NCBI GenBank assembly: GCA_026706845.1
Contig: JAPOXY010000267.1
Span: 1 to 37,804 of the forward strand
Reading direction: 5' to 3'
Length of the DNA: 37,804 bases
Source: Gemmatimonadota bacterium
GTDB lineage: Bacteria; Latescibacterota; UBA2968
The notes beneath the pieces were generated by a model. That model searched no databases and had not been told where the DNA came from. It saw only the letters and a program-made list of their open reading frames with translations. Below, in pieces: positions 1 to 37,804 of this stretch; the stretch's first letter is position 1, and each line of letters begins with the position of its first letter. The translations under genes were made by a program, and so were the position numbers.

Positions 1-109
1 CATGATACAGAATGCTTTGTTCCTTGCCTATGTTGATAAACTGAAGTATTTTTTAGGAAAGATCCAAAAAACCGGAGCGCAATCAAGATTATTATTGAGG
101 AATAACAAA

Positions 110-400
110 ATGAAACAAACTACACTTAAAATGCAGTTTCACCTTCCGATTGAAAACATCTCCAAAAAGCATCAAACGGCAGCGACAAAAAAGGCAAAAA
201 CAGCCTTTGTACTTGAACTCCTCCGACAAGGGGCCATCAGTGCTGGCAGAGCCGCAAAACTCCTCAATATTTCTCGATGGGAGCTTTCAGAGTTAATGGC
301 TGAAGCCGGCATCTCCCCTTTTGATGACAGCCTCACCGCAGAAGACTTAACGGCTGAAGTCAATAGTGCGCTACAGGCTTTCGAGAAACCCACACCATGA
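110..400 (+). CDS. UPF0175 family antitoxin-like protein
   Basis: A 96-residue protein of the UPF0175 family, which commonly serves as the DNA-binding antitoxin beside a PIN-like toxin. The central part (about residues 30-70) reads as a helix-turn-helix: a run of Ala/Lys/Leu followed by LLRQGAISAGRAAKLLNISR and then WELSELMAEAGI. An open frame continues upstream to base 2, but the ATG at 110 has a GAGG ribosome site (97-100) and gives the normal family length. Its stop overlaps the start of the next gene by four bases (ATGA, 397-400), implying coupled translation of antitoxin and toxin. Family knowledge supports a toxin-antitoxin role; activity in this organism is inferred. Confidence 0.82.
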   Translation: MKQTTLKMQFHLPIENISKKHQTAATKKAKTAFVLELLRQGAISAGRAAKLLNISRWELSELMAEAGISPFDDSLTAEDLTAEVNSALQAFEKPTP

Positions 401-885
401 AGGTTGTAGCAAACAGTACCCCATTGATTGAACTCTCAAAAATTAAGCGGTTGGATCTGCTCCGAGATGTATATGGCTCAATCATCATTCCAGAAGAAGT
501 GTACACCGAAGTAGTCATTGATGGGGCTGGAAAACCTGGGGCGGCAGCAGTGAAAGAAGCCCAGTGGATTCTCTGTAGGTCGGTGACAGACAAAAATCAA
601 GTCCTGATACTTCACAACCGTACACTGCTTGATTTAGGCGAATGTGGAGCTATTGTGCTTGCTCAAGAAATTGATGCAGGACAAGTGATTATTGACGACC
701 GCGTTGCACGGCGTGTGGCAATTGCCCGGGGATTGCCCATTATCGGTACAATCGGTGTTCTCCTTGTTGCCAAAACCCGCCACATCATTCCCGATGTCAA
801 ACCCATACTCGATAATCTTCGGGACCATGGTACGCGAATTAGCCAAAAACTCTATCACCAAACACTCACAACCGCGGGAGAGTAA
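397..885 (+). CDS. DUF3368 PIN-like toxin
   Basis: A 162-residue protein of the DUF3368 family, a PIN-domain-like nuclease fold usually paired with UPF0175. Visible family motifs are the N-terminal VVANSTPLIEL strand-helix, in which Asn6 sits where other PIN proteins have Asp (Asn is common in DUF3368), the acidic EEVYTEV segment (Glu34, Glu38), LGECGAI (Glu82) and IIDDRVARR (Asp100, Asp101), followed by GTIGVLLVAK. These acidic residues would form the metal site. It is coupled to the upstream antitoxin by a 4-bp overlap. The expected role is an RNase toxin of a type II toxin-antitoxin module; RNA target and toxicity cannot be read from sequence. Confidence 0.85.
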   Translation: MKVVANSTPLIELSKIKRLDLLRDVYGSIIIPEEVYTEVVIDGAGKPGAAAVKEAQWILCRSVTDKNQVLILHNRTLLDLGECGAIVLAQEIDAGQVIIDDRVARRVAIARGLPIIGTIGVLLVAKTRHIIPDVKPILDNLRDHGTRISQKLYHQTLTTAGE

Positions 886-977
886 AAAATTCCATCGACA
901 ATCTAAAGATTAAACGATTCACTAACCACTGAAGAGTATGAATCTCTGACTCAAACAAATTGACAAAAGGAGCATCG

Positions 978-2765
978 ATGCAGAAGGATTATTCTGAAGT
1001 CAAAGGTCCACTGCGAAGTCAAGAGTGGTTTAACAACCCGCACAACATGGGCATGACAGCCGTTTATGTCGAACGCTACATGAACTACGGCTGGACGCGC
1101 GAAGAACTCCAATCGGGCAAACCCGTTATCGGCATCGCGCAAACGGGGGGCGACCTCACCCCCTGCAATCGCATTCACGTCGAATTGGTCGATCGCGTCA
1201 AAGCAGGTATCCGCGACAACGGCGGCATACCCTTTGAATTTCCCGTACACCCCATTGCTGAACAGGGCAAAAGGCCCACGGCTGCCCTTGACCGCAACCT
1301 CGCCTACCTCGGACTGGTCGAAATCCTGCACGGCTATCCCATTGACGGCGTCGTCCTCACCACAGGATGTGACAAAACCACACCCGCCTGCATCATGGCC
1401 ACCTGCACCATGAACCTCCCCTCCATCGTCCTGTCTGGCGGCCCCATGCTCGATGGGCACTGGCGCGGTCGTCTGGCTGGATCGGGCACGGTTGTATGGG
1501 AAGCCCGCGAACGCTATGCGGCTGGAGAAATCGACTACGACGGATTCATGGATATCGTCACATCATCCTCGCCCAGTGTGGGTCACTGCAACACAATGGG
1601 AACCGCCCTATCCATGAACGCATTAGCTGAAGCACTTGGACTATCGCTTACCGGATGTGCGGCCATCCCCGCCCCCTATCGCGCCCGCAAGCAAATGGCC
1701 TATCGCACGGGCCTGCGCATCGTCGATATGGTCAAAGAAGATCTCACCCCGGACAAGGTCCTCACGCCAGAAGCCTTCCAAAACGCCATTGTCGTCAACT
1801 CAGCGCTCGGCGGTTCGACAAACGCACCGGTCCATATCACTGCCATGGCGCGACACATCGGGCTGGAACTGCCGGCAAAAGACTGGCAAACCCATGGTCA
1901 CCACATACCCCTGCTCGTCAACTGTCAGCCCGCAGGCGAATACCTCGGCGAAGCCTTTTATCGCGCCGGTGGCGTGCCCGCCGTCATGGCCGAACTCGTC
2001 AAAGCCGACAAACTCCACACCTACTGCCAGACCGTCACCGGCAAAACCATAGGTGAAAATCTCAAAGACATCGCCATTGAAGACGAGCGCGTCATCAAAC
2101 CCTATGATCAACCCTTAAAAGAAAACGCCGGGTTCATCGTACTCAGCGGCAACCTCTTTGAAGCAGGCTTGCTCAAAACCTCTGTAATAGGCGACGACTT
2201 CCGCAAAAAATATCTCCAGCGCGCAGGCGATGAAAACGCCTGGGAAGGCACAGCTGTGGTCTTCGATGGCCCCGAAGATTATCACCACCGCATAAACGAT
2301 CCCGATTTACCCATCGACGAAAATTCCCTGCTCTTCGTGCGCTATTGCGGCCCCGTGGGCTATCCCGGCTCAGCCGAAGTCGTCAACATGCTCCCGCCTG
2401 ACCGCCTCGTGCAGGCGGGCATTTCCGAACTGCCCTGCATCGGCGATGGACGTCAAAGCGGCACCTCTGCCAGCCCATCCATACTCAACGCCTCGCCCGA
2501 AGCCACAGTGGGCGGTGGGCTCGCCTTTCTCAAGACGGGTGACCGCGTGCGCATCGACCTCAACACCTGCACGGCCAATGTCCTCGTAAGCGACCGAGAA
2601 CTCGCCCAGCGCAAAAAGGACTGGAAACAACCCGATCTGGTCCACCAGACACCCTGGCAAGAACTCTATCGCCAAACTGTGGGCCAACTCGCCGATGGCG
2701 CGTGTTTGGAACTGGCCGTCAAATACCAGAATGTGCGCGACAACACCCCTCGCCATTCGCATTAA
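978..2765 (+). CDS. xylD: D-xylonate dehydratase (IlvD/EDD family)
   Basis: A 595-residue Fe-S dehydratase. Motif order and wording follow the Caulobacter xylonate dehydratase closely from end to end: SQEWFNNP and VERYMNYG near the start, IGIAQTGGDLTPCNR, PTAALDRNL, LTTGCDKTTPA, GHCNTMGTALSMNALAEALG, GDGRQSGTSASPSILNASPE and a C-terminus PRHSH. Three cysteines expected to hold the [2Fe-2S] cluster are present (Cys63, Cys131, Cys204). The reaction would be D-xylonate to 2-keto-3-deoxy-D-xylonate, a cytoplasmic step of non-phosphorylative pentose breakdown; L-arabinonate or a related sugar acid is an alternative substrate. Start: ATG at 978, five bases after AAGGAG (967-972), is preferred over the ATG at 960, which lies upstream of that site. 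No other xylose-pathway gene lies beside it. Confidence 0.9.
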   Translation: MQKDYSEVKGPLRSQEWFNNPHNMGMTAVYVERYMNYGWTREELQSGKPVIGIAQTGGDLTPCNRIHVELVDRVKAGIRDNGGIPFEFPVHPIAEQGKRPTAALDRNLAYLGLVEILHGYPIDGVVLTTGCDKTTPACIMATCTMNLPSIVLSGGPMLDGHWRGRLAGSGTVVWEARERYAAGEIDYDGFMDIVTSSSPSVGHCNTMGTALSMNALAEALGLSLTGCAAIPAPYRARKQMAYRTGLRIVDMVKEDLTPDKVLTPEAFQNAIVVNSALGGSTNAPVHITAMARHIGLELPAKDWQTHGHHIPLLVNCQPAGEYLGEAFYRAGGVPAVMAELVKADKLHTYCQTVTGKTIGENLKDIAIEDERVIKPYDQPLKENAGFIVLSGNLFEAGLLKTSVIGDDFRKKYLQRAGDENAWEGTAVVFDGPEDYHHRINDPDLPIDENSLLFVRYCGPVGYPGSAEVVNMLPPDRLVQAGISELPCIGDGRQSGTSASPSILNASPEATVGGGLAFLKTGDRVRIDLNTCTANVLVSDRELAQRKKDWKQPDLVHQTPWQELYRQTVGQLADGACLELAVKYQNVRDNTPRHSH

Positions 2766-2778
2766 ACCTGCTTGCATC

Positions 2779-3459
2779 GTGATATTCCCAACCCCCGAAG
2801 AATACACCGTCCTCGTCCTATCGCTTAAAGTGGGTCTGCTCTCCGTGGTGATAAGCCTGCCCTTTGCCGTATTGTTGGGATGGGTGCTGGCGCGCAAAAA
2901 CTTTCGGGGCAAGCTCATCCTCGACGGCCTGTGTCACCTGCCCCTTGTATTGCCGCCTGTAGTTGTCGGGTATCTGCTGCTCCTCCTGTTGGGCCGCCGG
3001 GGTTTTCTGGGTCAAATTTTGAGCGACTGGTTTGGTTTGCAAATCGCATTTACCTGGCGAGGTGCTGTCCTATCCGCTGCTGTAGTGGGCTTTCCACTCA
3101 TGTTAAGAGCTGTTCGCCTCGCCATAGAAAGTATTGATCCCCGTCTTGAGCGCGCTGCCCGCACCCTCGGTGCCAATCCGCTACGCGCCTTTTTCTCCAT
3201 AACGCTGCGCCTTGCTACACCGGGCGTACTCGTTGGCTCCCTCCTCACATTTGCCCGCAGCCTTGGCGAATTTGGTGCCACCATCACCTTTGTCTCCAAT
3301 ATCGCTGGCGAAACCCGCACACTCCCACTCGCCATTTTCACGTACATCAATCAGCCCGACGGCGAAGCCGCTGCCGCACGCCTCGTCATACTCTCCATCA
3401 TCCTATCTCTGGGCGCGCTCATCGCCAGCGAGACCGTCGCCCGAAAAATGAAAAATTAA
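2779..3459 (+). CDS. modB: molybdate ABC transporter permease
   Basis: An inner-membrane permease of the ModB/CysU type, 226 residues from a GTG start at 2779. The longer frame from the ATG at 2695 would overlap the dehydratase by 71 bp and adds unrelated residues. The protein has about five hydrophobic segments and the usual ModB wording: LSLKVGLLSVVISLPFA, LPLVLPPVVVGYLLL, the cytoplasmic loop RAARTLGANPLRAFFSITL that contacts the ATPase, and FARSLGEFGATITFVSNIAGET. It starts 13 bp after xylD and is followed 5 bp later by modC, so the three are probably co-transcribed. No modA binding-protein gene is present in the window. Molybdate is the likely cargo by family; tungstate is also possible. 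Confidence 0.86.
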   Translation: MIFPTPEEYTVLVLSLKVGLLSVVISLPFAVLLGWVLARKNFRGKLILDGLCHLPLVLPPVVVGYLLLLLLGRRGFLGQILSDWFGLQIAFTWRGAVLSAAVVGFPLMLRAVRLAIESIDPRLERAARTLGANPLRAFFSITLRLATPGVLVGSLLTFARSLGEFGATITFVSNIAGETRTLPLAIFTYINQPDGEAAAARLVILSIILSLGALIASETVARKMKN

Positions 3460-3464
3460 ACACA

Positions 3465-4526
3465 ATGCTCACCCTTTGCGTACACAGGCAACTCGCCGAA
3501 TTTACCCTCGAAATCAATGTGACGTGTACCTATCCCGTCACCGCGATATTTGGACCTTCGGGCTGCGGCAAAACCACCCTCCTGAACCTCATAAGCGGCC
3601 TGATGCGACCAGATAGCGGTCAAATCAGCATTGATAACACCATTTTATTCCACGCTGAAAAAGGCATTGACCTGCCACCGGAAAAGCGACGCATAGGCCA
3701 TGTATTTCAAGACGATTTGCTCTTTCCACACCTGACCGTGCGCCAGAATCTCCTGTACGGGTATCAATTTCTCGCGTCATCAGAACGCAAATTTCATCCC
3801 GACACCATTATCGACCTGCTCGAACTAAACACCCTGCTCGACCGCCTCCCAAATCTCCTCTCGGGCGGAGAACGCCAGCGCGTCGCCCTGGGACGAGCCA
3901 TTCTGACTTCTCCCAGATTACTCATCATGGATGAACCTCTGACCTCGCTCGATCAAGAGCTTAAAGACCGCATCATGCCCTATCTGCGCCACATTCGCAC
4001 GGATTTGGGCATCCCCATGCTCTACGTCAGTCACGCAATTGGTGAAATCCTGCAACTCACCGGACAGGTCATTGTGCTCAATCGCGGGCAGGTACTCGCG
4101 CATGGAGACTTCTTTACTATCGCTCACCAGCCCAAAATTCTGCCCCTGCTCGAAGCGCACGGTTTTGAAAATGTCCTGCCCGTTGAAATCATCGCACCAA
4201 ATCGCGTACAATACAACAATCAGACCCTCCACATCCCACCCTGTGACCGCACATCGGGCACGCATATATTTATAGGCATTCGGGCAAACGACATCATTTT
4301 GTGCCGACAACGGCCTGCTGGTTTAAGCATACGCAATGCCATCTCTGGACGAGTCCTCGACATCGTTGAAACACATGGCCGACGCCTCGTGTACATCGAT
4401 GTAGGCAAACGCCTCGCCGCTGAAGTCACGCCCGAAGCGATAGAGGAATTGGCTTTAAAAATCGGCGACCCCGTAATTTGCCTCATAAAAACACACGCCA
4501 TTCGCATAGGCCCAGATGTCTCTTGA
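3465..4526 (+). CDS. modC: molybdate ABC transporter ATP-binding protein
   Basis: A 353-residue ATPase that powers molybdate import with ModB. It shows Walker A GPSGCGKTT (30-38), Q-loop Gln82 (FQDDLLFPHLTV), signature LSGGE (132-136), Walker B LLIMDEP with Asp156 and Glu157, and the switch His190 (YVSHA). The C-terminal third, from about residue 290, holds one molybdate-binding-like TOBE segment (AISGRVLDIVETHGRRLVYIDV), which distinguishes ModC from general ATPases and often lets it sense the anion. Its start is 5 bp after modB. After the stop comes a long non-coding stretch, so this is the end of the xylD-modB-modC unit. Confidence 0.9.
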   Translation: MLTLCVHRQLAEFTLEINVTCTYPVTAIFGPSGCGKTTLLNLISGLMRPDSGQISIDNTILFHAEKGIDLPPEKRRIGHVFQDDLLFPHLTVRQNLLYGYQFLASSERKFHPDTIIDLLELNTLLDRLPNLLSGGERQRVALGRAILTSPRLLIMDEPLTSLDQELKDRIMPYLRHIRTDLGIPMLYVSHAIGEILQLTGQVIVLNRGQVLAHGDFFTIAHQPKILPLLEAHGFENVLPVEIIAPNRVQYNNQTLHIPPCDRTSGTHIFIGIRANDIILCRQRPAGLSIRNAISGRVLDIVETHGRRLVYIDVGKRLAAEVTPEAIEELALKIGDPVICLIKTHAIRIGPDVS

Positions 4527-4698
4527 GACCTCACCACTTCCATTTCCTGAAAAAAATCAAAATTTCTGAAACCCATTTACAACCTGCACTGTCTATTTAT
4601 GTGACGTTGGGTAATTATTTTCTTCCTTTTCGTTTCAAAGTGCATCCAAAGGTATGTAACAGTGAAGATAAAATTTGCAAAAAATTCCGATTTCTTCC

Positions 4699-4727
4699 TT
4701 GACGTAATGAAGTTCTCTAACTATCTT
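4699..4727 (+). promoter_or_regulatory. sigma-70-type promoter
   Basis: TTGACG (4699-4704), a 17-base spacer and TATCTT (4722-4727). Transcription would begin near 4734. No protein gene follows before the terminators at 4989-5053, so the product would be an untranslated RNA or a long leader. Confidence 0.5.
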
Positions 4728-4733
4728 TTTAAA

Positions 4734-5013
4734 GCTAAACATTATTGTTGCAATTCACCAACCTCAAACAGGGAATCCATCGTGTATATCCGTAAACCCG
4801 CACCACAGGGCTGAGTTTCCTGGCACGACATCCAGGGTAACACCTTTACACGAGAAACTTTTGTGTTCAACTCGTCATTGTTGCCTTTAACTGTCCAATC
4901 CAGGATAGCTCGCAATTTCAATAATTGCACGCGCTCTTATTGCGCCTGGGGAGGACTATATGGCTTGTTGAATGCATCAAAAAACACTGCCATCCTCGCC
5001 GGATGGCTTTTTT
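4734..5013 (+). ncRNA. candidate non-coding RNA or leader of unknown class
   Basis: A stretch of about 280 bases bounded by a good promoter (4699-4727) and a rho-independent terminator (4989-5013), with no convincing coding frame. It does not show the marker sequences of tmRNA, RNase P RNA, SRP RNA or riboswitch classes I can recall. Near the 3' end a GGGGAGG site precedes a three-codon frame (ATG GCT TGT TGA) that lies about 30 bases before the terminator, an arrangement like a minimal leader peptide. This is an inference from signals only. Confidence 0.28.
4989..5013 (+). terminator. rho-independent terminator (first of a pair)
   Basis: Seven-base stem GCCATCC / GGATGGC with loop TCGCC, followed by six T (5008-5013). 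Confidence 0.75.
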
Positions 5014-5016
5014 AAT

Positions 5017-5053
5017 GGCCACAGCGCAAACGAGACGCGGTGGCCCTTTTTTT
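5017..5053 (+). terminator. rho-independent terminator (second of a pair)
   Basis: Stem GGCCAC (5017-5022) with GTGGCC (5040-5045), extended inward by CGC/GCG after a two-base bulge, and followed by C and seven T. It begins four bases after the T-run of the previous terminator, so the two act in series on the same strand. Confidence 0.6.
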
Positions 5054-5124
5054 CAAAGGAGGCACTATGATCATTTAACAAACGCTTGGTAAACACAATA
5101 CCTGGCTCACCATTTCTCCCCTTC

Positions 5125-5145
5125 ATCAGAAAAAGGAGATCTGAT
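5125..5145 (+). promoter_or_regulatory. hairpin presenting a Shine-Dalgarno site
   Basis: ATCAGA (5125-5130) pairs with TCTGAT (5140-5145), leaving AAAAGGAGA as the loop directly before an ATG at 5146. An upstream TCTCC (5115-5119) can instead pair with the GGAGA (5135-5139) of that site. The two foldings are mutually exclusive, as in translational switches. Only the complementarity is observed; regulation is inferred. Confidence 0.35.
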
Positions 5146-5250
5146 ATGATGTCAGTACAAATAGAAAGGCCCTCACGCGAGTCTTTGGCGGGACGACGTG
5201 AGGACCCCAGATCACACCGACAAATACATGCGGTGTTCCGCATAATTTAG
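5146..5250 (+). CDS. possible 34-residue small protein or leader peptide
   Basis: A short frame begins with ATG ATG seven bases after AAAAGGAG (5131-5138) and runs 34 codons to TAG. The peptide starts MMSVQIERPSRESLAG, is rich in Arg and Ser, ends AVFRII, and has no membrane segment or known motif. Its coding sequence contains two strong RNA hairpins (CCTCACG 5171-5177 with CGTGAGG 5196-5202; ATGCGG 5228-5233 with CCGCAT 5238-5243). It may therefore be a leader whose translation affects folding ahead of the sigma-factor operon, or the frame may be accidental within a structured RNA. The strong ribosome site is the main support. Confidence 0.3.
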   Translation: MMSVQIERPSRESLAGRREDPRSHRQIHAVFRII

Positions 5251-5301
5251 GACAAATTTCCGATAACTGCAAATGGAATCACAAACTTGTGGAGAAAACA
5301 G

Positions 5302-5499
5302 ATGCAAACATGGAAGGATGTATTCCGCAGAAAAGAGGAATTGCAAAATCTGAAAAACATCGGATTCTGCTTTCTGATTGTCGTTATCCTCATCACGGGT
5401 TCTTATGCCCTGACGGGGTTGCGCGACATTTTTCAGGTCTCGCTTGCGGAGCCTACCGAGTGGGAAATCACCGCAACGCCTGACGATATTGACGAGTAA
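5302..5499 (+). CDS. small single-helix membrane protein
   Basis: A 65-residue protein that I do not recognise. It starts at ATG 5302, seven bases after GGAG (5291-5294); a TTG at 5287 is less likely. A charged N-terminus (MQTWKDVFRRKEELQNLK) is followed by one hydrophobic helix (about residues 21-38, IGFCFLIVVILITGSYAL) and an acidic tail (PTEWEITATPDDIDE). The positive side lies before the helix, predicting a cytoplasmic N-terminus and external acidic tail. It lies 64 bp before the ECF sigma gene, so the two may be co-transcribed. Single-helix proteins beside ECF factors sometimes act as anti-sigma factors, but it lacks a recognisable ZAS or RskA-like domain. Confidence 0.6.
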   Translation: MQTWKDVFRRKEELQNLKNIGFCFLIVVILITGSYALTGLRDIFQVSLAEPTEWEITATPDDIDE

Positions 5500-5530
5500 A
5501 CGACTACCCGCAGTAAACGACTACCCGCAG
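5497..5530 (+). repeat. 17-bp perfect tandem duplication spanning a stop codon
   Basis: TAAACGACTACCCGCAG occurs twice in direct succession (5497-5513, 5514-5530). The first copy begins with the stop codon of the small membrane protein, so the stop is duplicated as well. Confidence 0.9.
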
Positions 5531-5563
5531 AGAAATTGATAACCATTCACCAGAGGATTAACC

Positions 5564-6145
5564 ATGCAGTACGCAGAAGAGCGGGATCTGGTGCGCCGCA
5601 CATTAAATGGCGATGCCGGGGCTTTCAACAGCCTTTACAAACGCCACTACGCCCGGATTCTCGCCACATTAATTGGACGAACCAGAAATCGACACGATGC
5701 TGAAGATTTGATGCAAGTGACTTTCTTGCGCGCCTATCGCGGTTTGTCCGGGTTCCGCGGGGAGGCTGCATTTTCAACCTGGCTGATGCAAATTGCCCTG
5801 AATGTGTGTACCACGCACATGCGATCCAAACAAGCCCGTAGATCGTGGCAGCAAACCATTGAAGATCCACAACTCGGTTATCGAGATACCTGGGAGCCAG
5901 CCAATACAGAGCGTCCCGACGATGCATTGTCTCGAAAAGAATGCCGCGAAATACTCGAAGAAAGCATAGAAGAACTGCCACAGCGATATCGCCATGCCGT
6001 GCGATTGCGCTATGTACAGGATCGATCCTATGCAGAAATTGCCAGAGAACTCGGTGTGCCGATGGGCACCCTGAAAACCTGGCTTCATCGCGCGCGACAC
6101 CAGTTGCAAGAATCTCTTAACAACACGGAACTTGCGGCAATGTAA
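5564..6145 (+). CDS. ECF-type RNA polymerase sigma factor
   Basis: A 193-residue extracytoplasmic-function sigma factor. Region 2 (about residues 20-90) includes YKRHYARILATLIGRTRNRHDAEDLMQVTFLRAYRGL and FSTWLMQIALNVCTTHMR, covering core binding and -10 recognition. After a linker, region 4 (about 134-186) includes IEELPQRYRHAVRLRYVQD, then SYAEIARELGVPMGTLKTWLHRARHQL, the helix-turn-helix for the -35 element. There is no extra C-terminal domain. ATG 5564 follows GAGGATTAACC. A classical zinc-binding anti-sigma gene is not found downstream; the nearest partner candidate is the membrane protein at 5302. Target genes cannot be inferred. Confidence 0.92.
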   Translation: MQYAEERDLVRRTLNGDAGAFNSLYKRHYARILATLIGRTRNRHDAEDLMQVTFLRAYRGLSGFRGEAAFSTWLMQIALNVCTTHMRSKQARRSWQQTIEDPQLGYRDTWEPANTERPDDALSRKECREILEESIEELPQRYRHAVRLRYVQDRSYAEIARELGVPMGTLKTWLHRARHQLQESLNNTELAAM

Positions 6146-6175
6146 AACGTCTTACAACGTGTTAGCGCAATAGCT

Positions 6176-6188
6176 GTTAAATTTTAAC
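6176..6188. repeat. short palindrome before the first zinc-finger gene
   Basis: GTTAAA-T-TTTAAC is a perfect odd-length palindrome 22 bases before the ATG at 6210. A related half (TTTTAAC) occurs at the matching place before the second copy. It may be an operator or chance in an AT-rich spot. Confidence 0.3.
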
Positions 6189-6209
6189 ATTCGAGGAGAA
6201 ACTCATTTT

Positions 6210-6422
6210 ATGCACTGTGACATTTGCGGGCGCGAAAACGCGCACATCCACAAAATCGACCGTCTGTATGGCAAGGGGAAACACACCGTCACCATTCGCA
6301 ATATACCCCTTGCGATATGTTCGGCCTGTGATGAACGCTATTTTGCGCCTCGCATACCCGACAATGTCGAGCAACTGAGTCCAGTACTTCACAAACACTC
6401 AGAATCGACCTGTCTTGTATAA
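6210..6422 (+). CDS. YgiT-type zinc-finger protein, copy 1
   Basis: A 70-residue protein with two CxxC pairs (Cys3/Cys6 and Cys37/Cys40) around a beta-rich core (GKGKHTVTIRNIPLAICSACDERYF). This is the small zinc domain seen at the N-terminus of MqsA/YgiT antitoxins, here without the C-terminal DNA-binding helix-turn-helix. Stand-alone forms often pair with a DUF4258-type toxin, but none is next to this one. Start: ATG 6210 with GAGGAG (6193-6198) upstream. A terminator follows at 6441. A second copy, about 85 percent identical over the first 60 residues, lies at 6789. The role could be antitoxin-like or metal-dependent binding. Confidence 0.8.
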   Translation: MHCDICGRENAHIHKIDRLYGKGKHTVTIRNIPLAICSACDERYFAPRIPDNVEQLSPVLHKHSESTCLV

Positions 6423-6440
6423 ACAAGCAGCTAAAAAAAA

Positions 6441-6470
6441 GCCGCCGGTACATCTATCGGCGGCTTTTTT
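6441..6470 (+). terminator. rho-independent terminator after zinc-finger copy 1
   Basis: Stem GCCGCCG (6441-6447) with CGGCGGC (6458-6464), loop GTACATCTAT, followed by six T and preceded by eight A, so it could act in both directions. Confidence 0.85.
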
Positions 6471-6788
6471 GTGTTCATTTTCGGACACCACTGTATCAAA
6501 ATCGGACACTTGCCCACGTCATTAAATTTTGATGAGGCCATTTATTTTTTAATTTATGCCAGTATTCAATTTTTTTTCAAAAAATTAAGCGATTTATTTA
6601 CAATAAGTTACAAAATTTAAAAGGAATATAGCCTAAAAAATTTGCTTGAATTATCGATCTCCCCAAAAGTTTGGCACGATTTTTGTTGTATTCAAATGCA
6701 AAATCAATTTCCGTCAGGTCATACTCGCGGTGGCGCAAAATGTTGGACAGATATTGCAACAGCGCCATTTTAACAATCTGAGGACATC
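6471..6788. other. AT-rich intergenic spacer between the two zinc-finger copies
   Basis: About 320 bases after the terminator, very AT-rich between 6520 and 6660. A 103-codon frame here (6646-6957) runs into the next gene in another phase, has no ribosome site and does not look coding. The only signal seen is a sigma-54-like sequence at 6671. Confidence 0.5.
6671..6686 (+). promoter_or_regulatory. possible sigma-54 promoter before zinc-finger copy 2
   Basis: TTGGCACG followed by ATTT and TTGT matches the -24/-12 pattern TTGGCACG-N4-TTGC at the right spacing, except that the usually strict C of the -12 GC is T. It lies about 100 bases before the ATG at 6789. No enhancer-binding activator gene is seen in the window. 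Confidence 0.3.
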
Positions 6789-7010
6789 ATGCACTGCGAC
6801 ATTTGCGGCCGTGAAAATGCGTACATCCACAAACTTGACCGCACGTATGGCAAGGGGAAACATACCATTACCATTCGCAATATTTCCCTTGCGATATGTT
6901 CGGCCTGTGATGAACGCTATTTTGCGTCCCCCATGCCCGACAACGCTGAGCAACTGAGCCCAGTGCTACACACTGAGGCCAAATATTCAGAAGTGATGTA
7001 TCTCGTCTAA
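6789..7010 (+). CDS. YgiT-type zinc-finger protein, copy 2
   Basis: A 73-residue paralogue of the protein at 6210. The cysteines are in the same places (Cys3, Cys6, Cys37, Cys40) and most of the first 60 residues are unchanged (MHCDICGRENA, GKGKHT, TIRNI, LAICSACDERYFA). The last 12 residues differ (TEAKYSEVMYLV versus KHSESTCLV), so change is concentrated at the tail. ATG 6789 is preceded by GAGGAC. After its stop lies only the right half of the terminator found after copy 1, so transcripts may run on into the permease at 7082. The same functional alternatives apply as for copy 1. Confidence 0.8.
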   Translation: MHCDICGRENAYIHKLDRTYGKGKHTITIRNISLAICSACDERYFASPMPDNAEQLSPVLHTEAKYSEVMYLV

Positions 7011-7031
7011 AGATGTAGAAGGTTGTCGATA

Positions 7032-7049
7032 GCATCTATCGGCGGCTTT
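7032..7049 (+). repeat. decayed copy of the zinc-finger terminator
   Basis: GCATCTATCGGCGGCTTT repeats the loop and right arm of the terminator at 6441-6470, but the left arm is absent and the T-run is cut to three. This shows that the duplicated unit included gene plus terminator and that the second terminator has been lost. Confidence 0.7.
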
Positions 7050-7081
7050 AGGGAGTCCAATTTTCAAAGGAGGTCCGTCCC

Positions 7082-9628
7082 ATGCTCAAAAATTACCTGA
7101 CCATAGCCCTGCGAAATCTGGTGCGCTACAAAACATACACCGCAATCAATGCCCTCGGCCTGGCAACGGGCATTGCATTTTGCCTGCTCACATTTCTCTA
7201 TGTGCAGCACGAATGGACTTATGATCAATTTCACGAAAAATCCGATCGCATTTTTCGACTCGGCATGTCTGGCGGAACGTATGGCGGAAGAGACAATACC
7301 ATACATGTCCGACTATCGGATCAAATTGGACCACTTATGCGAGAAAACATCCCGCAATTCGCCCACGTTGTGCGGATCAATGAAGGTCCAGGCACTGTAT
7401 CTCACGGCAACAACACCTTTGAAGTAAAATCTCTGTTTACCGACGATGCCTTTTTTCAATTATTCACGTTTCCACTCATTCACGGCGATTCCAAAACCGC
7501 ACTCGCAAATCCAAACAGTATCGTCTTAACGCAAAGTGCGGCAAAAAAATATTTCGGACAAACCGATGTTGTGGGGCAGGAAATCAGCATCCGCGACAAA
7601 ATCTGGAACGAGGAAGAGAAAACTTTTGTCGTAGCGGGTATCGCAAATGACCCCCCTGAAAATTCCAGCATTCAGTTCGATCTGATTTTTTCTCAGGCAA
7701 GCCGTCCTCCTTCTAAAAATAAAATAACGTCATTTATTATGACACCAGACGGCAAAACCGAACGCAAAGAAATTACCCCGCCCGTCTTTATGAGGGGAAG
7801 AAATGTCACCTATATACAGCTAATTGATAACGTGCAATTGGCAGACGTGGCTCCTGTTCTGAATGCATTTGTTGAAGCAAACAAAACTTCCAGTGGCAAT
7901 TTCAACTCTAAACGCAAGACTCCAGATTTAACCTTGCACTTGCAGCCCATCGCGGATATTCATTTTGATCGCGAAATAACAAATGGACTTTCAGCGCCGA
8001 GCAACCCCGCATATTCCTACATCCTCGCGGGCATTGCCCTCTCTGTATTGCTGGTAGCGTGCATCAATTTTACGAACCTCGCCATTGCGCGGTCTGCGAC
8101 CCGAGCGCGAGAGGTAGGTGTACGAAAAGTGGTCGGAGCAATGCGTTTTCAACTGATGAAACAATTTTGGGGCGAATCTTTGCTGCTCACGGGTGTGGGA
8201 ATGCTACTGGGGCTTGCACTGACAGAGTTTTTTCTTTCGACCTTCAATGCTTTAACACAGGTAAATTTAACACTGAATTATCAACCTTCCCTATCTGGCT
8301 TACTCTTTGGCCTGGCGCTCTTATTGGTTATCAGTCTGGTATCGGGCATCTATCCGGCACTCGTACTATCGGGTTTTGACCCCATTGCCGTTTTGAAGAA
8401 CCGATTCAATATCGGCGGCAGGTCCTGGTCTGGTCGCGTTCTGATCGTTAGTCAGTTTGTCGTTGCGATTTTATTTTTGATTGCCACCCTTGTAATGTCT
8501 CACCAGCTAACATTTTTAAAAGAAAAAAATCTGGGGTTGAATGAGTCACAGGTCGTATTGGTAAAACCGAGGGACTCAAACCGGATGGGTTCATCACCAG
8601 ACCGTCAGCAACACCACCTGAGATTGCAACTCTTCAAGCAAGAACTCAAACGGCATACCAATGTCATAAACGTGACACAATCGCATTTGTTCTCCAACTT
8701 AAAAGCGGACTCAGATAACCGCAAAAGCAATATTACATTCCCCAATGGAGAAGTGGTGGAAAAAGCTGAAATTTCTGTAGATTACGACTTCTTTGACACA
8801 TTGGGTATTAATTTACTGGCGGGACGCAACTTTTCGCCAGATTTTGGCACAGATGCAACACAGGCTGTTCTGGTCAATAAAACATTTGTAGAACGCGCGC
8901 AATTGGAACAACCCTTGAACACGACCTTGCCCCTGACAAAGATGAAAGCCTATTTTACGCCGGGAGATAGCTTGCCAAAAGTTCAGCGAATAAAAGATCC
9001 CCAAATTATCGGTGTCGTAGATGACTTTCATCTACGGTCACTGCATCATGCCCTGCCTCCTTTGGTGATATTTTTAGACGACGTCAGCTTGAGTAGCGAT
9101 TTCCTTGTAAGCATTCGTCCAGAACGCCTGTCCGAAACGCTCGCCTTTATGGCTGAAAAGTGGCAGTCTATTGCGGGCGATGCACCATTTGATTACGTCT
9201 TCCTCGACGAAAATTTTGATCGCCTCTACCGCGAGGAAGAACGCTGGGGCACCATTGTCCAATACGCCTCCTTCTTCGCGCTCTTTGTCGCCTGCCTCGG
9301 GGTCCTGGGCCTCACATCTCTTGCCATTACCCGACGCACCAAAGAAATCGGCATCCGCAAAGTACTCGGCGCATCAAACCATCACATCGTCGCTTTATTG
9401 TCCAGAGAATTTGTAGTACTTATTCTCATCGCCAATCTGATCGCCTGGCCCATCGCCCATTACGGCGTCGAGCACTGGTTGCGAGATTTTGCCTACCGCA
9501 TTGATGCAGGTATGGGCCTCTTTCTGCTCGGCGGATTACTCGTCTTTTTAACAGCCTTGCTCACCATTGGCATTCAAGCCCTCAAAGCCGCACAGCGCAA
9601 TCCCGTCCACGCCCTGCGATATGAGTGA
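7082..9628 (+). CDS. MacB/FtsX-type ABC transporter permease
   Basis: An 848-residue inner-membrane protein with the double MacB_PCD plus FtsX plan. The first helix (about 18-40, INALGLATGIAFCLLTFLYV) is followed by a large periplasmic domain, then a three-helix FtsX block near 310-430 with the coupling segment AREVGVRKVVGAMRFQLMKQFWGES. A second periplasmic unit follows, and a final FtsX block near 720-848 carries the repeat TRRTKEIGIRKVLGASNHHIVALLSREF. The protein ends NPVHALRYE, as is usual. Such permeases export lipoproteins, peptides or antibiotics, or transmit force across the envelope. No ATPase gene is adjacent, so it must use a partner encoded elsewhere. Start: ATG 7082 with AAAGGAGG at 7066-7073. 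Confidence 0.88.
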   Translation: MLKNYLTIALRNLVRYKTYTAINALGLATGIAFCLLTFLYVQHEWTYDQFHEKSDRIFRLGMSGGTYGGRDNTIHVRLSDQIGPLMRENIPQFAHVVRINEGPGTVSHGNNTFEVKSLFTDDAFFQLFTFPLIHGDSKTALANPNSIVLTQSAAKKYFGQTDVVGQEISIRDKIWNEEEKTFVVAGIANDPPENSSIQFDLIFSQASRPPSKNKITSFIMTPDGKTERKEITPPVFMRGRNVTYIQLIDNVQLADVAPVLNAFVEANKTSSGNFNSKRKTPDLTLHLQPIADIHFDREITNGLSAPSNPAYSYILAGIALSVLLVACINFTNLAIARSATRAREVGVRKVVGAMRFQLMKQFWGESLLLTGVGMLLGLALTEFFLSTFNALTQVNLTLNYQPSLSGLLFGLALLLVISLVSGIYPALVLSGFDPIAVLKNRFNIGGRSWSGRVLIVSQFVVAILFLIATLVMSHQLTFLKEKNLGLNESQVVLVKPRDSNRMGSSPDRQQHHLRLQLFKQELKRHTNVINVTQSHLFSNLKADSDNRKSNITFPNGEVVEKAEISVDYDFFDTLGINLLAGRNFSPDFGTDATQAVLVNKTFVERAQLEQPLNTTLPLTKMKAYFTPGDSLPKVQRIKDPQIIGVVDDFHLRSLHHALPPLVIFLDDVSLSSDFLVSIRPERLSETLAFMAEKWQSIAGDAPFDYVFLDENFDRLYREEERWGTIVQYASFFALFVACLGVLGLTSLAITRRTKEIGIRKVLGASNHHIVALLSREFVVLILIANLIAWPIAHYGVEHWLRDFAYRIDAGMGLFLLGGLLVFLTALLTIGIQALKAAQRNPVHALRYE

Positions 9629-9643
9629 GATCGATTTTCTCAT

Positions 9644-9672
9644 TTGACAGAAATGGACAAATCGTGAATATT
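9644..9672 (+). promoter_or_regulatory. promoter for the DUF433 gene
   Basis: TTGACA (9644-9649), 17 bases, AATATT (9667-9672), about 44 bases before the ATG at 9716. Confidence 0.5.
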
Positions 9673-9715
9673 TAAAAAAGAGAAAATAGGAACCTTTGTT
9701 GACCAGGAGACTCAA

Positions 9716-10015
9716 ATGGCTCGCATAGATATTCCCCGAATCGCGTATCCCCATATCGAACGGAATCCAGATATCCTCTCAGGCGAACCCATTATACGAG
9801 GAACACGCATTGGCGTGCGGCATATCGTAGAATGGGACCGCCGTGGATATAGTGTGGATGAAATTATCGCACAATATCCTCATTTGACCCATGCACAGGT
9901 TCAAGATGCTCTATCTTATGCTTTTGATCACAAACCTGAAATTGATCAACTCATCCAGGCAAATACAGAAGACGCAGTCCGATCAAAATATCAAGATAGT
10001 GCATGGATGCCATAA
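9716..10015 (+). CDS. DUF433 family protein (antitoxin-like)
   Basis: A 99-residue DUF433 protein. The hallmark wording is present: HIERNPDILSGEPIIRGTRIGVRHIVE, then YSVDEIIAQYPHLTHAQVQDALSYAFDH, a small domain with a DNA-binding helix-turn-helix. DUF433 proteins usually form toxin-antitoxin pairs with a DUF5615 PIN-like toxin directly downstream. Here the next gene begins 134 bp later under its own promoter and is unrelated, so this is an orphan or the toxin has been lost. ATG 9716 follows AGGAG (9705-9709). It may still act as a repressor of its own promoter. Confidence 0.85.
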   Translation: MARIDIPRIAYPHIERNPDILSGEPIIRGTRIGVRHIVEWDRRGYSVDEIIAQYPHLTHAQVQDALSYAFDHKPEIDQLIQANTEDAVRSKYQDSAWMP

Positions 10016-10076
10016 CCCATTGATTTTATTTTTTTAAAAAAGTTTAATTGTTTTCCATTAAACTGTAAAATTTTCC

Positions 10077-10105
10077 TTGACACCTGTTCTTTTGTTTAGT
10101 ATTTT
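10077..10105 (+). promoter_or_regulatory. sigma-70-type promoter of the 10150-11261 unit
   Basis: TTGACA (10077-10082), 17 bases, TATTTT (10100-10105). Transcription would start near 10112, before the ribosome site AGGAGG at 10139. Confidence 0.6.
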
Positions 10106-10149
10106 TGTGCATAGAACGTTGAGTCATAATTCCTTGACAGGAGGTAATC

Positions 10150-10446
10150 ATGGCAAGCATTGAGGTTCAGACCGAGCAGGATATTAGGGAAATTCTACTG
10201 TCCGATTTGAGTCGAGATTTGCTCAAAGTTGCCGATCGCATCCAAGCCGAGATGCCACATGTACCTTTTGATGCCATTCGCCCCGAAGCCATGGCGCGCG
10301 TCGAAGCCGCTGAGCAAGCTGTCGATACTCTGGCACGAGATTTGACCCAGGGCCAGGGAGAACTCACTGAGTGGCACGGCGCCCTGACGGATTACGAATC
10401 GGCCTGGTTTCAGGTTATTGAGTCTTTAGGCGTTCGCAATAATTAA
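10150..10446 (+). CDS. small protein of unknown function, first gene of annealing-protein unit
   Basis: A 98-residue protein that I do not recognise. It is acidic and almost wholly helical by inspection (DIREILLSDLSRDLLKVADRIQAEM; MARVEAAEQAVDTLARDLTQG), with no signal peptide, membrane helix, cysteine or metal motif. ATG 10150 lies four bases after an ideal AGGAGGT site and behind a strong promoter, so the gene is very likely real and well expressed. Its only neighbour in the unit is the annealing-protein-like gene at 10533, 86 bp downstream beyond an inverted repeat. A role as small partner of that protein is a guess from position. Confidence 0.65.
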   Translation: MASIEVQTEQDIREILLSDLSRDLLKVADRIQAEMPHVPFDAIRPEAMARVEAAEQAVDTLARDLTQGQGELTEWHGALTDYESAWFQVIESLGVRNN

Positions 10447-10474
10447 ATCGCAACCCATATATTCACGTTTATTT

Positions 10475-10504
10475 TCGGCAATAAATAACCCGTCGTATTG
10501 CCGA
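10475..10504. repeat. inverted repeat between the two genes of the unit
   Basis: TCGGCAAT (10475-10482) and ATTGCCGA (10497-10504) form an 8-bp stem with a 14-base loop. There is no T-run, so it is more likely a processing or binding site than a terminator. Confidence 0.45.
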
Positions 10505-10532
10505 TTTCCACGAAAGCAAAGGAGAGATAGCA

Positions 10533-11261
10533 ATGTCCCAGCGAGATATGAAAACGAATAACCCAAATATGAAGGCGACAGCAGCCCAACCCATCGACCA
10601 TATCAAAACTCAGATTGCAGAGTCTGAAGGTTTCCCCACCGAGAAAATCGATGAGTTTGTGGTATTCATCCAGAACGATCCCTACATCACGTCTGCGGGG
10701 TTGCAGTACAAAATGTTACAAACCTATAAGGCTGGCAAATTCGCAGTACAGGCTGTAATGCCTTCCAAAGAAGAATACGCTCTGTTGCGGCGGATGATGG
10801 GATTAAAAGATGAGGAACCGCTGGTGGTAATGCGCGGTGAGGTGTGGGTCGAGGGACTTGCGCGTCCTTTTGTCGATTACGGCACCACAACACCTAAAAA
10901 TCTCAAAGGATTTGTGCGGTTTTCAGATTACCCACTCGAAATGGCGACGCGACGCGCCACCAATCGGGCGATGCGTTTGGCTACCGCAACGGGGATGTGT
11001 TCTGTCGATGAGCTACAGGTAGCCACAGACGCTGCCAGCGATGTTGGGGAGGTGCACAACAGTTCATCTGCAACGCAAAGTCAGATTGATCTGATTAAAA
11101 GTCTGGGACGCAGTCCACGGCTAACCGAGCGGGAACGAGAGCGATTGAAAGCTCAAATTGAAGGCGGATTGGACAAGCGTCAAGCATCTGAATTGATCCA
11201 AAAAATAAAAACGAGGTTAGACGCCCGGCGCAAAGCCGATGCACAACCTATTGCAGCTTGA
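10533..11261 (+). CDS. possible single-strand annealing protein-like (phage recombinase type)
   Basis: A 242-residue soluble protein. The middle (NDPYITSAGLQYKM, then GEVWVEGLARPFVDYGTTTPKNL, then PLEMATRRATNRAMRLATATGMCSVDEL) resembles the core of phage and archaeal single-strand annealing proteins, where a conserved helix of type A-TRA-NRALR occurs. The C-terminus (about 180-235, ATQSQIDLIKSLGRSPRLT, then DKRQASELIQKIKTRLDAR) matches a module often appended to such recombinases. It would bind single-stranded DNA and anneal complementary strands. No phage structural, exonuclease or SSB gene is nearby. ATG 10533 follows GGAGAGA. The assignment rests on pattern memory; an unrelated nucleic-acid-binding protein is possible. 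Confidence 0.42.
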   Translation: MSQRDMKTNNPNMKATAAQPIDHIKTQIAESEGFPTEKIDEFVVFIQNDPYITSAGLQYKMLQTYKAGKFAVQAVMPSKEEYALLRRMMGLKDEEPLVVMRGEVWVEGLARPFVDYGTTTPKNLKGFVRFSDYPLEMATRRATNRAMRLATATGMCSVDELQVATDAASDVGEVHNSSSATQSQIDLIKSLGRSPRLTERERERLKAQIEGGLDKRQASELIQKIKTRLDARRKADAQPIAA

Positions 11262-11267
11262 TTTTGA

Positions 11268-11328
11268 GCCGGTTGTAGCGCGCATTCTTTCGTCAGGGGA
11301 GAGGGGAAGGATTTAGCGTACAACCGGC
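11268..11328. repeat. 10-bp inverted repeat after the annealing-protein-like gene
   Basis: GCCGGTTGTA (11268-11277) and TACAACCGGC (11319-11328) are perfect complements, 41 bases apart. The interior is purine-rich in its second half (CAGGGGAGAGGGGAAGG), facing a pyrimidine-rich first half. It lies just before the terminator at 11342. Confidence 0.6.
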
Positions 11329-11341
11329 ACGTAATAAAAAA

Positions 11342-11370
11342 GCGGGAGCTCTTTGAGAGCCCGCTTTTTT
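11342..11370 (+). terminator. rho-independent terminator of the 10150-11261 unit
   Basis: GCGGG (11342-11346) pairs with CCCGC (11360-11364), with an inner CTC/GAG pairing, then six T. A preceding A-run allows action on both strands. Confidence 0.85.
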
Positions 11371-11395
11371 GTTTTCTACGGCAAATAGTGCCCTC

Positions 11396-11424
11396 TTGTG
11401 CTTTCGTTTCCTTTTGTGTATCAT
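11396..11424 (+). promoter_or_regulatory. candidate promoter of the 11472-19208 gene run
   Basis: TTGTGC (11396-11401), 17 bases, TATCAT (11419-11424). The -10 is good, the -35 weak. It is the only likely promoter between the terminator at 11370 and the ATG at 11472. Confidence 0.4.
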
Positions 11425-11471
11425 GGGGCAAACTGGCAGACGATCAAAAATGCGATAAAAGGCGTATGGTT

Positions 11472-13829
11472 ATGAAAACGATAATACTGGGAATTTTGTG
11501 CATTGCGCTAACTGCAACAGATGGTCTGGCAAAAGATGCTTCGCCAGAGGCCATTGCCGCAGCAGAGAGAGCATACCAAGAAGGGATGAAACACTTTGAG
11601 GCAGAAAATCTGGACGCGGCACTTGTATCGTTTCGATCTGCGATTGCCCAGCACGAAAAATACGCACCTGCTTATGTGGGTCTGGGTCATGTCTATTTGA
11701 AACAGGGCAATCTGGCCGAAGCGGAAAAGGCGTTTAAGACCGCAGTCTCAAAAAACAAAAAATACGCGCCCGCTTACAATGGATTGGGCTTGGTCTATAG
11801 CCGTAAAAAGAACGAACTGCGTCGGGCAATTACGTATTTTCGGGATGCAAATCGGGCAGATAAAAAATACTCGGAAGCGCAATATAACCTGGCGCAAACC
11901 CTGGAAAATTACGGCAGCAGTGAGACCCTCAAAGCCTATCGCAATGTCTTGAAGATCGATCCCAAACACCCCAATGCAAACTATCGCATAGGGATATTGC
12001 TCGATAAAGATGGAGAACGCGAAAAAGCCGTGCAAGCGTATCGCGATCAATTAGAAGCCAAATCGGATCATCTCGGCGCGCGCTTGAATCTGGGCATTGA
12101 TCTGAAATTACTCGGACAATTGCGAGAAGCACTTCAGCACCTGCTCAAAGTTGCAACCGTTGCCAGCGATTTTCAACGTCGAGCCGTACTGGAATTGGCA
12201 CAGGTATTTCAAAGGGCAAAGGCATTTGAACAATCGGCTCGATTATTTGAATCATATATCAAACAGTTGCCCGAAAAAGAACAAGAAACGTATTGCGATC
12301 TAAATCTCCTCACATCGGGTCCCATTCTCAAGGAATATAATGATGCCGAAACCCTCCCCCAAAAAAAGCGCGTTTTTAGAACATTCTGGTCGCGCTTAGA
12401 CCCGGCTCCCGTCACCGAAGCCAATGAACGGTTATTGGAACACTATCGCCGCGTCGCGTATGCGCGTGAATTTTTTGGGACACTTCGATTTCCCTGGGAC
12501 GCTCGAGGCGAAGCCTATATCCGCTATGGCGCACCCGACCATGTGAGCAATTCGGGCAATATTCAACTGGAGCGAACAAAAAAATTGGTTGACGTAAAAG
12601 AGCGGCTCATTCAAAAGGCGGGGCCAGCAGTGGACCGGTTGCTCAGGGCGCGGGCCGACGCGGTCGCATCGAGCATGGTGGGTATGCGCGGGCAATTGCA
12701 GCGCACAGGGGACCGAAGCCCCGGCGCACGCGGCGAACGACAGCAAGTAACCAGTGGAACGATTTTGGGCTGGCCGGTATATCCGGTGGACGGGATATGG
12801 GAATACTGGATCTATGCCGATGTTGGCGATGGCATAGAAGTCGTATTTGAACAGCGCTCAAACCAGGGAGCCTGGGATTATGCCGATATCCCCCTCGGCA
12901 GAGGGCGGATTGCCAGGATATGGCAGGACATGCATCCCGAAATCGTCTTAAAACAGGTTGCGGCTATTACACCGATGACATATCGCCCCGACTTTGCGAC
13001 GGGCGCATTGGATTTTTATCTCGCCTCATCCGCTTTTCGGGGACAAGAAGATCTAACCGCACTCGAAATTTATTACGGTATTCCAACCGCGCAGTTGCAC
13101 TTTGCAGCCGGGCAAGATGGCGCAAGAATCGCACAATTAGACCGCGGCATTGTCGTTTACAATCAGGCGGGCGACCCCGTCTATCGCACGAGCCGGGAAA
13201 TGGTACTGGGCGCGTCCGGAGAGGCCGATCAGTCGCCTGGCGCATATATGCCGGAGATGGACCGTCTGTTTTTAACGCCGGGCAATTATCGCATCTCCGT
13301 ACAGGTTCTGGATCGCCGTTCGAGAAAATCACAGGTGTATCACATCAACCGCGTCGTACCCGAATACGATATAGACGACGAGTTAAAGATCAGCGATGTG
13401 GAACTCGCCGCCACCATCAATGTGGCCGACAAGAGCCGGTTCCAAAAGGGCGGTATCGAAGTGATCCCCATAGCCTCAAGAGCCTATTTGCCCACGCAAC
13501 CCGTGTTTATCTATTTTGAAATTTACAACTTAAAACGCAATGCCTTTGGCCAGACCAAATACCGCGTATCTTATGTGGTGCGATCGCGCGATCAAAAGAC
13601 CATCGGCGCGCGAATTTTGGGTGGCGTGGGCAAAATGCTCGGACAAAAGAGCGAGCAGGGCGTTATTTCAATCGAATACGAACAGGTGGGAACAGAGACA
13701 CAAGAGCCGGGCTATCTTGAATTGGATATGTCGCGCTCTGAACCGGGCGAAAAAATCGTAGAAATCGCGATCGTGGATGAAACAACAGGCCAGACAGCAA
13801 CCGCAACAGCGACATTTGTCACTCAATAG
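11472..13829 (+). CDS. secreted TPR and GWxTD-like domain protein
   Basis: A 785-residue exported protein. The signal peptide (MKTIILGILCIALTATDGLA) is followed by about seven TPR units (residues 30-275), for example KYAPAYVGLGHVYLKQGNLAEAEKAFKTA. The next part resembles the GWxTD domain of Gemmatimonadota, Latescibacterota and Acidobacteriota: FWSRLDPAPVTEANERLLEHYRRVAYAREFFG, then RGEAYIRYGAPDHVS. The GWxTD signature itself reads FPWDARG, so the motif is divergent. The C-terminal 350 residues look beta-rich. Start: ATG 11472, nine bases after AAAAGG, gives a clean signal peptide; ATG 11466 is an alternative and the frame also extends upstream to 11388. It lies 16 bp before the glycerate kinase. 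The biochemical role of GWxTD proteins is not known to me; an envelope scaffold is plausible. Confidence 0.75.
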   Translation: MKTIILGILCIALTATDGLAKDASPEAIAAAERAYQEGMKHFEAENLDAALVSFRSAIAQHEKYAPAYVGLGHVYLKQGNLAEAEKAFKTAVSKNKKYAPAYNGLGLVYSRKKNELRRAITYFRDANRADKKYSEAQYNLAQTLENYGSSETLKAYRNVLKIDPKHPNANYRIGILLDKDGEREKAVQAYRDQLEAKSDHLGARLNLGIDLKLLGQLREALQHLLKVATVASDFQRRAVLELAQVFQRAKAFEQSARLFESYIKQLPEKEQETYCDLNLLTSGPILKEYNDAETLPQKKRVFRTFWSRLDPAPVTEANERLLEHYRRVAYAREFFGTLRFPWDARGEAYIRYGAPDHVSNSGNIQLERTKKLVDVKERLIQKAGPAVDRLLRARADAVASSMVGMRGQLQRTGDRSPGARGERQQVTSGTILGWPVYPVDGIWEYWIYADVGDGIEVVFEQRSNQGAWDYADIPLGRGRIARIWQDMHPEIVLKQVAAITPMTYRPDFATGALDFYLASSAFRGQEDLTALEIYYGIPTAQLHFAAGQDGARIAQLDRGIVVYNQAGDPVYRTSREMVLGASGEADQSPGAYMPEMDRLFLTPGNYRISVQVLDRRSRKSQVYHINRVVPEYDIDDELKISDVELAATINVADKSRFQKGGIEVIPIASRAYLPTQPVFIYFEIYNLKRNAFGQTKYRVSYVVRSRDQKTIGARILGGVGKMLGQKSEQGVISIEYEQVGTETQEPGYLELDMSRSEPGEKIVEIAIVDETTGQTATATATFVTQ

Positions 13830-13845
13830 CACAGGAGCAAATGCA

Positions 13846-15189
13846 ATGTGTATTTTCGACGTTGAAACCATGCGCGCACACGCGCGTGAGATTTTTGATA
13901 CAGCAGTCAAAGCAGTTGATGCCGAACAGTGCGTGCGGCAATTTGTATCGCTGGATGGCGATATTTTGCACATAGGCGATCAAAATTATGATTTAAGTAT
14001 TTACCACCGCATCCTGGTCGTGGGCACGGGCAAAGCCTCACCACAGATGGGCGTGGCTCTGGAAGATATATTGGGTGCTCGCATCTCCGGTGGATCTATG
14101 AATACAAAATACGAGCATGCATTGCCCTTAAAACATATCGACATAGTGGAATGCGGCCATCCCGTACCCGATGAATCGGGAGTTGACGGCGTCGGACGAA
14201 TGGTGCGTCTGCTGGAAGAAGCAGATGAAAACACACTGGTGATTTGTTTGATTTCCGGAGGCGGCTCGGCACTCGCGCCCGCACCTGCTGAGGGATTGAC
14301 GCTTGCGGACAAGCAAGAGACGACGAGTCTATTGTTGGCCTGTGGTGCAAATATTGTAGAACTCAATGCCATCCGCAAACACCTGTCGCGCTTAAAAGGT
14401 GGGGGGTTAGCGCGGGCGGCTTTTCCCGCAACAGTTGTCGCACTCATGTTGTCAGATGTGATTGGCGATCCCATGGATGTCATTGCATCTGGCCCCACAG
14501 TGCCGGATACTGCAACATTTAAGACGTGTATGGATATCCTGGACAAATACGAATTGGTCGATAAAATACCCGAAAGTGTTCGGCTGCGACTAAAAGCCGG
14601 TTTGGCCGGAGATATTGAAGATACGCCCAAGCCCGGCGACGCGGCACTCTCCAGAGTTCAAAATCTCGTGGTGGGTAGCAATGGTCTGGCAGTGACGGCG
14701 GCGAATAACAAAGCGATGGAATTGGGGTATAATACCCTGGTATTATCTACGCGCATCGAGGGCGAGGCGAGAGAAGTCGCTTATGTATATGCGGGTATTG
14801 CCAAAGAAATTGTGACATCTGGACAGCCCATTGCGGCCCCGGCCTGCGTGATTGCCGGCGGAGAAACAACCGTGCTGGTGAGCGGAGATGGCAAGGGCGG
14901 ACGCAATCAAGAAATTCCGCTATCGGGCGCAATTCAATTGGCCGGATGGGACAATGTCGTACTATTTAGCGGAGGCACCGATGGCACCGACGGACCGACC
15001 GATGCCGCGGGCGCCGTAGCCGATGGACAAACCATAGCGCGAGCAGAGGCACTGGGACTATCCGCGATCGCGCATCTAAAAAACAATGACGCCTACCACT
15101 TTTTTAAACCACTGGACGACCTGATCATCACCGGAGCAACCGGAACTAATGTAGCAGATGTCGCGCTGGTAATGGTCGGACATGCATAA
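13846..15189 (+). CDS. glycerate 2-kinase (DUF4147/MOFRL family)
   Basis: A 447-residue kinase of the GckA/TtuD type, converting D-glycerate and ATP to 2-phosphoglycerate. The N-terminal DUF4147 domain has VVGTGKASPQMGVALEDIL, VECGHPVPDESGVDG, LISGGGSALAPAPAEGLTLADK and NAIRKHLSRLKGGGLA, the conserved substrate and catalytic segments. The C-terminal MOFRL domain has AGGETTVLVSGDGKGGRNQE and FSGGTDGTDGPTDAAGA. Start: ATG 13846 behind AGGAG (13833-13837); an earlier ATG at 13777 lies inside the previous gene. It is 16 bp after the TPR protein and 18 bp before the dioxygenase. In this operon it may take a C3 product formed by the neighbouring oxidative enzymes into lower glycolysis. Confidence 0.88.
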   Translation: MCIFDVETMRAHAREIFDTAVKAVDAEQCVRQFVSLDGDILHIGDQNYDLSIYHRILVVGTGKASPQMGVALEDILGARISGGSMNTKYEHALPLKHIDIVECGHPVPDESGVDGVGRMVRLLEEADENTLVICLISGGGSALAPAPAEGLTLADKQETTSLLLACGANIVELNAIRKHLSRLKGGGLARAAFPATVVALMLSDVIGDPMDVIASGPTVPDTATFKTCMDILDKYELVDKIPESVRLRLKAGLAGDIEDTPKPGDAALSRVQNLVVGSNGLAVTAANNKAMELGYNTLVLSTRIEGEAREVAYVYAGIAKEIVTSGQPIAAPACVIAGGETTVLVSGDGKGGRNQEIPLSGAIQLAGWDNVVLFSGGTDGTDGPTDAAGAVADGQTIARAEALGLSAIAHLKNNDAYHFFKPLDDLIITGATGTNVADVALVMVGHA

Positions 15190-15207
15190 CTTTGGGAAAT
15201 ATGTATC

Positions 15208-15981
15208 ATGTCCAATTTAACCGAACCTATCCTCAACGAAGTCGAAGTCGATTATTTCCGGCGCCACGGGTATATTGTGCGCACCGATCTACTCACCGAT
15301 GAAGAGCGCGACGAATTTATCGCCCTATTCGACCGCGACCGCGAGCAATTTGTGTTTCGCTGGCATCCCTATGGCTACCACCAGCAGACCAATTACGACG
15401 CGCTCGTCACCACGCCCGAATTTGACCGCGTGATTCGTCACCCAAAAATTCTCGCTGCAATCGAACAACTCATGGGGGGACCGGTTTGCTTTGGCGAAAT
15501 TGGCGCGCGTTACATGCCTCCTTACGACGGCGAACTGCACCGCAGTTGGCACCGCGACCGCCCCCACTGGGACGAGCATCCATTCCGAATGGACTATATC
15601 CAGCTCATGCTCTATCTCACGGATGTGGGCGCAGACACCCACTGCTTCTCACTCTCGCCCGAATCGGTTTACGAACCCACGCTCGAAGATAACAAGGCGC
15701 AACTCAAACGCGGCGGCATCGCCGATATTCACGGTCCGGCAGGCACGGTCTGTCTCTTCAATGTCGCGGCACTACACACAGCCACCACGCGACCGACGAA
15801 ATGCGACCGCAAAACCCTGCAAATCTACTACGGACACCGCGACCGCAAATACCTGGCCAACGACTCCGTCATCCCGCCCATCTTCTGGCGCGACCACGAA
15901 GACCCCGAAGTGCGCGCCTTTTACGGCAACCTCAACGAAGTCTCCAATATTTACAACAAAGCATTCGGAATACAGCCCTGA
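15208..15981 (+). CDS. PhyH-family Fe(II)/2-oxoglutarate dioxygenase
   Basis: A 257-residue phytanoyl-CoA dioxygenase-like enzyme that would hydroxylate a small molecule using iron, oxygen and 2-oxoglutarate. The metal-binding HxD is His115-Asp117 (SWHRDRPHW) and the distal histidine is probably His190 (NVAALHTAT), with Arg201 placed to bind 2-oxoglutarate. The N-terminus (VDYFRRHGYIVRTDLLTDEE) is typical of PhyH. ATG 15208 has a weak ribosome site (GGGAAA). It is 18 bp after glycerate kinase and 22 bp before the DUF6785 protein. PhyH enzymes are abundant in Poribacteria-like genomes with unknown substrates; the phytanoyl-CoA reaction should not be assumed here. Confidence 0.85.
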   Translation: MSNLTEPILNEVEVDYFRRHGYIVRTDLLTDEERDEFIALFDRDREQFVFRWHPYGYHQQTNYDALVTTPEFDRVIRHPKILAAIEQLMGGPVCFGEIGARYMPPYDGELHRSWHRDRPHWDEHPFRMDYIQLMLYLTDVGADTHCFSLSPESVYEPTLEDNKAQLKRGGIADIHGPAGTVCLFNVAALHTATTRPTKCDRKTLQIYYGHRDRKYLANDSVIPPIFWRDHEDPEVRAFYGNLNEVSNIYNKAFGIQP

Positions 15982-16003
15982 CCTTCCGAATTCCCGACTG
16001 ACC

Positions 16004-17992
16004 ATGGCTGCAACATCTCCCCAACAAGAACGCATTCCCTCGCGCATCACGGGTCGCTCCGTGTTCTTTGGCGCACTCACCGCCATTGCCCTCAACGTGT
16101 ACACCGACCACGCCGGGCTGGTGATGGGATCGTCATCCCTGGTCAAATCGCAATACCCCATGGCCATGTTGTTGCCCTTTGTACTCTGGTTATTTGCCAA
16201 TATCGGTCTCAAAACCTTCTGGCCCAAAGCGGCCCTTTCGGGCACCGAACTGCTGGTCATCTACAGCATGTCCTGGATCGCGGGCGTTATTCCCCTCGAA
16301 GGTTGGGCAGCTTATTGGACGAGCACAATGGCCGTGCCCACCTATTATGCGTCACCTGAAAATCGCTGGACCGAAATTATCTTTGACATCTTGCCCTGGT
16401 GGACCCTGCCAGACATATCGCCTGCGGTCATTCGCCCTTTCTACGATGGATTGCCTTCCTACGGTTCCATTCCCTGGGTGGGCTGGTTGCAACCCCTATT
16501 CTGGTGGACCGCCATCTCATTGGCCGTTTTTACAGCGGGATTATGCCTGTGTATTCTCTTCCAGCGCCAGTGGGAAGACCACGAGCGGCTTGCCTTTCCG
16601 CTCGCGCAATTTGCCGTAGAACTCACATCTGGTTTTGATCATCCCGGACGCGTCCCCGGCATATTTCGCAACAAAATTTTCTGGGCGGGTTTTTTCACTG
16701 TTTTTGGCGTCTTCGCGTGGAATATTCTCGGTTATTTTGCCACGGGCTTGCCGCGCATCACCGTTTATGCCGGATACCTGAGCAAACAAATCGACCTCGC
16801 CCGCGACTTTCCACCCATTTATCTTCGCATCTTGCCTCCGGTAGTCGGCCTCACCTACTTCTGCAATCTCGACATCCTCTTCAGTTTTTGGGTTCTGCGC
16901 CTCGTCGCCATAGTCAAACTCGGCATTATGGACCGCACGGGTTTCACCCTGGGCCTGGCTAACCAGCAGGCAAAATCATCCGAAATCATCAATCTCGAAA
17001 GCCACGGCGCCCTTGTTTTATTGGCGCTCTGGTCTATTTGGGCCGCTCGGGGGCACCTGTCTCGCGTCTGGCAAGCTGTTGTAGAAGGCAGACAGTCTGT
17101 TCATAACGACGGCATTATATCCTACCGCATAGCGTTTATCGGCTTTGTTCTGGCAACTGTCTTCATCATCGGCTGGATGAGTGCAATGGGCATGTCCATA
17201 CCCATTGCACTCTTGCAAACCGCGCTACTCTACACGGCATATCTCACCGTCGCCAAATTCACAGCTGCCAGTGGTTTTCCCCATCTCCTACCCGTATATG
17301 CTAAGGGCGGCGGCATGGTATATACCTTTGCCGGCACTGCCAACTTGACCCCTTCGGACTTTGTGGGTACTGAATTTGTCAACTCCAGCGCCTTCTTTGG
17401 CAACGCTCGCATTCCCGCATGGCCCGCGCTACCCCACCACCTGAAATTGCACGGCGCAACGCCAAACGCCCGTATCGCCCGTATCGCCGCGCTCGCCTTC
17501 ACCGCGGGCTTGCTCGCATCCTTCATCTTTATTATCTATCTGGCATACGCCCACGGGGGGCAAAATCTGCACACAGCCCCATTTTCCGGCCGCTCAAACT
17601 CGGCTTCGGTCCGCCTCTACAGCAACATGACCAACCACATTCTCAACGAACAAAAAACCGTTTTTGATCCATATAAAATGGCCGTATGGTTCATTGGCAT
17701 CTTTGAAGCGCTCGTGCTCATTGGCTTGCGGAGCCGCCTGCCCTGGTGGCCCCTGCACCCGATTGGCCTTGCCTTTCAAAATACCTCTGGTCCAAGAATC
17801 TACAGCTTCTCCATTTTTCTTACCTGGGCGGCCAAATCACTTTTCCTGCGTATCGGTGGCATTGCCCTGTACCGCCGCGCAGCACCTTATTTTATTGGCC
17901 TGCCAGTGGGCTATGTCACAGGCGTCATCGTTTCGTCTATTGTCGATCTCATCTGGTTCCCAACAGGTGGGCACTGGACACATGGATGGTAG
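16004..17992 (+). CDS. DUF6785-type multi-pass membrane protein, probable transporter
   Basis: A 662-residue protein with a dozen or more hydrophobic segments. I recognise it as the DUF6785/DUF6784 type, related to oligopeptide transporters and common in Planctomycetes, Armatimonadota and Poribacteria. Indicators are RSVFFGALTAIALNVYTDHAGLVMGSSSLVKSQYPM, SMSWIAGVIPLEGWAAYW, FQRQWEDHERLAFPLAQFAVEL, and a C-terminal WWPLHPIGLAF with GLPVGYVTGVIVSSIVDLIW. An in-frame extension upstream to 15491 lies inside the dioxygenase and is not used; ATG 16004 opens the family homology. It probably imports the operon substrate, but no DUF6785 substrate is known to me. Confidence 0.8.
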   Translation: MAATSPQQERIPSRITGRSVFFGALTAIALNVYTDHAGLVMGSSSLVKSQYPMAMLLPFVLWLFANIGLKTFWPKAALSGTELLVIYSMSWIAGVIPLEGWAAYWTSTMAVPTYYASPENRWTEIIFDILPWWTLPDISPAVIRPFYDGLPSYGSIPWVGWLQPLFWWTAISLAVFTAGLCLCILFQRQWEDHERLAFPLAQFAVELTSGFDHPGRVPGIFRNKIFWAGFFTVFGVFAWNILGYFATGLPRITVYAGYLSKQIDLARDFPPIYLRILPPVVGLTYFCNLDILFSFWVLRLVAIVKLGIMDRTGFTLGLANQQAKSSEIINLESHGALVLLALWSIWAARGHLSRVWQAVVEGRQSVHNDGIISYRIAFIGFVLATVFIIGWMSAMGMSIPIALLQTALLYTAYLTVAKFTAASGFPHLLPVYAKGGGMVYTFAGTANLTPSDFVGTEFVNSSAFFGNARIPAWPALPHHLKLHGATPNARIARIAALAFTAGLLASFIFIIYLAYAHGGQNLHTAPFSGRSNSASVRLYSNMTNHILNEQKTVFDPYKMAVWFIGIFEALVLIGLRSRLPWWPLHPIGLAFQNTSGPRIYSFSIFLTWAAKSLFLRIGGIALYRRAAPYFIGLPVGYVTGVIVSSIVDLIWFPTGGHWTHGW

Positions 17993-18020
17993 GCCTGGGA
18001 TTACTACAGAAAGGTTTCTC

Positions 18021-18740
18021 ATGTCCGAACAAAAACACATTCTCATCACAGGTGGTGCGGGCTTTGTCGCCGGCATGTTGCGCCAGCACTGGGGCGCGAC
18101 CTATCGCCTTCGGCTTGCAGATGTGAACCCGGTTAAAAATCTTGCAGATCACGAAGAATTTGTCCAAATGGATATTACCAATCTCGACGAATTTCAAGCT
18201 GCTTGTCGAGGCATTCATACTGTAATACACCTCGCAGCCGATCGCAGTCCACGTGCCGACTTTTACGAAACCTTGCTCGACCTCAATATCATTGGCGCAT
18301 ACAACGCCTTTCACGCTGCACACCTGTGTGGTTGCAAGCGCATTGTTTTTGCCAGTTCGGTCAATGCTGTGTTGGGCTACCCGGGCGATTCCCCCATCGA
18401 ATGGGATGTGCCCGTATTTCCCACCAATGTCTATGGCGCCACCAAATGCTGGGGTGAAGCTCTTGCGCGGGTATATTCCGAAACCCACGGACTATCCTGC
18501 ATCTGTGTGCGCCTGGGCGGCCCGAGATGGAATGCCGATGAAATTTACGATCCAGACAAACCCCATGTGCTCATCAGCCCCAGAGATACCGCACAACTGT
18601 TTCAAAAATGCGTGGAAGCAGATACCGACTTTGCCATTGTACATGGCGTATCTGATCACAAAAAATCCTATCTCGGAATTGATAGTACCAGGGAAGTATT
18701 GGGCTACGCCCCACAAGACGGCACAGCGAAAAGGCCGTAA
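18021..18740 (+). CDS. NAD-dependent epimerase/dehydratase, uronate-dehydrogenase-like
   Basis: A 239-residue extended short-chain dehydrogenase. The Rossmann motif is GGAGFVAG (Gly11, Gly14, Gly18), with acidic Asp34 after the second strand favouring NAD. The catalytic set is Ser112/Ser113, Tyr138 and Lys142 (FASSVNAV; NVYGATK). The segments HLAADRSPRADFYETLLDLNIIGAYNAFHAA and RLGGPRW are close to uronate dehydrogenases, which oxidise hexuronates to aldarate lactones; a sugar or polyol oxidation is a reasonable guess. The short C-terminus supports a dehydrogenase rather than a nucleotide-sugar epimerase. ATG 18021 is preceded by AAAGG (18010-18014); the longer frame from 17664 lies inside the transporter. 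Confidence 0.78.
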   Translation: MSEQKHILITGGAGFVAGMLRQHWGATYRLRLADVNPVKNLADHEEFVQMDITNLDEFQAACRGIHTVIHLAADRSPRADFYETLLDLNIIGAYNAFHAAHLCGCKRIVFASSVNAVLGYPGDSPIEWDVPVFPTNVYGATKCWGEALARVYSETHGLSCICVRLGGPRWNADEIYDPDKPHVLISPRDTAQLFQKCVEADTDFAIVHGVSDHKKSYLGIDSTREVLGYAPQDGTAKRP

Positions 18741-18755
18741 ACAGAAAGGATGCCC

Positions 18756-19208
18756 ATGGGAAAGGGAAAATTTTCATCGACAAAAACCTATCACGATCTG
18801 CCCTGTGCGCATCGTCAAGGGTACCATGACGGTCACTGTCGCTTTATTCACGGATACAACCGCGAGATAACGTTTTATTTCACCTGCAACGAACTCGACG
18901 AAAATCACTTTGTCGTCGATTTTAGCAAGCTCAAGAAACTCAAAGCATGGTTAGAGCACATGTTTGACCACACGATGCTCATCAACAAAAGTGATCCCGA
19001 ACGCAAATTTTTTGAAGAAATGCACCGCCGTGGCCTAATCGACCTGCGAATTATGCCCAATGTTGGCATGGAAGCGTCATCAAAATTTGTCTTTGATTAT
19101 GCCGACAAACTCGTGCGCGACATGACCCACAACCGATGCTGGGTCTATAAAGTTGAAACCCGTGAAAACATGAAAAACTCGGGCATATACGAACTCGTGG
19201 ATAGCTGA
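18756..19208 (+). CDS. queD: divergent QueD-like 6-carboxytetrahydropterin synthase family protein
   Basis: A 150-residue member of the PTPS/QueD fold. It has CRFIHGYNREI (Cys28, His32), VVDFSKLKKLKAWL, FDHTMLI (Asp71-His72) and KVETRENMKNSGIYEL at the C-terminus. In canonical QueD the zinc is held by three histidines, including both of an HGH motif; here the second is Tyr34 (HGY). I know a bacterial subgroup with the same HGY wording, so this is not a random mutation, but the zinc site must differ and activity on dihydroneopterin triphosphate is uncertain. Start: ATG 18756, six bases after AGAAAGG; ATG 18750 lies too close to that site. It is the last gene of the run and other queuosine genes are absent. 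Confidence 0.72.
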   Translation: MGKGKFSSTKTYHDLPCAHRQGYHDGHCRFIHGYNREITFYFTCNELDENHFVVDFSKLKKLKAWLEHMFDHTMLINKSDPERKFFEEMHRRGLIDLRIMPNVGMEASSKFVFDYADKLVRDMTHNRCWVYKVETRENMKNSGIYELVDS

Positions 19209-19269
19209 TCTATACACCTGAATGGCGTTTTTTGCCCTACTGCACAAAATACTGCACATATTTTTTCTT

Positions 19270-19318
19270 ATAACACAATAAATTGTTAATAAACAAATAT
19301 TTATTGTGTTATTTTTTT
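19270..19318 (+). terminator. AT-rich hairpin and T-run after the QueD-like gene
   Basis: A perfect 14-bp stem (19270-19283 with 19299-19312; core AACACAATAAA / TTTATTGTGTT) with a 15-base loop, followed by a run of seven T. It probably terminates the 11472-19208 transcript. Because it lies 8 bp before the -35 of the sigma-factor promoter, it may also be a protein-binding site. Confidence 0.6.
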
Positions 19319-19319
19319 C

Positions 19320-19348
19320 TTGACTTATGAACAAATGTTCACTATATT
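19320..19348 (+). promoter_or_regulatory. strong sigma-70-type promoter of the sigma-factor gene
   Basis: TTGACT (19320-19325), 17 bases, TATATT (19343-19348), with transcription start near 19355 and a leader of about 83 bases to the ATG at 19438. A LexA-type site fills the spacer. Confidence 0.75.
19329..19340. promoter_or_regulatory. LexA-type operator (GAAC-N4-GTTC)
   Basis: GAACAAATGTTC is a perfect palindrome apart from its four central bases and matches the LexA box of Gram-positive and some other bacteria. It lies entirely between -35 and -10, where a bound repressor would block RNA polymerase. The match is observed; SOS control is inferred. Confidence 0.5.
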
Positions 19349-19437
19349 CTTGCTCAGCCACTACTGAGGCCATTTCACAGAAACAGACAGATGTTCCGCA
19401 CACGATATAGGACCTCAGAACACCATAAGGAGGAAAC

Positions 19438-20418
19438 ATGATTTCCGAAATGAACCAGCATCGCAGACAGGCTCTTCGCAAAGCTCCAGATCGCACCTCA
19501 CCCTATGTGGGCGATGAACCCTCTCTGGCCTATTACTACAAGGAGATCGAACGACATCCCCTGCTCACGCCAGACGAAGAAAGAGCACTGACAGAGCAAA
19601 TTGCTCTGGGCAATCTACCAGGTGCGAGTACTCGTACTCGGCGGGCAGGAGAGCACGCCCGCGAAAAGCTCATCACCAGCAACCTGCGCTTTGTCATTCA
19701 CGTTGCCAAAAATTTTAAGAATCAAGGGCTTCCCCTGGCCGATCTCATCAATGAAGGCAACATGGGACTTATGACCGCCGCTCGCAAATTCAAACCCGAA
19801 AAAGGTTACAAGTTCATCACTTACGCAGTCTGGTGGATCAGACAGAACATCCTCAAAGCCCTCGAAGTCCAAACCCGATCCATTCGAATTCCCGGCAATG
19901 TTGTCAACGACCTCAACAAATTGCGCAAAGTCGAAGCTGACCTGACTCAGCACCTCGACCGACAACCCGATGCCGACGAACTCGCCCGAGAAACCGATCT
20001 GCCCTTGAAAAAAGTCACGCACACCCTCGAATCGACTTATAACACCGTGTCGCTGGATACTCCAATGTGCGATGAAGCTACAAACTCCGCACCACGCGCT
20101 GTCACCCTGCAAGAAACCCTGTCGGACCCCCAAACATTGTCTCCCGAAGAAGCCTATATTCAAGACACAATGCACAATGATATACACAACGCGCTCAGTG
20201 CCTTGCCCGACCGCGACCGGCAAATTCTACATCTCTATTACGGTTTCAGCGACCCGGCGGAACGCTCCGAAGTCAGCAATTCAAAACCCGCGACCTATCA
20301 ACAAATAGGCGACAAACTGGGGGTAAGTAGAGAACGGGTGCGCCAACTCAAAGAGGAGGCACTCAATCGGCTGAGGCATCCTACCCACAGTAAACGACTT
20401 GCCACCTATTGTAGTTAA
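19438..20418 (+). CDS. RpoD-like (group 2) sigma factor
   Basis: A 326-residue sigma factor of the primary family without region 1.1. Region 1.2 is SLAYYYKEIERHPLLTPDEE (about 30-50). Region 2 spans about 75-145 and includes SNLRFVIHVAKNF, LADLINEGNMGLM and FITYAVWWIRQNILKAL, the -10 melting segment. Region 3 follows (IPGNVVNDLNKLRKVEADL). Region 4 (about 250-310) has LPDRDRQILHLYYGF and the GVSRERVRQLKEEALNRLRH helix-turn-helix. It is shorter than a housekeeping RpoD, so it is probably an alternative, stress-related sigma. ATG 19438 has an excellent AAGGAGG site. Its promoter carries a LexA-type box, suggesting induction by DNA damage. A terminator follows at 20471. Confidence 0.9.
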   Translation: MISEMNQHRRQALRKAPDRTSPYVGDEPSLAYYYKEIERHPLLTPDEERALTEQIALGNLPGASTRTRRAGEHAREKLITSNLRFVIHVAKNFKNQGLPLADLINEGNMGLMTAARKFKPEKGYKFITYAVWWIRQNILKALEVQTRSIRIPGNVVNDLNKLRKVEADLTQHLDRQPDADELARETDLPLKKVTHTLESTYNTVSLDTPMCDEATNSAPRAVTLQETLSDPQTLSPEEAYIQDTMHNDIHNALSALPDRDRQILHLYYGFSDPAERSEVSNSKPATYQQIGDKLGVSRERVRQLKEEALNRLRHPTHSKRLATYCS

Positions 20419-20470
20419 AGCGAAAAATTGTACACCGCGGGTTCCCTTAAAACACAGCCCTAACAAAACC

Positions 20471-20501
20471 AGAGCGTCGGCGCGATTTGCCGGCGCTCTT
20501 T
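20471..20501 (+). terminator. rho-independent terminator after the RpoD-like gene
   Basis: Eleven-base stem AGAGCGTCGGC (20471-20481) with GCCGGCGCTCT (20489-20499), one T-G wobble, 7-base loop, followed by a short T-rich tract interrupted by G. Confidence 0.65.
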
Positions 20502-20621
20502 GTGCTTCTACACCCTTGTATTTCTACTTGCGTTTAAAGCCGAAACCTTGCTATTTACAATATTCAAACGATCTTCTTGGAAAGTTGCACACCGCTTATT
20601 AGCTCACAATGAGAATCAACT

Positions 20622-21434
20622 ATGAAAATCCTCATCCTCTCTACACTCGGCGCGCTCATTCTGCTCGGTGTGGGTGTGTACATTATTTTTTATATTTCAG
20701 ATCGCGACAAAACTGAAGGCAAATCCTTCTTCCGCCTTGAAAATCGCTGGCTCTATGGCTTTTTGGGCTACGCATCTGTCATAGTTATCACTTTTCTGAT
20801 ACTGATTTTGCAAACCTCGCTCACGCGCCAGGAGAAAACCCTTGAAAATACCCAAGCGCGGTTTCAGCAAGAACTCACGGCTTTTCGCGAGCGACTCGGC
20901 GACCAAACCGACCGTCTCATGTCCCAAATCAATGAAAAAGCGGAACTCACTGGATCAGAAGTCGAGGTGCGCGGCAAACTATCCAACGAAATCGACCATC
21001 ACCAACGCACCCGTAAAGAGCTTGCCGCTACACGCGAACAATTGCGCCTCACACAAAGCGACTTAAATCGGGAAACGCTCTCACACCGCGCCTATCTCGA
21101 CAGCCTCAACACCGAAAGATCGATTCACGCAAAAACCCAAAATCGGCTTAAGCGCGAGGAAGCACAACACACCAAAAACCGCGAGACATTGCGAAACACC
21201 CAACAAAAACTCGACCGCGCCAACGAGCGACTGAACGTACAAAATCGCCAGATTAAAGCACTGAGAAGCGATCTCAAACGCGCACAGGACAACGCCGACA
21301 ACGCACGCCAGATAGCCAGTCGCCTCTTACAACAATCCGGTGACCATCAGCGGGCACTCCTGATCCTTCAAGCCACCGTCGATTCTCTCTTTCTAAAAGA
21401 ATTTAAACGCCCCCGAGTTCCTTCAGAAAAATAG
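20622..21434 (+). CDS. membrane-anchored coiled-coil protein of unknown function
   Basis: A 270-residue protein that I do not recognise. Two hydrophobic helices near the start (about residues 3-25, ILILSTLGALILLGVGVYII, and 47-67, YGFLGYASVIVITFLILIL) are followed by a long charged region from about 70 to 245. That region has heptad-like spacing and repeated Arg-Glu-Leu content (QEKTLENTQARFQQELTAF; ERLNVQNRQIKALRSDLKRA), so a coiled coil is likely. With both helices crossing, the rod would be on the same side as the N-terminus. It is 18 bp before the efflux adaptor and in line with it, so co-expression is likely; a structural partner of the pump is one possibility. The ATG at 20622 has no clear ribosome site. 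Confidence 0.6.
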   Translation: MKILILSTLGALILLGVGVYIIFYISDRDKTEGKSFFRLENRWLYGFLGYASVIVITFLILILQTSLTRQEKTLENTQARFQQELTAFRERLGDQTDRLMSQINEKAELTGSEVEVRGKLSNEIDHHQRTRKELAATREQLRLTQSDLNRETLSHRAYLDSLNTERSIHAKTQNRLKREEAQHTKNRETLRNTQQKLDRANERLNVQNRQIKALRSDLKRAQDNADNARQIASRLLQQSGDHQRALLILQATVDSLFLKEFKRPRVPSEK

Positions 21435-21452
21435 ACGAGGAGAAAATACATC

Positions 21453-22616
21453 GTGAAACTCAAAATCCTCCTTCCCATCATTGTCCTGATTATCGGTATG
21501 CTGGGAGCTTTTGCACTTGTCAAAAACCGGGAAATCGTCCAGCCCAAACCAACGGAAGTACCCCCACCGCTTGTGCGAGTTAAATCCGTTCATCCCACAG
21601 ACTTCCAACTCATTATTCCAGCGCAAGGCACGGTTGCCCCGCGCACGCAAACCACACTCGTTTCACAAGTGGCAGGCCAGATCATTGATGTATCGCCCGC
21701 ATTTGCCAACGGGGGATTTTTTGAAAAAGGCGATGTCCTGCTCACCATTGATCCGCGCGATTACGCAGTCGCTGTCGCACAGGCACAGGTTCAGGTTGCA
21801 CAGGCCAAATTGCGATTGGCACGCGAAGAAGAAGAAGCCGCAATTGCCCGTGACGAATGGAAACGCCTGGGCAATGGAGATCCAACCGATCTCGTCTTGC
21901 GCAAGCCACAAATTGACGAAGCCCGTGCGACCATTGCCGCAGCCGAAGGCGCATTGATGCGCGCCAACCTCAACCTCGAACGCACGCAAATCAGAGCACC
22001 ATATCCCGGACGCGTTCGCACCAAAAATGCCGATGTCGGACAATACGTCAACCCGGGTTCACCGCTCGGCCACATTTACGCGATTGACTATGCCGAAGTG
22101 CGCCTGCCCGTGCCCGATGAGCAACTCGCTTACCTGGACCTGCCGTTCTCCTTCCGCAATAATCCCCATGATAATTCAGGCCCCGATGTGCGCTTCCACG
22201 CCATATTTGCCGGACAGAAACACACCTATATGGGACGCATTGTGCGCGTTGAAGGCGAAATTGACACGCGCTCTGGCATGATCGCGCTCGTCGGGCGCGT
22301 GGATAATCCATACCGCCAGCGCGATAGCAACACGCCGCCATTCGCTGTGGGTATGTTTGTCACGGCAGAAATCCTGGGCCACCGCGCGGAAAACGTCGTG
22401 GTCATCCCGCGCGCTGCACTGCGCGAAAAAAATCGCATCCTCGTGGTCACGGGCAATCGCCTCTATTATCGAACCATCGACATCTTGCGCGCCGACGCAG
22501 AAAAAGTCGTTGTTAAAAGCGGTCTAAAATCGGGTGAGCAACTCTGCGTATCGTCGCTCGATACCGTCGTCGATGGCATGCGCGTGCGCACCGTGCGCAC
22601 TGGAGGTACACAATGA
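21453..22616 (+). CDS. RND efflux periplasmic adaptor (HlyD/AcrA family)
   Basis: A 387-residue adaptor that bridges the inner-membrane pump and the outer-membrane channel. The N-terminal membrane anchor (KILLPIIVLIIGMLGAFAL) is followed by a lipoyl half-motif (TTLVSQVAGQIIDVSPAFANGGFFEKGDVLLTIDP), an alpha-hairpin (about 100-170, Ala- and Glu-rich), the second lipoyl half (LERTQIRAPYPGRVRTKNADVGQYV), and beta-barrel plus membrane-proximal segments to the end. Start codon is GTG at 21453, ten bases after GAGGAG; no ATG fits. The stop overlaps the start of the pump gene by four bases (22613-22616). No outer-membrane TolC-type gene is present in the window. Confidence 0.9.
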   Translation: MKLKILLPIIVLIIGMLGAFALVKNREIVQPKPTEVPPPLVRVKSVHPTDFQLIIPAQGTVAPRTQTTLVSQVAGQIIDVSPAFANGGFFEKGDVLLTIDPRDYAVAVAQAQVQVAQAKLRLAREEEEAAIARDEWKRLGNGDPTDLVLRKPQIDEARATIAAAEGALMRANLNLERTQIRAPYPGRVRTKNADVGQYVNPGSPLGHIYAIDYAEVRLPVPDEQLAYLDLPFSFRNNPHDNSGPDVRFHAIFAGQKHTYMGRIVRVEGEIDTRSGMIALVGRVDNPYRQRDSNTPPFAVGMFVTAEILGHRAENVVVIPRAALREKNRILVVTGNRLYYRTIDILRADAEKVVVKSGLKSGEQLCVSSLDTVVDGMRVRTVRTGGTQ

Positions 22617-25600
22617 AAAATGCCATTGAATGGTTTGCCCGAAATAGCGTGGCGGCCAATCTGTTGATGGTATTGATCCTGGGAGGTGGTATTCTTCTCG
22701 TATCCCGCATTCGCATGGAAGTCTTCCCGGAGTTTTCACAGGATATGATCAATGTCTCCATGATCTATCTGGGGGCTGCTCCCGAAGAAGTCGAAGAAGC
22801 CATCTGCATACGCATCGAAGAAGCTGTGCTGGGTCTCGACGGCATTGAGCGCATCACCTCCACGGCATCGGAGAACAGCGGTGTTGTCAACATCGAAATC
22901 GAGTCGGGTGCTGATATGCGCAAATTGCTCGACGATGTCAAAGCCCGCGTAGATGCCATCACCACGTTTCCGGTGGAAACGGAAAAACCCGTCATTCGAG
23001 AAATCACCAACCGCCGCCAGGTCATCAACGTTGCTATCTCGGGACCGACAGATGAAAAAACCCTCAAAACAATTGGTGAGCAAGTCAGAGACGACATTGC
23101 AACCATTCCCGGCATCACACAGGTAGATCTCGTCAGCACACGCCCTTACGAAATCGCTATCGAAGTCTCGGAAAATGACCTGAGGCGTTACGACCTCACC
23201 TTTAGCGAAATTGCCCTGGCCGTGAGGCGTTTCTCGCTTGATCTGCCCGGCGGCGCCATTCGAACACAGGGCGGCGAAATCCTGTTGCGCACCAAAGGGC
23301 AGGCATATCGAGGCAAAGAATTTGAATCGCTCGTCTTGCGCTCTCGCCCCGATGGCACGTACCTTCGCCTGGGCGATGTCGCCACAGTCATCGACGGGTT
23401 TGCGGAAACAGATCAATCTGCTCAATTTGATGCAGAACCCACCGTGACGGTCAAGGTTTATCGCGTAGGCGATCAAAATGCTCTGGACATTACCAAAAAA
23501 GTCAAAGCCTATATCAATAATACACAACAACGGATGCCCGATGGCATCAAACTCACCGTCTGGGCAGACTTTTCTCGCATCTTAAATGACCGCCTGGAAC
23601 TCATGCTGCACAATGGTCAACTGGGTTTTATCCTCGTCTTTATCGCACTGACGATGTTTCTGCGTTTGCGACTCGCCTTCTGGGTTGCTCTGGGCATTCC
23701 CATTTCATTTCTCGGCGCAATCGGCCTGATGCCCTTCTTCGACATCTCCATCAACATGATCTCCCTTTTTGCATTTATCGTGGTGCTCGGCATTGTCGTA
23801 GATGATGCGGTCATCGTAGGAGAAAACATCTATCGCCATTACCAAATGGGCAAACGCGGTTTGCGCGCCGCCATTGATGGCGCGCAAGAAGTATATGTTC
23901 CCGTCATTTTTGCTATCCTCACATCTATTGCGGCCTTCTCTCCCCTGCTCACCGTTGAAGGCAGCATGGGAAAAATCATGAGACTCATTCCCATGATTGT
24001 TATCCTTACCCTCATATTTTCCCTCATCGAATCGCTCTTTATTTTACCAGCACACCTCGCGCACGCCAAAATAGATTCAAAAAAAGACAGCGATCCCCCG
24101 CGCAAACGCGCCATTGTCACTCTGTGGCAACGCGTTCAAAATGGCGTGGCTGATGGTTTGCTCATCGCTGTTGACCGCTATTATCGCCCCTTTCTCGAAT
24201 GGGCACTCCAATGGCGGTATCTAACCCTCGCAGGGGGTGTTGCCACGCTCTTTCTCACCGTGGGTCTCGTTGGCGGCGGATGGATCAAGTTCGTCTTTTT
24301 TCCCAACGTCGAATCCGATAATATCGTAGCTATGCTCACCATGCCCCAGGGCACACCTGCCGAGGTCACTGAAAAAGCAGTGCGCCGCCTGGAGGCGTCA
24401 GCGCAGCAACTCCAACGGGAAATAGAAGGCGAGAAATCAGGTTCGGTATTTCGCCATGTTTTCGCATCTGTGGGCGAACAGCCCTATCGCGCAGCACAAG
24501 GTCCGCCCACCGGGAATGCCGCCTCATTTTCATCAGCACATCTGGGCGAAGTCTATATTGAACTCATGCCTTCGGAAAATCGCGACATCAGCAGTGAGGA
24601 AATTGCCAACCGCTGGCGCGAACTCACCGGCGCTATTCCCGACGCGGTCGAACTGACCTACTCATCCTCGCTATTTTCATCTGGCGAAGCCATCAATATC
24701 CAGTTCTCAGGCCCCGACTACGGCGAATTGCGCGAAGTCGCCGAAAAATTCAAAAGCGCGTTGAATGACTATCCCGGTGTCTTTGACATCGCCGATTCAT
24801 TTCGCCCGGGGAAAGAGGAGGTAAAACTCTCCCTCACCCGACAAGCTGAAACCCTGGGCATCACATTGGCCGACCTCGCGCGCCAGGTCAGACAGGCATT
24901 TTACGGTGAAGAAGCGCAACGCATTCAGCGCGGACGCGACGACATCCGCGTGATGGTGCGCTATCCCGAATCAGAGCGACGATCTCTGGGTAATCTCGAA
25001 GACATGCGCATTCGCACGCCCAGCGGTGGTGAAGTGCCCTTCTCAATTGCCGCCAGAGCAGAACCCGGTCGGGGCTATGCATCCATCCGCCGCGCCGACC
25101 GCCAAAGAGTTATCAACGTCACGTCCGATGTCGATATCAGCATCGCCAATGCAAACGAAATCATCGCCGATTTCACCCACACTGTCTTGCCTCAAATACT
25201 GGCAGACCATCCCCGCGTGCGCTACGATTTTGAAGGCCAGCAAAGAGAACAGGATGAAATGCTACAGGGACTGGCCCAAAGCTTTGTTATCGCCTTGCTC
25301 ATCATTTATATTTTGCTCGCCATTCCCTTCAAATCCTATGTCCAACCCCTCATTGTGATGGGGGCCATCCCATTTGGAATCGTCGGCGCAGTCTGGGGGC
25401 ATGTCGCTCTTGGATTTAATCTCTCGATTCTCTCCGTATTTGGCATCGTTGCACTTACAGGTATCGTCGTCAATGACAGTCTGGTCATGGTCGATTTTAT
25501 CAACAAACAACGCGAAAAAGGCCACCCACTTTTCGATGCCCTCCGCGAAGCCGGTGCTGTGCGTTTTCGCCCCATACTCCTGACCTCAGTCACGACATTT

Positions 25601-25822
25601 CTGGGCCTCACCCCCCTGCTATTGGAAAAAAGCCTTCAGGCGCAATTCCTGGTGCCAATGGCCATATCCCTCGGTTTTGGTGTTCTCTTTGCAACCGTTA
25701 TCACCCTCTTGCTCGTTCCCATCAGCTACAATATTCTCGAAGACATTATCGACGCCTTCTACCGCCTCATCGGGCGCGAACGCCGCGCATTCCGATCAGA
25801 ACTGAATCGCGCTGCAGATTAA
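22613..25822 (+). CDS. RND efflux pump inner-membrane transporter (AcrB-like)
   Basis: A 1069-residue proton-driven exporter of the HAE family with the usual two halves: helix 1 (SVAANLLMVLILGGGILLV), a large periplasmic loop, helices 2-7, a second loop and helices 8-12. The proton-relay pair in helix 4 is Asp397-Asp398 (GIVVDDAVIVGENIYRH), and helix 10 has GIVVNDSLVMVDFINKQREKG. The opening wording (EVFPEFSQDMINVSMIYLGAAPEEVEEAI) is close to the subgroup often found in marine bacteria without local repressors. It is translationally coupled to the adaptor. Substrates cannot be read from sequence; drugs, lipids or bile-like compounds are typical. Confidence 0.92.
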   Translation: MKNAIEWFARNSVAANLLMVLILGGGILLVSRIRMEVFPEFSQDMINVSMIYLGAAPEEVEEAICIRIEEAVLGLDGIERITSTASENSGVVNIEIESGADMRKLLDDVKARVDAITTFPVETEKPVIREITNRRQVINVAISGPTDEKTLKTIGEQVRDDIATIPGITQVDLVSTRPYEIAIEVSENDLRRYDLTFSEIALAVRRFSLDLPGGAIRTQGGEILLRTKGQAYRGKEFESLVLRSRPDGTYLRLGDVATVIDGFAETDQSAQFDAEPTVTVKVYRVGDQNALDITKKVKAYINNTQQRMPDGIKLTVWADFSRILNDRLELMLHNGQLGFILVFIALTMFLRLRLAFWVALGIPISFLGAIGLMPFFDISINMISLFAFIVVLGIVVDDAVIVGENIYRHYQMGKRGLRAAIDGAQEVYVPVIFAILTSIAAFSPLLTVEGSMGKIMRLIPMIVILTLIFSLIESLFILPAHLAHAKIDSKKDSDPPRKRAIVTLWQRVQNGVADGLLIAVDRYYRPFLEWALQWRYLTLAGGVATLFLTVGLVGGGWIKFVFFPNVESDNIVAMLTMPQGTPAEVTEKAVRRLEASAQQLQREIEGEKSGSVFRHVFASVGEQPYRAAQGPPTGNAASFSSAHLGEVYIELMPSENRDISSEEIANRWRELTGAIPDAVELTYSSSLFSSGEAINIQFSGPDYGELREVAEKFKSALNDYPGVFDIADSFRPGKEEVKLSLTRQAETLGITLADLARQVRQAFYGEEAQRIQRGRDDIRVMVRYPESERRSLGNLEDMRIRTPSGGEVPFSIAARAEPGRGYASIRRADRQRVINVTSDVDISIANANEIIADFTHTVLPQILADHPRVRYDFEGQQREQDEMLQGLAQSFVIALLIIYILLAIPFKSYVQPLIVMGAIPFGIVGAVWGHVALGFNLSILSVFGIVALTGIVVNDSLVMVDFINKQREKGHPLFDALREAGAVRFRPILLTSVTTFLGLTPLLLEKSLQAQFLVPMAISLGFGVLFATVITLLLVPISYNILEDIIDAFYRLIGRERRAFRSELNRAAD

Positions 25823-25862
25823 TCGCGTTGTCTCAATTCAAAAGGCCGATTGCTTTTGCAAA

Positions 25863-25891
25863 TTGACAAGCTATTTCGATGCGCGTACATT
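25863..25891 (+). promoter_or_regulatory. promoter of the sulfatase operon
   Basis: TTGACA (25863-25868), 17 bases, TACATT (25886-25891); the ATG at 25946 follows after a leader of about 48 bases. Confidence 0.6.
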
Positions 25892-25945
25892 GCGCTCACG
25901 ACTTATAACGCACACCTGTACGCCTCAACATTGAAAGGATAACCA

Positions 25946-27319
25946 ATGGCTCCCAACATCATCTTTATCCTCACCGATGATCAAGGACCCTGGGCTGCCG
26001 GATGTTATGGCAATCCAGAAATTCGCACCCCCAATCTCGACCGCATTGCTGCCACGGGTATTCGCTTCGACAATTTCTTTGTCACCATTCCCGTGTGTTC
26101 GCCCAGCCGCGCCTCTTTTCTCACCGGTCGCATCCCCTCACAACACGGCGTACACGATTGGATCCGCGAAGGCAACACCGGTCCCGATGCAGCTTCTTAT
26201 CTCCAGGACGAAATCTGCTATACCGATATCCTATCCGAACACGGCTGGACGTGTGGGCTATCGGGCAAATGGCACCTGGGCAATAGCACCTTGCCTCAGC
26301 ACGGCTTCTCTCACTGGTTTGCCCACGAAAAAGGCGGTGGTCCCTACAACGACGCCACACTGGTACGCAACGGCGAACTCGTCACCGTACCGGGTTATGT
26401 GACCACCGCCATCACCGACGACGCCCTCGCATTCATCGACAACCACGCCGATGACAATAAGCCCTTTTATCTCAGCGTTCACTACACAGCGCCCCACAGC
26501 CCCTGGACCGGACACCCCCAGGATATTGTCGATTCCTACGACGACTGCCCATTTGAATCCTGCCCACAAGAAGATCCACACCCCTGGGCGGGTGGCTTGA
26601 GCGGTAATTTGGGCAACCGCGAAAGTCTCAAAGGTTATTTTGCCGCAGTTACCGCAATGGATTATGACGTAGGACGCATCCTCGATAAAATTGAGGACAA
26701 AGAGATTCGCGACAACACCCTCGTTGTCTTCACCTCTGACAATGGCTTTTCCTGCGGTCATCACGGCTTTTGGGGCAAAGGCAATGGCACGCGCCCCTTA
26801 AATATGTATGAAAACTCCATCAAAGTGCCCTTCCTATCCAGTCATCCCGGCGTCATCCCCGAAGGCAGCGTGCAACCCGCAATGGCTTCGGGATACGATT
26901 TTATGCCCACCCTTCTCGACTATCTCAACTTGCCCTTACCAGAAGGCCGCAACTACCCCGGCCGATCCTTCCTCTCTGCACTTAAAGGCGAAGAAGATCC
27001 CGGGCGCGACAATGTCGTTATATACGACGAATACGGCACGACGCGCATGATTCGCACGGCTAAGTGGAAATACGTACATCGCTATCCCGATGGTCCCAAT
27101 GAACTCTATGACCTGCAAAACGATCCCGACGAGCGCGACAACCTCGTTGACGACAATGCGCAGGCCAGCCGCATAAAAACGATGAAAACGCAGATGGAAA
27201 CGTGGTTTGCGACCTACAGCGTTCCCGACAAAGACGGACGCGATTACAATGTCACAGGTAGCGGGCAACTCCGCCCTGTCGGCCGAAACTGGGAAGACGA
27301 CCGCAAACCCTTTGCATAA
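25946..27319 (+). CDS. sulfatase (type I, formylglycine-dependent), copy 1
   Basis: A 457-residue arylsulfatase-family enzyme. Metal ligands appear at ILTDDQG (Asp11, Asp12). The catalytic cysteine, to be oxidised to formylglycine, is Cys51 in VCSPSRASFLTGR (CxPxR). Further family marks are GLSGKWHLG, HYTAPHSPWTG and FTSDNGFSCGHHGFWGKGNGT. It starts directly with MAPNIIFILTDDQG, with no signal peptide, so it appears cytoplasmic and would act on an imported sulfated compound. ATG 25946 follows AAAGGA. The isomerase gene follows after 22 bp. A formylglycine-generating enzyme is not encoded in the window. A close relative lies at 35818. Confidence 0.92.
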   Translation: MAPNIIFILTDDQGPWAAGCYGNPEIRTPNLDRIAATGIRFDNFFVTIPVCSPSRASFLTGRIPSQHGVHDWIREGNTGPDAASYLQDEICYTDILSEHGWTCGLSGKWHLGNSTLPQHGFSHWFAHEKGGGPYNDATLVRNGELVTVPGYVTTAITDDALAFIDNHADDNKPFYLSVHYTAPHSPWTGHPQDIVDSYDDCPFESCPQEDPHPWAGGLSGNLGNRESLKGYFAAVTAMDYDVGRILDKIEDKEIRDNTLVVFTSDNGFSCGHHGFWGKGNGTRPLNMYENSIKVPFLSSHPGVIPEGSVQPAMASGYDFMPTLLDYLNLPLPEGRNYPGRSFLSALKGEEDPGRDNVVIYDEYGTTRMIRTAKWKYVHRYPDGPNELYDLQNDPDERDNLVDDNAQASRIKTMKTQMETWFATYSVPDKDGRDYNVTGSGQLRPVGRNWEDDRKPFA

Positions 27320-27341
27320 AGAGCAGTCAAAGGAGGTACCG

Positions 27342-28226
27342 GTGAAAACGGGTGTGTGCAGTTACTGCTTCAATTCGATGCTGACCGAGGGTAAGATCTC
27401 TTTGATGGAGGCCATCGAATTCGTGGGAAAGGAGACTGAGGCCGACTGCTTTGAGCCCTACTCCCCATACTGGAGTCCCGATCGAGACGTGCAAGAACAG
27501 GCGCGCGAGGCCCGGAAACTGATGGACCGGGTGGGCCTGCAGGCTTCGTGCCACGCCCTGGCGACTGATTTCGCCGTCTATGACGAAGGCGAAAATCGCG
27601 CCTGCCTGGACTGGTGCGAGAAGATGCTCCAGGTCGCTGTGATCCTCGGAGCCGATACGGTCCGAGTCGATCCCCGCACCGCCCCACCTCCCGGCAGATC
27701 CCGCGACGATATCGATCCCGAAGATGCCCTCGCCCGCGTTGCCCAAAGCATGCAGACCGTCGCAGACAGCGCTATCGAAAAAGGCTTGAAAGTCGGCGTT
27801 GAGAACCACGGGCTGCTGCTCGGACGCACGTCGCAGACAGCGCGCATCGTCGAGCGGGTCGATCGCCCCAACTTCGGCGTGAACCTCGACTTCACCAATT
27901 TCCGCACGGTCTTTGGAGAAGACCACGTTGAGGCGACCCGGCTTCTCGCCAGACATGTCGTCCACATTCACGCCAAGGACTTCCACATTCGGCAGGATCC
28001 CCAATCTGGGGAGGAGTGGCGCGAAATCCCCTCGGGCGAATACGTCAAGCGCGCGATCGGCGGCGAGGGGAATTCGGGTTGGACCGAGATCTTTCGCATC
28101 CTCAAAGATGTGGGCTACAAGGGCACTATCTGCCTCGAGGTCTCAGATCCAGCGGACATCCGGGGCAGTGTCGCCAAAGGAGCGGCCAATTTGAAGCGTA
28201 TCATCTCGGAGGTGGAGCAGTTGTAA
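27342..28226 (+). CDS. sugar phosphate isomerase/epimerase (AP endonuclease 2 fold)
   Basis: A 294-residue TIM-barrel protein of the xylose-isomerase-like group. Metal-site segments are visible: GVENHGLLL (Glu), NFGVNLDFTNF (Asp), HVVHIHAKDFHI (His) and GTICLEVSD (Glu). Such enzymes act as ketose 3-epimerases, inosose isomerases or dehydratases. Start codon is GTG at 27342, five bases after an ideal AAAGGAGG (27329-27336); the longer frame from 27207 runs inside the sulfatase. Codon use differs from the neighbours: Glu is mostly GAG, Leu often CTG and the whole gene is visibly richer in G and C, hinting at separate origin. It sits between sulfatase and aminotransferase. Confidence 0.82.
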   Translation: MKTGVCSYCFNSMLTEGKISLMEAIEFVGKETEADCFEPYSPYWSPDRDVQEQAREARKLMDRVGLQASCHALATDFAVYDEGENRACLDWCEKMLQVAVILGADTVRVDPRTAPPPGRSRDDIDPEDALARVAQSMQTVADSAIEKGLKVGVENHGLLLGRTSQTARIVERVDRPNFGVNLDFTNFRTVFGEDHVEATRLLARHVVHIHAKDFHIRQDPQSGEEWREIPSGEYVKRAIGGEGNSGWTEIFRILKDVGYKGTICLEVSDPADIRGSVAKGAANLKRIISEVEQL

Positions 28227-28285
28227 TGCCAGAGCCAGGACGTGGTTGGCCCCTTACAAGCGGCATAAGACATTGGAGAACGGAT

Positions 28286-29512
28286 ATGAACGAAAAATTA
28301 GCTATTCATGGCGGAGAAAAAACGCGCACAGCCCCCTTCCCCTCGCGCACGCCATTTGGAAAAAAAGAAGAAGAATTGTTATTGGACGCCGTGCGCAGTC
28401 AAAATTTATTTGGCAAGAGCGGCACCTATGTCAAAGATTTTGAAAAGCAATTTGCCGAATTTTACGGAATGGGATATGCACAAAGTTCAACGAGCGGCAC
28501 GGCGGCCATTCATCTGGCAGTGGGCGTTGTCGATCCCGAACCGGGGGACGAAATCATCACCGCGCCCATTACCGATCCGGGCAGCGTAATGCCCATATTG
28601 ATTCAAAATGCCGTGCCCGTATTTGCCGACGTCGATCCCCTGACGATGAACATGACACCCGAATCAATTGAAGCAAATATTACAGACCGTACGCGCGCAA
28701 TCATCCTCGTACACTTGTTCGGGCGCCCCTGCAATGTTGAAGAAGTGGTAAAAATTGCGGAAAAATATCATATCACGCTAATTGAAGATTGCAGCCAATG
28801 TCACGCCACCAAATACAAAGGTCGCTATGTGGGAACTTTTGGGCACATGGGTTGTTTTAGTTTGCAACAGTCAAAACACATGACCACGGGCGATGGCGGG
28901 ATGACGGTCACGCATGACCGAGAAACCTATATTCGCCTCAAGCTGTTCTCCGATAAAGGATGGGATTATCAATATATGGCCGACCGCGATCACGCTTTTG
29001 TCGCACCCAACTATCGCATGACCGAAATGCAGGGCGCGGTTGGCCTCGCGCAGTTGGAAAAGGTGCGCGGCGTGGTCGAGCAACGCCACGAACTGGGCGC
29101 GTTGCTTTGTGAACTGATTGCCGATACCCCGGGCATAACACCCATTCCCCCCGAGGGAGACCGCGAGGTCTCGTGGTGGAATTTTATTTTTCACGTCACG
29201 GGCCACGATCCCGATGAATTTTGCAAAGCCGTGCGTGCCGAAGGCGTATCTATGGGGGCGCATTATATCAAAGACCCGATATTTATGCGAGGGAATTATC
29301 TGACCGAAAAACGCACCTATGGAAACAGCGGATTCCCCTTTCACCACGGCGTAACAAGCCGCGAATATAACTACGGCCCGGAACTCGTTCCAGGCGCAGT
29401 ACAGGCATTGAGTACAGTTGTCGTATGGGGCCTTCACGAGCACCTCGACGAAAACGACATCCGCGACACTGCCGCCGCAATCAACAAAGTCGCAAACGGC
29501 CTGGGCAGATAG
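28286..29512 (+). CDS. DegT/DnrJ/EryC1/StrS family PLP aminotransferase
   Basis: A 408-residue sugar aminotransferase-type enzyme using pyridoxal phosphate. The Schiff-base lysine is Lys197 (FSLQQSKHMTTGDGGM), the ring-binding acid is Asp168 in LIEDCSQCHATKYKG, and STSGTAAIHLA (68-78) forms the phosphate cup. The opening LAIHGGEKTRTAPFPSRTPFG is typical of the branch that includes inosose aminotransferases of aminoglycoside producers. The product would be an amino sugar or amino-cyclitol, or the reverse reaction in breakdown. ATG 28286 has GGAG (28275-28278). It follows the isomerase by 59 bp and precedes the lipoprotein by 17 bp. No nucleotide-sugar gene is near, which favours a free keto-sugar substrate. 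Confidence 0.87.
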   Translation: MNEKLAIHGGEKTRTAPFPSRTPFGKKEEELLLDAVRSQNLFGKSGTYVKDFEKQFAEFYGMGYAQSSTSGTAAIHLAVGVVDPEPGDEIITAPITDPGSVMPILIQNAVPVFADVDPLTMNMTPESIEANITDRTRAIILVHLFGRPCNVEEVVKIAEKYHITLIEDCSQCHATKYKGRYVGTFGHMGCFSLQQSKHMTTGDGGMTVTHDRETYIRLKLFSDKGWDYQYMADRDHAFVAPNYRMTEMQGAVGLAQLEKVRGVVEQRHELGALLCELIADTPGITPIPPEGDREVSWWNFIFHVTGHDPDEFCKAVRAEGVSMGAHYIKDPIFMRGNYLTEKRTYGNSGFPFHHGVTSREYNYGPELVPGAVQALSTVVVWGLHEHLDENDIRDTAAAINKVANGLGR

Positions 29513-29529
29513 ACGAGAAAAGGAACCAA

Positions 29530-30564
29530 ATGCATCAGTCTCGTACACAGTGGTATTACACCAGACATATTTTTGCAAGTGTGCTCTGTATTTTAACTCT
29601 TTCTGCTTGCGGAAACACACCACCGGACGTCACGGGCCCCACACCGGGCGAACCCGGGGCAGAGGCAATACCGGGAGGTCCGGGTCGGATCTCATATTTG
29701 AGGCAAAACCTGCAAACGGGCAGTTTTCATCTCCATATCGTAGATCCCGATGGAAAAAACCCCATCAATCTCAATCCCATAGACGACCTGGCTGAATATT
29801 CCGGGCAATCGTGGTCGTCCGACGGCACACAACTCGCCTTTGCCTCGAACCGCAGTGGCAATGCCAATTTCAACATTTTTGTCATGAATGCCGACGGGAG
29901 CAATATCCGCAGTGTGGTTGAAGATTCGGGAGGCGATTTTGCATCGTCCTGGTCGCCCGATGGGCAGAAAATTCTCTTTCAAGCATGGCGTAGCGATGAG
30001 ACAACCTGGGATATTTATGTCGTCAATATCAACGGCTCTGACGAAAAGGTGTTGATCAATACAGAGATGGAAGAACAACTGCCCGTCTGGTCGCCCGATG
30101 GCACCAAATTTGCCTATCAGGCTGGACATCGCGGTCGGGGAACCGATATCTATATCGCCAATGCCGATGGTACAGGCGCGATGCGTTTGACAGATGGCAA
30201 TGGCACCTTGCACTCTGCACCTGCCTGGTCGCCCGATGGAAGGCAGATAGCATTCGAATCCAACCGCCATCAACCCCCACCAACAGATACGAGAACACCC
30301 CTGGCACAGTACGAGATTTACTTAATGAATCCGGATGGTTCAAATGTGCGCCGTCTCACGTCTTCCCAACCCCTCGAAGCATTGCGCAATCCAACCTGGT
30401 CGCCCGATGGAAAGCAAATAGCATTTGCATTTCACACCTATGCAACAAATCTCATCTCGGGATTTTCGACCATTAAGGTCATGAATGTAGATGGCTCTAA
30501 TATGTACTCCATTCCCAATCTCCCCATTGGCGCACGCTTCCCGCGCTGGTCGCCCGTGCCGTAA
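29530..30564 (+). CDS. lipoprotein with TolB-like WD40/PD40 beta-propeller
   Basis: A 344-residue exported lipoprotein. The signal peptide ends in a lipobox (ILTLSAC, Cys near residue 27), followed by a Pro/Gly-rich linker (TPPDVTGPTPGEPG). Then come about six propeller blades, most carrying WSPDG or a variant (WSSDGTQLAFASNR, WSPDGQKILFQAW, WSPDGTKFAYQ, WSPDGRQIAFESN, WSPDGKQIAFAF, and a final RWSPVP), alternating with IYVVNINGSD or IYLMNPDGSN. PD40 propellers bind peptides or glycans or act as scaffolds. Start ATG 29530 with AAAAGGA; an upstream frame lies in the aminotransferase. It is the last gene before the terminator at 30599, so it may help capture the operon's substrate at the cell surface. 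Confidence 0.85.
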   Translation: MHQSRTQWYYTRHIFASVLCILTLSACGNTPPDVTGPTPGEPGAEAIPGGPGRISYLRQNLQTGSFHLHIVDPDGKNPINLNPIDDLAEYSGQSWSSDGTQLAFASNRSGNANFNIFVMNADGSNIRSVVEDSGGDFASSWSPDGQKILFQAWRSDETTWDIYVVNINGSDEKVLINTEMEEQLPVWSPDGTKFAYQAGHRGRGTDIYIANADGTGAMRLTDGNGTLHSAPAWSPDGRQIAFESNRHQPPPTDTRTPLAQYEIYLMNPDGSNVRRLTSSQPLEALRNPTWSPDGKQIAFAFHTYATNLISGFSTIKVMNVDGSNMYSIPNLPIGARFPRWSPVP

Positions 30565-30598
30565 ACACACATCCCTACCGTGAATCAACCACCTGAAA

Positions 30599-30625
30599 GT
30601 CTCGGATTTTATCTGAGGCTTTTTT
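30599..30625 (+). terminator. rho-independent terminator of the sulfatase operon
   Basis: Nine-base stem GTCTCGGAT / ATCTGAGGC with two G-U wobbles, TTT loop, then six T (30620-30625). Confidence 0.75.
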
Positions 30626-30642
30626 GTTTGACTTCGCCGCTT

Positions 30643-30671
30643 TTGTCCAATTAATTGTTCGCGTATATAGT
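30643..30671 (+). promoter_or_regulatory. promoter of the PhyH-amidohydrolase pair
   Basis: TTGTCC (30643-30648), 17 bases, TATAGT (30666-30671), shortly before the ribosome site CAGGAG at 30691. Confidence 0.5.
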
Positions 30672-30702
30672 ATTGCGGTGAACCACTTGTCAGGAGATGC
30701 GT

Positions 30703-31422
30703 ATGAGACGGCCAACAGATGCTGAACGGCAGGAGTGGGAAGACAACGGCGTGTTGTTTTTAGAAAATGCAATTGTTGGAGAAGACCTCGCGCGATTACA
30801 GGCGACATTTGATCAATGTGCCGCCGAGGCCAGGCGCGAATGGTTGGAGGGAATTGCGAAAGGCACGCGTCCCGCTGCCCATTTTGATATTCCAAAACCA
30901 CTGGAAAAGGACGACTTATTTATCGACCTGATCGATTATCCTGGCTGGTACGGGTTTTTGATGGATTTCGCCGATGAAGACCTGATCTTGCTCGCGCCGC
31001 AAGTTCGAACCCTGCCGGTCTCACCCATCAGTTATGTGGGCTGGCATCCAGATGTCCCGCATACAATACCACTCCACATGAAGGTACAGATTTATATTGA
31101 GGATGTTCCGGCCAATGGCGGAGCATTTGGATATGTACCGGGCAGCCACAAACCCGACGTCGGGTCTTGTCCCTTGGTCCGTCCGCTGGATTCAATGCCG
31201 GGGCACAAAGTGTATCCGGGCAAAGCGGGCGATGCGGTATTATTCAATTCTTATGGATGGCATACATCGATGGTCAACCGCACGTTAAAGCCGCGCAAGT
31301 CGATTATTCTCATCTATGAAAAGTGGAGTAAGGACCGCATATCGACCAAACATTTTGCAGCGATAGCACACAAATGCACAACGCCAGACCGCAGGCGGTT
31401 GTTCAGCCTGGATGAGAGATGA
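30703..31422 (+). CDS. PhyH-family Fe(II)/2-oxoglutarate dioxygenase, second
   Basis: A 239-residue phytanoyl-CoA dioxygenase-like enzyme, only distantly similar to the one at 15208. The HxD motif is His115-Asp117 (VGWHPDVPH), the distal histidine His187 (SYGWHTSMVN) and the 2-oxoglutarate arginine probably Arg198 (KPRKSIIL). NGGAFGYVPGSHK is the usual turn between metal ligands. Start: ATG 30703, six bases after CAGGAG; the ATG at 30697 abuts that site and is unlikely. The stop overlaps the amidohydrolase start (ATGA, 31419-31422), so hydroxylation and hydrolysis are probably consecutive steps on one compound. The substrate is unknown. Confidence 0.85.
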   Translation: MRRPTDAERQEWEDNGVLFLENAIVGEDLARLQATFDQCAAEARREWLEGIAKGTRPAAHFDIPKPLEKDDLFIDLIDYPGWYGFLMDFADEDLILLAPQVRTLPVSPISYVGWHPDVPHTIPLHMKVQIYIEDVPANGGAFGYVPGSHKPDVGSCPLVRPLDSMPGHKVYPGKAGDAVLFNSYGWHTSMVNRTLKPRKSIILIYEKWSKDRISTKHFAAIAHKCTTPDRRRLFSLDER

Positions 31423-32327
31423 GTATGCCAATTATTGACTCGCACCTGCATGTATTTGAAAAGCTGTCAGATGAATTTCCCCGCGAGGTGGATGATCAGT
31501 GTCCTGCAGACAGGGCAGAGACAGCAGAAAAATTGCTGGAGGTCATGGCGGCAAATGGGGTTGATCAGGCCGTGCTGACGCAGATTGGCGGTGCGCAATT
31601 GGCGCACCATCGGTACTTACAGCATTGTTTAAAGACCTACCCCAATCGCTTTCGGGGAATTGGGTTGATTCCCCGAGATGAATGGGACGCGCCGGAAGAC
31701 CACATGGATCGGTTGGCTGAGAATGGGGATATTATCGGATTCAGGATTAACGAAATTGGCGGGCCTACCGATCCTCTATCTCAAATGGATATACAAACAT
31801 TCACTTCGTATCGCATCTGGAAACACGCGGCAAAAAAAAACTACGTGATGTGGCTCTATATTCGGGCAAAAGACGCGCATCAAGTCGCCTTTATGGTTCA
31901 GGCATTTCCCGAAATTCGCGCCGTATTTAACCACCTGATGATCTGTCCAGGCGAGGGAATGTTTTCGTGGGATAACGAAGGGCGCCCGCACATCAATACC
32001 CCCATACCCCCCATGACGCGCTACTCGATGCTGGGCTTGCACGAATACCCCAATATCTGCGTACATCTATCGGGGCAATATGCATTTAGCAAAGAAGCCT
32101 GGCCCTATCGCGATTTAGAGAGCTGGCACAAAACATTGCTTTCCAGGTTCGGAGCAGACAAATTGATGTGGGCGACGGATTTTCCCTGGATTTTGGAAGA
32201 TCCGGGATATGATAAGCTGGTGCAGGTAATCGATGAAATGCTACCAGATTTGAACCCGCGGCAAAAAGCAGAGATTATGGGGGGAACGGCAAAACAGGTT
32301 TTGGGCTTTCCCGACCTGGCGGATTGA
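31419..32327 (+). CDS. amidohydrolase 2 family (COG2159-type) hydrolase or decarboxylase
   Basis: A 302-residue TIM-barrel metal enzyme. It has the N-terminal HxH pair (His9, His11 in IIDSHLHVF) and the C-terminal catalytic aspartate in LMWATDFPW; NHLMICPG and CVHLSGQYAF supply the middle strands. This group includes 2-pyrone-4,6-dicarboxylate lactonase, gamma-resorcylate decarboxylase and sugar lactonases. The start is either ATG 31419, coupled to the dioxygenase by a 4-bp overlap, or ATG 31425. The 3' end overlaps the convergent DUF2723 gene by 53 bp (32275-32327), so the two transcripts are complementary at their ends. Confidence 0.83.
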   Translation: MSMPIIDSHLHVFEKLSDEFPREVDDQCPADRAETAEKLLEVMAANGVDQAVLTQIGGAQLAHHRYLQHCLKTYPNRFRGIGLIPRDEWDAPEDHMDRLAENGDIIGFRINEIGGPTDPLSQMDIQTFTSYRIWKHAAKKNYVMWLYIRAKDAHQVAFMVQAFPEIRAVFNHLMICPGEGMFSWDNEGRPHINTPIPPMTRYSMLGLHEYPNICVHLSGQYAFSKEAWPYRDLESWHKTLLSRFGADKLMWATDFPWILEDPGYDKLVQVIDEMLPDLNPRQKAEIMGGTAKQVLGFPDLAD

Positions 32328-34359
32328 CCCCTTTGAAATTGACCTTGTATTGTTCGAGGGCCTTGAGCGCCTTGTTATCGGGATGGGGATATATATCGCG
32401 GGACTTCCCAAAAGACGCGACAGCTTCTACCCTCTTGCCTTGTTTTTGCAGCAGGCTACCCTTCAAGTAGTATAGCCGCGCCAGGGTTTTCTTTTTTAAA
32501 GCCTCGTGTTTGAGCGTCTCCGCTCTATCTAACCACGCCGAGACCTGTTCCCAGTGCGAGCTATTCCCATTCTCTATCAGTGTGGCCGCCATGCCGAGGA
32601 GACAGGCATAGCTTTTCTCTGCGAGGCGGAACAATTCCTGCATTGAATCGAGAAATCCCGGATCGCCCGAAAAATAAATCAAACCCAAATATCGCCCGTA
32701 CTGGGACAACAATCCGTTTCGCCGTACGCGCTCCCAGCGATCAATGGGTTGTAGCGCTATGAGTTGCGTGAAGTACTCTTCTCCGCGTGGGTGGCGTTTT
32801 ATCTCTATGGTACCAGGCTTGCCATCTTTAACCACCTCCAGGAGAAAACCATAGATCCGTCCCTGACGATTGGGAAAAATATCGTAATCCATGGGAAAAA
32901 AGAGGGCTCGTTCTGTCGAATCAGTAAATTTTTCCAAAACCTCCAGCCTGTTCTCTTTGGGCAAAAATGGATCGTAGAGGCGTTTGCCATATACGAGTCC
33001 CTGAAGATTGTACAACGCGACATCTGGACGGCGGTTCTCGATGTATTGATAATAGCCCATCGGCCCGGTTGCATCGCCGAATACGAACAGGACCGCGTCC
33101 TCTGGCAGAATATCCAATTGCATGTCTGCATAGTGCTCGGCAAAGTCGCTATCGGATCGATCATTGGCCCGCCAGTGTTCGTGCACAGACCATGCAACCA
33201 TCGCCGTGCCCACCAGTGCTGCCATACCGATTTTGAGTCTCGGCCTCTGGGCAAATTTGGAAGGCAACCGTTCTGCCAACCAGTCGAGCACAACCTGCAA
33301 TCCAATGCCCAGCCACAGAGCCGCTATGCCATAACACAACAGGGAATATGGCCGAAAGATCGCGCCCCAGAAAAAGTCAAAATCAAAACCCAGCAAGGCG
33401 ATCAGCACGATGCTATTGCCCAAAAACACCAGCAACCCCGAACCCGCTTTTGCGATCTGCCGCCGCTGAAACAGAACGATCAGGCCGAACACAGCCAGTA
33501 CAAATCCCGGCAACGTTAATTGCCACAAAAACTCGTTGCCCAGCCATTGCATGAATCCGAATCGGTCATTCCATCCCGCACTGGGGCTGGCATCTATATG
33601 GGCATAGCCCTGCCGGCTAAAGTAGTGCCAGAATTCTTTCAACGTATCGATAGAGCCGTAAAAATTGATCAGAGGACTCCGATGCGACCGCCAGACCATC
33701 CAGACATAAGGCAAAGCTGCACACGGCAGGGAAACTCCCAAAAGCAGCGGCAGTTTCCTAAACACGGTGCGCCAAATGGTAAAGACCAATAGCATCAAAC
33801 CCGGCGTTGAAAGCACCATCAGCGGCCAGTGGTTGGTCAGGCTCAATCCATAAACGACAGCCGCAGTAATCCAGATCCCGGTGCGCTGCGGCTGGCGGAG
33901 GCCGTATAAAAGCAACGCATTGAGACCGAAAAAGAACAACGCATTGAGCGTATAAACCTCGGCAATAATGGCCTGAGACCAGAAATGCTCAGAAGCGGCA
34001 AACAGCCAGGCGGCAGTCCTGGCTGGGGTTGGCGATGCGCCCAACAGGCGGGCACACACATAAACGCAGCCACAGGTGAGCGCGCCCAATACCGCGCTGG
34101 ACAAATGACCGAGAAAAGCAACACTGCCAAAAGGCAATAGCGTAAACAGATAGACGATAAGGGTATAGAGCGGATAGCCCGGCGGATGTGCCACGCCGAG
34201 GTGTGCTCCAGCCATGAGAAACAAGCCGTCATCTTCCAAAACAACAGTGCGCGGCATAGTAAGCACATAAAGTACGAGCGGGGCAACAATTGATGCGGCC
34301 AGTGCAATCCCGTCGCGTAAGGGATTAAATGCTTCAACCTGGGCATGCACGCGATTCAT
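32275..34359 (-). CDS. DUF2723 membrane protein (O-mannosyltransferase-like) with C-terminal TPR
   Basis: A 694-residue inner-membrane protein. The N-terminal half is the DUF2723 glycosyltransferase-like domain with 10-12 helices and the first-loop acids (MPRTVVLEDDGLFLMAGAHLGVAHPPGYPLYTL), the arrangement of GT-C enzymes that use lipid-linked sugars. The C-terminal part is soluble (FVFGDATGPMGYYQYIENRRPDVALYN), ending with TPR-like helices (LARLYYLKGSLLQKQGKRVEAVASFGKS). ATG 34359 overlaps the GtrA stop by four bases; the frame extends further but enters GtrA. The role would be transfer of a sugar to surface proteins or lipids; the acceptor is unknown. Its end overlaps the amidohydrolase gene. 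Confidence 0.83.
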   Translation of the reverse strand: MNRVHAQVEAFNPLRDGIALAASIVAPLVLYVLTMPRTVVLEDDGLFLMAGAHLGVAHPPGYPLYTLIVYLFTLLPFGSVAFLGHLSSAVLGALTCGCVYVCARLLGASPTPARTAAWLFAASEHFWSQAIIAEVYTLNALFFFGLNALLLYGLRQPQRTGIWITAAVVYGLSLTNHWPLMVLSTPGLMLLVFTIWRTVFRKLPLLLGVSLPCAALPYVWMVWRSHRSPLINFYGSIDTLKEFWHYFSRQGYAHIDASPSAGWNDRFGFMQWLGNEFLWQLTLPGFVLAVFGLIVLFQRRQIAKAGSGLLVFLGNSIVLIALLGFDFDFFWGAIFRPYSLLCYGIAALWLGIGLQVVLDWLAERLPSKFAQRPRLKIGMAALVGTAMVAWSVHEHWRANDRSDSDFAEHYADMQLDILPEDAVLFVFGDATGPMGYYQYIENRRPDVALYNLQGLVYGKRLYDPFLPKENRLEVLEKFTDSTERALFFPMDYDIFPNRQGRIYGFLLEVVKDGKPGTIEIKRHPRGEEYFTQLIALQPIDRWERVRRNGLLSQYGRYLGLIYFSGDPGFLDSMQELFRLAEKSYACLLGMAATLIENGNSSHWEQVSAWLDRAETLKHEALKKKTLARLYYLKGSLLQKQGKRVEAVASFGKSRDIYPHPDNKALKALEQYKVNFKGVNPPGRESPKPVLPFPP

Positions 34360-34778
34360 TGCGCACCGTCCTCCTGTTCTCCTGGACATCCATCTGTCTC
34401 TTCGCGAAACGTCCAGAAGGAATTGATGAAATAGTTGAACAATGTGGCCGGGGCAATCGCGCATCCCTGCAAAATGACCGCTGGCACCGCTGAAAAAAGA
34501 AAGGAAAGCAAGATAAATGTGCCATAACTCAGCATGAGCGTCACCAGTGAAACGAGGTGATACTTCAAACCCCGAACGCGCTTTCTCCCCGCCAGCGCGC
34601 GATCGCGGAAAGTCCAGTAGTTATTGAGCAGAAAATTTGAGATAATAGATAGCTCAATTGCAACTGGCGATGCCAGCAACTTATGCACGCCGAGAGTGAG
34701 CAAAAGCTGAAACGAACCGAGATTGACAAATACCCCCGATAAACCCGTGAGGGCAAATTTGATAAATGTGCGAGACAT
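34356..34778 (-). CDS. GtrA family membrane protein
   Basis: A 140-residue four-helix protein of the GtrA type: FIKFALTGLSGVFVNLGSFQLLLTLGV, IELSIISNFLLNNYWTFRDRAL, then a third helix and LFNYFINSFWTFRE. GtrA-like proteins are thought to flip or present undecaprenyl- or dolichyl-phosphate-linked sugars. The start at ATG 34778 gives the usual length; upstream in-frame ATGs at 34805 and 34886 would add a non-family extension. The stop overlaps the DUF2723 start, so the pair is one operon: GtrA could supply the lipid-linked sugar used by the DUF2723 enzyme. The family-2 glycosyltransferase normally needed to load the lipid is absent here. Confidence 0.85.
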   Translation of the reverse strand: MSRTFIKFALTGLSGVFVNLGSFQLLLTLGVHKLLASPVAIELSIISNFLLNNYWTFRDRALAGRKRVRGLKYHLVSLVTLMLSYGTFILLSFLFSAVPAVILQGCAIAPATLFNYFINSFWTFREETDGCPGEQEDGAQ

Positions 34779-34907
34779 AAATTTTCCGATAAATTGGATT
34801 TCCATCTGGTCAAAGTAACAACGCACCTTCGAGAAATCAAGCGCGAAACCCAAAAATCTTCTCTCGCATTTACCAGAATAACACAACTTGATACGGCTGG
34901 CCCGATA

Positions 34908-35792
34908 GTGAAACGAATCGCTAAAATTTTGCTCATCTCCATATTGTTGTTCACCGCGCTATGTGTTGCGCTATCCATCTGGAGGAAACCGATGTCCGAT
35001 CATCCTTTTCTAAAAAAAAACGCGGGTGTTGAAGTGATTGCACACCGGGGAGGATGGCGGTTGTGGCCCGAAAATACGCTGTATGCTTTCCAACACGCCG
35101 TAGATCTCGGCGTGGATATGCTGGAAATGGATATTCGCAGTACAAAGGACGGCCATATCGTAGTCTTTCACGATGAGATCGTGACGCGCACGACCAATGG
35201 CAACGCGCGTGTAAATGATCTGACACTTGCAGAATTGAAACAATTAGACGCGGGATACAAATGGACGGCGGACAATGGCGCGACTTTTCCCTTTCGCGGA
35301 AAAGGAATAGAGCCTCCAACGCTGGATGAAGTCTTTGCGACTTTTCCGCACATGCGAATGACCATTGAAATCAAACAAAAAGAGCCGGATATTGTCGAGG
35401 CATTTGGCAACCTGATCCGCCACCATGGCATGCAGCACCGCGTGCTGGTCGCGTGTTTTGACACCGGGACATTGAAGCGTTTTCGCAAGCAGTTTCCCGA
35501 AGTTGCGACATCGCCGGGCATGACAGAAGGAATGATTTTTTACGCCCTGTGCTGGCTGCACCTGAGCGCGATTTATCAGCCCAATGTCGAAGTATTGCAG
35601 TTCCCACTAAAAATGGGACCGATAAATGGTAGCCATCCACGCCTTTTATCAGGGGCACGCAAAAACAATATACAGGTGCAAATATGGACTGTGGATAACG
35701 AATCAAAAATGCGAATGCTAATTGAAAATGAAGTAGATGGCATCATTACCCGCCGGCCAGATCGCCTGTTAAAAATACTGGGGCGAGAATAG
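34908..35792 (+). CDS. glycerophosphodiester phosphodiesterase, membrane-anchored
   Basis: A 294-residue GDPD-family enzyme that splits glycerophosphodiesters into glycerol 3-phosphate and an alcohol. The catalytic set is His46-Arg47 (IAHRGGW), Glu55 (PENT), Glu73 and Asp75 (MLEMDIRSTKDG) and His88 (VFHDE); the end WTVDNESKMRMLIENEVDGIITRRPDRL is typical. The preferred start is GTG 34908, which gives an N-terminal helix (ILLISILLFTALCVALSIW), so the enzyme would be anchored outside the inner membrane. The frame can start earlier at ATG 34794 or later at ATG 34992 (no helix). It lies 25 bp before the sulfatase and is divergent from GtrA. Together with the next genes it suggests breakdown of a decorated lipid or polymer. 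Confidence 0.85.
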   Translation: MKRIAKILLISILLFTALCVALSIWRKPMSDHPFLKKNAGVEVIAHRGGWRLWPENTLYAFQHAVDLGVDMLEMDIRSTKDGHIVVFHDEIVTRTTNGNARVNDLTLAELKQLDAGYKWTADNGATFPFRGKGIEPPTLDEVFATFPHMRMTIEIKQKEPDIVEAFGNLIRHHGMQHRVLVACFDTGTLKRFRKQFPEVATSPGMTEGMIFYALCWLHLSAIYQPNVEVLQFPLKMGPINGSHPRLLSGARKNNIQVQIWTVDNESKMRMLIENEVDGIITRRPDRLLKILGRE

Positions 35793-35817
35793 GCCTTTCA
35801 CAAACGGAATAAATACC

Positions 35818-37272
35818 ATGTCTGAACAAATCAACTTGCTTTTTATCTTAACAGATGACCAGGGATATTGGGCGATGGGGTGTGCGGGCAATTCGGAAAT
35901 TCGCACGCCCAATCTGGATCGATTGGCCGCAACCGGACTGCGCTTTGAGAATTTCTTTTGCGCGTCGCCGGTCTGCTCACCGGCTCGGGCTTCCATTTTA
36001 ACGGGCCGCATTCCATCGCAACACGGCGTACAGGATTTTTTGCGGACAGGCAATTCAAATATCTACGGCGCAGATGATCGGGCTATCGAATATCTATCGG
36101 GACAAACAGCATATACGGATATCTTATCTGAACGGGGTTACACGTGCGGTTTAAGTGGCAAATGGCATCTGGGCTATTCGGAAAAACCGCAGAAAAGCTT
36201 TGCATTTTGGGATGTTCACGCAAGTGGCGCGGGACCGTATTACAATCCCCCGATGATTCGCGACGGCAAAGCGTATCAAACATCGGATTACGTGAGTGAT
36301 CTGATTACAAATAATGCACTGGACTTTTTGGAGAATGCAAATCAACCGTTCTGTTTGAACGTTCACTACACAGCGCCACACGCACCCTGGGGACGCGAAC
36401 ACCATCCGCCCGAGTTATTCGAAGATTATTACCAAAACTGTCCTTTTGAATCAACACCTGACGAACCCATGCATCCGCAGCAGTTGTCAAAGACAGGATC
36501 ATCGGGTTCTTTGGGATATACGAAAGAAGAACGCAGAGAAACACTCAGCGGCTATTTTGCCTCCATGACCGCGATGGACGCCAACGTGGGCAGGTTGCTG
36601 GATTGGCTGGAAGCCAATGGACTGCGAGAAAATACACTCATCGCATTTACAAGCGACAATGGAATGAACATGGGACATCACGGGATTTACGGCAAAGGCA
36701 ATGGAACATTCCCGCCAAACATGTTCGACACCTCGGTGAAAGTCCCCATGCTCTTCTCGCATCCAGGGCGCGTTCCCGAAGGCAAAGTTATTTCCTCACT
36801 GCACAGCCATTACGACATCATGCCGACCTTACTGGACTATCTCAACGTAGAAAATCCCGACTCCGATTCCCTTCCCGGACGCAGCTTTTCCGCATTGCTG
36901 GAAGGACGCGCTTTGGATAGCAACGACAAGGTGGTTGTATATGACGAATACGGTCCCACGCGAATGATCCGCACTGCGGAATGGAAGTACGTCCATCGCT
37001 ATCCCTATGGACCACATGAACTCTACGATCTGGTAAACGACCCGGAGGAACGACAAAATCTGATCGCAGAACAAAAACACCACCCCACTCGGGAATCGCT
37101 ACAGGCCGATCTGGATGCGTGGTTTGTGCGCTATGCCGATCCCGAGCGGGATGGCTCGCGCGAAGCCGTGATGGGCAGAGGACAGTTAGACATTGTTGGT
37201 CCTGCCGCAAAGGGACGAAAGCGGTTTGGCGATGATGTCGTTTTTGAACGCGACAACAAACGGAGGTCTTGA
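35818..37272 (+). CDS. sulfatase (type I, formylglycine-dependent), copy 2
   Basis: A 484-residue sulfatase closely related to the one at 25946. It has LFILTDDQG (Asp13, Asp14), GNSEIRTPNLDRLAATGLRF, the catalytic Cys53 in VCSPARASILTGRIPSQHG, GLSGKWHLG, HYTAPHAPWG and FTSDNGMNMGHHGIYGKGNGT. The two differ in loops around residues 75-110 and 190-230 and at the C-terminus, so substrates may differ slightly. No signal peptide is seen (MSEQINLLFILTDDQG). The ribosome site is weak. The next gene begins 2 bp after the stop, so this sulfatase and the enolase-superfamily enzyme are probably co-translated. Confidence 0.92.
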   Translation: MSEQINLLFILTDDQGYWAMGCAGNSEIRTPNLDRLAATGLRFENFFCASPVCSPARASILTGRIPSQHGVQDFLRTGNSNIYGADDRAIEYLSGQTAYTDILSERGYTCGLSGKWHLGYSEKPQKSFAFWDVHASGAGPYYNPPMIRDGKAYQTSDYVSDLITNNALDFLENANQPFCLNVHYTAPHAPWGREHHPPELFEDYYQNCPFESTPDEPMHPQQLSKTGSSGSLGYTKEERRETLSGYFASMTAMDANVGRLLDWLEANGLRENTLIAFTSDNGMNMGHHGIYGKGNGTFPPNMFDTSVKVPMLFSHPGRVPEGKVISSLHSHYDIMPTLLDYLNVENPDSDSLPGRSFSALLEGRALDSNDKVVVYDEYGPTRMIRTAEWKYVHRYPYGPHELYDLVNDPEERQNLIAEQKHHPTRESLQADLDAWFVRYADPERDGSREAVMGRGQLDIVGPAAKGRKRFGDDVVFERDNKRRS

Positions 37273-37274
37273 TA

Positions 37275-37804
37275 ATGGCAGATCTACTTGATGAACGCAT
37301 TGTACGCATTGAAAAAGTAATGTTAAAAAGTCCGCGTCCACGCTTTGTGGGCGTAAATTCCAAAGGTGGCCCCATAGGCGATATGGTTACGGATCACGTC
37401 GTTCGCATCCATACAGATAGCGGCACCGTTGGCGTCGGCTGGTCGCGCATAAACCGCAAACAGGCCGAACAATTTTTGGGAAACCAATTGAATGAACTCT
37501 TCGCATTGCCCAACGGCTGTTTGAAAGCGGGCGAAAGCATCGACTTACCCCTGTGGGACCTGGTGGCAAAACTCTCGGATCAGCCATTGTACAAACTGCT
37601 GGGCGCGCACGGCTCCCGGGCAGTGGAACTTTACGATGGATCGGTTTATATCGACGACCTGGAAGCGGATGGCGACGAAGCAGTGGCAATTTTTCAGGAA
37701 GAAGTAAAAACCGGCCAGGAACACGGATTCAAAAATTTCAAAATAAAAATTGGGCGCGGGGCAAAGTGGATGCCGATTATGGAAGGCCTGGAACGGGATG
37801 TACT
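37275..37804 (+). CDS. mandelate racemase/enolase-superfamily enzyme, 5' part only
   Basis: The first 176 codons of a gene cut by the window end; no stop is reached. ATG 37275 follows GGAGG (37262-37266) inside the end of the sulfatase gene. The N-terminal capping domain is visible (VVRIHTDSGTVGVGWSRI; LPLWDLVAKLSDQPLYKLLGA) and the barrel starts with the catalytic KxK (Lys156, Lys158 in FKNFKIKIGRG). Family members abstract a proton next to a carboxylate, for example sugar-acid dehydratases and muconate cycloisomerases. Its position after a sulfatase suggests dehydration of a freed sugar acid; the metal ligands lie beyond the window, so the subgroup cannot be fixed. Confidence 0.8.
   Translation, partial: MADLLDERIVRIEKVMLKSPRPRFVGVNSKGGPIGDMVTDHVVRIHTDSGTVGVGWSRINRKQAEQFLGNQLNELFALPNGCLKAGESIDLPLWDLVAKLSDQPLYKLLGAHGSRAVELYDGSVYIDDLEADGDEAVAIFQEEVKTGQEHGFKNFKIKIGRGAKWMPIMEGLERDV

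Follow-up and report, generated by a model that had tools for sequence, protein, structure and literature searches.

The evidence assembled here points, with a probability that we put at about 0.9, to a LexA (SOS) operator in the promoter of a gene for a group-2-like sigma factor, in the interval between the -35 and -10 elements. The gene lies in a stretch of 37,804 nucleotides (hereafter the window) from a genome of 5.46 Mb and 96% completeness, which we call G000 and which its closest named relatives place in Candidatus Latescibacterota. Judged by the lexA and recA promoters, the predicted operator resembles the type that LexA uses in this genome, it occupies a position from which a bound repressor would block the promoter, and it is conserved upstream of 20 of 20 orthologues of the sigma gene. 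Coordinates of all features are collected in Table 1.

Table 1. Features of the sigma factor locus, with positions counted from the first letter of the window.
Feature	Position	Strand	Basis
-35 hexamer TTGACT of the sigma gene promoter	19320..19325	+	Sequence reading and promoter scan; TTGA invariant in 8 diverse genomes
Spacer, 17 bp	19326-19342		Direct sequence reading
Predicted LexA operator GAACAAATGTTC within the promoter spacer	19329..19340	+	lexA/recA promoters, orthologues and class members lacking the sigma factor
-10 hexamer TATATT	19343..19348	+	Sequence reading and promoter scan; TATA at 1.73 bits per column
5' leader stem, CTGAGG (19364-19369) with CCTCAG (19413-19418)	19364..19418	+	Complementary arms in relatives
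Shine-Dalgarno sequence AAGGAGG	19427..19433	+	Sequence reading
Group-2-like sigma-70 family sigma factor, 326 aa, complete	19438..20418	+	Pfam (regions 1.2, 2, 3 and 4); tree
Terminator-like hairpin 3' of the sigma gene	20471..20499	+	12-pair stem, 8 of them G-C
Predicted membrane-anchored coiled-coil protein, 270 aa	20622..21434	+	Adjoins the sigma gene in 17 of 18 loci examined

The first-pass annotation of this DNA had described an exact GAAC-N4-GTTC box held wholly within the 17-bp spacer of a near-consensus promoter, and both parts of that description hold on direct reading of the sequence; the promoter (10 of 12 matches) was the top of eight in the region by promoter scan, and the sigma gene, whose ATG is at 19438, starts 90 bp downstream. 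The same annotation had named a near match at 9690 as the only other one in the window. That site, GAACCTTTGTTG, does have a single mismatch, but it is one of 12 such sites, so the word "only" was slightly off. The box at 19329 is the only exact match. Such a box is expected 0.5 times per window by chance and appeared at least once in 40 of 100 shuffles, and exact and one-mismatch boxes together number 13 against about 15 expected by chance. The bare box is therefore not significant on its own, and the case depends on its context. A composite pattern of promoter plus box was found without mismatches only at 19320-19348, while even with up to 3 mismatches this pattern is expected 0.19 times by chance in the window.

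A comparison with the recA and lexA promoters of the same genome, which had been proposed as a check, came out in favour of the operator: both are near-copies of the sigma promoter over about 27 bp and carry the box at the same position (sigma, TTGACTTATGAACAAATGTTCACTATA; recA, TTGACGTATATACAAATGTTCACTATA; lexA, TTGACGGATGCACGAACGTTCACTATA). The exact form of the motif fared less well as a description of the operator. Exact GAAC and GTTC halves, as in the Gram-positive type, are present at the sigma promoter, but lexA (GCACGAACGTTC, with GCAC) and recA (ATACAAATGTTC, with ATAC) both deviate. The motif that describes the class as a whole is G[AC]AC-N4-GT[TG]C, with recA more degenerate. The imuA, imuB, dinB and dnaE2 promoters offered no further point of comparison or positive control, since no gene for a Y-family polymerase was found in G000. 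A single RecA is encoded in G000, and the LexA DNA-binding domain (LexA_DNA_bind) has a single match there, in a 209-aa LexA (L016:1066-1695, minus strand) with an S24 peptidase domain (TIGR00498, 231 bits; Pfam and NCBIfam matches over cut-off). A PDB alignment of this protein covers the RVAAGEP stretch with its Ala-Gly cleavage site, the GDSM serine and the TVKR lysine, as in a canonical LexA with its Ser/Lys pair. A box within one mismatch of GAAC-N4-GTTC is absent upstream of all six sigma paralogues in G000.

Conservation in relatives, another check proposed at the outset, was likewise borne out in a scan of the phylum, where promoter and box accompany all 20 sigma orthologues found, whose identity ranges from 94% to about 50%. 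Because the nine closest genomes hardly differ upstream of the gene, the number of independent orthologous promoters is only about eight. Across eight diverse genomes, column conservation averages 1.51 bits in the box, 0.86 bits in the rest of the spacer and 0.42-0.58 bits in the flanks. In some sigma promoters the half-sites covary, as in G010 and G012, where they read GCAC...GTGC. A scoring matrix trained on 7 distinct lexA sites and on no sigma sites gave the sigma promoters 23-37 bits; among 2.4 million positions, all sites of at least 18 bits were lexA, recA or sigma promoters or sites already found with the composite pattern, in DNA that was partly fetched by that pattern and is not a neutral sample. 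The putative spacer operator common to the lexA, recA and sigma promoters is, on this comparative evidence, under selection. One of the 18 recA promoters (G014, L264) appears disrupted, seemingly by an insertion between the box and the remainder of the promoter.

The sigma factor itself has a narrower range than the box. It is present in 20 of 21 genomes of two families (f1 and f2) of one order, and it is absent from the sampled members of two further families of the same class (f3, 1 genome; f4, 12 genomes). The lexA promoters of these 13 sigma-less class members nevertheless have a box at the same place (for example TTGACAAATGAACTAATGTGCAGTATA), which fits G[AC]AC-N4-GT[TG]C exactly in 10 and with one mismatch in 3. 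The box therefore goes with lexA and not with this sigma factor. Elsewhere in the phylum, nine genomes of families f5-f10 did not show the box at lexA; in two of them the upstream region is shortened by a contig end.

These distributions bear directly on other readings of the shared sequence. Since -35, spacer and -10 are nearly identical at lexA, recA and the sigma gene, and since positive autoregulation is conceivable, the sequence might mark promoters that this sigma factor itself recognises, with those three genes as its targets and no repressor site involved. We consider this very improbable. The box stands in the same spacer position at lexA in the 13 class genomes that lack the sigma factor, on which ground we rejected a sigma-recognition element; moreover, the conserved part of the spacer is a dyad whose halves covary in some promoters. 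A further count concerns promoters of the form TTGAC-N17-TAWNNT in the same collected DNA: of 92 distinct ones, 65 have no box, and the 27 that do (at least 6 of 8 positions) are lexA, recA, sigma or other sites that had already been recognised.

The box might instead serve another repressor, for example a LexA-like paralogue, that jointly controls lexA, and several relatives do have extra proteins with a LexA-type DNA-binding domain. In G000, however, the canonical LexA is the only protein with that domain, and the box stands at both lexA and recA, genes that are LexA-controlled in most bacteria; we regard a second repressor as just as improbable as reading by the sigma factor. A chance match is the least credible of all. 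Exact boxes are common enough for it, given the rate expected per window and the 48 places in the G000 genome against 29 in a reversed control (a background too unspecific for the exact motif to serve as a genome-wide regulon finder), but chance does not account for the same promoter position in every orthologue or for how closely the sigma promoter matches those of lexA and recA, and we ruled it out on conservation.

If the box is a LexA operator, its occupation by LexA dimers would keep RNA polymerase off the promoter in undamaged cells. Upon damage, RecA filaments would trigger the self-cleavage of LexA, and the sigma, recA and lexA promoters would be freed together because all three share the same architecture. 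The sigma factor would then accumulate and reprogram RNA polymerase toward a downstream sigma regulon. We infer from the placement of the operator, from which it follows logically, that this sigma regulon would come under DNA-damage control, and DNA damage in these uncultured bacteria would redirect part of transcription beyond switching on repair genes. A more specific proposal, which we offer tentatively and hold to be somewhat doubtful, is a two-tier SOS response, in which direct repression by LexA is limited to a small set (lexA, recA, the sigma gene and a few more genes) and the sigma factor relays the signal to a larger set without boxes, through a switch in polymerase specificity.

SOS regulons are commonly presented as a set of repair and mutagenesis genes under a single repressor. 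In the order described here, a dedicated sigma factor belongs to the predicted regulon as constantly as lexA and recA do, and several of the genomes have no recognisable Y-family polymerase: no IMS domain was found in G000, G007, G008, G009 or G011. To our knowledge, SOS-bearing genomes of 4-6.5 Mb without a Y-family polymerase are unusual. A partial literature search returned no report in which a sigma factor belongs to a LexA regulon consistently across a phylogenetic group, and no earlier description of a LexA operator of Candidatus Latescibacterota, for which this analysis supplies a predicted candidate. A cascade from LexA through the sigma factor to a second tier of genes becomes directly testable.

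Partial precedents for a LexA site at a sigma gene are available. In the E. coli rpsU-dnaG-rpoD operon, a LexA site lies upstream of the sigma-70 gene; there, the gene encodes the primary sigma factor and is part of an operon, whereas the gene described here encodes a specialised paralogue and is apparently transcribed alone. A closer likeness is the sigH-rshA operon of Corynebacterium glutamicum, in which a predicted LexA site overlaps promoter P4 and thereby links a sigma gene to DNA damage (PMC3489674). SigH is an ECF sigma factor encoded with its anti-sigma factor, P4 is one of several promoters, and the site overlaps the -10 element (PMC3489674); in contrast, the present case involves a group-2-like sigma factor, a box that fills the spacer of the only recognised promoter, and conservation across an order. 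SigG of Mycobacterium tuberculosis is likewise a DNA-damage-induced sigma factor, with induction in our case predicted from sequence, but we dropped it as a LexA precedent because it is induced through a RecA-independent pathway and not through LexA, and it reportedly does not control SOS or repair genes (PMC3776920). In Caulobacter, sigma use may shape the timing of the SOS response (PMC12700426).

Seventeen LexA motifs were known from reports by 2021 (PMC8565304). GAAC-N4-GTTC is that of Gram-positive bacteria such as Bacillus subtilis and Mycobacterium (PMC3323433). The system described here resembles the Gram-positive regulon in its near-identical palindromic operator, its canonical LexA with an S24 peptidase domain and its apparent control of lexA and recA (PMC3323433). 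It differs in that the host belongs to Candidatus Latescibacterota and is not Gram-positive, in that the looser G[AC]AC-N4-GT[TG]C is fixed in the promoter spacer, and in that a sigma factor is a predicted core member while no Y-family polymerase was found in the same genome.

The list of predicted regulon members comes from searches with the composite pattern and consists of boxes inside promoter spacers. With up to 3 mismatches allowed, each of the nine closest genomes gave 8-13 matches, against 0-3 for the reversed control. Exact matches in G000 number four, at lexA, recA, the sigma gene and a site 5' of a 109-aa ORF; in the distant genomes they are mostly lexA, recA and sigma, and G010, G015, G016 and G017 have nothing besides these three at 0 mismatches. 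(The recA of G016, at a contig edge, was recognised by its leader, and that of G011 by a neighbouring RNA-ligase-like gene.) On these matches, the predicted core of the regulon is lexA, recA and the sigma factor. The perfect LexA-type promoter 5' of the 109-aa ORF (L192:3510-3536) has equivalents at L201, L204, L247 and L262; the ORF belongs to no known family and is conserved in several genomes, in most of which a DegP-like protease gene follows it. An SplB-like radical SAM protein has a box in G000, G002, G014 and G017, as does a related one in G010, and these LexA-type promoters (L193, L203, L249, L252 and L256) come from several separate lineages. By its promoter this protein is a likely regulon member, and it is possibly a damage-repair enzyme. 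Weaker boxes at a topoisomerase IV-like pair and an RND efflux operon suggest that these, too, are likely to be further members. The promoter of the topoisomerase IV-like pair (L194, L250, L251 and L261) is conserved and has one good half-site only, GCACATAGAGTC or GAACAAAGATGC.

The assignment of the sigma factor as group-2-like follows from its full set of sigma-70 regions and its distinctness from the primary sigma factor. In the tree it forms a clade of its own with 100/100 support, apart from its paralogue L019, which falls with RpoD of Bacteroidales (92/95) and is likely the primary sigma factor of G000. Since the usual promoter-contact residues of regions 2.4 and 4.2 are sigma-70-like in the alignment (WWIRQ..L and SRERVRQ), the promoters read by the sigma factor are probably not far from standard ones. 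The gene is probably transcribed alone, given the terminator-like hairpin that follows it.

The leader stem sits just 5' of the ribosome-binding site. Its pairing is weak in each single leader, and the arms found at the same place in relatives differ in sequence yet stay complementary (CTGAAG with CTTCAG, and CCAGGGA with TCTCTGG). An Rfam search of the sigma leader gave no match. The recA leaders have a similar stem, GCGGTGCAG with CTGCGCCGT, followed by a GTGATCC stretch.

Beyond the nearest genus, the neighbourhood of the sigma gene is unconserved except for the gene of the coiled-coil protein. This protein matched no Pfam family over cut-off, its C-terminal LQA..DS motif is conserved in the alignment, and its gene lacks a LexA box. 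In several genomes, -35 sequences of the CTTGAC type are present 5' of this gene. We consider that the sigma factor may have this protein as a partner or its gene as a target. On the other side of the gene, a perfect 14-bp AT-rich inverted repeat (ATAACACAATAAAT with ATTTATTGTGTTAT, 19270-19312) is followed by six T residues and lies just 5' of the -35 element. Both of its arms are altered in G007, and it may serve as the terminator of the PTPS-like gene upstream.
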